From: Ignavibacteria bacterium
GTDB taxonomy: Bacteria > Bacteroidota > Ignavibacteria > Ignavibacteriales > Melioribacteraceae
Direction of reading: 5' to 3'
Assembly (NCBI GenBank): GCA_012719345.1
Contig: JAAYAN010000212.1
Location: forward strand, 1 to 43,797
Length of the DNA stretch: 43,797 nt
Shown in pieces: positions 1 to 43,797 of this stretch. Made by a program: the position numbers and the translations under genes. Numbering within the stretch: position 1 is the stretch's first letter; the number at the start of each line of letters is the position of its first letter. A model generated the notes under the pieces. That model saw only the letters and a program-made list of their open reading frames with translations. It did no database searches and was not told the DNA's origin.

Positions 1-128
1 AAATACCAAGTATATTTGACCGAAATGGGTAACCCCGACTTAGAAAATCATACATTCTGTTTCTCAAGAATGTATAGATTTTGTTAGTCGTTCCGCCATT
101 ATTTTATTTTCTAATGGCGGATTTGGGA
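1..128 (+). repeat. Modular palindromic intergenic repeat, copy 1
   Basis: The first 42 bases are identical to 1394-1435, and the 32 bases at 59-90 are identical to 1454-1485. Two hairpins are visible. One pairs about 45-58 with 66-82 (15 bp with a one-base bulge). The other is a perfect 9-bp stem (CCGCCATTA at 93-101 with TAATGGCGG at 112-120). The element lies at the 3' end of a possible minus-strand gene remnant, so it may also act as a terminator. The window starts inside or at the edge of the element, so its true left end is unknown. Confidence 0.75.
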
Positions 129-459
129 TAAAAATATTGTGTGATTGATGCAATAAAATCCCATGTATTATTATCAGTTCCCCAGCTTATAGTAAATGGC
201 CTGCTAACTATTTCTTGCTCTATCCAATTAATGATATGCTTTTTTATTAATCTGATCTCATAGATATCTTTCCTTAATTATGTCAACTTTTATTATTACC
301 TGCTTACCAAAGTTAATTTTTTTTACAGGTGTTTGAAATTTCCTTGCTTTAAATGGTTCGCTGTAATAATCGATTTTTGGCCTATTTTGCAACTTTTTAT
401 TTTTTATGTGATATATGGCACACTTGTGGTAATAATCCGAGAAAAAATATTGGATTACT
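104..459 (-). pseudogene. Possible decayed gene, frameshifted, unknown function
   Basis: Reading leftwards on the minus strand, one frame runs from about 459 to a TGA at 258-260. It includes residues such as KARKFQTPVKKINFGKQ. The adjacent frame then stays open from 268 to a TAA at 104-106 and reads plausible protein, for example RPFTISWGTDNNTWDFIAS. Protein-like composition (Trp, Gly, Asp) continuing across a one-base frame change suggests one gene broken by a frameshift. The 5' end runs into the start of the T9SS gene on the other strand, so the N-terminus is missing or unidentified. I do not recognise the family. It could be chance open frame in AT-rich DNA. Confidence 0.3.
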
Positions 460-462
460 ATT

Positions 463-1308
463 ATGAACAAGTTACATATAAATTCTTTTTCGCTTAAATA
501 CACATTTATTCTATTTTTCTTTTTCTTTTTATCAAATAATGCTTTTAGCATCCAATACGAAATGGATGTTAAAGATATTAATCATAAAAACAATAATGAA
601 ATTGAGTTTTATGTGACAATAAGAGGCGTTGAAGCCCCATTTAATCTTACTTCTTTTCAAGTAGCATTGCGTCTGAATAATCTTGAACAGCTTGGTGAAG
701 ATGTAGTATTTTCGTATATTGACAATAGTTCTGAACTTACAAACATTCCAGCTTATGGCATTCATGCAAGTAACTACGACGGACTTCCTGAAGTTACTTT
801 TGCTGCATTACCTGGGAATGATGTAATTGCTGAATCTCCTAAAACAGTTGGCAAATTCTTAATATCAAGCAGTTCAACTGATTTAAGCGAAATAAATTTA
901 GAATGGGACTTTGAGGGCATTAATTCAACAATAATCCTTGGTGATAATTTCAGCAATATTACATCACCCGAAAATCATTTTACACAAGGGGATTATACCG
1001 GTTTGGATAATTCTGTAGAAATACCTTCTGTGTTTTCTCTTTCCCAGAATTATCCAAATCCTTTCAATCCGTCAACTACAATTTCTTTTAACCTTCCTTC
1101 AGAATCGGAAGTAAATCTTTCGATATACAATATTTTAGGCCAGCTAGTAAAAACCTTGGTAAATAATCGTCTTCAGGCAGGTTCATATTCTGTTAAATTC
1201 GAATCCTCATCCGGTTCAATTGCAAGCGGCGTTTACATTTATCGTATTTCAGCAAAAAGCGGAAATAATGAATTTTCTGAAACCAGAAAAATGATTCTTA
1301 CAAAATAG
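463..1308 (+). CDS. Secreted protein with type IX secretion (Por) C-terminal sorting domain
   Basis: A 281-residue exported protein. Residues 1-29 form a signal peptide with a long Phe-rich hydrophobic core. Residues about 30-175 are a beta-rich domain of the kind that often precedes the sorting signal in T9SS cargo of Ignavibacteria (pattern FNLTSFQVALRLN, then VTFAALPGND and VGKFLIS). Residues about 192-281 are the T9SS type A sorting domain, with the hallmark SLSQNYPNPFNPSTTISF, then LSIYNILGQLVKTL, GVYIYRI and the terminal KMILTK. By family knowledge this domain is removed and the protein is anchored to or released from the cell surface. No catalytic domain is seen. The gene stands alone, with no clear Shine-Dalgarno, between two direct copies of the palindromic repeat. 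Confidence 0.85.
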   Translation: MNKLHINSFSLKYTFILFFFFFLSNNAFSIQYEMDVKDINHKNNNEIEFYVTIRGVEAPFNLTSFQVALRLNNLEQLGEDVVFSYIDNSSELTNIPAYGIHASNYDGLPEVTFAALPGNDVIAESPKTVGKFLISSSSTDLSEINLEWDFEGINSTIILGDNFSNITSPENHFTQGDYTGLDNSVEIPSVFSLSQNYPNPFNPSTTISFNLPSESEVNLSIYNILGQLVKTLVNNRLQAGSYSVKFESSSGSIASGVYIYRISAKSGNNEFSETRKMILTK

Positions 1309-1316
1309 TATCATCC

Positions 1317-1386
1317 AAATCGGTCATTTCAAATAATATAACATTATAAAAATATTAAACCCAGATCGGTCATTACAAATTATGTA
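1317..1386. repeat. Two tandem short repeats, partly inverted relative to the neighbouring element
   Basis: AAATCGGTCATTTCAAAT at about 1318 and AGATCGGTCATTACAAAT at about 1363 are two near-copies some 45 bases apart. The core AAATCGGTCATTT is the exact reverse complement of AAATGACCGATTT at 1544. The area therefore holds both direct and inverted copies of one motif. It belongs to the repeat nest that fills the 359 bases between the T9SS gene and the phosphoesterase, where no gene is visible. Confidence 0.6.
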
Positions 1387-1393
1387 ATTATTA

Positions 1394-1545
1394 AAATACC
1401 AAGTATATTTGACCGAAATGGGTAACCCCGACTTATCCCGATTGGATCGGGATGTTTCTCAAGAATGTATAGATTTTGTTAGTCGACCCGTCCGGCTTTG
1501 ACGGATCCGCCATTATTCTATTTTCTAATGGCGGATTTGGGTTAA
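1394..1545 (+). repeat. Modular palindromic intergenic repeat, copy 2
   Basis: Same backbone as copy 1, with two changes. The 5' arm of the first hairpin is replaced by an 18-base self-complementary block (TCCCGATTGGATCGGGAT, 1436-1453). A 21-base block with a CCGTC/GACGG stem (1486-1506) sits just before the conserved CCGCCATTA/TAATGGCGG hairpin (1507-1534). The 3' arm of the first hairpin (1461-1475) remains without its partner. The difference between copies suggests that small palindromes replace or insert into a conserved backbone. Confidence 0.75.
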
Positions 1546-1600
1546 ATGACCGATTTTGGTAATCCCGGCTTAATAATAGTTAGTTTTTTTAGTCGATTTT
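1544..1600 (+). repeat. Degenerate third copy of the repeat backbone
   Basis: TGACCGATTTTGGTAATCCC followed by GGCTTA resembles the backbone of copies 1 and 2 (TGACCGAAATGGGTAACCCC followed by GACTTA). It is followed after about 20 bases by TTTTAGTCG, matching the backbone TGTTAGTCG. The similarity is partial, so this is an eroded copy. Confidence 0.5.
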
Positions 1601-1667
1601 AGTTGAGATTGTAACATTGCTGTAATATCTTCTTCATATTTTTCGTCTGGACAATAAAAAGGAAAAT

Positions 1668-2564
1668 ATGAAGATTGCTCACATTTCGGATATACACCTT
1701 AGTTACAGATATAAAAGCCACAACTTCGATAAACTTATTAAAATTCTTGAATATGTTTCTGGCAATAGTTTTGATCACTTAGTAATTACCGGAGATATAA
1801 CGCATACTGCCCAAAAATACGATTTTCAGAGTTTAAAAGAGATTCTTAAAACCTTCGGTATGTATAATAATCAAAAAACTACTATAATTATTGGCAATCA
1901 CGACATTTTTGGAGGAGTTGTTACTGCTGAAGATGTTTATAATTTCCCTATTAAATGTAAAAATACAGACTATAAAAAACAGGTAAATAATTTCTTTAAT
2001 CACTTTTCGGAATTATACGAGAATTGTTCTTTTCCTGATCCTGAAAATGTATATCCATTTATAAAAACTGTAGGAGATGTTGCATTTTTTGGACTTAATT
2101 CTATTGCAGAGTATTCTTATATAAAAAATCCTTTGGCTTCTAATGGGAAATTATGTAAAAAAGATTTTACAGTATTAAAAACCGCAGTTAATTCTGTTGA
2201 AATAAAAAGTAAATTCAAGATAGCCTTAATTCATCATCATTTTTCCAGATTTAAAAAAGACAATGTTCACTTGAATAATTATTTCTGGAACAAGATTGAA
2301 AAAAACACAATGAAGCTGCGAAAAAAGAATAAAATATTAAAATTGTTTAAAACGATGGATGTAAAATTAGTTTTACACGGTCATATTCATATTTATTCTG
2401 ACTATTTGAAATCGGGAATACATTTTATAAATGCTGGTAATTCAATAGAAAACGGCAATGAAAAGGAACTTTTGATTAATATGATAGAAATCGATAAAAA
2501 TAAAATGACATCAAACCAAGTAAATCCTTTAGAGAAAAGGATTTTTTCTCATATCAATTATTAA
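1668..2564 (+). CDS. Calcineurin-like metallophosphoesterase
   Basis: A 298-residue cytosolic phosphoesterase with the full set of two-metal ligand motifs: D8-x-H10 (SDIHL), GDITH at 42-46, GNHD at 76-79, an HHH cluster near residue 190, and GHIH near residue 240. The fold matches the family of CpdA (3',5'-cAMP phosphodiesterase) and related exonuclease-like enzymes; the substrate cannot be told from sequence. No signal peptide. The start is supported by AAAGG seven bases before ATG. The gene is convergent with the receiver gene and overlaps it by 11 bases. A short inverted repeat near the stop (2532-2550) is too weak to call a terminator. Confidence 0.85.
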   Translation: MKIAHISDIHLSYRYKSHNFDKLIKILEYVSGNSFDHLVITGDITHTAQKYDFQSLKEILKTFGMYNNQKTTIIIGNHDIFGGVVTAEDVYNFPIKCKNTDYKKQVNNFFNHFSELYENCSFPDPENVYPFIKTVGDVAFFGLNSIAEYSYIKNPLASNGKLCKKDFTVLKTAVNSVEIKSKFKIALIHHHFSRFKKDNVHLNNYFWNKIEKNTMKLRKKNKILKLFKTMDVKLVLHGHIHIYSDYLKSGIHFINAGNSIENGNEKELLINMIEIDKNKMTSNQVNPLEKRIFSHINY

Positions 2565-2985
2565 CAGCAGATTTGAGTTTTGAAGAAATTATTATATTAT
2601 TTATTTCCTTCAATAAAGTTTCCACATCGGCAGATTTTTCAATTATTGCCCTGAAGCCCGTCCCTTGCAATTCGGCGTGAATTTCTTCTTTGTTCATAAA
2701 ATATCTTAACCGAAGCTCTGAATGCCGAAAAGATGAAATAAGAATTGAAGGAATATAAATTTGTTTTTCCGATAAAATTATTATTAAATCTATACCGCTT
2801 GAATCGGGTAAAATTACATCGCTCACAATTATATCCGGAATACAGACGTTATCAATAAAGTTTACTGCTTCAGCAACTGTTTCTGCTGAGCTAATCTTAA
2901 ACCCGGCTTCTTCAAGAATTATTGAAAACAATTCTTTTTGATATGAATCCGTTTCTACTAGTAATATTTTTACATCTTCATTCAT
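2554..2985 (-). CDS. Stand-alone response regulator receiver domain protein
   Basis: A 143-residue single-domain receiver with no output domain. Acidic residues E11 and D13 sit after beta-1, the likely phospho-acceptor is D56 (IIVSDVILP), Ser replaces Thr in the switch position (ISSF), and the conserved Lys lies in IIEKSAD. About 20 extra residues lie between the switch serine and the Lys, so alpha-4/beta-5 is longer than usual. Such proteins pass phosphoryl groups or bind partners directly. No cognate kinase is adjacent; the two kinases at 33-36 kb are far away. Convergent with and overlapping the phosphoesterase gene. Confidence 0.8.
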   Translation of the reverse strand: MNEDVKILLVETDSYQKELFSIILEEAGFKISSAETVAEAVNFIDNVCIPDIIVSDVILPDSSGIDLIIILSEKQIYIPSILISSFRHSELRLRYFMNKEEIHAELQGTGFRAIIEKSADVETLLKEINNIIISSKLKSAVNN

Positions 2986-3169
2986 TGCAAAGAATACTCT
3001 ACAAATGTGCCACTTAATATTTAATGCTTTTTTTATACAAAAACAGCATTTAGTATTTAATAATAATAATAATCTGATGAAATTATTTTTGCCGATGTAA
3101 ATATTTGTTTACGTTTTTCTTAAATATTAATAACAATACAAATACTACTTACTACTACTTATAAAAGTG

Positions 3170-3203
3170 TTTAACCCATACCATAATAATTGTATGGGTT
3201 AAA
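3170..3203 (-). terminator. Hairpin terminator downstream of pyrE
   Basis: A perfect 12-bp inverted repeat (TTTAACCCATAC at 3170-3181 and GTATGGGTTAAA at 3192-3203) lies seven bases beyond the pyrE stop. The T-run after it on the minus strand is short, so termination may be moderate. Confidence 0.6.
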
Positions 3204-3209
3204 AAACTC

Positions 3210-3734
3210 TTATTTCAGCTTATTTAATTCATCCATCGTAAATAATGGAATTAGTTTTAATCCTGCTTTAGCAAGATTTTCAAAAGCTTTTTCTTCGCGG
3301 ACAATTACACACATAACTTCATTAATTTTTGCACCGAGTTTACGCAATTCTTCAACGCTTTCAATTATCTGTCCGCCTGTTGTTACAACATCTTCGATAA
3401 CACAAACATTTTTGCCTGAAAACACAGTACCTTCGGCAAGTTTGCAAGTACCATAGGTTTTAGCCTTTTTTCTAACAAAAACAGAAGGAGTTTTTGTTTT
3501 GAATGAAAGAGCGGTAGCTATAGGAATACCTCCCATTTCCAGTCCGGCAAAAATCTGGCAACCATCTGGAACAAGTTTTACCATGTGATTTGCAATTTCT
3601 TCCAGCAAAACAGGATCCGATTCAAATAAATACTTATCAAAATATTCATTCGATATCTTTCCTGATCGCAATAAGAATTCACCTGTAATATGCGATGTTT
3701 CGTAAATTTTTCTTCCTAATTCTTCCCTGTTCAT
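3210..3734 (-). CDS. pyrE: Orotate phosphoribosyltransferase
   Basis: Joins orotate and PRPP to give orotidine 5'-monophosphate in de novo pyrimidine synthesis. The 174 residues contain the PRPP-binding signature VCVIEDVVTTGGQ, the FAGLEMGGIPIATAL segment and the VRKKAKTYGT loop with its catalytic Lys residues. The length is typical of short bacterial PyrE. It starts with ATG after AGGGAAAT and is transcribed divergently from the STAS gene. No other pyr gene is nearby, so it is probably a single-gene unit ended by the hairpin at 3170-3203. Confidence 0.92.
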   Translation of the reverse strand: MNREELGRKIYETSHITGEFLLRSGKISNEYFDKYLFESDPVLLEEIANHMVKLVPDGCQIFAGLEMGGIPIATALSFKTKTPSVFVRKKAKTYGTCKLAEGTVFSGKNVCVIEDVVTTGGQIIESVEELRKLGAKINEVMCVIVREEKAFENLAKAGLKLIPLFTMDELNKLK

Positions 3735-3875
3735 ATTTCCCTATTAAATAATTATTAGATATTCGAAGATAATAAATAAATTATTTCTATCTGAATTTGA
3801 TTTTTTGTTTTTTTTATTAGCTCGAAATAGATATTTTTGTTTTATATAATTTATTATTTATGCCTGAAATCACAA

Positions 3876-3904
3876 TTTGATTTAGATATTTATATTAACT
3901 TTGC
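3876..3904 (+). promoter_or_regulatory. Bacteroidetes-type promoter for the STAS gene
   Basis: TAACTTTGC at 3896-3904 fits the -7 element TAnnTTTG of Bacteroidetes primary sigma factors. TTTG at 3876-3879 could be the -33 element, although the 16-base spacing is a little short. The start codon follows 26 bases downstream. The identical -7 string occurs before the gene at 6803. Confidence 0.55.
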
Positions 3905-3929
3905 AATAAAAAGATAAGGTTAACTTATT

Positions 3930-4304
3930 ATGGGAATGTTAAAAAGACAGTTAGGTAATATTTGCATTTTTGAAATTAACGAACATGTTGCTTCATCTAA
4001 AGTTGCCAGCAAGTATAAAGATTCTTTATTAGAACAGCTTACAGGAAATGAGCAGGCAATAATTATTGATTGCCGCAGAATTTCGTATATAGATACAGTA
4101 TTTTTAGGTGCAATGGTATTTGCACTTAAAAAAGGCGCTAAACAAGCAAAAATCAGTTTTGTTAATGATAAAGCTGACAGTCAAATTTGGACAATTTTTG
4201 AGACTAACAATTTAAAAGCATTCTTTAATGTTTTTGAAACTCTTGACGATGCAATAGGTTATATTCACCTGCCCGAAAATAAAAATTTAAAAATAGCTAA
4301 CTAA
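3930..4304 (+). CDS. STAS-domain protein lacking the phosphoserine
   Basis: A 124-residue single STAS domain, the fold of anti-sigma-factor antagonists (SpoIIAA/RsbV type), which bind and titrate kinase/anti-sigma partners. The loop that normally reads DSSGLG reads D55-T-V57-F-L-G here. The position of the regulatory phosphoserine is Val, so the usual switch-off phosphorylation is not possible there. A second STAS protein in this window (32937-33323) keeps DSS. Beta-strand IIIDCRRISYID and the following helix are well preserved, so the fold should be intact. ATG at 3930 is used; ATG at 3936 is an alternative. No kinase or phosphatase gene is adjacent. Confidence 0.75.
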   Translation: MGMLKRQLGNICIFEINEHVASSKVASKYKDSLLEQLTGNEQAIIIDCRRISYIDTVFLGAMVFALKKGAKQAKISFVNDKADSQIWTIFETNNLKAFFNVFETLDDAIGYIHLPENKNLKIAN

Positions 4305-4331
4305 AAAAAAGGCAGCTTAGCTGCCTTTTTT
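4303..4331. terminator. Bidirectional Rho-independent terminator
   Basis: GGCAGC (4311-4316) pairs with GCTGCC (4320-4325) around a three-base loop, flanked by eight A and six T. It serves both the STAS gene (plus strand) and the hsp20 gene (minus strand). It overlaps the stop codons of both. Confidence 0.9.
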
Positions 4332-4794
4332 ATTTCACTTTTATTTCTAATTCTTTCGGCTTAGCTTCTTCAGCCTTCGGAATTGTAATATTCAATGAGC
4401 CGTTCTTGAATTCAGCATTTATCTTTTCGGCAACAACTAATTTTGGAAGAGCAAACGAACGATAGAACTTTCCATAAGTCCGTTCAACACGATGATATTG
4501 GGCATCTTTTTCTTCTTTATCTTGTCTTCTTTCACCGCTTATACTTAGTTGTCCGTCAGTATAAGAAATTTTAACATTCTCTTTTTCAACACCTGGAAGA
4601 TCAAGATTTAATTCATAGTTATCTTTGTTTTCAGTTATATCAGTTAGTGGACACCAAACTGCATTTTCGTATGCTTCTGTATCCTGCTTACCACTGTTGA
4701 ATCCGAACTTTGATTCCATTTCACTGAACATTTTGCTGAATTCTTTTTCGAGACTCAAAAGTTCTCTTGCCGGGTTCCATTTTACAAGTGTCAT
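4330..4794 (-). CDS. Hsp20/alpha-crystallin family small heat-shock protein
   Basis: A 154-residue ATP-independent holdase chaperone. The N-terminal arm (1-45) includes the class pattern NPARELLSLEKEFSKMF. The alpha-crystallin domain (about 48-140) contains LDLPGVEKENVKISY and the dimer/strand motif AEFKNGSLNITIPK. The C-terminal tail carries an I-x-V type motif (EIKVK) used in oligomer assembly. A strong AGGAGGAT ribosome site lies just before ATG. It is the second gene of a two-gene unit, 26 bases after the other hsp20, and ends at a strong terminator. Confidence 0.93.
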   Translation of the reverse strand: MTLVKWNPARELLSLEKEFSKMFSEMESKFGFNSGKQDTEAYENAVWCPLTDITENKDNYELNLDLPGVEKENVKISYTDGQLSISGERRQDKEEKDAQYHRVERTYGKFYRSFALPKLVVAEKINAEFKNGSLNITIPKAEEAKPKELEIKVK

Positions 4795-4820
4795 TTTATA
4801 ATCCTCCTTTTTTTGTAGTT

Positions 4821-5213
4821 TTATTTAATTTCTATTGTTCTTGGTTTAACTCTTTCGTGTTTAGGCAGTTTAATCTTCAACTGTCCATCAACAAGTTCTG
4901 CTTCAGTTTTCTCAATTTCAATGCTGTCAGATAAATTATACTTCCTGTAATAATTCGATACTTGCGATTCTCTTAAAATATAATTCTGTCTGTTTGCGTT
5001 TTTATAATCAATTCGAGCCATAAGAATAAGGGACGAATCTTCAACCTTTAATTTTAAGTTTTCCTTCTGCACACCTGGAATATCAACTATTAAAACATAA
5101 TCGTCATCTGTTTCAAAGATATTTGTAGATGGTTCCTTCCACTCTTCTGTTTCAAAAGCTTTTTCCCAGCTTACACTTTCTTCAACTTTCATCAGAATAT
5201 TTTCTTTTTCCAT
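4821..5213 (-). CDS. Hsp20 family small heat-shock protein, divergent paralogue
   Basis: 130 residues with a short, acidic N-terminal arm and an alpha-crystallin domain (about 28-118): IVDIPGVQKENLKLKVED and AELVDGQLKIKLPKHE are diagnostic. The C-terminus TIEIK provides the I-x-I anchor. It is clearly different from the downstream paralogue, so the two may form mixed or separate oligomers. It is the first gene of the pair. GGAG lies eight bases before ATG, and a sigma-54-like promoter sits about 35 bases upstream of the start. Confidence 0.9.
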   Translation of the reverse strand: MEKENILMKVEESVSWEKAFETEEWKEPSTNIFETDDDYVLIVDIPGVQKENLKLKVEDSSLILMARIDYKNANRQNYILRESQVSNYYRKYNLSDSIEIEKTEAELVDGQLKIKLPKHERVKPRTIEIK

Positions 5214-5245
5214 TTTTTTTCTCCTTAATTTGATATGCCCAATTA

Positions 5246-5264
5246 ACCCAATTGGCGTGCCAAT
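5246..5264 (-). promoter_or_regulatory. Candidate sigma-54 promoter for the hsp20 pair
   Basis: On the minus strand the sequence reads TTGGCACGCCAATTGGG. Compared with the sigma-54 consensus TGGCACG-N4-TTGC, the -24 block is perfect and the GG-to-GG spacing is the required ten bases. The only mismatch is G for C in the -12 GC. The predicted start near 5236 gives a 23-base leader containing GGAG. The same bases also form an inverted repeat, AATTGGC-GT-GCCAATT (5250-5265), so a repressor operator is an alternative. Confidence 0.45.
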
Positions 5265-5333
5265 TCATATTAATTCCTGTAAATAATTATTTTATAATAA
5301 CTTATAACACATTATACATTTTATTTGTTATTA

Positions 5334-5366
5334 TGTCATTATTTCTTATATGTGGTAATAATGACA
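5334..5366. promoter_or_regulatory. 10-bp inverted repeat: activator site for hsp20 or terminator of the upstream operon
   Basis: TGTCATTATT (5334-5343) and AATAATGACA (5357-5366) are exact inverted repeats with 13 bases between them. A further half-site, TGTCATAATT, begins at 5384. The dyad is centred about 114 bases upstream of the predicted hsp20 start, a usual place for sigma-54 enhancer sites. It also lies downstream of the fructosamine kinase gene and could be its terminator hairpin, although on that strand no T-run follows it. Confidence 0.4.
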
Positions 5367-5421
5367 GCTTTTTTAATAATTTATGTCATAATTATTTAAG
5401 GCAGGACAATATTACAGATAC

Positions 5422-6264
5422 TCAGATATAACTTTTAATTATTCCCAATGCCTGAGAATAATATCCGTATCCGAATAAATTTAAGTGATTAAGTATATGA
5501 TATAGTTTGTAGATATTTTCTCTAAAAAGATATCCTTCCTGTAGCGGATACTCTTGATTGTAGGCGTGATAGAATTCGGGAGGGAAACCGCCGAAAAGTT
5601 TAGTCATTGCTAAATCGGCTTCTCTGTTTCCATAATAGACGGCTGGATCAATAAGACAAGCATTTCCGTTTTCGTCAACAATATAATTTCCACTCCATAA
5701 ATCGCCGTGCAAAAGTGAAGCTTGTCCTTCATCCAAAATAATTGAATCAATTCGACGCTCTAATTTTTCGAAACTGTTTTTTAGTTCCTTGCTAAGATAA
5801 CCGTTTTTTTCGGCAAGCTTAATTTGAAAAAGTAGTCTGTTGGTGAAATAAAATTCTGTCCACGAAGAATTTTTAGGCAAATTTTTCTGAGGAGTTTCCC
5901 CGATAAAATTGTCTTCATAAAATCCAAAATATTCCGAATAATATTTATGCATTTTAGCAAAGTTTTTTCCAAAGTCGGAATAAGTATTTTTTATTTTGCT
6001 GCCAGATTCAATAAATTCAGTAATAAGGATGTTTTTGTTGCTGTAAATAACTTTAGGAACTCGGATTGCACCTGATTTAGAAATTTCTTTCAATCCGTTG
6101 GCTTCTGTTTCCGAAATAATGGTTCTGCTGTAGATTTTATATAATATTTTTCTTCCGTCCTGCATTATTATCTTTTTTACATCAGCAATGCAGCCGCCCC
6201 CGAGAGGTAGAATTTGTTTCACTTCACCTTTTATTTCTTCCGGCAAAAAGATTTCACATTTCAT
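5422..6264 (-). CDS. Fructosamine/ketosamine kinase family protein
   Basis: An aminoglycoside-phosphotransferase-like kinase of the fructosamine-3-kinase family, which phosphorylates sugar adducts on protein lysines so that they fall off. Visible motifs are the Gly-rich LPLGGGCIADV, LLHGDLWSGNYIVDENG (catalytic HGD..N) and LIDPAVYYGNREADLAM (metal-binding DP). ATG at 6264 is chosen; it gives about 280 residues, matching the family, and an 11-base overlap with the phosphatase gene. A longer frame reaches 6330 but adds 22 residues inside that gene. The tight coupling to a LMW phosphatase supports ribulosamine/erythrulosamine repair as the job (inference from family knowledge). Confidence 0.87.
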   Translation of the reverse strand: MKCEIFLPEEIKGEVKQILPLGGGCIADVKKIIMQDGRKILYKIYSRTIISETEANGLKEISKSGAIRVPKVIYSNKNILITEFIESGSKIKNTYSDFGKNFAKMHKYYSEYFGFYEDNFIGETPQKNLPKNSSWTEFYFTNRLLFQIKLAEKNGYLSKELKNSFEKLERRIDSIILDEGQASLLHGDLWSGNYIVDENGNACLIDPAVYYGNREADLAMTKLFGGFPPEFYHAYNQEYPLQEGYLFRENIYKLYHILNHLNLFGYGYYSQALGIIKSYI

Positions 6265-6730
6265 TTTCTTTTTTAATAAATGATAGGAAATTTTTACAAC
6301 TGTCTTCCAAAATGTTGAGAACATTTTCAAAACCCTGCGAACCGCCGTAATATGGATCTGGAACTTCTTTCACCCGCTTATCAGAGGAAAACTGAGTTAT
6401 CTTAAAAATCTTTTTCCGGAATATTCCGCTAGAATCAATATTGAATATGTTCTTTAAGTTATCATCATCCATTGCAACAATATAATCGAATTTCATCAGG
6501 TCATCCGGTCTTATTTTTCGGGAAATGCTTGTAATATTTATTCCCCTGTTTGCTGCATGAGTTATCATTCTTTTATCTGCTTTCTCTCCTTCGTGATAAC
6601 CGATAGTACCGGCTGAATCGCAATTAATTTTATCTGAAAGTTTTTCTTCGTTAACAATTTTTTCCATAATTGCTTCAGCAGCCGGAGAACGGCAGATATT
6701 TCCCATACAAACAAAAAGAATATTAAGCAT
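6254..6730 (-). CDS. Low-molecular-weight protein-tyrosine-phosphatase family protein
   Basis: A 158-residue cysteine phosphatase. The P-loop C8-x5-R14 followed by S (FVCMGNICRSPAAEA) and the general-acid loop VPDPYYGG are intact. Members act on phosphotyrosine, but some act on ribulosamine-5-phosphate adducts on proteins. The overlapping fructosamine-kinase gene favours the deglycation role here. ATG lies after AAAGG. It is the first gene of a two-gene minus-strand unit, divergent from the hydrolase at 6803. Confidence 0.92.
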   Translation of the reverse strand: MLNILFVCMGNICRSPAAEAIMEKIVNEEKLSDKINCDSAGTIGYHEGEKADKRMITHAANRGINITSISRKIRPDDLMKFDYIVAMDDDNLKNIFNIDSSGIFRKKIFKITQFSSDKRVKEVPDPYYGGSQGFENVLNILEDSCKNFLSFIKKENEM

Positions 6731-6768
6731 AAAATACCTTTTAATAATAATTAAACTTATATTTTTTT

Positions 6769-6777
6769 TAACTTTGC
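6769..6777 (+). promoter_or_regulatory. Bacteroidetes-type -7 element for the hydrolase gene
   Basis: TAACTTTGC, identical to the element at 3896-3904, lies 26 bases before the TTG start at 6803. The spacing to the start codon is the same in both places. A clear -33 TTTG was not found. Confidence 0.5.
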
Positions 6778-6802
6778 GAAGTTAATAAATTTTTGGATTG
6801 TT

Positions 6803-8284
6803 TTGAGAACATTTTGTTTTTGGCTATTCTTATTCACATTCAGCATTAATGCTCAGGATAATTATCCTAAACGTGAAATGCGCGGAACCTGGCTTGCTAC
6901 AGTAGTTAATATAGACTGGCCTTCATCATCAAAATTATCCTCAACCGACCAGATTCTGGAATTAATAAACATTTTCGATAAACTTGATTCGGCTGGAATT
7001 AATACCGTTTTTTTTCAGGTAAGAACCGAATGCGATGCGCTTTATAACAGCAATTACGAACCTTGGTCTTATTGGCTTACCGGAAAACAAGGAAAAAATC
7101 CCGACCCTTATTTTGACCCTTTGGAAACTGCAATTGCATTAGCTCATTACCGCGGCATGGAACTTCACGCATGGTTAAATCCATACAGAGCAGTAAGAAA
7201 ATCCGGCGAATACGCTCTTTCAGGAAATCATATTTCAAAAACTCATCCCGACTGGATACTTTCATTCGGCGATCTTAAAATGCTTAATCCCGGAATTCCC
7301 GGAGTAACCGGATATATCAATGATATAATAAAGGATATTATCGAAAAATATGATGTTGATGGGATTCATTTTGACGACTATTTTTATCCTTATTCTCCAC
7401 AGATACAAAATCAGGATGCTGTAGTATTCAAACAATACGGAAAAAACTTTACGAATATTGATGACTGGCGGCGAAATAATATTAATTCGATGATAAGTAA
7501 GGTCAGCAAAACAATAAAATCACATAATCCGGCTATTAAATTCGGCGTAAGTCCTTTTGGAATAGTGGAAAATAAATACGCTGGGACAAAAGGATTTGAA
7601 TCGTATAATCAAATTTATTGCGACCCGCTAAATTGGATTGAAAATAATACAGTTGATTTTCTTACTCCCCAAGTTTATTGGGAATTCGGAAATAAAAATG
7701 CACCTTACGATAAACTCACAAAATGGTGGGCTGAAGTTACTTCTACGGTAAATTTATTTATCGGGCAATTTTCAAGCAAATATTCAGCAAAAGATTATAA
7801 AAATTATAAAAAAGAAATTCCCGATCAAATATTATTCAATAGAAAAATTGAAAATGTTGAAGGTCAGGTTTTATTCAGCGCAAAATCAATTTTTATGAAT
7901 TACGGCGGTTTATTCGATAATCTAAGAAACAATCTTTTCAAATATCCTGCTCTTATACCAGTAAGCAAAAATGCAGCCAGTATTCCGCCGCCTCTACCCC
8001 CTGTAAATTTAAGAATTGAGTCAACAAATAATAATTTTAATATTTGCTGGGATAATCCGGAAATAAGCAGCAGTCTTGAAATTCCGGCTTATTATGTTAT
8101 TTATGGATTCCGAAAAAATGAAATCCCTTCGGTGAATAATCCTGAAAATATTCTTGGAATTGTAAAAAGGATGAACAAAAACTGCTTTGCAATCAAAAAT
8201 CTGGGAATAAAAACTTTTATTATAACATCTTTGGACAGATATCAAAAAGAAAGTTCTGCAGATGCAATTATTAATGCGGAATAA
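6803..8284 (+). CDS. Secreted GHL10-type glycoside hydrolase-like protein (DUF187)
   Basis: A 493-residue exported protein. Residues 1-17 are a signal peptide. Residues about 24-340 are the TIM-barrel GHL10 domain: EMRGTWLATVVNIDWPSS, FQVRTECDALYNSNYEPWS, ELHAWLNPYRA, VDGIHFDDYFYPY, FGVSPFGI and DFLTPQVYWEF. These domains are thought to hydrolyse polysaccharide or peptidoglycan-like substrates. A Pro-rich linker (PPPLPP) near 395 leads to a fibronectin III-like C-terminal domain. The start is TTG at 6803; no in-frame ATG precedes the signal peptide. It stands alone between the phosphatase and the heme operon and has no T9SS tail. Confidence 0.82.
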   Translation: MRTFCFWLFLFTFSINAQDNYPKREMRGTWLATVVNIDWPSSSKLSSTDQILELINIFDKLDSAGINTVFFQVRTECDALYNSNYEPWSYWLTGKQGKNPDPYFDPLETAIALAHYRGMELHAWLNPYRAVRKSGEYALSGNHISKTHPDWILSFGDLKMLNPGIPGVTGYINDIIKDIIEKYDVDGIHFDDYFYPYSPQIQNQDAVVFKQYGKNFTNIDDWRRNNINSMISKVSKTIKSHNPAIKFGVSPFGIVENKYAGTKGFESYNQIYCDPLNWIENNTVDFLTPQVYWEFGNKNAPYDKLTKWWAEVTSTVNLFIGQFSSKYSAKDYKNYKKEIPDQILFNRKIENVEGQVLFSAKSIFMNYGGLFDNLRNNLFKYPALIPVSKNAASIPPPLPPVNLRIESTNNNFNICWDNPEISSSLEIPAYYVIYGFRKNEIPSVNNPENILGIVKRMNKNCFAIKNLGIKTFIITSLDRYQKESSADAIINAE

Positions 8285-8316
8285 CTTCGGAACTTTTATT
8301 TCAATTAAAATAATCT

Positions 8317-8324
8317 TAATTTTG
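8317..8324 (+). promoter_or_regulatory. Candidate promoter of the heme operon
   Basis: TAATTTTG fits the -7 element TAnnTTTG and lies 34 bases before the first heme-operon gene. No convincing -33 element was found. No other promoter-like site is obvious inside the tightly packed operon. Confidence 0.35.
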
Positions 8325-8358
8325 AGCTGATATTATTTATGCCGAGGTAATAATTGCA

Positions 8359-9183
8359 ATGATTTCAGCAATAAACTCTTTAAATACTGCTTTACCGTTT
8401 TTATATTTTTTCCTCTTTTTTTCTTACGGATATGAATTCATATCGGAAGAAAATAAATTCAGGAAAGCAAACCGTATATATCTGATTATTGTATTGATCA
8501 CTCATTTCTTTTATATAATTTCGCGAACTATAGAATTTAATCATCCTCCGATAACCGCAAAAGCCGAAATATTTACTATTATTGCGTTTTCAGTTGCATT
8601 AAGCTATTTACTGCTGGAAATATTTTCAAAAGTTTCGGGTACCGGAGTTTTTATTATTTTTATCTCTTTTCTTTTTCAGGTTTTCTCTTCCTTGTTTATT
8701 GAAGATCTTCTGGAAGTTCCTGATATTTTTAGAAACAAGCTTTTAGGAATTCACGTTGTAAGTGCTATACTAGGATACTCGGGATTTACAATTTCGGCAG
8801 TTTACGGAATTTTATATCTTATGCTTTACAAAGATATTAAAATAAGCAATTTCGGATTGATATTTAACAGACTGCCAAATTTAGAAACTTTAGAGCGTTT
8901 GAGTTTCATTTCTGCTGTAATCGGGTTTATGCTTCTTTCTCTGGCAATTGTTATTGGTCTTTTTTGGCTGCCTTGGGCTTTCCCGGATTTTAGCATTTGG
9001 GATCCCAAATTGCTTGTTTCGTTGTTAATCTGGATAATTTACGGATATGTTATTTTTGCAAAATGGTTTAATGATCTGCCTAGTAAAAAAGTTGTTTTGT
9101 ATTTAATTGCCGATTTCTGTTTCGTAATAATTTCGATGATACTTACTTCATTTTTTACCAAAAGCTTTCATTATTTCGGTTAA
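8359..9183 (+). CDS. HemX/CcsA-family cytochrome c assembly-type membrane protein
   Basis: A 274-residue integral membrane protein with about eight hydrophobic helices, matching the cytochrome c assembly (CcsA/HemX) family. Conserved features are H in ELFxxxHPP-like IEFNHPPITAKAEIF, LLGIHVVSAILGYSGF, and the late FSIWDPKLLVSLLIWIIYG segment with the WDPK motif. As the first gene before hemA it corresponds to HemX of other bacteria, which affects HemA levels. A CcsA role in heme export to apocytochromes is the alternative; the long WxWxxWGxxWxWDP haem-handling motif of true CcsA is reduced here. ATG at 8359; hemA follows after 16 bases. Confidence 0.8.
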   Translation: MISAINSLNTALPFLYFFLFFSYGYEFISEENKFRKANRIYLIIVLITHFFYIISRTIEFNHPPITAKAEIFTIIAFSVALSYLLLEIFSKVSGTGVFIIFISFLFQVFSSLFIEDLLEVPDIFRNKLLGIHVVSAILGYSGFTISAVYGILYLMLYKDIKISNFGLIFNRLPNLETLERLSFISAVIGFMLLSLAIVIGLFWLPWAFPDFSIWDPKLLVSLLIWIIYGYVIFAKWFNDLPSKKVVLYLIADFCFVIISMILTSFFTKSFHYFG

Positions 9184-9199
9184 AGGATTTTTATTATAG

Positions 9200-10486
9200 A
9201 TGGATCTTTTAGGAATTTCAATAAATCACAGGACTGCTGATATTTCTTTACGCGAAAAACTTTTTTGTTCGCCGGAAGAAATCAGAAATCTTATTCCCGA
9301 ATTAAAAAAAAATATCTTTTCCGAAGGAGTTGTTATTTCAACCTGCAACAGAACAGAAATTTTCGGAATCCCTGTTTCGGACAATATTTCTTATAGCGAT
9401 ATTCTGAATTTTATTAAAGACTGGAAAAAGATTAATGATATTACAGAAAAAAATATCGAACGTTATTTTTCGTGCAGCGCAGTAAAACATATTTTTAATG
9501 TAAGTGCCGGTATTGATTCTATGATTCCCGGGGACAGCCAGATTTTAGGCCAAGTAAAGGAAGCATTTACGATTTCTTCAGATAATAATTTTTCGGAATT
9601 ATTTATTAATCGTCTTTCGGATACGGCAATTAAAGTTGGGAAAAGAACAATCAGCGAAACCAAAATAGGCGAAGGAGCTGTTACAATAAGTTACGCGGCT
9701 GTTCAGGTAATCGGAAAAATATTTTCAAACCTCGATAAAAAATCGGCTCTGGTAATCGGCGCGGGACAAACCGCAAGTCTTGCTGCAAATCATCTTAAAG
9801 ATAAGAATATTGGTAAAATCTTCATAACAAACAGAACCTTGGCAAATTCAATAATTCTGGCGGATAAAACAGGAGCAGTAACAATCCCTTTCGAAGAATT
9901 CAAGTTACACCTTCATAAATTTGATATAATAATCAGTGCAACCTCCTCACCCGGTTTTCTCCTTTCGGAAAAAGAAATTAAAGAGTCGATGATAAAAAGG
10001 CGGAATAATCCGGTTTGCATTATGGATATTGCCCTTCCCCGCGATATTTCCCCCGAAGCCAGGGATATTGAATACGTTTTTTATAATGATATCGATTCAT
10101 TAAAAAATATTGTTGACGAAAACATAAAAAGACGTAAAACTGAAATAATCAAAATCGATAATATTATAATGGAAGAAATGATTTCATTTCATAATTGGTG
10201 CAATAATCTGAATATTGTGCCGGCTATTAAATTATTGCGCGAGTTTTTCGAAGATATAGGCAACGATGAATTAAATAAAATAAAAAATAAAGTTACCGAA
10301 GACGACTATATTAAATTGGAAGCTATGACAAAAAGACTTATCGGAAGACTTCTTCATAATCCAACTATGAAGTTGAAAAGCATTTCTGAGTCGTCCTTAA
10401 GCGAACAAGAAAAGCTTAAAGAGACTGCAATTATTAAAGAAATTTTCGGACTTAATGGAAAAATTGAAAATAAAGCATTAAATTAG
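9200..10486 (+). CDS. hemA: Glutamyl-tRNA reductase
   Basis: Reduces glutamyl-tRNA(Glu) with NADPH to glutamate-1-semialdehyde, the committed step of the C5 tetrapyrrole pathway. The 428 residues show the catalytic Cys49 in ISTCNRTEIF, the SMIPGDSQILGQVKEAF signature, a Rossmann NADPH site (ALVIGAGQTASLAANHL) with ITNRT, and the C-terminal dimerisation helices with RLLHNPTMKL. Length is normal. It is the second gene of the operon. By family knowledge HemA is the main control point, through heme and proteolysis; HemX just upstream is a known partner. Confidence 0.96.
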   Translation: MDLLGISINHRTADISLREKLFCSPEEIRNLIPELKKNIFSEGVVISTCNRTEIFGIPVSDNISYSDILNFIKDWKKINDITEKNIERYFSCSAVKHIFNVSAGIDSMIPGDSQILGQVKEAFTISSDNNFSELFINRLSDTAIKVGKRTISETKIGEGAVTISYAAVQVIGKIFSNLDKKSALVIGAGQTASLAANHLKDKNIGKIFITNRTLANSIILADKTGAVTIPFEEFKLHLHKFDIIISATSSPGFLLSEKEIKESMIKRRNNPVCIMDIALPRDISPEARDIEYVFYNDIDSLKNIVDENIKRRKTEIIKIDNIIMEEMISFHNWCNNLNIVPAIKLLREFFEDIGNDELNKIKNKVTEDDYIKLEAMTKRLIGRLLHNPTMKLKSISESSLSEQEKLKETAIIKEIFGLNGKIENKALN

Positions 10487-10516
10487 CATTGCTTTTTAGA
10501 ACTATAGGGGTTCAAA

Positions 10517-11473
10517 TTGTCGGATAAAACGAAAATTATTATTGGTTCACGCGGAAGCGCCTTAGCGCTTTGGCAATCGAATTTTATAAAGAAAGAAATT
10601 GAAAACGCTAATCCCGATGTTGAAATTGAAATTCAACTGATAAAAACAATGGGAGATAACATACTTGATGTTCCGCTTGCTAAAATAGGAGATAAGGGAC
10701 TTTTTACTAAAGAACTTGAAAATGAGCTGCTAGCTGGCAATATTGATATTGCAGTGCACAGTCTCAAAGATTTACCAACTGATCTCCCGAAAGGTTTAAA
10801 ATTAGCGGCTGTAACAAAAAGGCACAACTGCGAAGATGTATTAATTACAAAAAATGCAGGAACGGCAATAGAAACCTTACCCCAGGGAGCAACAGTCGGT
10901 ACAGGATCCCTTAGAAGAAAATGCCAGATTAAATCTATAAGACCGGATTTAAATGTTGTTGATTTAAGGGGGAATGTCCCAACAAGAATCAAAAAGTTCC
11001 TTCAATCAGACTGGGAAGCAATAATCTTAGCGCGCGCCGGCGTAGAAAGATTAAATATGGAAAAGTACATCAGCTCTGTTATCAGTGTTGATCAGATACT
11101 ACCGGCTGTAGGACAAGGAGCTTTGGGGATTGAAATAAAGAAAACCAATAAAGCGGTTGAAAAGATACTTAAATCAATTCACGATGATGAAACTTTTGCA
11201 GCCGTTACAGCAGAACGAGCTTTTCTGAAAGCGTTAGACGGCGGATGTCAGGTTCCAATAGGCGCATACGCCCAGGTACGCCCCACGGGACTTTTTATGG
11301 AAGGTTTGGTAGGAAGCATAGAAGGGGATAAAATATTTCGCAGTAAGATGCGCGGAAGTAAGAAAGAAGCTGAAAAATTAGGTAAAAATCTTGCTGAAGA
11401 ATTACTGAACGCAGGTGCAAAAGAAATATTATCAGAAATTTATAATCCGGTTCCTTCAGAAAAAAGTGTTTAG
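10517..11473 (+). CDS. hemC: Porphobilinogen deaminase (hydroxymethylbilane synthase)
   Basis: Joins four porphobilinogens into hydroxymethylbilane. The 318 residues contain IIIGSRGSALALWQ at the start, catalytic Asp85 in HSLKDLPTDLP, GTGSLRRKCQI, and Cys244 (ALDGGCQVPIGAYA), which carries the dipyrromethane cofactor. Translation starts with TTG at 10517, seven bases after a good AGGGG site; there is no better ATG. The 3' end overlaps the likely GTG start of hemD by eight bases. Confidence 0.95.
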   Translation: MSDKTKIIIGSRGSALALWQSNFIKKEIENANPDVEIEIQLIKTMGDNILDVPLAKIGDKGLFTKELENELLAGNIDIAVHSLKDLPTDLPKGLKLAAVTKRHNCEDVLITKNAGTAIETLPQGATVGTGSLRRKCQIKSIRPDLNVVDLRGNVPTRIKKFLQSDWEAIILARAGVERLNMEKYISSVISVDQILPAVGQGALGIEIKKTNKAVEKILKSIHDDETFAAVTAERAFLKALDGGCQVPIGAYAQVRPTGLFMEGLVGSIEGDKIFRSKMRGSKKEAEKLGKNLAEELLNAGAKEILSEIYNPVPSEKSV

Positions 11474-12251
11474 CAGCAAACATCAAAAATGTATGCTTTT
11501 AACGCATGGTGAATGCGACTTCGATTTTTTTTCGCAATCAGTTTTAAATTCCGGAATAAGGCTGCTACATTTTCCTGTAATTAAAATAAATGAAATTGTA
11601 AACAAGCTTTTCCCCTTTTCAAGTATATCCGAATTAAACAAATTTGATATAATTATTTTAACTTCTGTAAATGCTTCAAAGATTTTCATTTCAAAAATCA
11701 ACGATGCACGTTTTGATCTTAGTAAATTAACACCGGTTTTTGCTGCAGTGGGAGAACGGACTTCAGAATTCTGCAAAAAGAATAAAATTAACATTTCAAT
11801 TTCGCCCAAAAGCGATTTCAGCGGCGAAGGTCTTTTTGATGAGTTAAAAAAGATAAATCTTCTAAATAAAAATATCCTCATCCCCTGTTCTAAACTCTCG
11901 AGAACATTTCTGCCAGATAAATTGAAAGAAAGCGGTGCATTTGTAGAAGTTGTACATACTTATGATATTGATTTGCCCGATAAAAACATTATTGATGAAG
12001 CAAGTAATCTTATAAAAATTTATCCTCCTGATGTTTATATGTTTACCAGTCCTTCAACTTTTTGTAACTTTGTAAAAATATTAAAAATCGATGATGTGAA
12101 AACCTATTTTTCCGCTTCAGCTATTGCTGCTATCGGAAAAGTAACTAAAGAAGCGATAGAAAATTTTGGCGTTGAAGTAAAAATAGTTCCGGAATTTTCG
12201 ACTGTTGATGAACTTATTAAAGTTTCTGAACGCTTTCTATTAGAAAATTAG
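11466..12251 (+). CDS. hemD: Uroporphyrinogen-III synthase
   Basis: Closes and inverts ring D of hydroxymethylbilane to give uroporphyrinogen III. The protein is poorly conserved, as is usual for HemD, but shows the two-lobe pattern: MLLTHGE near the start, DIIILTSVNASKIF, VFAAVGERTSEF, ILIPCSKLSRTFLPDKLKESGAFVE (split by function, not a motif of known catalysis), VYMFTSPSTFCNFV and AIAAIGKVTKEAIE. The start is uncertain. GTG at 11466 gives a sensible lead into the first strand and overlaps hemC; ATG at 11493 would leave only two residues before LLTHG; the open frame extends back to 11415. Position between hemC and hemE confirms identity. Confidence 0.87.
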   Translation: MFSSKHQKCMLLTHGECDFDFFSQSVLNSGIRLLHFPVIKINEIVNKLFPFSSISELNKFDIIILTSVNASKIFISKINDARFDLSKLTPVFAAVGERTSEFCKKNKINISISPKSDFSGEGLFDELKKINLLNKNILIPCSKLSRTFLPDKLKESGAFVEVVHTYDIDLPDKNIIDEASNLIKIYPPDVYMFTSPSTFCNFVKILKIDDVKTYFSASAIAAIGKVTKEAIENFGVEVKIVPEFSTVDELIKVSERFLLEN

Positions 12252-12275
12252 ATGTAGGATTATTGCGGAGGTAAT

Positions 12276-13334
12276 TTGAAAATCCTAAAAAATGATATTT
12301 TTATAAAAGCCTGCAAAAGAAAGCCGGTTGAAAGAACACCAATTTGGGTAATGCGTCAAGCAGGAAGATATTTGCCCGAATACAGAGAAATCAGAAAGAA
12401 ATATGATTTTCTCACAATGTGTAAAACCCCTGAACTTGCATCCGAAGTTACTATTCAGCCTGTTAATTTAATAAATATAGATGCTGCTATTTTATTTTCG
12501 GATATCCTTGTTATTCCCGAAGCGATGGGTTTGGAACTTAAAATACTTGAAAACAAAGGTCCGGTTTTCTTAAATCCGGTTAGAGATAAAAATGATTTTT
12601 TAAATCTTAAAAAGATTAATCCTTTTAAAGACTTAAAATACGTACTCGATTCAATTACAATTACAAAAAACATTTTGAACGGAGAAGTCCCTTTAATTGG
12701 ATTCAGCGGATCGCCTTGGACTTTGCTTACTTATATGATTGAAGGCGGAAGTTCTAAAAATTTCGGAAAAGTAAAAAAACTTATCTATGATGAACCGGAT
12801 TTTGCACATCTTATTCTGGATTTTCTTGCTGATGCTGTTACTGATTATTTAAATGCAAAAATTGAAACGGGAGTTGATGCAGTCCAGATTTTTGATACCT
12901 GGGGAGGGATTCTTTCCCCCGATATGTTTAACGAATTCTCACTGAATTATATAAAAAAGATTATATCGGGTATTAAAATAAAAGATAAGCCTGTAATTGT
13001 TTTTTCAAAAGGAGCTTATTTTGCTTTAGAAAATATTGCTGAATCCGGAGCTGATGTTATTGGTCTCGATTGGACTTCGGATATCGGAAATGTTAGAAAA
13101 AGAATCGGAGAAAAAGCAGCTCTTCAGGGAAATCTTGATCCGGCAGTGCTTTATGCAAGTATCGATAAAATCAGGAAGGAAGCTTCTAAAATTATTGATT
13201 CATTTGGATATGGTTCCGGACATATATTTAATCTCGGACACGGAATTCACCCGGATACAAATCCTGATAATTTAAAAGAGCTGGTTCGTTTTGTTAAACA
13301 ATACAGCGTAAAATATCATAAAAGCGAAAACTAA
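12276..13334 (+). CDS. hemE: Uroporphyrinogen decarboxylase
   Basis: Removes four carboxyls from uroporphyrinogen III to give coproporphyrinogen III. 352 residues with the N-terminal signature PIWVMRQAGRYLPEYRE, then GFSGSPWTLLTYMIEGG, VQIFDTWGGIL, LDWTSDIGNVR, LQGNLDPAVLY and FNLGHGIHPDTNP. Length is normal. The start is TTG at 12276 after a strong GCGGAGG site. hemN follows after a single base, so the two are probably translationally coupled. Confidence 0.96.
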   Translation: MKILKNDIFIKACKRKPVERTPIWVMRQAGRYLPEYREIRKKYDFLTMCKTPELASEVTIQPVNLINIDAAILFSDILVIPEAMGLELKILENKGPVFLNPVRDKNDFLNLKKINPFKDLKYVLDSITITKNILNGEVPLIGFSGSPWTLLTYMIEGGSSKNFGKVKKLIYDEPDFAHLILDFLADAVTDYLNAKIETGVDAVQIFDTWGGILSPDMFNEFSLNYIKKIISGIKIKDKPVIVFSKGAYFALENIAESGADVIGLDWTSDIGNVRKRIGEKAALQGNLDPAVLYASIDKIRKEASKIIDSFGYGSGHIFNLGHGIHPDTNPDNLKELVRFVKQYSVKYHKSEN

Positions 13335-13335
13335 A

Positions 13336-14712
13336 ATGTTTGGAATTGACGTTAAACTTATAAACAAATACGATAAACCCGGTCCCCGTTATACAAGTTA
13401 TCCTACAGCACCTCAATTTACCGAGGGATTTACTGCAAGCAATCTTTTGGAAGAAATCAAAAGCACTAATTCGGGGAATAATCTTAAAGATATTTCTCTC
13501 TATTTTCATCTGCCGTTTTGCGATACTCTTTGTTATTTTTGCGGCTGCAATATGATAGTAACACGCAACCGTGATAGAATATCGAAGTATTTAGAATATT
13601 TGGAAAAGGAAATAGACATTTATTCCGATCTTATAAATCCTTCGCGCAAAATTAAACAGCTGCATTGGGGAGGCGGCACACCTACTCATTTAACACCCGA
13701 TGAAATTCGCAATCTTGCCAGTGTTATTAAACAAAAATTTAATTTTGATGATAATGCTGAAGCAAGCTGTGAAATTGATCCCCGAGAATTAAGTTTCGAG
13801 CATCTTCTTGCATTGAGAAATTCAGGCTTTAACCGTATTAGTATGGGCGTTCAGGATTTTAATCCGCTTGTACAAAAAACCGTTAACAGGATTCAGCCTG
13901 AAGAATTGACCTTTAAAGTTATTAGTTGGATTAAAGATTTGAAATTCTCAAGTTTTAATCTCGACTTGATGTACGGACTTCCGCATCAAACTGTTGACAG
14001 TTTCGGAGACAGCATAAAAAAGATAATTGAACTTGAACCTGACAGAGTTGCCTTGTTTAATTATGCTCATGTTCCTTGGATGAAAAAGCATATGGAGCTT
14101 ATAAATGTGGAAGATATTCCTAACCCGGCTGAAAAACTTGCAATTCTTGAAATGTCGATTAATGAACTTACTTCTGCCGGATATGTTTTTATCGGAATGG
14201 ATCATTTTGCTAAACCCAGTGACGAACTTGCAATTGCACTGAAAGAAAAAAGACTTTATAGAAATTTTCAGGGTTATAGCACTCATTCTGAACTTGATTT
14301 ATTTGCTCTCGGTATCACAAGCATAAGTCAGATAGGAAAAACATATTCGCAAAATGTTAAAACGGAAAATGAATATTTTAATTGTCTTGATACAGGTATT
14401 TTACCTGTTTTGAAAGGTTACAGTCTTAACGAAGATGATATGTGCCGTAAAAAAGTTATTATGAAACTTATGTGCGATTTTGAATTGGATTTTTCGAAAA
14501 TTGAAAATGAATTTAAAATTAACTTTGAAGATTATTTTTCAAAAAACTTAGAAAATCTTTCGGAAATGATTAATGATAATCTTCTTAAAATTGAAAACAG
14601 AAAAATAATTATTACTGAAAAAGGCAGACTGCTGATCCGGAATATTGCAATGAATTTTGACGGTTTTATTGAACGAAACCATGATTCTGCCCGTTATTCC
14701 AGAACAGTATGA
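13336..14712 (+). CDS. hemN: Oxygen-independent coproporphyrinogen III dehydrogenase
   Basis: A radical-SAM enzyme that converts coproporphyrinogen III to protoporphyrinogen IX without oxygen. The 458 residues have the cluster-binding C62-x3-C66-x2-C69 followed by GCN (PFCDTLCYFCGCN), LHWGGGTPTHL, ISMGVQDF, LDLMYGLPHQT and the full C-terminal HemN domain with GIGMDHFAKP-like FIGMDHFAKPSDELAIA. The length and the N-terminal RYTSYPTA segment identify true HemN rather than the shorter HemW. It implies heme can be made under anoxic conditions. Confidence 0.95.
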   Translation: MFGIDVKLINKYDKPGPRYTSYPTAPQFTEGFTASNLLEEIKSTNSGNNLKDISLYFHLPFCDTLCYFCGCNMIVTRNRDRISKYLEYLEKEIDIYSDLINPSRKIKQLHWGGGTPTHLTPDEIRNLASVIKQKFNFDDNAEASCEIDPRELSFEHLLALRNSGFNRISMGVQDFNPLVQKTVNRIQPEELTFKVISWIKDLKFSSFNLDLMYGLPHQTVDSFGDSIKKIIELEPDRVALFNYAHVPWMKKHMELINVEDIPNPAEKLAILEMSINELTSAGYVFIGMDHFAKPSDELAIALKEKRLYRNFQGYSTHSELDLFALGITSISQIGKTYSQNVKTENEYFNCLDTGILPVLKGYSLNEDDMCRKKVIMKLMCDFELDFSKIENEFKINFEDYFSKNLENLSEMINDNLLKIENRKIIITEKGRLLIRNIAMNFDGFIERNHDSARYSRTV

Positions 14713-14727
14713 AATGAAAGGGGAAAA

Positions 14728-15684
14728 ATGAAAGCGGCAGTAGTTTTATTGAATCTTGGAGGCCCCGATTCTCTTGAAGCGGTTGAACCTTTTTTATATA
14801 ATCTTTTTTGCGACCGTGACATTTTTAAAATTCCAATCGGACAGAAACTATTTGCAAGAATAATTTCTAAGCGCCGGGCTCCTATTGTAAAGGAAGAATA
14901 CGAACTAATCGGAGGAAAATCTCCTATAAATGAATGGACTGAAATACAGCGTAAAATGCTTGAAAAAGAGTTAAAAAAAAATGATACTGAAATAGATGTA
15001 TTTTCTGCAATGCGTTACTGGCACCCTTTATCTAAAGAAACCGCAGAAAAAATGGAGCGCAAGAATTATGAGAAAATTATTCTTCTTCCATTATATCCCC
15101 ACTTTTCTGTAAGCACAACCGGTTCTTCTTTTAATGAATGGAAACGTGTTTACAAAGGTGATAAAAGCAAAATAGTATACGTTAACAATTATTTTGATGA
15201 AGATGATTATATTAAATCCTTAAACGAAAGAATCGAGGAATCCTTAGTTGAATTTCCTGAAGAAAAACGAAACGATGTACAACTCATTTTCAGCGCTCAT
15301 GGAACTCCCGTTAGTATGGTAAAAAAAGGAGATCCTTACAGTATTCAAATTCAAAAAACAGTTAATAAAGTTATGGAATTAAGAAATTTTACAAATGGTC
15401 ATCATTTGTGTTTTCAAAGCAAGGTAGGTCCGGTTAAATGGCTTGAACCTTCCACAGAAAATATGATTAAACAACTTGCAGGAAGAGGATTGAAAAACCT
15501 TCTGATTATTCCAATCAGTTTTATTTCGGATCACGTTGAAACGCTTTTTGAACTTGATATTGAATACCGTAAAGCTGCCGATAAATGCGGTATTGAAAAT
15601 TATGTTGTAATGAAAGGATTAAACGATTCCAGAACTTTTATTTCGGCATTAAAAAACATTGCACTCACATATTTAAAACAATAA
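14728..15684 (+). CDS. hemH: Ferrochelatase
   Basis: Inserts Fe2+ into the porphyrin. 318 residues with VVLLNLGGPDSLEAVEPFL at the start, RYWHPLSKET, LLPLYPHFSVSTTGSSF, the active-site His in FSAHGTPVSMVKKGDPY, and FQSKVGPVKWLEPST and SFISDHVETLFELDIEY with the catalytic Glu region. AAAGGGG precedes ATG. Because hemN is present, the substrate should be protoporphyrin IX (classical route) rather than coproporphyrin III. hemG follows after three bases. Confidence 0.95.
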   Translation: MKAAVVLLNLGGPDSLEAVEPFLYNLFCDRDIFKIPIGQKLFARIISKRRAPIVKEEYELIGGKSPINEWTEIQRKMLEKELKKNDTEIDVFSAMRYWHPLSKETAEKMERKNYEKIILLPLYPHFSVSTTGSSFNEWKRVYKGDKSKIVYVNNYFDEDDYIKSLNERIEESLVEFPEEKRNDVQLIFSAHGTPVSMVKKGDPYSIQIQKTVNKVMELRNFTNGHHLCFQSKVGPVKWLEPSTENMIKQLAGRGLKNLLIIPISFISDHVETLFELDIEYRKAADKCGIENYVVMKGLNDSRTFISALKNIALTYLKQ

Positions 15685-15687
15685 TTT

Positions 15688-17088
15688 ATGGCAAACTCAG
15701 ATATAAAGATTGGAATATTGGGAGCAGGTATTTCGGGTTTAGCTGCTGCGTATTGGCTTTCGAAGGATGGTTATGATGTAACAGTTCTCGAAAAAAACAA
15801 TTATACCGGCGGTGCTATGATTTCTCATTCTGAAAAAGGATTTATGGCTGATCTGGGTCCGAACAGCGGACTTGAAACATCGCCTTTTATCCGGAAAATT
15901 GTTGAATCTGTTGGGCTGGGGAATGAAATGATTTACGCAGATTCTGCCGGTAATAAAAGATACATCCTTAAAAACAATAAACTATATGCATTAACACCCA
16001 ATCCGATAAAATTTTTCTCATCTGGCTTATTATCTTTTAAAGGGAAACTCGAACTGTTGAAAGAACCTTTTATAGGTAAATCGGAAGACGGATATTATCA
16101 AAGCATTTCTACATTTGTAAAGCGCCGCTTGGGAAGCGATTTTCTCGATTACATAATAAATCCTTTTGTATCGGGTGTTTTTGCCGGCAACCCGGATTTC
16201 CTGAGTGTAAAATCTGCTTTCCCTAAACTTTACAGACTTGAAGAAGAATACGGCGGACTGATTAAAGGAACAATCAAAGGCAGCAAAGAAAGGAAACAAA
16301 GAAATGAAAACAGTAAACAGAATGCAAAGATGTTCTCGTTTAGAAACGGAATGCAGAGTTTTCCAAACTCAATAGCCGATAAGCTTATAAAAAAGCCTCT
16401 ATTAAACTGTGAAATTAAAAACATTAATTACCAAAACAACTCCATTTCTGTTAGTTCCGAACTTAATGGGAAAAATCAGGATTTTAATTTTAATATTTTG
16501 ATATCAGCCATTCCTGCATATAATGCTTCGAATTTGTTCAAAACACTTGATGATAAACTTGCTGAACACTTATCTCAAATTTATTATCCACCTGTTATGG
16601 TTCTTTTTGCAGCTTTTCGTAAAAAAGATATTTTAAAAAAACTTGACGGATTCGGTTTTTTGATCCCAGAAAAAGAAAGAAAACAATTTCTTGGAGCTAT
16701 ATGGAGTTCAGTTATTTTTACTGACCGCTGCTCCAAAGATCTTGCCGCGTTTACATTGTTTATTGGCGGAGCCCGGCAATCGGATATTTTCAAAACTCAA
16801 AATGATCTTCTTATAAATGAAGTGCTGGCTGAGTTCAAATCTTTAATGCAAATTAAAGAAAGCCCTGTGTACCTGAAATCATTTTTCTGGGAAAAAGCAA
16901 TTCCTCAATACAACATTGGTTATATTGAACACGATAAACAATTCGAACATTTTGAAAACACTCATCCCGGAATTATTCTCAGCGGAAATTACCGGGGAGG
17001 CATTTCTGTTGGCGACTGTATAAATAATTCTAGAACAGTATATGATAAAACACTGAAATATGCCGGAGATTATTTTTTTAGTTTATAG
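15688..17088 (+). CDS. hemG: FAD-dependent protoporphyrinogen oxidase
   Basis: Oxidises protoporphyrinogen IX to protoporphyrin IX. It is the FAD type, also called HemY or PgoX, not the flavodoxin-like HemG of E. coli. The 466 residues start with the dinucleotide-binding IGILGAGISGLAAAYWL ending in VLEK, then GGAMISH, a SFxxGxxxLPxxL-like FSFRNGMQSFPNSIA, YYPPVMVLFAAF and the C-terminal FAD contact GNYRGGISVGDCINNSRTV. In Gram-positives the homologue makes coproporphyrin III, but hemN in the same operon argues for the protoporphyrin route. The enzyme usually needs oxygen, unlike HemN. Confidence 0.92.
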   Translation: MANSDIKIGILGAGISGLAAAYWLSKDGYDVTVLEKNNYTGGAMISHSEKGFMADLGPNSGLETSPFIRKIVESVGLGNEMIYADSAGNKRYILKNNKLYALTPNPIKFFSSGLLSFKGKLELLKEPFIGKSEDGYYQSISTFVKRRLGSDFLDYIINPFVSGVFAGNPDFLSVKSAFPKLYRLEEEYGGLIKGTIKGSKERKQRNENSKQNAKMFSFRNGMQSFPNSIADKLIKKPLLNCEIKNINYQNNSISVSSELNGKNQDFNFNILISAIPAYNASNLFKTLDDKLAEHLSQIYYPPVMVLFAAFRKKDILKKLDGFGFLIPEKERKQFLGAIWSSVIFTDRCSKDLAAFTLFIGGARQSDIFKTQNDLLINEVLAEFKSLMQIKESPVYLKSFFWEKAIPQYNIGYIEHDKQFEHFENTHPGIILSGNYRGGISVGDCINNSRTVYDKTLKYAGDYFFSL

Positions 17089-17121
17089 TTATTTTTTCTA
17101 TTGATCAGTAATTTTAAATAA

Positions 17122-18120
<999 letters not shown>

Positions 18121-18135
18121 AACCGGAGAATTGTA

Positions 18136-19425
18136 ATGGATTTTAAGACAAGCAAGAAATTATTCAGTGAAGCACAAAAGTATATTCCAGGCGGAGTAAA
18201 CTCTCCTGTAAGAGCATTTAAATCCGTTGGAGGCTCTCCCCTTTTTATTGAAAGAGGAAGCGGCTCTAAATTTTATGATGCCGATGGGAATGAGTTTATT
18301 GATTATATCGGAAGCTGGGGACCTCATCTTTTTGGTCATAACCCTGAGTTTATTAAAAGCGAATTACTTAAAAATATCGAAAGAGGGACAAGCTTTGGCG
18401 CTCCTACATTATTAGAAGTAGAAATGGCGAGGCTTATTACAGAACTTGTACCATCTGTGGAAATGGTACGAATGGTTAACAGCGGAACAGAAGCAACGAT
18501 GAGCGCAATACGCGTAGCACGCGGTTTTACAAGAAAAGAAAAGATCATTAAATTTGAAGGCTGTTATCACGGACACGCGGATCATTTTCTTATTAAAGCT
18601 GGTTCTGGCGCTCTTACTTTTGGAATGCCGACAAGTCCCGGAATAACAAAAGGAAATGCAGAAGATACTCTTGTTGCAGATTTCAATGATATAAGCTCAG
18701 TTAAAAAGCTTATTTCAGCAAATATAAATAATATTGCTGCAATAATTATTGAGCCGGTCGCCGGTAATATGGGTGTACTAAAAGCCGATATTGCTTTTGT
18801 AAAAGAGTTGAGAGAAATTTGTTCAAACGACAATATAATTTTAATTTTTGATGAAGTGATGACAGGATTCCGTGTTGCCAAAGGCGGAGCTCAGGAATTA
18901 TTGGGAATAAATCCTGATCTTACAACATTCGGTAAAATAATTGGTGGAGGTTTGCCAGTAGGAGCTTTTGGCGGAAGAAAAGATATAATGGAAATTCTTG
19001 CTCCTTCCGGTCCGGTTTATCAGGCAGGAACACTCAGCGGCAATCCTTTAGCTATGTCTGCAGGAATTGCTGCATTAAATTACATTAAAACAAATACAGA
19101 CATTTATAATTTGCTTGAAAATAAGTCTGAATATCTTGAACAAGGATTTAAGGATAATCTTAATAAACTAAATAGGAAATATTGCTTAAACAGAGTTGGT
19201 TCAATGATGTGTATGTTTTTTACCGAAGAACTCGTATTTGATTATAAAACAGCAGTTAAATCGGATACTTCTTTATATGCGGCTTATTTTCACGAAATGC
19301 TTAACAGAGGGATTTATCTTGCGCCAGCCCAATTTGAAACAATGTTCATATCAACTGCTCATACTGATAAAGACTTAGATTACACAATTAAAATGCAATA
19401 TGAATCTTTAAAAGCAATTATTTAA
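18136..19425 (+). CDS. hemL: Glutamate-1-semialdehyde 2,1-aminomutase
   Basis: A PLP enzyme that converts glutamate-1-semialdehyde to 5-aminolevulinate, the step after HemA. 429 residues with [72 protein letters not shown] and the PLP-binding K267 in [22 protein letters not shown] lies before ATG. It is the last gene of the heme operon and is followed by a strong terminator. Confidence 0.96.
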
Positions 19426-19444
19426 TAAGTATCATACTTACATA

Positions 19445-19476
19445 AAAAAAGGATGCTTTATCAAGCATCCTTTTTT
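19445..19476. terminator. Strong bidirectional terminator after hemL
   Basis: GGATGCTT (19451-19458) pairs with AAGCATCC (19463-19470) around four bases, flanked by A and T runs that extend the stem to 14 bp. It separates the heme operon from the convergent outer-membrane protein gene. Confidence 0.92.
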
Positions 19477-19492
19477 ATTGATTATATTTTTT

Positions 19493-20779
19493 TTAGAAAG
19501 CGTAACCGCCTGATAAATAAGCAAATGTATCAGTACTTCCGCCGATATTCTTTAATCCTGCTCTTAATACATCAGCGCTTACAACACCGTCAAGCCAGAA
19601 ACCATCGAAATGAAGACCTATACCGGCAGTAACACCTGTTGTAAGTCCTGGTACTCCATAAAACGTTGAAACATTTTCAACAATTTGATGTCCAGCAGAA
19701 TTCAAATTAGCCCAAGCTTCCTCTGTTGACATTTTGCTTGTAGTAGATTGATAACCTAATCTTCCTGTAAGCCATTCTGTAAGAAGAAATTCGGCACCAA
19801 GATTCCATACAGGGAATGATGTTACAGTCATTGTTTCTTCAGGTTCACCGTGTAAAACTTTTTCTGCTGGATCAGTTATTGATGTAACATTAAATGCCGG
19901 ACCGCCAACCAATAAAAGATCTCCGGTTCTATATTGCATACCCATTCCTACTGTAAAACTTGTTAAGCTGGTAAGATCTCTTTCCATTGGTGTAGGAGCA
20001 ACTAAATTAGTATTTTTATCAGTACCGCTTGCAGTAACAAAACTTACGTTAGGAACTAATGTTACAACATCCGATACATCCCAAAATCCTCTTAAATTAG
20101 CACTGAGTATTGTCTGATCTCTAGAAATTTCTTGTGCTCTTGCAGGAGTATTTGTAATACTTGGGAGTATTAAAGACACACCGGCATCCATTCTGATATC
20201 TCTGTTTAATCTTAATAATGCTCCAAAATTAAAACCTATCTGCGAAGCTTCAGTTTTACTCACCAGCATTGTATCAACATCTCTTGACGGAGTTTCGTTT
20301 GTTGATGATGCATATGCAATACCAAGACCAATTATTAAATCATTAAAATCCATAGAAGTCATTAATTGTATATTGTTATCCAATCCTAAACCAACTCCAA
20401 GATTGCTGCCTGAAGTTGAACTATAAGGGTCAGGAATACCTGCAAGCGGATCAAGTTTAGCAATAGAAGCGCCATTCCATCCGCTCTGTGTTAAAATACC
20501 GCCTATTGTCAAATTATCTGCAAGCCGGAAATTAGCAACTACAAACTGGTCTTTTCCAGCTCCGCTGGATGAACCGATATCACCCCATACCATATCATCG
20601 TAAACACTTCCCCAAGCAGGGTTCAATGTTACATAAAATGGATCCATAACATAGGGGTTACTTCCAAGCGACACTATTCTTGCATAGCCGCCTGCCCTTT
20701 CAACATCCCAACCACCTGCAAAAACAGCAGATGTAACAAGAACAAAAACAAAAACCGAATACATCAGTCTTTTTACCAT
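19493..20779 (-). CDS. Outer-membrane beta-barrel protein, PorV/FadL-like architecture
   Basis: 428 residues. The signal peptide (1-22) ends in VFA. A GGYARIVSLGSNPYVMDPFYVTLNPA segment is typical of Bacteroidetes barrel proteins in which an SARGxAMGGA-like lead is followed by NPA. The rest alternates polar and hydrophobic residues in amphipathic strands and ends in Phe, the usual recognition residue for barrel insertion. The specific role is unknown; T9SS-associated barrels and FadL-type transporters share this layout. A perfect AGGAGGT site lies ten bases before ATG, suggesting high expression. Single gene. Confidence 0.75.
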   Translation of the reverse strand: MVKRLMYSVFVFVLVTSAVFAGGWDVERAGGYARIVSLGSNPYVMDPFYVTLNPAWGSVYDDMVWGDIGSSSGAGKDQFVVANFRLADNLTIGGILTQSGWNGASIAKLDPLAGIPDPYSSTSGSNLGVGLGLDNNIQLMTSMDFNDLIIGLGIAYASSTNETPSRDVDTMLVSKTEASQIGFNFGALLRLNRDIRMDAGVSLILPSITNTPARAQEISRDQTILSANLRGFWDVSDVVTLVPNVSFVTASGTDKNTNLVAPTPMERDLTSLTSFTVGMGMQYRTGDLLLVGGPAFNVTSITDPAEKVLHGEPEETMTVTSFPVWNLGAEFLLTEWLTGRLGYQSTTSKMSTEEAWANLNSAGHQIVENVSTFYGVPGLTTGVTAGIGLHFDGFWLDGVVSADVLRAGLKNIGGSTDTFAYLSGGYAF

Positions 20780-20881
20780 ACTACCTCCTAATTAAGTTAT
20801 TTATATTAATTGTAAATAAAACAGTCGAAAATTATTCATTTTATTTATAAAATAAAAATCTTTTTTTTATATCTGACAAAC

Positions 20882-20922
20882 TTCAACTTTTTAAGTTGAA
20901 AAATAACTCTTATTTAAGAGTT
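20882..20922 (-). terminator. Tandem hairpins ending the histidine operon
   Basis: Two adjacent perfect stems: AACTCTT/AAGAGTT (20905-20922), met first by transcripts from hisI and followed by ATTTTT, and TTCAACTT/AAGTTGAA (20882-20900). They lie about 65 bases after the hisI stop and before the outer-membrane protein gene. Confidence 0.65.
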
Positions 20923-20985
20923 CTATAAACAAACAATTCATATACTCTTTAATAAGAATTTATAAGGATAAGCTTTATATTTATA

Positions 20986-21591
20986 TTATTTATGCCGTTT
21001 TTCAAGATTTTTTACAATCTCGCTTAAGTCGATATCCAAATAATTCAGCATAACAAATAAATGGAAAATCAAATCGGAAGTTTCGTTTATTATTTCCTCT
21101 TTATCTTCGTTTTTTGCAGCAATAATTGTTTCTACAGCTTCTTCGCCAACTTTTTGAATTATTCTGTTCCCGCCTGATTTAAACAGCTTTGTAGTATACG
21201 AATTTTCCGGAAGACTTTTTTTCCTCTCCGAAATTAAATTAAACAATCCTGAAAGCCACTTAATATCTCTGTCTTTTTGAATTCCAAAACAAGAGTAATT
21301 ACCCATATGACATGTCGGTCCGTCCGGCTGCGCATAAATTAACAGACTGTCGCTGTCGCAATCGACCTTTATATCTTTTACATGCAAATAATTATTGGAC
21401 GTCTCACCCTTTGTCCATAATCTTTGTTTTGTCCTGCTGAAAAAAGTTACTTTTTTTAATTCAATTGTTTTTTCTAATGCTTCCCTGTTCATAAATCCGA
21501 GCATAAGTACTTTTTCGGTAACCGAATCTATAATTATTGCAGGAATCATTCCATTAAGTTTCGAGAAATTCAGTTTATCAATATTTATCAT
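20986..21591 (-). CDS. hisI: Bifunctional phosphoribosyl-AMP cyclohydrolase / phosphoribosyl-ATP pyrophosphatase
   Basis: Fused HisI-HisE (hisIE), steps 2 and 3 of histidine synthesis. The HisI part (1 to about 108) has MLGFMNREALEKT, FFSRTKQRLWTKGETSNN, and the metal ligands in DCDSDSLLIYAQP and GPTCHMGNYSCF. The HisE part (about 112-201) has SYTTKLFKSGGNRIIQKVGEEAVETIIAA and the acidic NETSDLIFHLFVML. ATG overlaps the hisF stop by four bases. Last gene of the operon. Confidence 0.95.
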   Translation of the reverse strand: MINIDKLNFSKLNGMIPAIIIDSVTEKVLMLGFMNREALEKTIELKKVTFFSRTKQRLWTKGETSNNYLHVKDIKVDCDSDSLLIYAQPDGPTCHMGNYSCFGIQKDRDIKWLSGLFNLISERKKSLPENSYTTKLFKSGGNRIIQKVGEEAVETIIAAKNEDKEEIINETSDLIFHLFVMLNYLDIDLSEIVKNLEKRHK

Positions 21592-22343
21592 AATCTTACA
21601 TTAACACCGTTTTGTTTAAGATATTTTTTTAATTCCATTATATTAAGTATTTGATAGTGGAACAAGCTTGCTGCCAAACAAGCTTCCACATCGGCATCTT
21701 GGAATGCCTCAAAAAAATGTTCTTTTGTCCCTGCCCCTCCTGAAGCAATAACCGGAACGCTCACCAATTTCACTAACTCGTTAAGAAATCTTAAATCGTA
21801 ACCTTCCTTTGTTCCATCCCTATCCATTGAAGTAAGAAGAATTTCACCGGCACCCAGATCAACTGTTTTTCTGCACCATTCAAATGCCTCAATTCCTGTT
21901 GGTTCGGTACCTCCTTTAATAAATACTTCGTATCCGCCGTTAACAAATTTCACATCAATTGCAGCAACAATTGCCTGGCTTCCAAACTGTTTTGAAGACT
22001 GTTTTATTAAATCCGGATTTTTTACTATCGATGTGTTTAATGAAACTTTATCGGCACCTGCTTTCAACAATGATTCTATGTCGTTTAATTGAGAAATTCC
22101 GCCTCCTACCGTAAAAGGTATTCTTATAACTTCAGCTACTTCTTTTACAAGCTGCAGCAATGTTTTTCTTTTTTCCAGTGAAGCGGTTATATCAAGAAAT
22201 ACAAGCTCGTCAGCGCCTTCACGATAATATCTTTCGGATAATTCAACGGCAGAACCGGCATCCCGCAAATTTACAAAATTTGTTCCTTTTACCACTCTGC
22301 CGTCTTTAACATCCAAACAAGGTATAATTCTTTTACTTACCAA
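21588..22343 (-). CDS. hisF: Imidazole glycerol phosphate synthase, cyclase subunit
   Basis: TIM-barrel cyclase that uses ammonia from HisH to make imidazole glycerol phosphate and AICAR. 251 residues with the catalytic Asp in [36 protein letters not shown], the second Asp in [23 protein letters not shown] and [13 protein letters not shown]. It overlaps hisA by 11 bases and hisI by four. Confidence 0.97.
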
Positions 22344-23052
22344 TTTTTATCAGTTCCTCAATTTTAATTCTGTTTTCATAAATTGCTTTACCAACAATAA
22401 CTGCAAAAACATTCATTTTCTTCAATTTAACTATGTCATCCGATGAACTAACGCCTCCTGATGCAAATAAATTAATCACCGGAAATTCATTCTGAAGTTT
22501 TTCATATAACAAATAACTTGGTCCTGTTAACATTCCGTCCTGCGAGATATCTGTGCATAAGAAATTTTTAATATTAAATGAGGAACAATATTTTATATGT
22601 TCCGAAATCGTAATCTCTGTTTTTTCAGTCCAGCCTCTTACTGCAATTTTTTCATCAAAAACATCAGTTGCTATAATAATCTTTTGAGCGCCCAATTTTT
22701 TAACAATTTTTTCAAATTCCGGCTTGTCTTTAACCGATATTGAACCTATAATTATACAGTCCACACCGGCATCTATCGCTTTTTCGGCATCTTCATAACT
22801 TCTTATTCCCCCGCCAAACTCAATTTTTAAGGAGGTTTTGGATTTTATTTCCCTGATATTCTCAATGATGTTAATATTTCCTGTTTTTGAACCGAGCAAA
22901 TCAACAAGATGCAGCCATTCAAATCCTGCATCCTGATAAATTAAAGCTTGTTCAATAATGGAATTGGAATACACTGTAACTTTTTGGTAATCGCCTTTAA
23001 GAAGACGCACAACCTGATTATTAAGTATATCTATAGCGGGAATAATTCTCAT
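22333..23052 (-). CDS. hisA: ProFAR isomerase (phosphoribosylformimino-AICAR-P isomerase)
   Basis: TIM-barrel isomerase, step 4. The catalytic Asp lies in MRIIPAIDILNNQVVRL, followed by WLHLVDLLGSK, EFGGGIRSYEDA, the second Asp in IIATDVFDE, and TDISQDGMLTGPSY. About 239 residues from ATG at 23052. A GTG two codons upstream (23058) is an alternative start. AAGAAG precedes. It is separated from hisH by a short gap and overlaps hisF. Confidence 0.95.
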   Translation of the reverse strand: MRIIPAIDILNNQVVRLLKGDYQKVTVYSNSIIEQALIYQDAGFEWLHLVDLLGSKTGNINIIENIREIKSKTSLKIEFGGGIRSYEDAEKAIDAGVDCIIIGSISVKDKPEFEKIVKKLGAQKIIIATDVFDEKIAVRGWTEKTEITISEHIKYCSSFNIKNFLCTDISQDGMLTGPSYLLYEKLQNEFPVINLFASGGVSSSDDIVKLKKMNVFAVIVGKAIYENRIKIEELIKIGK

Positions 23053-23066
23053 TTTCACTTCTTAAT

Positions 23067-23654
23067 TTATGCTAGTTCAATAAAATTATTAAGTACTTTC
23101 AAACCGGCTTCACCAGATTTTTCGGGATGAAATTGAACACCGTAATAATTATCTTTTTTAACAGCAGCGGAAAATTCCAGTCCATGCGAAGATGATGCAA
23201 TTGCATAATCGTTTAAAGGGACGTAAAACGAATTAGCGTAATAAAAATATATTTCGTCTTTTATCCCGTTAAAAAGTACATTTTCTTTTAATAGTTTCAC
23301 TCGGTTCCATCCCATATGCGGTACTTTTACAGCGGAAGGATCGAACATATCAGTGCTTCCCGGTAAAATTCCCAAACCGGCAGAATTTCCCTCTTTCGAT
23401 CTTTCGCACATTACCTGCATACCTACGCATATACCTAAAAGAGGTTTTTTCATTATTCTTAAAAGGTTTACCAGATTAAGCAAATGCAGTTTTTTAATTG
23501 TAAATCCGGCTTCGCCTACTCCGGGAAAAATAATCTTTTCGGAATCGCAGATATCCTTTTCGGAATTTGTAATTTTGTAATCGGCATTAATTGATTTTAA
23601 TGCATTTGCAACCGATGCTGTATTTCCTGCTCCGTAATCTATAAGTGCAATCAT
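23067..23654 (-). CDS. hisH: Imidazole glycerol phosphate synthase, glutaminase subunit
   Basis: Class I glutamine amidotransferase that feeds ammonia to HisF. 195 residues: IALIDYGAGN at the start, oxyanion segment FPGVGEAG, nucleophile C76 in LLGICVGMQ, and the His-Glu pair in GVQFHPEKSGEAG. ATG overlaps the hisB stop by four bases. Confidence 0.96.
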   Translation of the reverse strand: MIALIDYGAGNTASVANALKSINADYKITNSEKDICDSEKIIFPGVGEAGFTIKKLHLLNLVNLLRIMKKPLLGICVGMQVMCERSKEGNSAGLGILPGSTDMFDPSAVKVPHMGWNRVKLLKENVLFNGIKDEIYFYYANSFYVPLNDYAIASSSHGLEFSAAVKKDNYYGVQFHPEKSGEAGLKVLNNFIELA

Positions 23655-24535
23655 AACATTCCTTTAGTTGACGGCAGAGCGCCGTTTGTTCTTTCATCTA
23701 TTCTGCAGGCTTCGTTAAGAGCTTTTGCAAATACTTTAAACATTGCTTCAATTTTATGATGATCGTTTTTCCCTTTTGCACGGATATAAATATTTGCTTT
23801 TAATCCCGAAGCCAGTCCCCGGAAAAATTCCTCTGTCAATTCAGTTGGGAAATCGCCTACCTTTTCGCGCTCGAATCTGCATTTGAAATTAAGATAAGTT
23901 CTTCCACCTAAATCTATTGTGCATTTAGAAACCGATTCATCCATAGGAATAAAATAACCGTATCTTTTAATTCCTTTTTTTGTTCCTAATGCTTCAAGCA
24001 ATGCTTCGCCTAAAGTAATTCCAACATCTTCAACTGTATGATGTTCGTCCACGTGCAGATCGCCTTTAACATTAATTTTAAGATCAATATTCCCATGCTT
24101 TGAAATCTGCTCAAGCATATGGTCGAAAAATCCGACTCCGGTTGATATTTGCGAAAGTCCGTTGCCATCTAACCGGGTTTCAATTGTAATATCCGTTTCT
24201 TTTGTCTTTCTCTTTTTCAGCGATGATCTTTCGCTTTTTATAATTTCTTCAGCAGCAGATAAAAAATCGTTAATGCTGTCCGAAATTACTATTGTATTCT
24301 CCGAATTGCTTCTTTTCTTATCGCTGATAAAATAATCGAATTTCTCTTTACCTGCTTTTTTTACCGAAATGTTTTCCAGTTTTAATATATCATTCAGTAA
24401 AAAATCCTTTGAACCTAAATCAGCATCCGAAAGGAGTAGATAACCTCTTTCCGATAGTTTTTTTAATCCGCTTATAAGTCCTTTGGATTTAGCATTTTTA
24501 ATATCAAACAACGCTTTTTCTATTTTAACTTTCAT
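23651..24535 (-). CDS. hisB: Imidazoleglycerol-phosphate dehydratase with a degenerate HAD-like N-terminal domain
   Basis: Residues 108-294 are a complete dehydratase (step 6): GVGFFDHMLEQISKHG, DLHVDEHHTVEDVGI, FIPMDESVSKC, EFFRGLASG and KNDHHKIEAMFKVFAKAL, with all manganese-binding His/Glu motifs. Residues 1-105 are extra. They resemble a shrunken HAD phosphatase: FD at 10-11 where the catalytic DxD should be, LKKLSERGYLLLSDAD, and VISDSINDFLSAAE like HAD motif IV. The second Asp of DxD and the cap/zinc region of HisB-N are absent, so histidinol-phosphatase activity is unlikely. Bifunctional HisB is usually about 355-380 residues; this one is 294. Overlaps hisC and hisH by four bases each. 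Confidence 0.93.
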   Translation of the reverse strand: MKVKIEKALFDIKNAKSKGLISGLKKLSERGYLLLSDADLGSKDFLLNDILKLENISVKKAGKEKFDYFISDKKRSNSENTIVISDSINDFLSAAEEIIKSERSSLKKRKTKETDITIETRLDGNGLSQISTGVGFFDHMLEQISKHGNIDLKINVKGDLHVDEHHTVEDVGITLGEALLEALGTKKGIKRYGYFIPMDESVSKCTIDLGGRTYLNFKCRFEREKVGDFPTELTEEFFRGLASGLKANIYIRAKGKNDHHKIEAMFKVFAKALNEACRIDERTNGALPSTKGML

Positions 24536-25581
24536 TTTAATATTTCGTTTAGTTCTTTAAGAAAGATATCATTTTCTTCTTTATTTCCGATAGTAACCCG
24601 CAAACAATTTTCAAGATTTATCTGTGAACTCCGGTCTCGAATAATAACACCTTTTTCCGCCAGTTTTAATTGAATATTTTTTGCATTTGGAACCCGGAAT
24701 AATAAGAAATTTGAATCAGAATCAAAAACTTTTTGTATCGCAGCATATTTTTCAAGTTCATTTTTCAATCTTTTACGCTCTTTTATAATCTCAGCAACAT
24801 ACAAATCTTTTTTACTATAATTATTTACTGAATTTATAACAGCTTGCCTGGTAAGTTTATTTAAATTGTAAGGGGCTTTAATTTTCATAAAATATTTAAT
24901 AATGCTCTCGCTTGCGGCGCAATAACCGCAGCGAACTCCAGCAAGCCCCCAAGCTTTCGAAAATGTCCGGAGAACAACAAGGTTATTATATTTTTCTATT
25001 TCTTTTATAACACTTCCCAACTCTGTAAAATCAATGTATGCTTCATCAACAGCCAAAATTCCATCGAACTTTTCAGCCAGATTGATAATATCTTTTTTTC
25101 TTAACAAATTACCCGTAGGGTTATTAGGCGAACAAACAAAAATAATTTTTGTCTGCGCGTCTGTGTTTGCAAGTAACTTTTCGGTATCAAGCTGAAAGTC
25201 TTCAGTAAGAGTTACGTTTTTAACTTCAACATCATTTATTTCGCAAGCTACCTGATACATTCCGTAAGTAGGCTCGGCTGTAATAACATTGTCTTTTCCT
25301 GGGTTGCAAAAAATCCTTACAAGCAAATCTATAACTTCGTCGGAACCTACGCCGAAAAATAGATTTTTAGCAGGGATGCCAATATAATTTCCTACAACCT
25401 TTCGCAAATCGTTTTGCGCCGGATCCGGATATCTATTCAATTCAATGTCTTCTATCTCAATTACGCTACCGATTCCGTTTTCGTTTGCATCTAAAAGAAT
25501 GCCGCTTAAATAGCTGTCGCGCGCAGAAGTATACGGTTTAAGATTCCTGATATTTTCGCGAACTAATTTGTCAATTTCCAT
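24532..25581 (-). CDS. hisC: Histidinol-phosphate aminotransferase
   Basis: PLP-dependent class I/II aminotransferase, step 7. 349 residues: LDANENGIGS, NRYPDPAQNDLR, FFGVGSDEVIDLLVRIF, CSPNNPTGN, VDEAYIDF and the PLP lysine in LRTFSKAWGLAGVRCGY. It overlaps hisD by 11 bases and hisB by four. Confidence 0.96.
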   Translation of the reverse strand: MEIDKLVRENIRNLKPYTSARDSYLSGILLDANENGIGSVIEIEDIELNRYPDPAQNDLRKVVGNYIGIPAKNLFFGVGSDEVIDLLVRIFCNPGKDNVITAEPTYGMYQVACEINDVEVKNVTLTEDFQLDTEKLLANTDAQTKIIFVCSPNNPTGNLLRKKDIINLAEKFDGILAVDEAYIDFTELGSVIKEIEKYNNLVVLRTFSKAWGLAGVRCGYCAASESIIKYFMKIKAPYNLNKLTRQAVINSVNNYSKKDLYVAEIIKERKRLKNELEKYAAIQKVFDSDSNFLLFRVPNAKNIQLKLAEKGVIIRDRSSQINLENCLRVTIGNKEENDIFLKELNEILK

Positions 25582-26863
25582 TTTCTATCCTTATTTTTAC
25601 AGCATTTGCATGAGCTTGTAAATCTTCTGTTTCGGCAAGTGTGATAACTGTTTCCGAAATACTTTTTAATCCGTTTTTTGTTAATTCCTGAAACGTAATT
25701 CCTTTCATAAAAGATTCTACATTTACACCGCTGAACGATTTGGCATAACCGTATGTCGGTAGCGAATGATTTGTTCCGCTGGCATAATCGCCTGCGCTTT
25801 CAGGAGAATACTTTCCCAAGAAAACAGAACCCGCGTTGGTAATATCTTTTATTGTTTCATTAAAATTTTCTATGCTGAGAATTAAATGTTCCGGAGCAAA
25901 ACTATTGCTGAATTCAATTGCCTGTTTAATATTGTTTACAACAAGTATATATGAATTATTTAACGAACTGTCGGCAAATTCTTTTCTTTTCAGAGTTTTG
26001 GATTGTTTTTCTGCTGCATCCGAAACAGCTTGTGCAATTTCGAAATCTGTTGTAACTAAAATAGCTTGCGAATCTAATCCGTGTTCAGCCTGCGAAAGCA
26101 AATCCGCAGCAACAAATTCCGGATTTGCAGTTTTATCTGCAATTACTAAAACTTCACTCGGACCTGCAGGCATATCAATCGCACAGCCATCGGGATCAAT
26201 ACTGACAATTGATTTTGCAGCAGTTACATATTGACTTCCTGGACCGAATATTTTATCAACTTTGGGAATACTACTCGCACCGTAAGCCATTAGCCCGATA
26301 GCCTGTGCTCCACCGACCAGATAAAATTCTTCAATTCCGCATTTTTCCGCTGCATAAAGCAATGCAGGATTAACAATTCCGTTTTTTGCAGGCGAACATA
26401 CAACTATTCTTTTGCATCCCGCAATTCTTGCAGGAATACCCAGCATTAACATAGTTGAGGGCAATACTGCAGTGCCTCCCGGAATGTAAAGTCCAATATT
26501 TTCTATCGGTCTGTACTGCCTGAAACATTTTACTCCGGGTAAAATTTCAACGCTGTAACCTTCGGATTTCTGATATTTATGAAACTCTAAAATATTCTCA
26601 TAGGCACTGTCAATTGCTTTTTTAACTTTCTCGTCCAAATACTTTGCGCCTTTGCATATTTCTTCTCTGCTAAGTTTGATATTATCGGTAGCAAGTCCGT
26701 CAAACTTTCTGGCATATTTCAGTACTGAATCAATTCCATTAAGCTTTATATCTTCTAAAACAGGCTTTACAATATCAAGTACTTTTTGATTGTTAATTGC
26801 CGGTCTTTTAAAAAGATATTTAATTTCATCGTCATTTAATTTATTTACATCTATAATTTTCAT
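25571..26863 (-). CDS. hisD: Histidinol dehydrogenase
   Basis: Zinc-dependent NAD enzyme for the last two oxidations to L-histidine. 430 residues: YIPGGTAVLPSTMLMLGIPA, VGGAQAIGLMAYG, KIFGPGSQYVTAAK, DMPAGPSEVLVIAD, SQAEHGLDSQAIL, and the catalytic region FAPEHLIL through GDYASGTNHSLPTYGYA. ATG lies one base after the hisG stop, so translation is probably coupled. Confidence 0.97.
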   Translation of the reverse strand: MKIIDVNKLNDDEIKYLFKRPAINNQKVLDIVKPVLEDIKLNGIDSVLKYARKFDGLATDNIKLSREEICKGAKYLDEKVKKAIDSAYENILEFHKYQKSEGYSVEILPGVKCFRQYRPIENIGLYIPGGTAVLPSTMLMLGIPARIAGCKRIVVCSPAKNGIVNPALLYAAEKCGIEEFYLVGGAQAIGLMAYGASSIPKVDKIFGPGSQYVTAAKSIVSIDPDGCAIDMPAGPSEVLVIADKTANPEFVAADLLSQAEHGLDSQAILVTTDFEIAQAVSDAAEKQSKTLKRKEFADSSLNNSYILVVNNIKQAIEFSNSFAPEHLILSIENFNETIKDITNAGSVFLGKYSPESAGDYASGTNHSLPTYGYAKSFSGVNVESFMKGITFQELTKNGLKSISETVITLAETEDLQAHANAVKIRIENGN

Positions 26864-26864
26864 A

Positions 26865-27734
26865 TTAAACTATCATATTATCAATTTGTAAAAGCAAAAT
26901 CCCCGAAGCTCCTGCATACTTAAGTTTGTTATTTATCTGCCAGAATGTTTCTGAAGGAATTACTGCATGAACGGCAACAAGATTTTCATCTGCAAGCGGT
27001 AAAACTGTTGGACTTTTAATTGAAGGCAATATTTCAATAACTTTTTCAAGCTGGTTCTTTGGTACGTTCATCATAAGATATTTCGATTTTTTTGCAGTAA
27101 GAACCGAATCTATTCGGATTAAAAGATTATCCAAAAGTTCTTTTTTGTGGGCATCCATTTCTACTGCCGATGATTGAATAAGAACAGCCTCCGATTCGAA
27201 AACAGGAAATGATTTTTTTAGTTTATTCATTTTCAATGTGTTTCCGGTAGAGACAATATCGCATATCATATCGGCAACACCCAAAGAAGGAGCAATTTCA
27301 ACTGAGCCGCTTATTTCAATAATTTTTGCATTTAAAGAATTTTCTTTTAGAAATGATTTTAGGATATTAGGATATGATGTTGCAATTGTTTTCGCGTTAA
27401 TTTCATTCAGGTTACTTAGTTCTTTGTTTTCAGGTACAGCAATCAGAAGTCTGCACTTACTGAAACCAAGCCTTTTTACAATTGATACCGCTGCCTGTTT
27501 TTCAACCATCACATTCTCGCCCACAATTCCGATATCCGCAACTCCGTCCTTAACGTATTCAGGTATATCATCATCGCGAAGAAACAGAATATCAATATCA
27601 TAATTACGCGAAGGAACAAGAAGTCTTTCACCGTAATTATCAACTTCAAGCCCGCAAGCTTTCAGCATTTCCATCGTTTTTTCTGAAAGTCTGCCTTTTT
27701 TTTGCACTGCTAATTTCAAGTTTCCGTTTGCCAT
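26865..27734 (-). CDS. hisG: ATP phosphoribosyltransferase, long form
   Basis: First enzyme of histidine synthesis (PRPP + ATP). At 289 residues it is the long form with its own C-terminal regulatory domain (about 215-289), so no HisZ is needed and histidine feedback is expected. Visible motifs: LKLAVQKKGRLSEKT, DIGIVGENV, ADMICDIVSTGNTLK (PRPP loop) and the C-terminal SPTVLPL followed by VAVHAVIP. AAAGG precedes ATG. It is the first structural gene of the operon and lies 18-45 bases downstream of a terminator hairpin and a His-rich leader peptide. Confidence 0.96.
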   Translation of the reverse strand: MANGNLKLAVQKKGRLSEKTMEMLKACGLEVDNYGERLLVPSRNYDIDILFLRDDDIPEYVKDGVADIGIVGENVMVEKQAAVSIVKRLGFSKCRLLIAVPENKELSNLNEINAKTIATSYPNILKSFLKENSLNAKIIEISGSVEIAPSLGVADMICDIVSTGNTLKMNKLKKSFPVFESEAVLIQSSAVEMDAHKKELLDNLLIRIDSVLTAKKSKYLMMNVPKNQLEKVIEILPSIKSPTVLPLADENLVAVHAVIPSETFWQINNKLKYAGASGILLLQIDNMIV

Positions 27735-27751
27735 AATTTTCCTTTAAAATT

Positions 27752-27776
27752 AAAAACCCCGGTTAAGGCCGGGGTT
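27752..27776 (-). terminator. Attenuator terminator of the his operon
   Basis: AACCCCGG (27776-27769, read on the minus strand) pairs with CCGGGGTT (27762-27755) around six bases, and continues into TTTTTAATTTT. This very GC-rich stem lies between the leader peptide and hisG, 18 bases before the hisG start. It is inside the transcribed leader rather than at the end of a gene, which is the expected position of an attenuator. Confidence 0.8.
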
Positions 27777-27820
27777 CATTTATTATTTATTTACAAAAAA
27801 TTAAATTTTGTCCTAGCCTC

Positions 27821-27868
27821 TTAGCAAAGATTTGAATGGTGATGAAGATGAATAACTTTTTTTAACAT
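27821..27868 (-). CDS. hisL: Histidine operon leader peptide
   Basis: A 15-codon frame reading MLKKVIHLHHHSNLC and a TAA stop. Four of five consecutive codons (positions 7, 9, 10, 11) are His, in DNA where His is rare. It lies 87 bases before hisG, with a terminator hairpin in between. The stretch covering the stop codon and the next nine bases (27812-27823) can pair, with one bulge and one mismatch, with the 5' half and loop of the terminator (27764-27773). That gives an antiterminator which a ribosome at the stop codon would cover and a ribosome stalled on His codons would leave free. There is no good ribosome site. It is too short for ordinary gene finding. Confidence 0.8.
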   Translation of the reverse strand: MLKKVIHLHHHSNLC

Positions 27869-27888
27869 ACTTATCTTAAATAATTTAT

Positions 27889-27925
27889 GCAGATAATATA
27901 GACAGAATTAACATAATTTCAAAAA
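27889..27925 (-). promoter_or_regulatory. Possible promoter of the his leader and operon
   Basis: On the minus strand TTTTTG (27925-27920) could be a -33 element and TATTATCTGC (27898-27889) a -7 element, with 21 bases between. The latter is an imperfect match to TAnnTTTG. The leader ATG follows about 20 bases later. The site lies immediately after the RNase D stop codon. Confidence 0.35.
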
Positions 27926-27927
27926 CA

Positions 27928-28824
27928 TTATTTTATTCTGCTTGTTTTTTTTGAATATTCATTTTCGGCTTTTTTAAAAGCTTCGTATATCAAATCAATT
28001 AATGGCGCAGCTCTTTTAGGAATTGAGATGTTTTTTAGCAAAGAATCCGCAGAAATATTTTTCTTTACAGCCAATTTAATTAAATCTTCATTTTTTATAA
28101 CCCAGAATGGCGGGAAATCAATTTTACGTGCAATAATATCACGTGCATTATACAAATATTTAAGAACATTTTTTTGCTGATAATTCAAATTACCACTGCC
28201 TTTAATCTGCAAATACGGGTTCTTTTTTTCCCTTATGTCGCATTTTTCGAGCTGTATATTTTTACTTCTCAGAATATCTTTTTGTTCGTCAGTCAGATTT
28301 TTATTAAGATAATTCTCAAGTTCAAACAGATATTTAACATCATTTTCTGCATATTTAAGCTGGTCGTCGCTTAAAGGTCTTTTGTTCCAATCGGATTTTT
28401 GCTTTTTCAGCTTATGAGAATTATCTACATTTAAAACTTCCGAAACAATATTTTCAAGACCAAGCTTGGCATATCCCAATAATTTGAATCCTGCTTGAAC
28501 GTCATAAATATTTCTCAATTTTATTCCTGAAGAATGCTTAAGCAATTTTACATCGAATTCGGCACAAAACATTACTTTGCAGATTTTTTCATCTTCAAAT
28601 ATCGATTTCAAAGAGCTGATATCTTTAATTGTTACCGGATCAACTAAATATATTTTGTCTTCAACTCTTAATTGAACAAGACAAATATGAATTCCATACC
28701 TGTGAAGATTTGATTCGCCTTCAAGATCCAGACCTATTTTTGTAATCCCGCAGTTTTTTATAATTCCGTCAAGATTTTCAAGTTCTTCGTTAGTGTTTAT
28801 CAAATTATTTTGCAAAAAAACCAA
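27928..28824 (-). CDS. rnd: Ribonuclease D-type 3'-5' exonuclease with HRDC domain
   Basis: Trims RNA 3' ends (tRNA maturation in E. coli). The DEDDy active site is visible: D33 and E35 (GLDLEGES), D91 (FCAEFDVKLL), Y158 and D162 (YAENDVKYL). An HRDC nucleic-acid-binding domain follows at about 212-285 (LKYLYNARDIIARKIDFPPFWVI). At 298 residues it is shorter than E. coli RNase D (one HRDC, not two). The frame opens with TTG at 28824. An ATG four bases upstream (28828) would be in frame only if the seven-base A run at 28814-28820 were six, so the start is uncertain. The his promoter follows directly downstream. Confidence 0.85.
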   Translation of the reverse strand: MVFLQNNLINTNEELENLDGIIKNCGITKIGLDLEGESNLHRYGIHICLVQLRVEDKIYLVDPVTIKDISSLKSIFEDEKICKVMFCAEFDVKLLKHSSGIKLRNIYDVQAGFKLLGYAKLGLENIVSEVLNVDNSHKLKKQKSDWNKRPLSDDQLKYAENDVKYLFELENYLNKNLTDEQKDILRSKNIQLEKCDIREKKNPYLQIKGSGNLNYQQKNVLKYLYNARDIIARKIDFPPFWVIKNEDLIKLAVKKNISADSLLKNISIPKRAAPLIDLIYEAFKKAENEYSKKTSRIK

Positions 28825-29006
28825 CCATAATTCAAATAAGGTGTAAATATACCTAAATATATTTTAAATCACTTTCTTCAACAATTATTTTATTGTTTTT
28901 TTTAATATTTACAAACATTTTTACATGTAGGATTTATGGATATTTCATTTACTATTTTCATTTCCTTTCGAAAATAATTTGATTTATAAAAATATAAAGG
29001 TAAAAA

Positions 29007-30503
29007 ATGAGCATTAAATTTATGACTGCCGGTGAAGCAGCATCGTTTATTAAAGACGGGGATGTTATCGGTTTTAGCGGGTTTACTCCAGCCGGAGCCT
29101 GTAAAGCAATACCAAAAGCCATTGCTGATAAAGCTGTGGCAGAACACAACGCAGGGAAACCTTTTAAAGTAGGCGTAATAACCGGAGCATCTACCGGAGA
29201 TTCTCTCGATGGTTCTTTAGCACGAGCCGAAGCAATTTCTTTCAGAACACCTTATCAATCGAACAACGATTTAAGAAAACTAATCAATGCTGGCAAAGCT
29301 AATTTCTTTGATTCGCACCTTTCTGTAGTTGCACAAAACATTAGATACGGTTTTCTCGGAAAAATCGACTGGGCAGTTATGGAAGCCTGCGATGTTAATG
29401 AAAACGGTGAAATCGTTCTTACTTCTGCTGTAGGAATTTCTCCTTCTATTTGCAGAACTGCCGATAAAATTTTAATCGAGTTAAACAGAAGACATCCGAA
29501 GGAACTTCGCGGGATGCATGATATATATGAACCAGCTGATCCGCCTTATCGCAAGGAAATACCAATCTATCGCCCATCCGACAGAATCGGGTGTGCTGTT
29601 ATTCAGGTTGACCCTAAAAAAATTGTTGGTGTTGTGGAAACTGATTTACCCGATGAAGTCGGAGGATTTAAAGAACTTGACCCTGTAACAGAAAAAATCG
29701 GGGAAAATGTATCAAATTTTCTTGCAAGCGAGTTAAAAGCAGGAAGAATTCCTAAGTCTTTTCTTCCTATTCAATCAGGAGTGGGCAATATTGCTAATGC
29801 AGTTCTTTATTCACTTGGAGAAAACAAAGAAATCCCGGCATTTGAAATGTACACTGAGGTAATTCAGGATGCGGTTATTAACTTAATGCAAAAAGGCAGA
29901 ATTACTTTTTCAAGCGGTTGTTCACTTACAGTATCTCCTTCACTTTTACAAGAAATCTATCAGGAATTAAATTTCTTTCATTCGAGAATAATTTTAAGAC
30001 CCCAGGAAATTTCAAACAGTCCTGAAGTTGCACGCAGAATCGGCATAATTTCGATTAATACCGCAATAGAAGCTGACCTTTTCGGTAACATAAACAGCAC
30101 TCAGGTTTTAGGTACAAAAATGATGAACGGAATCGGCGGTTCGGGAGATTTTACACGTAATGCATATATTTCTATATTTACAACTCCTTCGGTAGCAAAA
30201 GACGGTAAAATAAGCTCTATTGTTCCTATGGTATCACACGTCGATCACAGCGAACATTCTGTTCAAATATTAATTACCGAACAAGGGGTTGCCGATTTGA
30301 GATCGAAATCGCCCAAAGAAAAGATGGAATTGATTATAAACAATTGCGTACACCCTGAATATAAAGATATGCTGCGGGAATATGTAAAAATAGGCGGTGA
30401 AACTCATACACCTCAAACTTTAAGTGCTTGTTTCGGAATGCATACAACATTCGAAAAAACCGGAGATATGCGCAATACAAATTGGAAGAATTATATGGTA
30501 TAA
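29007..30503 (+). CDS. Succinyl-CoA:acetate CoA-transferase / acetyl-CoA hydrolase family
   Basis: 498 residues, the normal length of the family. N-terminal MTAGEAASFIKDGDVIGFSGFTPAG, RTPYQSNNDLRKLIN, the CoA-site QSGVGNIANAV (256-266), the likely catalytic E284 in MYTEVIQDAV, GIGGSGDFTRNAYISIF and VSHVDHSEHSVQILITEQGVADLR. Family members swap CoA between succinate and acetate, either making acetate from acetyl-CoA or completing a modified TCA cycle. It is a single gene with AAAGG before ATG, divergent from RNase D, and convergent with a sodium/solute symporter that might carry a related acid (inference). Confidence 0.92.
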   Translation: MSIKFMTAGEAASFIKDGDVIGFSGFTPAGACKAIPKAIADKAVAEHNAGKPFKVGVITGASTGDSLDGSLARAEAISFRTPYQSNNDLRKLINAGKANFFDSHLSVVAQNIRYGFLGKIDWAVMEACDVNENGEIVLTSAVGISPSICRTADKILIELNRRHPKELRGMHDIYEPADPPYRKEIPIYRPSDRIGCAVIQVDPKKIVGVVETDLPDEVGGFKELDPVTEKIGENVSNFLASELKAGRIPKSFLPIQSGVGNIANAVLYSLGENKEIPAFEMYTEVIQDAVINLMQKGRITFSSGCSLTVSPSLLQEIYQELNFFHSRIILRPQEISNSPEVARRIGIISINTAIEADLFGNINSTQVLGTKMMNGIGGSGDFTRNAYISIFTTPSVAKDGKISSIVPMVSHVDHSEHSVQILITEQGVADLRSKSPKEKMELIINNCVHPEYKDMLREYVKIGGETHTPQTLSACFGMHTTFEKTGDMRNTNWKNYMV

Positions 30504-30506
30504 CGG

Positions 30507-30536
30507 AAAATAACTCCGGTTTACCGGAGTTATTTT
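30507..30536. terminator. Bidirectional terminator
   Basis: AATAACTCCGG (30509-30519) pairs perfectly with CCGGAGTTATT (30524-30534) around four bases, flanked by A and T runs. It separates the CoA-transferase and symporter genes, which converge here. Confidence 0.9.
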
Positions 30537-30545
30537 TATATCTTT

Positions 30546-32642
30546 TTACATTTCCTTTTCCGCATACAGCATTTTATCTTCCAAAAACAAAGCGCTCAGT
30601 TTATGTTCTCTGCATATAAATACAAGTCCCGTTTCATTATGAGGTTCACCTATGCGGGAATGAACCGATTTTAATCCTCCGAGATATTTCCTTGCATCGC
30701 AAAGATAAACCATATCGCCAACTTCGGCAGACATTTTTTTCATATCCTCTTTGGATAAATTTATAAAATCTTCATCATCACTGCGTAATCTCCATTTAAC
30801 ATATACCCTCTCTCCCTCTTTTTCGTTAACTTTGCTTCCTTTAAACATTTCTTTTGCTTTTTTAACAGACCAAACTGTTAAGCCTTCAAGATGAGTTTCG
30901 GGATCGTATTTAAGATAATATACAGCAGAAATTGATGTAAAGATTATCATAAGAATTGTTACTGAAAGAAGCACACCCAAAGTGCTTGCATCAAACCATA
31001 TTAAAAACAAAAAGAATACAATAAAGATTATCAGCGCTGACATCAAATTCTTATGTTTCTTATATTTCTTTATTCTTTCACTTAGCCCTACAAATACCGG
31101 TTGTAAATATGTTACTAATACACCAACACCGACACAAACAACCGTGTTGTACAAAGCGCTTATGTAAGTATAAGGATGCACGGGATCCATCGGAGTACCG
31201 TGAGCAAAGGGAGTTATCAATATATCGGGATAACGGGCTCCTATAATCATAAGAGAAGAACCGCCAAGAAAAGTAGTAAGAACTCCTGCAGTCGTAAATC
31301 TTTTCCAAAATACACCTAAAAAGATTGCTGTTACAAGAGGCGGAGTAAGAGTAGAATGAAAATATCCGTGTGCTTCGTAAACAGTGGGATAATTATTAAA
31401 AGGTATTGTTGCAATAATTCCTATTACTGTAAAAAATATTGATGCCCATCTTGCCGCACTAAGTTCTTTTTTTGCCTCCTTTTCTTCTGAAGCAAGCCGG
31501 CGCTTAATTAACTTTTTAATTGGTCTGTGAACATCATTAATATAAACTGCAGCAATTGCGTTTATTAAGGAATCGACAGTGCTTAACAATGTTGCCGTAA
31601 GAGCTGCAAGAACAAATCCGAATACCCCTTCACTGGCAATAATATGAGTAACAGCTATAAATACTTCATCAGAATTTACATTCGGATTAAGAGGCGAGTT
31701 ATTCATTTCCAAAAGGGCTTTCCCAATCCAGCCTGCGCTTCCTACAACTAATGCAGATATTGGGAGCATAAAAAGGACGTTAAATATAGCTGCTTTTCTT
31801 CCTTCATCAACGCTTTTTGCTGACATAAACCTCATCAGCAAACCCATATTCATAAACAGGAATCCAACTGAACCGGCAACACCATCCTGCCAAAATATCC
31901 CTACAAAATTAAAATCGGGCGGCTTATTAAAATCAGCCAACGGAAGTCTCCATTCTACAGGTAAAAGATGCCAGAAAGTATCAAATCCCCCGACGTAGCT
32001 AACCCCTGTAATAAATATTAAAACACCTGTTACCAGTAATATTCCGCCTTGCAGCAAATCAGTAAAAATAACTGCCGTCTGTCCGCCAAAGGTTGTGTAT
32101 ATTCCTGTAATAATGGCAATTACAACTATTACTCCCATTAAAGTTACAGGAATATGCATCCCTATAATATCGAAAGCTTGCGGCAGAAGCGGAGTGAAAA
32201 CTTTTCCCAAGGTTAAAAGTCCTATACCGAGATACCCAATCATATAAAGCAATTGGAAAATTGTAGCAATAAACCTGACAGTGGGACTGAATCTTCTTTC
32301 AAAATATTCGGGGATTGAACGTATTTTTGTGTAAACAACTATTGGCAGCCATCCAAAAAGAAAAAAAGGCATAAAAAACCAGTCATTCATGTAAGTCATT
32401 GTTGAAGAGAGACCATATTCGAAGCCTTTTGCAGAATATTTTACAAAACTGTGGCTGCCTACTCCCGTAGCAACAATTGAAACTGTTATAAGCCACCAGG
32501 CAAATCTTCTTCCGCCAAAGAAAAAGTCGTTTGTGCTTCTGTTATATTTTGCAAAGTAACTGCCAAAAAGCATTATGCTGAAAAAATACGCAAGCATAAC
32601 TATCCAATCGGTCGCTGTTCCAAGTCCGTGTAATGATTCCAT
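30546..32642 (-). CDS. Sodium:solute symporter (SSS family) with a long cytoplasmic tail
   Basis: 698 residues. The first about 570 contain 12-14 hydrophobic helices of the SSS/LeuT fold: DWIVMLAYFFSIMLFGSYFA, the NDFFFGGRRFAWWLITVSIVATGVGSHSF segment, RFSPTVRFIATIFQLLYMIGYLGIGL, TGIYTTFGGQTAVIFTDLLQGG (the conserved GG-x-AV-x-TD motif) and LTATLLSTVDSLINAIAAVYINDV. The last about 125 residues are soluble, with WRLRSDDEDFINLSKEDM and a YLCDARKYLGGLKSVHSR segment of unknown role; typical SSS carriers lack it. The substrate cannot be read from sequence; sugar-type and acid-type members are both possible. A 70-residue membrane protein is encoded four bases upstream. Confidence 0.88.
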   Translation of the reverse strand: MESLHGLGTATDWIVMLAYFFSIMLFGSYFAKYNRSTNDFFFGGRRFAWWLITVSIVATGVGSHSFVKYSAKGFEYGLSSTMTYMNDWFFMPFFLFGWLPIVVYTKIRSIPEYFERRFSPTVRFIATIFQLLYMIGYLGIGLLTLGKVFTPLLPQAFDIIGMHIPVTLMGVIVVIAIITGIYTTFGGQTAVIFTDLLQGGILLVTGVLIFITGVSYVGGFDTFWHLLPVEWRLPLADFNKPPDFNFVGIFWQDGVAGSVGFLFMNMGLLMRFMSAKSVDEGRKAAIFNVLFMLPISALVVGSAGWIGKALLEMNNSPLNPNVNSDEVFIAVTHIIASEGVFGFVLAALTATLLSTVDSLINAIAAVYINDVHRPIKKLIKRRLASEEKEAKKELSAARWASIFFTVIGIIATIPFNNYPTVYEAHGYFHSTLTPPLVTAIFLGVFWKRFTTAGVLTTFLGGSSLMIIGARYPDILITPFAHGTPMDPVHPYTYISALYNTVVCVGVGVLVTYLQPVFVGLSERIKKYKKHKNLMSALIIFIVFFLFLIWFDASTLGVLLSVTILMIIFTSISAVYYLKYDPETHLEGLTVWSVKKAKEMFKGSKVNEKEGERVYVKWRLRSDDEDFINLSKEDMKKMSAEVGDMVYLCDARKYLGGLKSVHSRIGEPHNETGLVFICREHKLSALFLEDKMLYAEKEM

Positions 32643-32646
32643 ATAT

Positions 32647-32859
32647 TTACCAGTAAAGAGCTGCTATTATTAAAATTGCGTGGATTATCATAAAGTATGC
32701 AAAACCAAAAACTAAAATTTTTAACCATCTACGGTGGGCTTTTCTTTTCAGATTTATACTTTTTGATTTATAAATAATATATAGCCCCAGACTGAAAAAT
32801 AACCCGCCAAAACCATATAGATAAATAAAGGGCAACCAGGTATGACTGAAAGGAGGCAT
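32647..32859 (-). CDS. Small two-helix membrane protein paired with the symporter
   Basis: 70 residues: helix 1 about 10-29 (YLYGFGGLFFSLGLYIIY), a strongly basic middle (KSKSINLKRKAHRRWLK), and helix 2 about 47-67. By the positive-inside rule both termini should face the periplasm and the basic loop the cytoplasm. The stop codon is four bases before the symporter ATG, so the two are co-transcribed and probably co-translated. I do not recognise the family; it is not the DUF4212-type small subunit known for some SSS carriers, judging by motif. An accessory or stability subunit is an inference from position. AAGGAGG lies over the start region. Confidence 0.65.
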   Translation of the reverse strand: MPPFSHTWLPFIYLYGFGGLFFSLGLYIIYKSKSINLKRKAHRRWLKILVFGFAYFMIIHAILIIAALYW

Positions 32860-32936
32860 AAAATTTCCTGAAATATTTTTAATAATCAGTAAGTAAGATA
32901 AGTGAAAATAGATTTTTTTGAAATTAAATTCTACAA

Positions 32937-33323
32937 TTATTCTTCAGGAAACATAAAACTTAATTTTGCAGAAACTAAATCCGGATAAATGTTAAATAAT
33001 TTATCCATTCTTGTTACTTGCGATACATATTGCTGAATGTGATTCGGCATTACTGCTTTTACATCGCCTCCGTTTGCCCTTGCTGTACGCACAAGATGAA
33101 CTATTGCTCCGAGAAACGACGAATCCATAAATTCAACCTTTGTCATAACGATTATTATTTTTTTTTCTCCGCCGAAAACAACGTTTGAAGAAAACTCTTT
33201 AAATTTTAACGATACTTTAAGGCTTGCTCTTAAAATTTTTACCGTGATAATTGAAATATCGTCTTTGTTTTCAAAATCGAAATATGATTCGTATTGATTG
33301 CTTAATATGGATTTTGTTATCAT
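32937..33323 (-). CDS. STAS-domain anti-sigma-factor antagonist-like protein
   Basis: 128 residues. The STAS loop reads M-D67-S-S69-F-L-G, retaining the serine that partner kinases phosphorylate. The N-terminal 30 residues are extra, and IIIVMTKVEFMDSSFLGAIVHLVRTARANGG is the core. It is similar in layout to the STAS protein at 3930, which has lost the serine. It sits just downstream of two sensor kinase genes on the same strand, so it may take part in their pathway; no HATPase-only anti-sigma kinase is next to it. Confidence 0.8.
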   Translation of the reverse strand: MITKSILSNQYESYFDFENKDDISIITVKILRASLKVSLKFKEFSSNVVFGGEKKIIIVMTKVEFMDSSFLGAIVHLVRTARANGGDVKAVMPNHIQQYVSQVTRMDKLFNIYPDLVSAKLSFMFPEE

Positions 33324-33406
33324 TTTTTAGATTTTTTTTTAGAAAAATTATATTGTAACAATAACATAATTCCTCAAAATATTCAAATTATTAATTTATT
33401 TTACTA

Positions 33407-34603
33407 TCAACCTGCAATAAATAATTCTTTTAAAGGAAGCGATATTGTTGTTTTTGTTCCAGCTGATATTTCGCTTTCTGCCCAAATTCTTCCTCCATTT
33501 TTTAGAACAAATTCTTTACAAAGGATTAATCCTAAACCTGTACCGGTCTCATCATTTGTACCTTTTCGTGAAACATTTTTATCAATTTTAAACAATCCCG
33601 AAGAGATTGCTTCATCCATTCCTACTCCGTTATCTTTTATAATTATTTCGGAACAGGTTTTTGTTTTTTTACTTTCAATCTCAATTTTTCCGCCGGGATT
33701 TGTAAATTTTATTGAATTGCTTACAATATTGCGTATAACTGTGTTAATCATATAATAATCGCAATATACTGTAAAATCCTGAGGAATATTTATTTCGATA
33801 GAAATATTTTTATTATTTGCTGCGGCTTTGTAAGCTCCCACAGCTTCTGTTACAAGAGGCAGCAAATTATATGTTTCTTTATTCACTTCAATAATTCCCT
33901 GCTGCGAGCGAGCCCATTCAAGAAGGGTGTTTAACAGATTTAACGTGTTTCCTGCAGCTTCGTCAATAGTATTAATTAATTTATATATTTCCTCTCTTTC
34001 AAAATCATCAAAATCTTCTTTCAGCATCGAAGAATATCCGTAAATTGCAGTAAAAGGATTTTTAAGATCGTGGGCAATTATTGATAAAAACTTATCTTTT
34101 GTGGCATTTGCTTCACGAAGTTCTTTTGTACGAATACGGACTTTGTCTTCAAGATCAGCATTCATTTCTTCTAGCTGCTTGTTGTATTCAAATATTTTCT
34201 TCGATTGAAAATAACTCTTTACTGCTTCTTTCACTGTAAGGATTAAATCATCCTGATTCCAGGGCTTTTCAATAAATCTGTATAAATCCGCATTATTTAC
34301 AGCATTTGTAACCCCTTCAATTCTGGCTTGTCCGGTTAAAAGTATTTTTCTGGTTTCCGGAATTATTTCGTGAGCTTTAATCAGAAATTTATCTCCTTTC
34401 ATTGAGGGCATAAGATAATCGGATATAATAACCGGGATATCTGAACTTTCATTTCTTAGCTCTTCAATTATTTCAAGCGCTTCTTCACCAGATTCGGCAG
34501 TTTCAATATAAAACTCGTTGTTAAGATTAATTTGAAGCTGCTCTTTAATTGCTATTAAGATGAGTTGTTCGTCATCTACACAAATTATTGTGGGTTTTAG
34601 CAT
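33407..34603 (-). CDS. Response regulator receiver fused to a histidine kinase
   Basis: 398 residues. Receiver at 1-125: D10, D11, phospho-acceptor D62 (VIISDYLMPSMKG), T90 and K113 (RFIEKPW). Coiled coil at about 135-168. HisKA with H178 (FLSIIAHDLKNPFTAIYGYSSML). HATPase at about 265-395 with the N-box IRNIVSNSIKFTNPGG, G1 IKDNGVGMD and G2 GTGLGLILCKEFV. There are no membrane segments, so this is a cytosolic relay that takes a phosphoryl signal and drives its own kinase. It lies 13 bases downstream of the PAS kinase, so it is the probable receiver for that kinase in one operon. Confidence 0.9.
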   Translation of the reverse strand: MLKPTIICVDDEQLILIAIKEQLQINLNNEFYIETAESGEEALEIIEELRNESSDIPVIISDYLMPSMKGDKFLIKAHEIIPETRKILLTGQARIEGVTNAVNNADLYRFIEKPWNQDDLILTVKEAVKSYFQSKKIFEYNKQLEEMNADLEDKVRIRTKELREANATKDKFLSIIAHDLKNPFTAIYGYSSMLKEDFDDFEREEIYKLINTIDEAAGNTLNLLNTLLEWARSQQGIIEVNKETYNLLPLVTEAVGAYKAAANNKNISIEINIPQDFTVYCDYYMINTVIRNIVSNSIKFTNPGGKIEIESKKTKTCSEIIIKDNGVGMDEAISSGLFKIDKNVSRKGTNDETGTGLGLILCKEFVLKNGGRIWAESEISAGTKTTISLPLKELFIAG

Positions 34604-34616
34604 AATTATCTCAAAA

Positions 34617-36425
34617 TTATTTAATAGGCAACTTTACAAAAAAAGTTGTACCTTTATTTATTTTGCTCGAAAATTCAATCTTGCCACTATGAGCATCAAT
34701 AATTTTTTTTACAATATCCAAACCGATTCCGCTTCCTTCTCCGCGCTGTTTTGTAGTAAAAAACGGGGCGAATATCTTATTTTGGATTTCTACCGGAATA
34801 CCTGTCCCTGAATCTTTAATTGATACAACTACATTTCCGTTTTCAGGATAAATACCGATTGTTATAATACCTTTATATTTAATTGCTTGCATTGCATTTT
34901 GCAGAATATTAATCCAGACCTGAGTCAGTTCATCGGGATGAGCAAAAATTTTAGGCACATTTTGATATTCTTTAATAAGTTCAACACCATGCTTAAATTG
35001 ATTATTATATAAAGCAAGAACTGTTTCAATATTTTCGGCTAAATCAACAGGTACCATATCATTTGTGTTACTTTTATACGAATATTTTTTTAATGCGTTA
35101 ATTACAAAAGAAGCTTTGTCGGCAGCATTATTTATAGTTTGATTATTTTTCTTAATTGAAAGCAGATTTTTCGCAGTTTCTAAAATAAAAACGCAATTTG
35201 AATTTTCGAACAAAGGTTTTATATAATCTATATCCCATATATTAAGATATATAAGATATTCTGCTATTTTATCGGAATCCTTTATATTTAATTCATTCAG
35301 TTTTGAAAGAAGTTCGCGTTTTATTTTTCTTTCTTCCCGGGTTGAGATAATATTTTCGGAAGAAGCAAAATGAGCAAGTATAACAAGCAATATTTCAAAA
35401 TCGCCTGCAGTAAGATTATAATGGAAAGTGCCGAGGTCGTAAAAAGATTTAGAAATAGAATCCGCCAAATTATTCTGTGCTGCTTTAATTGCTGCCAGCG
35501 GCGTATTAAGTTCATGCCCGATACCTGTAATTAACTGTCCTAAAACCGCAAGTTTTTCGGATTCTAATAATTGCTTTTGAGTTGCTTTCAATTCCTCAAT
35601 TGATTTAATCAACTTTTCGTTTGTTATTTTCAGCTCAATTTCAGCTTGTTTTTTAGGGGATATATCTTGGATCATTCCTAAAAGCACTTCACTATTGTTT
35701 TCGTCGTTCATTATGGCAACATTAACATCAACCCAGATAATTTCCCCGTTTTTCTTAATATACCTTTTTTCAATATTATAAAATTTTTTTTCTCCAGCAA
35801 AAAGCTGATTAATGTTTTCAACGCTTTTTTCAATATCGTCCGGATGTGTAATATCAATAATTTTCAATAATTTCAACTCATTTTCGGTATATCCTAGCAA
35901 ATCGCAGAAAGCTTTGTTAACTACTTTAGGATAACCGTTTTTTTCATATTGCATTATTCCGATAGGCGAATTTTCAAAGATTGTCCGAAATCTTTTTTCG
36001 CTGACGAAGAGAGCTTCAAGTAATTTTTTCTTTTCTGAAATATCCTGCTTAACTGCAACATAATTAATAATTTCATTTTTCTTGTCAAATACAGGAGTAA
36101 TTGTCATTTGTTCATAGAAAAAAGTACCATCCTTTTTTTTATTGAGGATTTCTCCTTCCCATATTTCCCCTTTTGAAATAGTTTGCCAAAGCTTTTTGTA
36201 AAAATCTACATCGTGGATACCCGATTTTAATATCCTCGGATTCTGACCGATTATTTCATCTAATTTGTATCCGGTAAGCTTTTCGAAAGCTTTGTTAGCC
36301 CATATTATTTTTCCTGACAAGTCCGTAATTACTATTACATTCGCTGAAGCATTAAGGGCAGTGTTAAGTAAATCGGCATCAATAATGCTTTTTAACCCCT
36401 TATTTTGTTCGTGCTGTTTTTCCAT
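34617..36425 (-). CDS. PAS-domain histidine kinase with a split dimerisation domain
   Basis: 602 residues, soluble. PAS 1 at about 15-130 (VIVITDLSGKIIWANKAFEKLTGY, ending in KQDISEKK). PAS 2 at about 143-258 (IMQYEKNGYPKVVNKAFCDLLGY). Coiled coil at 258-292. H-box with H304 in LITGIGHELNTPLAAIKA. Then about 110 residues (321-430) interrupt the DHp hairpin before its second helix (NNAADKASFVINALKKYSY). The HATPase follows: N510, DSGTGIP 537-543, FAPFFTTK, GEGSGIGLDIVKKII. Such inserted DHp domains occur in a subset of soluble kinases; the insert's role is not known to me. PAS domains suggest redox, light or small-molecule sensing. First gene of the signalling operon. Confidence 0.9.
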   Translation of the reverse strand: MEKQHEQNKGLKSIIDADLLNTALNASANVIVITDLSGKIIWANKAFEKLTGYKLDEIIGQNPRILKSGIHDVDFYKKLWQTISKGEIWEGEILNKKKDGTFFYEQMTITPVFDKKNEIINYVAVKQDISEKKKLLEALFVSEKRFRTIFENSPIGIMQYEKNGYPKVVNKAFCDLLGYTENELKLLKIIDITHPDDIEKSVENINQLFAGEKKFYNIEKRYIKKNGEIIWVDVNVAIMNDENNSEVLLGMIQDISPKKQAEIELKITNEKLIKSIEELKATQKQLLESEKLAVLGQLITGIGHELNTPLAAIKAAQNNLADSISKSFYDLGTFHYNLTAGDFEILLVILAHFASSENIISTREERKIKRELLSKLNELNIKDSDKIAEYLIYLNIWDIDYIKPLFENSNCVFILETAKNLLSIKKNNQTINNAADKASFVINALKKYSYKSNTNDMVPVDLAENIETVLALYNNQFKHGVELIKEYQNVPKIFAHPDELTQVWINILQNAMQAIKYKGIITIGIYPENGNVVVSIKDSGTGIPVEIQNKIFAPFFTTKQRGEGSGIGLDIVKKIIDAHSGKIEFSSKINKGTTFFVKLPIK

Positions 36426-36491
36426 TTGTCAATATTTAGTTTTCAATTAGTTAATAATCGAAAGAAATAACACATTATTAAATGGCTGTTG

Positions 36492-36508
36492 TTGCAAGTT
36501 ACTTGCAA
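36492..36508. promoter_or_regulatory. Perfect 17-bp palindrome, probable operator of the metal-uptake operon
   Basis: TTGCAAGT-T-ACTTGCAA is a perfect inverted repeat around one base, 46 bases before the substrate-binding protein start. The next bases, TTGCGTAC, follow the half-site TTGCAA. Size and symmetry fit a Fur-family dimer site, and the same operon encodes a Fur-family regulator. It could also influence the divergent PAS kinase gene, whose start is 67 bases away. Confidence 0.65.
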
Positions 36509-36554
36509 TTGCGTACTTATTTTTTTTATATTACCCATAAAAAAAAAGTGCTTT

Positions 36555-37430
36555 ATGAAAATTATTCTGTCAATCCTTGTTTTACTTGTTGCAGTCTCCT
36601 GCTCTAATAAAAATGAAAAAGAGCTTGTGTTTGTTACAATTCCGCCTCAGAAATTTTTTGTTGAAAAAATCGCAGGCGATAATTTAGATGTGAATGTTAT
36701 GGTTCAAAACGGTTCGGCAGAGGAATTTTTTGAACCTTTGCCCGGACAGTTGATTGCTTTATCGAAAAGCAGATTATATTTTACAACCGGATTTCCTATA
36801 GAAAAACATTTGATTGATAAGTTTAAATCGTTAAACGGTAAAACTGAGTTTGTTAACACAACAAATGGAATAAAACTTATTAATATGCCCGATGCAGAGG
36901 ATTTATTTCTTCAACAAAAAAAAAGCAGCATTCATCATTCTCACAAAGGCATGCCCGATCCGCATATCTGGCTTAATCCTTTGCTTGTTAAAATTCAAGC
37001 CCGTAATATTTTATCTTCACTGATAAAATTACAACCCGAGGACTCAGCTTTTTTCCGCACAAATTATCAAAATTTTTGCGCTGAACTCGATTCACTTCAT
37101 CTGTTTCTTGAAAAAACCCTCGCAAGTAAAAAAGGAATGAGTTTTATGGTTTTTCATCCTTCTTGGGGTTATTTTGCAATGCAGTACGGACTAAAACAAA
37201 TTCCGGTGGAAATTGAAGGCAAAGAACCGGGGTTAAAAGAATTAAGCCAAATTATAAATTATGCAAAAAGGAATAAAGTAAAAACAATTTTTGCGCAAGC
37301 TCAATTCAGCACCAAAAGCGTTGAAGCAATTGCAAAAGAAACAAATGCAAAGATTATACTTATAGACCCTCTTGCGGAGGATTATATCAATAATCTTAAG
37401 CAGACTGCAATTCTTATTTCGGAAAACTAG
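36555..37430 (+). CDS. znuA: Zinc/manganese ABC transporter substrate-binding lipoprotein (ZnuA/TroA type)
   Basis: A cluster A-I metal-binding protein. It starts at ATG 36555; an open frame reaches 36489 but would destroy the signal peptide. The lipobox is VAVSC with Cys16 as the lipidated residue. A metal-site His follows a short His-rich stretch (IHHSHKGMPDPHIWLNPLL); the second region MVFHPSWGYFA supplies another His, and the C-terminal IDPLAEDY a carboxylate. The N-terminal ligand position that is His in most ZnuA reads F-E-P-L in AEEFFEPLPGQ, so Glu may replace it. That makes the metal (Zn, Mn or Fe) uncertain. First gene of a five-gene operon. Confidence 0.85.
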   Translation: MKIILSILVLLVAVSCSNKNEKELVFVTIPPQKFFVEKIAGDNLDVNVMVQNGSAEEFFEPLPGQLIALSKSRLYFTTGFPIEKHLIDKFKSLNGKTEFVNTTNGIKLINMPDAEDLFLQQKKSSIHHSHKGMPDPHIWLNPLLVKIQARNILSSLIKLQPEDSAFFRTNYQNFCAELDSLHLFLEKTLASKKGMSFMVFHPSWGYFAMQYGLKQIPVEIEGKEPGLKELSQIINYAKRNKVKTIFAQAQFSTKSVEAIAKETNAKIILIDPLAEDYINNLKQTAILISEN

Positions 37431-37441
37431 ATAAAGGTTGT

Positions 37442-38176
37442 ATGAACACGCAAATAGAAATATCAAATCTGAGTTTTGCATACGAAAAACAGCCGGTGCT
37501 GGAAAATATCAATCTTGATATTCTTCCTAAGGATTTTGTTGGTATTGTAGGACCTAATGGAGGTGGAAAAACAACATTGCTGAAATTAATGCTGGGATTA
37601 ATTTCACCTCAAAACGGTAAAATTAGTATTCTTGGAAAAGATCCTCTCGAAGCACGCAATAAAATAGGCTATGTTCCGCAATACAGCGAAATTGATAAAA
37701 CTTTTCCTATCTCCGTTTTTGAGGTAGTGGCAAGCGGATTATGCAATAATAATTCATTATTCCCATGGTTTAAAAAAGAAAATATAAAAAGAACAAATGC
37801 TATTTTAGATAAAATGCAAATTCTTCCTTTATCTCAAATGCCTTTCGGAGAATTATCGGGCGGACAGAAACAACGCTGCCTTATAGCGCGCGCGCTTGTT
37901 TCAGATCCATTAATTCTATTTTTGGATGAGCCTACTGCAAGTGTGGACTCGAAAGTTGAATCTGATTTTTATTCTTTATTAAAAGATCTTAATAAAGATA
38001 TGACAATTGTTTTGGTATCGCACGATATTGCATTTATTTCAACATTTGTAAACAAAATTGCCTGCGTAAATAAAAATCTGGTTTGCCACCACAGCCACGA
38101 AATAACAGGCGAAACATTGCTAAGCGATCTTTACAAAACAAACATTTCATCTATTCATCATAATTGCGGCTTATAA
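37442..38176 (+). CDS. znuC: Metal ABC transporter ATPase
   Basis: 244 residues: Walker A GPNGGGKTTL, Q-loop YVPQYSEID, signature LSGGQKQRCLIARAL, Walker B LILFLDEPTASVD, and the switch His in VLVSHDIAF. The C-terminal tail has a Cys/His cluster (CHHSHE and SIHHNCGL) that could bind metal, which is unusual for the ATPase subunit. It starts 11 bases after znuA and its stop is one base before the permease ATG. Confidence 0.93.
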   Translation: MNTQIEISNLSFAYEKQPVLENINLDILPKDFVGIVGPNGGGKTTLLKLMLGLISPQNGKISILGKDPLEARNKIGYVPQYSEIDKTFPISVFEVVASGLCNNNSLFPWFKKENIKRTNAILDKMQILPLSQMPFGELSGGQKQRCLIARALVSDPLILFLDEPTASVDSKVESDFYSLLKDLNKDMTIVLVSHDIAFISTFVNKIACVNKNLVCHHSHEITGETLLSDLYKTNISSIHHNCGL

Positions 38177-38177
38177 A

Positions 38178-38999
38178 ATGTACGAATTATTAAATATTTT
38201 AACTGAATTCACCTTTCTGAAATTTGCATTTTTAGCCGGATTGCTTTCGGGTGTTGCTACAGGAATTACCGGAAGTTTTGTTGTTGTTAAAAGAATTTCG
38301 TACATAGGGGGCGGTATTTCGCACGCTGTAATGGGCGGACTAGGCATAGCATATTTTGCGGGAATAAATCCGATGTACGGAGCCTTGGCATTTGCTTTAT
38401 TTTCTGCAGTAATAATAAGCATTGTTAAAATGAACCTTCGGCAAAACGAAGATACTGTTATCAGCGCACTATGGTCAATAGGGATGGCAACAGGATTAAT
38501 TTTCGCATTTATAACTCCCGGTTACAATGTAAATCTTCTTTCATTTCTTTTCGGCAATATACTTATGGTTACAACCGAAAATCTTGTGCTGCTTTTAATT
38601 CTGGATATAATAATTTTAGTTGTTGTTTTACTGTTTTACAGGCAGCTTGTGTTTATCTGTTTTGACGAAGAATATGCACGAATCCGCGGATTAAAAGTAG
38701 ATTTACTTTATTTTATACTAATTTCCCTTATCGCTCTAACGGTAGTTGTACTTGTTCAAACAGTAGGAGTTATTCTTGTAATTGCTCTTTTAACTCTTCC
38801 CTCGGCCATAGCAGCAATCTTTACAAAAAGGATTAAGAAGATGATTCTTTCATCGATTTTACTTAATTATCTTTTTATCTTTACAGGAATTTTAACAGCT
38901 TTTTTAACTGATCTGCCAGCCGGTGCAACAATTATTTTAATAACCGGAGCAGGCTACCTTTTAGCTTTTATTATTAAACACTTTCTTTTAAAAATATAA
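38178..38999 (+). CDS. znuB: Metal ABC transporter permease (ZnuB/TroC type)
   Basis: 273 residues with about eight transmembrane helices of the ABC-3 family: FLKFAFLAGLLSGVATGITGSFVVVKRISYIGGGISHAVMGG, LGIAYFAGINPMYGAL, SALWSIGMATGLIF, FGNILMV, RGLKVDLLYFILISLIALTVV, and TVGVILVIALLTLPSAIAAIF. The SHAVMGG and ALLTLPSA motifs are typical. It is the membrane channel of the ZnuABC-like importer. Confidence 0.92.
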   Translation: MYELLNILTEFTFLKFAFLAGLLSGVATGITGSFVVVKRISYIGGGISHAVMGGLGIAYFAGINPMYGALAFALFSAVIISIVKMNLRQNEDTVISALWSIGMATGLIFAFITPGYNVNLLSFLFGNILMVTTENLVLLLILDIIILVVVLLFYRQLVFICFDEEYARIRGLKVDLLYFILISLIALTVVVLVQTVGVILVIALLTLPSAIAAIFTKRIKKMILSSILLNYLFIFTGILTAFLTDLPAGATIILITGAGYLLAFIIKHFLLKI

Positions 39000-39018
39000 C
39001 TAAATCTGAACAATAAAT

Positions 39019-39450
39019 ATGGATATAGAAAACATACTTACTTCTTTTTCATTAAAAAAAACAAAAGTGCGGAAAGATGTTCTGTCTCTTTTTTTTCATT
39101 TCAATTATGCTCTTTCGCAATCGGATATAATTAAAGAGCTAAAATTTGCTTACGATGAAACCACAATTTACCGTACAATCAATATTTTTGAATCGAAAAA
39201 TATAATTCATAAAATTCCGGATAACCTAAAGAAATCCAGTTATGCAGTTAATAAAGAATTAAAAACCGGAAAGTGTTCAGGCGATATACATATTCATTTT
39301 CATTGCGACAGCTGCGGTCATAATTTTTGCATCTCTCCCGAGGCTGAAATTAAAGTAAAACTGCCAGATAATCTTTTAGTAAGTTTTGTAAATATTATTG
39401 CCAATGGATTGTGCAGCAAGTGTAACGATAAAAATATTCAGGAGAATTGA
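39019..39450 (+). CDS. Fur-family metal-responsive regulator
   Basis: 143 residues. N-terminal winged helix: LKKTKVRKDVLSLFFHFNYALSQSDIIKEL, then the recognition region DETTIYRTINIFESKNII. C-terminal metal and dimer domain: HIHFHCDSCGHNFCI with a CxxC, and a second CxxC in LCSKC, forming a four-Cys structural zinc site. Sequence alone does not separate Fur, Zur and Mur. Encoding inside a znuACB-like operon suggests Zur- or Mur-like autoregulation through the 36492-36508 palindrome. Its stop codon overlaps the start of the next gene by one base. Confidence 0.88.
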   Translation: MDIENILTSFSLKKTKVRKDVLSLFFHFNYALSQSDIIKELKFAYDETTIYRTINIFESKNIIHKIPDNLKKSSYAVNKELKTGKCSGDIHIHFHCDSCGHNFCISPEAEIKVKLPDNLLVSFVNIIANGLCSKCNDKNIQEN

Positions 39451-39635
39451 TGAGTTTTGAATGCCCGCATTTTTTTGACGGCAAATGCCGCCGCCGGAAA
39501 GGAAAAGATTGTAAACCCGGCTCCCGTTACTGCATTCTCGAAGGAAGATTTGAATTCCCCGCAGCAGGACATGAAAAAAAAGTTAATGAGTTAAAAAGTA
39601 TTTTTCCTTCAAACAAAAAAACAAATAATTCTTAA
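39450..39635 (+). CDS. Small cysteine-rich protein, unknown
   Basis: 61 residues from ATG at 39450, which overlaps the fur stop (TGATG) after a perfect GGAG. Four Cys lie in the first 31 residues (ECPHFFDGKC..KDCKPGSRYC), separated by basic residues, followed by a Lys-rich tail. This looks like a small zinc or iron-sulphur binding fold. I do not recognise the family. Position at the end of the metal-uptake operon suggests a metal-handling role such as buffering or delivery, by inference only. Confidence 0.65.
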   Translation: MSFECPHFFDGKCRRRKGKDCKPGSRYCILEGRFEFPAAGHEKKVNELKSIFPSNKKTNNS

Positions 39636-39894
39636 TCATAAACACACTATATATTACTGCTTTCAAATTGTCACAAATCCGTCAATTTTATTAGTCAATG
39701 GAATTGTGAATTAAAGGATTGTTTTCCTAATTAACAGCATTTTTTCGTTAAATTTTAACCCCGTTTTATCTAAAACAGCCAATGATTAAAACTCTAAAAA
39801 GATAATGATTGTCTAAATGACTATTTTAGGTTTTTTAATTATTTAAAACGTTTTTTCCCATATACACAAATAATTCTACAATCTCAAACATTTT
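39636..39894. other. Intergenic region without visible gene
   Basis: 259 AT-rich bases between two converging genes. No open frame of note, no strong hairpin and no repeat shared with the rest of the window was seen, so no terminator can be assigned to either gene. Confidence 0.5.
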
Positions 39895-41742
39895 TTAGCG
39901 TGAAGATATCCAACTCCTTGGATTTCCTTTTATGCTATTTACATCTGTCCTATTATCTGCTTTATCTGTATTAAGTTTAAATATATTAACTAAATTTTGC
40001 AGATTACTTGTAAGATTACTTAAATCTTCTGAAGCTCTGGCAATTTGCTGAATACTGGTTGAGGATTCCTGTGTAACTCTTGAAATATTATGTATACTTT
40101 TACTTATTTGTTCTGCCGTAGCCGATTGTTCTTCACTTGAAGCGGCTACTTGATTTATAACATCAATAGTTTCATTTGTATTTTCTATAATTTCATCCAA
40201 TGCTGAAATTGCTTTATTTGCCAGCGACTTACCTTTTTCAACTTCTTCAGTGCCAGAATCAATTGATTTTACAGCATTTCCGGTATCCGACTGAATAGTA
40301 TTTATCATAGCAGCAATTTCCTTTGTTGCTTTTGAAGTACGCTCTGCAAGTTTTCTTACTTCATCAGCAACTACCGCAAATCCGCGTCCTTGTTCCCCTG
40401 CTCTTGCTGCTTCAATTGCGGCATTTAACGCAAGTAAGTTAGTCTGATCTGCAATTTCATCAATAACTTGAATTATTTCACCTATCTGATCGCTGCTGGT
40501 ACCAAGTTTTTTTACTATTAAAGCCGCATCGCCAACAACCTGAGCAATACGATTCATTCCGTCTACAGTTTGTTTAACCACCTGACCGCCATGTAATGCC
40601 GACTGACCAGATTTTTTCGAAAAATCAGCTGCTGATGTTGTGTTTTGAGTATTTGTTATGATAGTTGCAGTCATTTCTTCAACTGCACTTGCTACTTCGT
40701 TTGTTTGTGAAGACTGTTCGTGTGATCCGGAAGCTATTTCTTCTGCACTCGAAGATATTTCGTGAACTGCAATAGCAGTTGATTGAACAGCTTCGGTAAC
40801 ATTAATTATCATTTGTCTTATATTTTCTACCACTCTATTGAATCCGAAAAATAATTTTCCTATAATGTCTTTTTCGTTTTTTATTTCAAGGTTAACAGTA
40901 AGATCTCCTTCTGCAAGTTTGTTCATTTCATTAAGGATATAATCGATATTATGCGATAAATATAACTTCTGCTTTTCACTCTCTCTTACAGCTTCTTCAA
41001 CTTTTAGAGCAATATTATTCTTTTCATTTACAAGCTTTTCATTTGCCTCATTAATACTTTGAATCATCTTCTTGAATGAATTTGCAAGATTACCCAATTC
41101 GTCCTCGCTCTTTACATCCAAATCAACATTAAGTTCACCATTTGTAATTTGTTGAGCCGCTGCATTAAGTTTATTTATCTGGCGAGTAATAACTTTTGTT
41201 AACCAAAGAATAACAATAACACCAAAAGCAAATATTAAAATACTTATTACAAGCGAGAAATAAGAATTATCTAGAATTGCATTATTTACTTCATTTAGAG
41301 AATAAACAAGAACAATCTTGCCTAATTTCTCTTCATTATATTTAATTGTGGTATATGAAGTTATTGCTTCATCTGTTCTAATAGTTTTATCGATATCTTG
41401 AAGTGTTGAAGGGTCAACACTTATATTTTGAGGATTATACGATACAATTTCAGCATTGCTTTCGTCCTGGATTAAAATGTAAATAACGTTTTTATCCTTT
41501 TGTGCCCACGAAAATGTGTTCTGAACTAAAGTAAAATTACTTTCTCCCAAACCCATTCCAACAGAGAAAGATAACATTTCACTAAGAGTATTTACTTGTT
41601 TTTGTATTGTATCCAAACTCATCGATCTTTGCTTTGCCGGGAAATAGAGGGAAACAAAAGTTATTACCAGAACTAAGGTAATTACAACCCCGCTTATCAT
41701 TTTTAATCGAATTGATTTTTTTATTCTCTCATATAATTTCAT
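39895..41742 (-). CDS. Methyl-accepting chemotaxis protein
   Basis: A 615-residue receptor. TM1 at about 15-33, periplasmic sensor at about 34-160 (short, unrecognised; sits where a small PAS/Cache-like fold would fit), TM2 at about 162-184, HAMP at about 185-238, and a second HAMP-like segment at about 270-320 ([35 protein letters not shown]). The signalling domain has the invariant tip [38 protein letters not shown] (in two adjoining motifs). There is no C-terminal CheR-binding pentapeptide. GGAG precedes ATG. Located downstream of a half-size phosphate-binding-like protein, which may be its ligand-sensing partner. Confidence 0.93.
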
Positions 41743-41763
41743 ATACCATCTCCAAAAATTTTA

Positions 41764-41801
41764 AGTAAAGTCGGACTAAAATAAATAGTCCCGACTTTAC
41801 T
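41764..41801. terminator. Long hairpin between the periplasmic protein and the chemoreceptor
   Basis: AGTAAAGTCGGACT (41764-41777) pairs with AGTCCCGACTTTACT (41787-41801) with a single bulged base. It lies ten bases after the stop of the upstream gene. It lacks a T-run, so it may reduce rather than end transcription into the chemoreceptor gene, or protect the upstream mRNA. Confidence 0.5.
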
Positions 41802-41810
41802 AAATCTTTG

Positions 41811-42230
41811 TTATTTTATTTCTAGAAGTACCTTAACTTTATCATTAACTTTATCTAATGAAATAAATCCAATAGCTCCTGGAGTTGAAGCCACTTTTTC
41901 AAGTATTTCTTCTTCCGAACCGAATCCTGCTGGTGATTGTCCTTCACCTGTCAATTGAATTTTCATCCATATTTTTTTCATTTCCATTGACGATTTACCT
42001 ATTACATTGAAAAACTTCTTAGATGTCTCATTTTCTGATTTTAGAGTTATTGGAATTATTGCTGCTCCATTGCTCCATTTATTTGCTTTTAATAAGTAGA
42101 TTTGACTAAGTTTATCGGTGCTTATTGAACCTTCGGGAACAGATTTATTTGCAATTATTGCTACCTGTGCATAAGCATTAGAAAACCCGATAAACAAAAA
42201 GACTAAAATATAATATTTATACAATTTCAT
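41811..42230 (-). CDS. Half-size PstS-like periplasmic binding protein
   Basis: About 139 residues. Signal peptide 1-21 ending at AYA. The rest corresponds to one region of the phosphate-binding PstS fold: ISTDKLSQIYLLKANKWSNG, IIPITLKSENETSKKFF and STPGAIGFISLD are all PstS-like, but full PstS proteins are more than twice this length. ATG at 42230 is chosen because GGAG lies just upstream; an in-frame TTG at 42242 would place that site inside the gene. No permease or ATPase is near, so a sensory or scavenging role with the porin upstream and the chemoreceptor downstream is more likely than transport (inference). Confidence 0.8.
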   Translation of the reverse strand: MKLYKYYILVFLFIGFSNAYAQVAIIANKSVPEGSISTDKLSQIYLLKANKWSNGAAIIPITLKSENETSKKFFNVIGKSSMEMKKIWMKIQLTGEGQSPAGFGSEEEILEKVASTPGAIGFISLDKVNDKVKVLLEIK

Positions 42231-42262
42231 TTTTTTCTCCAATAATATTTTTTATGATTTTT

Positions 42263-43417
42263 TTAGAAACTTACGCTTGCGCCTAACATATAATCATTTC
42301 TAGTTCCATCAATAGGTATAGTACCTAATGTAGTAATAAGAAAACTGCTATGTTCATATTGCGCTTTTAATAATACTTCATCAATCACTTTATAACTTAA
42401 ACCAAAGTTATATATTTTTACTCCGTTCTTGATGAAAAAATTGTCTTTACCTTCTAGGTAATCATAACCAGCATATGCTCCTAATTGATCTGTAATATTA
42501 TATAAAAGATTGACATGATAAAATGTTTTATCAAAACTGCTCGGGTTCATCGGATTAGTAGCAAGCGTAGCTTTATTCACATCTGATAGTTTATAGTATA
42601 CTTGTATTATTTCAGCTTCCAGGTCAAATCCTGCAACTGAATAATTAAGATAACCGCCGACTCTTGTACGCGGAATAAAACCGATATTATATTTCACAAT
42701 TCCCATTGCATTACTAGCACTGTCTAAACCTTTTCTATCATATGTAAACGATCCGCCAATCTGCAAATCTTTGTATTCTGCTCCAATTCTTCCACCAACC
42801 ATTTTATATGGTGTCGGGTCCTGTCCAGTGCCAAGAAAAGACTTGTTATTATTTAACATTTCAGTTTCTGAATTACCATAATATACAGCATAATTTAAAC
42901 TTAAGTCTCCAACAGGGAATTCGCCGTAAACTTGTAAATTTGCTGATATTGGGACGAATTCACCAGTTCCAAACAGATTAAAAAAGTAAGTCTCATATGC
43001 AATAGGTCTGTAGATATAAGGCAATAATACGGTTCTGTTTTTTATTTCGTTAAAATTGTTGAATCTGGGGATAAGCTTACCGGCTTTTATGTTAAGTAAC
43101 GAAGAAAGTGAATACTTTAACCAAGCTTCCTCTATTTAAAATCCTCCAATATTATCCTGAAGTGAGAAAGAATTGGTAAACTCAAAATTTACAAATGAAC
43201 TTAATTCAGGAGTGAAATTTTTCTGGAAAAATATATTCATCTGCTGTGTTATAAACGAATTTACCTCATCATTTTTTACATCACCATAGTAAACATCAAA
43301 ATTAGTATAATTCATTTGATAATACCCAAAGATATTCAAATCATTGTTCTGGGCAAGTGTGATTTTTGTCAAAAACAATAACAAAAAAAACGCAAAAAAT
43401 GTTTGTTTACTATTCAT
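42263..43417 (-). pseudogene. Outer-membrane porin interrupted by an in-frame TAA stop
   Basis: The first part (43417-43139) encodes a signal peptide (ending TLA) and FGYYQMNYTNFDVYYGD, and ends with SLQDNIGGF and TAA at 43138-43136. In the same frame the reading continues with IEEAWLKYSLSSLLNIKAGKL through to the stop at 42263. The C-terminus DYMLGASVSF ends in Phe, as porins do. The whole would be about 384 residues, normal for this porin type. TTT-TAA-ATA would read Phe-Lys-Ile if the stop were AAA, so a single base change explains the break. Either a recent nonsense mutation or a sequencing error at the T/A run. AAAGGG precedes ATG; first gene of the set with the PstS-like protein and the chemoreceptor. 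Confidence 0.8.
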
Positions 43418-43693
43418 ATTATTTTCCCTTTAAGTTATTTATATAATGTTAAATATTAAATTATGATATAAAATTTAAGTACCTGGTTTAATTCGTTTAA
43501 AGAAATAGTAATTTAATACAGAACATATATCTTTAACTACTAAAGTTATTTGTTCCAATAATTTCATTAGATACTTATTTTTTTCCTCTTGGGAAGTATA
43601 TTCGGAAATACGGAACAATACTTTAACAAAATCGGACTTTACAAATCACATTTTTGTGATAATATTCATATTAACCTGAGTTCGATATAAGAA
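43418..43693. other. Intergenic region upstream of the porin, no gene seen
   Basis: 276 AT-rich bases. The only structure noted is a short stem, ATCACATTTTTGTGAT-like at about 43645-43661. It should contain the promoter of the porin operon, but no convincing -33/-7 pair was identified. Confidence 0.4.
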
Positions 43694-43797
43694 TCAAGCA
43701 AAAACAAGTTGATTCGCATAACCGGACAAATCAATTTTGGGTTTACGATCTTTGAGAGAATAAGCCAGCAAACCGGAAAGCAAATTAACAAAGAAGT
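43694..43797 (-). CDS. 3' end of an open frame running off the window, possibly a transposase
   Basis: The minus strand is open from the window edge to TGA at 43694-43696 and reads 33 residues including FFVNLLSGLLAYSLKDRKP and YANQLVF. The pattern of an aromatic residue and Asn, then GLLAY, then a Lys-Pro pair, near the end of the protein resembles the C-terminus of some Bacteroidetes-group transposases, but it is too short to be sure. Slightly less AT-rich than the surrounding DNA. Confidence 0.35.
   Translation of the reverse strand, partial: FFVNLLSGLLAYSLKDRKPKIDLSGYANQLVFA

Follow-up and report, generated by a model that had tools for sequence, protein, structure and literature searches.

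The window, a stretch of 43,797 nucleotides from an Ignavibacteria bacterium, harbours a his operon on the minus strand. All eight his genes, hisG-D-C-B-H-A-F-IE, were found in one direction with NCBIfam matches above the curated cut-off, and the operon downstream of the leader is complete. The HisB protein (23651-24535, minus strand) carries about 100 residues N-terminal of the part matched by the dehydratase models; the match begins near residue 102, and at residue 81 in one longer model.

A short leader ORF and an intrinsic terminator are placed between the rnd-like gene and hisG on the minus strand (Table 1). The initial annotation had described a 15-codon frame in which His takes four of five successive codons, and this was borne out (minus strand, 27868-27821). 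Its further claim, that a GC-rich terminator at 27755-27776 is followed by hisG, also had the coordinates right, the nine-pair hairpin spanning 27777-27754 and hisG starting at 27734. The gap between the hairpin and the hisG start is 19 nt. Four terminator-like sites were detected in the segment 26800-28900, compared to 1.0 ± 1.0 in shuffled sequences, and two of the four are the leader hairpin itself, counted once on each strand.

Table 1. Position of the leader elements and neighbouring genes within the window.
Feature	Position	Strand	Description or basis
Candidate promoter, weak	27893..27922	-	TTGAAA, 16 or 18 nt, then TATATT or TATTAT; 10/12 consensus matches
rnd-like gene upstream of leader	27928-28824	-	Ribonuclease D match below curated cut-off
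Leader peptide ORF	27821..27868	-	15 codons, ATG to TAA, MLKKVIHLHHHSNLC; from sequence
Regulatory codons	27836..27850	-	CAT CTT CAT CAC CAT (H L H H H), expected stall site at low His-tRNA; from sequence
Antiterminator 5′ arm (A)	27812..27820	-	Immediately 3′ of the leader stop codon; pairs with 27773-27765
AT-rich spacer from A to terminator	27778..27811	-	Small hairpin nested in the antiterminator loop
Shared strand (B)	27765..27773	-	Five terminator 5′-arm bases and four loop bases; alternative pairings
Intrinsic terminator hairpin	27754..27777	-	Nine pairs, loop of 6, -15.7 kcal/mol; GC-rich
T run of terminator	27756-27752	-	From sequence
hisG, first structural gene	26865..27734	-	TIGR00070, 205.7 bits against a cut-off of 75.75
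Remaining his genes hisD, hisC, hisB, hisH, hisA, hisF, hisIE	20986..26863	-	NCBIfam matches

Sigma-70-like sites that scored like the candidate promoter numbered 13 in 2.1 kb, compared to 9.3 expected. The exact motif TANNTTTG, the Bacteroidota -7 motif, was absent upstream of the leader in the window. Of 39 members of the order, 23 carry it no more than 60 nt ahead of the leader start, against 2.7 expected, an enrichment that supports transcription starting before the leader across the family, without bearing directly on the window.

Conservation of the leader and terminator upstream of hisG

The hisG gene was present in 42 of 58 genomes, among them that of the window; they represent three families within a single order, and all 42 upstream regions were examined. 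The hisG of G201, from the same family, and that of G125, below the cut-off, were not among these loci. In 41 of these 42 genomes, hisG was preceded by a His-rich leader, that is a short ORF with at least three His within seven codons; an intrinsic terminator was identified in 40, among them the window. The exceptions were L037, lacking both leader and terminator, and L038, with a leader and no terminator by the rule used. Three more members of the window's own family all displayed the leader arrangement (3/3), and in the Ignavibacteriales MAG PLLW01000019.1 the leader reads MNFNTLYHHHHFNSHIMCRR, with the terminator recognised by eye.

Within the 200 nt upstream of hisG, an ORF with at least three His in seven codons arose by chance in 13 of 1050 dinucleotide shuffles and was found in 40 of the 42 real sequences. 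The His run was retained across members while adjacent residues varied, and the sequence farther upstream of the leader differed among relatives. The initial annotation had named loss of the His codons or of the hairpin in close relatives as grounds for giving up an attenuator; with the conservation found here, that refutation failed.

Pairing between the leader end and the terminator

The strand termed B may pair with either of two partners, arm A or, for its stem part, the terminator 3′ arm. The twelve bases 27812-27823 were originally proposed to pair with 27764-27773 with one bulge and one mismatch. This pairing can form; it contains one mismatch and a bulge of 2 nt and amounts to only -3.15 kcal/mol. 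A better register was found, in which 27820-27815 and 27813-27812 pair with 27765-27770 and 27772-27773, respectively. This register has eight pairs, no bulge and one A.C mismatch at -8.35 kcal/mol, and the bulged one was dropped in its favour. The small hairpin nested in the spacer, predicted by MFE folding of nascent RNA that ends at the terminator loop, adds about 2.5 kcal/mol and brings the value to -10.9 kcal/mol. The A:B duplex of the window scored -12.2 kcal/mol, and one in 200 shuffles was as good. Arm A of the window, AGAGGCTAGG, is less regular than in most members, which have a variant of GCCGG.

For covariation across the order, A comprised everything between the last His codon and the terminator, and B the terminator 5′ arm plus loop. 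Among 40 members, the members' own A:B pairs summed to -544.6 kcal/mol compared to -429.0 ± 14.7 for swapped partners, the lowest of 10000 swaps reaching -487.1. The leader of L031 duplicates that of L029, and with L031 left out (n = 39) the sums were -528.2 and -414.4 ± 14.2 kcal/mol, with 0 of 20000 permutations as low; these permutations ignore phylogeny, and some of the genomes belong to the same genus. The compensatory changes that the initial annotation had suggested looking for are thus present in the antiterminator helix. Two controls displayed no covariation: A against the terminator 3′ arm (17410/20000 permutations) and A against the 30 nt that precede the leader (13975/20000).

Individually, 34 of the 40 A:B duplexes were equalled by no more than 10 in 200 shuffles. 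The members' own B ranked best of the 40 in only four, with a median rank of 5, and for five members (L002, L003, L009, L039 and L041) at least 20 foreign B arms paired better.

The loop of the terminator gives a more detailed picture. Loop positions +3 and +4 take part in terminator pairs in just 9 and 3 of the 39 members, and matched A in 29 and 30, with permutation means of 16.0 and 22.8, these per-column permutations being biased towards pairing since the arms were selected by their own pairing; the A:B sums given above, at n = 40 and n = 39 with the whole stretch as A, involve no such choice of arm. Pairs of position +3 with A were chiefly T-A, C-G and A-T. The match of these two loop positions to A is not accounted for by the terminator.

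The covariation bears on a rival explanation of the locus, namely that the hairpin is the ordinary terminator of the rnd-like gene, with a hisG promoter downstream of it and a leader ORF arisen by chance. The rnd-like gene does end at 27928 on the same strand as the hairpin, and promoter-like sites commonly arise by chance. A chance ORF would scarcely recur in nearly every genome of the order despite the divergent sequence farther upstream, a plain terminator does not explain a covarying antiterminator, and the 19 nt ahead of hisG leave little room for a promoter. We regard this explanation as very improbable.

Ribosome position and the predicted default state of the leader

In enteric bacteria, the his attenuator comprises a His-rich leader ORF, an intrinsic terminator and an alternative antiterminator, and the ribosome acts as the sensor. 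The same logic had been recognised in the window by the initial annotation, and it is supported by the conservation of leader and terminator together with the antiterminator covariation. The mechanism may be depicted as follows: RNA polymerase would start upstream, and a ribosome would trail it through the leader ORF. When His-tRNA is scarce, the ribosome would stall on the His codons and leave arm A (27820-27812) free, and A would pair with B (27773-27765) once B has been synthesised, so that no terminator forms and hisG is transcribed. When His-tRNA is ample, the ribosome would reach the stop codon at 27823, where its leading edge would hide A; B and the terminator 3′ arm would then pair, and transcription would stop ahead of hisG.

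The geometry is consistent with this scheme. Assuming a ribosome footprint that reaches +15 from the P site, 36 of 39 members, the window among them, have arm A fully exposed during a stall at the last His codon and fully hidden once the ribosome stands at the stop codon. Exposure at the stall follows in part from the search itself, which looked for the arm downstream of the last His codon, and a placement control was applied: arms placed at random between that codon and the terminator gave a mean of 15.8 members and at most 30 in 20000 simulations. The proposal that stalling exposes the antiterminator and that reaching the stop codon masks its arm is probably correct as far as this assumed footprint goes. 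In many members the arm lies within the 3′ end of the leader ORF and would be translated as ...AG, ...VGLY or ...CRR.

Folding of the RNA states agreed with the proposed switch. The nascent RNA ahead of a stalled ribosome, folded up to the terminator loop, was predicted to form A:B with P of at least 0.5 in all 39 members (0.98 in the window), and when the part that a ribosome would cover on reaching the stop codon was masked, all 39 were predicted to form the terminator. In the complete free RNA, equilibrium folding favoured the terminator in 32 of 39, the window included. The antiterminator had been judged weaker than the terminator, which holds at equilibrium but not in the order of synthesis, where A:B is predicted before the 3′ arm exists in every member. 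The notion that A:B must outweigh the terminator was dropped in view of the 32 members; in most members, the window included, the antiterminator must instead work by forming first.

Based on these comparisons, the leader, the terminator, the A:B helix and the geometry are supported, and we infer from them that transcription starts upstream, that the leader is translated, that ribosomes stall in it and that the operon responds to histidine in vivo. We read the locus as a ribosome-mediated transcription attenuator of the his operon which senses the supply of charged His-tRNA, with a probability of about 0.93.

A different sensor, such as a histidine-sensing T-box, another riboswitch or a protein-binding leader, was weighed against this reading. 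At gathering score, no Rfam family matched in the window or in the loci of nine relatives. In permissive mode, His_leader RF00514 matched on the same strand at 27748-27851 with 23.4 bits (E 0.075), below the gathering threshold of 49 bits, and membership in that family was rejected on this score. No T-box covariance model was among the 29 permissive matches to 27700-28000, and a T-box or other riboswitch was rejected on these searches. T-boxes do regulate his genes in Firmicutes and Actinobacteria (PMC9413887). A sensor of this kind leaves the conserved His codons unexplained, and likewise where arm A sits with respect to the stop codon. Its probability is minute, slightly lower still than that of an ordinary rnd terminator.

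The state of the attenuator when no ribosome enters the leader would depend on a protector helix between the sequence ahead of the His codons and A. In the window this helix was not distinct (-3.0 kcal/mol, a value equalled in all 100 shuffles; P 0.01), and the ribosome-free nascent RNA was predicted to form A:B (P 0.96). With no protector predicted and A:B expected in the nascent RNA, an untranslated leader may leave the operon of the window on by default. This would be the reverse of superattenuation, in which an untranslated leader does not turn the operon on and which is known from enteric bacteria and from rli60 of Listeria (PMC5864092).

The family as a whole displayed another picture. 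The sequence ahead of the His codons paired with A plus its flanks at -337.5 for the members' own combinations compared to -279.5 ± 13.4 for permuted ones (0/20000), and with the bare arm A 45 of 20000 permutations did as well. A protector was singly distinct, with at most 5 of 100 shuffles as good, in 12 of 39 members. Before B emerges, it was predicted with P of at least 0.5 in 33 of 39, compared to 21.6 (17-25) with shuffled leaders; with B present it was still predicted in 16, and A:B took over in 20. The family shows signs of the enteric three-helix design, in a non-uniform manner. The lack of a predicted protector concerns this one member, and no family of two-helix attenuators is claimed. 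A bolder view is that the ribosome is the sole block to the antiterminator in a two-helix switch that is fully on when untranslated, and that the his, trp and ilv leaders of the order form one regime of attenuation reliant on close coupling of transcription and translation in Bacteroidota; we hold this as tentative, at somewhat below even odds.

Other lineages, other operons and known attenuators

Outside the order, His leaders were found at 2 of 21 class-level hisG loci, all above the family cut-off and one of them (L064) limited to 200 bases. At the phylum level, 36 hisG loci were chosen from the match list, one to four per family code; further matches, among them the sole one of family f43, were not included. 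A His-rich ORF was present in 17 of the 36, and 11 of these 17 also had a terminator. Leader and terminator occurred together in 13 class- and phylum-level members, and in these A:B covaried again, with a sum of -221.7 compared to -143.8 ± 12.2 for permuted pairs (0/20000). For one locus of this set (L102) the start was taken inside the leader, by which the last His codon and the arm are unaffected. In 5 of these 13, fewer than 9 nt separate the last His codon from the start of the best duplex, which would lie partly under a stalled ribosome, and the geometry is less clean than within the order.

Four loci of one phylum-level family, f34 (L093, L094, L095 and L096), displayed long, GTG-start His-rich leaders ahead of hisG. 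By the rule used they had no intrinsic terminator, and a hairpin surrounding the His run was seen by eye; control at these loci is perhaps Rho-dependent or translational. They lend some plausibility to control of hisG translation by the leader, through translation attenuation or coupling, in place of termination, and attenuation via the ribosome-binding site has a precedent (PMC9413887). For the window, a switch of translation is at odds with the terminator and its T run, conserved in the order as described above, and with the covariation of A with the terminator 5′ arm and loop. We give it only a trace of probability, on a par with that of a T-box or related sensor.

Leaders of other amino acid operons were also noticed in the same order. 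Trp-rich leaders preceded trpE at all 21 loci (L104-L124), 20 of them with a terminator; the leader in the window's own genome (L110) reads MKMTNKKYNSVNWLWWWRNPNISTQ. With L115 and L123 excluded, the remaining 19 loci showed covariation of the leader end with the terminator 3′ half (0/10000) and, unlike in his, none with the 5′ half (1866/10000). Ile/Leu/Val-rich leaders were found ahead of ilvD at 14 of 19 loci (L147-L165, own genome L149) by rule and at four more by eye, with a pairing resembling GGTCAATCCC...GGGGTTGACC downstream of the stop codon; 18 of the 19 had no intrinsic terminator by the rule used. Ahead of pheA, one of 22 loci (L133) had a Phe/Tyr-rich leader, MTKNFSTYSPFFYFGYFYFIYPKKGTCMVLR, with a terminator, and two further loci had an F/Y-rich ORF only.

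The locus adds a well-supported his attenuator in the little-studied order Ignavibacteriales, with members elsewhere in the phylum, and predicts histidine-responsive control of a biosynthetic operon there. Such an attenuator works only if the ribosome closely trails RNA polymerase, and it would thus be indirect evidence of this coupling in Bacteroidota, for which the his attenuator could serve as a ready reporter. The mechanism is known; the form in this genome is possibly simplified, and for the lineage no description of leader-peptide attenuation in Ignavibacteria was found in a search of open-access literature.

Until a survey of 2010, leader-peptide systems were known from Proteobacteria and Actinobacteria, ermC aside, and Firmicutes were added there (PMC2965389). 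His-tRNA-dependent leaders are cited for gamma-proteobacteria and Firmicutes in another paper (PMC4833913), and a 2021 study on his genes of this superphylum contains a single mention of attenuation, for E. coli and Salmonella (PMC8305728). In Flavobacterium psychrophilum, a structured 5′ element lies ahead of hisG, and hints of leader-peptide attenuation have been reported for that species; the element shares with the window the phylum Bacteroidota, the position, the lack of an Rfam match and the suggestion of attenuation for amino acid operons, and the description compared here gives no leader sequence, mechanism or covariation (PMC9723704).

By energy, the locus resembles the ilv-leu attenuator rli60 of Listeria, which has a short leader and an antiterminator weaker than the terminator (-10.3 and -17.1 kcal/mol); rli60 differs in its branched-chain codons and in that loss of the start codon lowers transcription, the opposite of what is predicted for the window (PMC5864092). 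His leaders in Firmicutes were predicted in the Bacillus cereus group, Eubacteriales and Erysipelotrichales; they have leaders of three to five consecutive His codons, share a terminator and an antiterminator upstream of his operons with the present locus, were likewise discovered by comparison, and belong to a different phylum; the likeness is one of description only (PMC9413887). With the enteric hisL attenuator (RF00514), the window shares the His-rich leader ORF, the terminator before hisG, the alternative antiterminator and ribosome position as the sensor (PMC9413887), and it differs in having four His codons, no predicted protector, a score of 23.4 bits and a host from another phylum.
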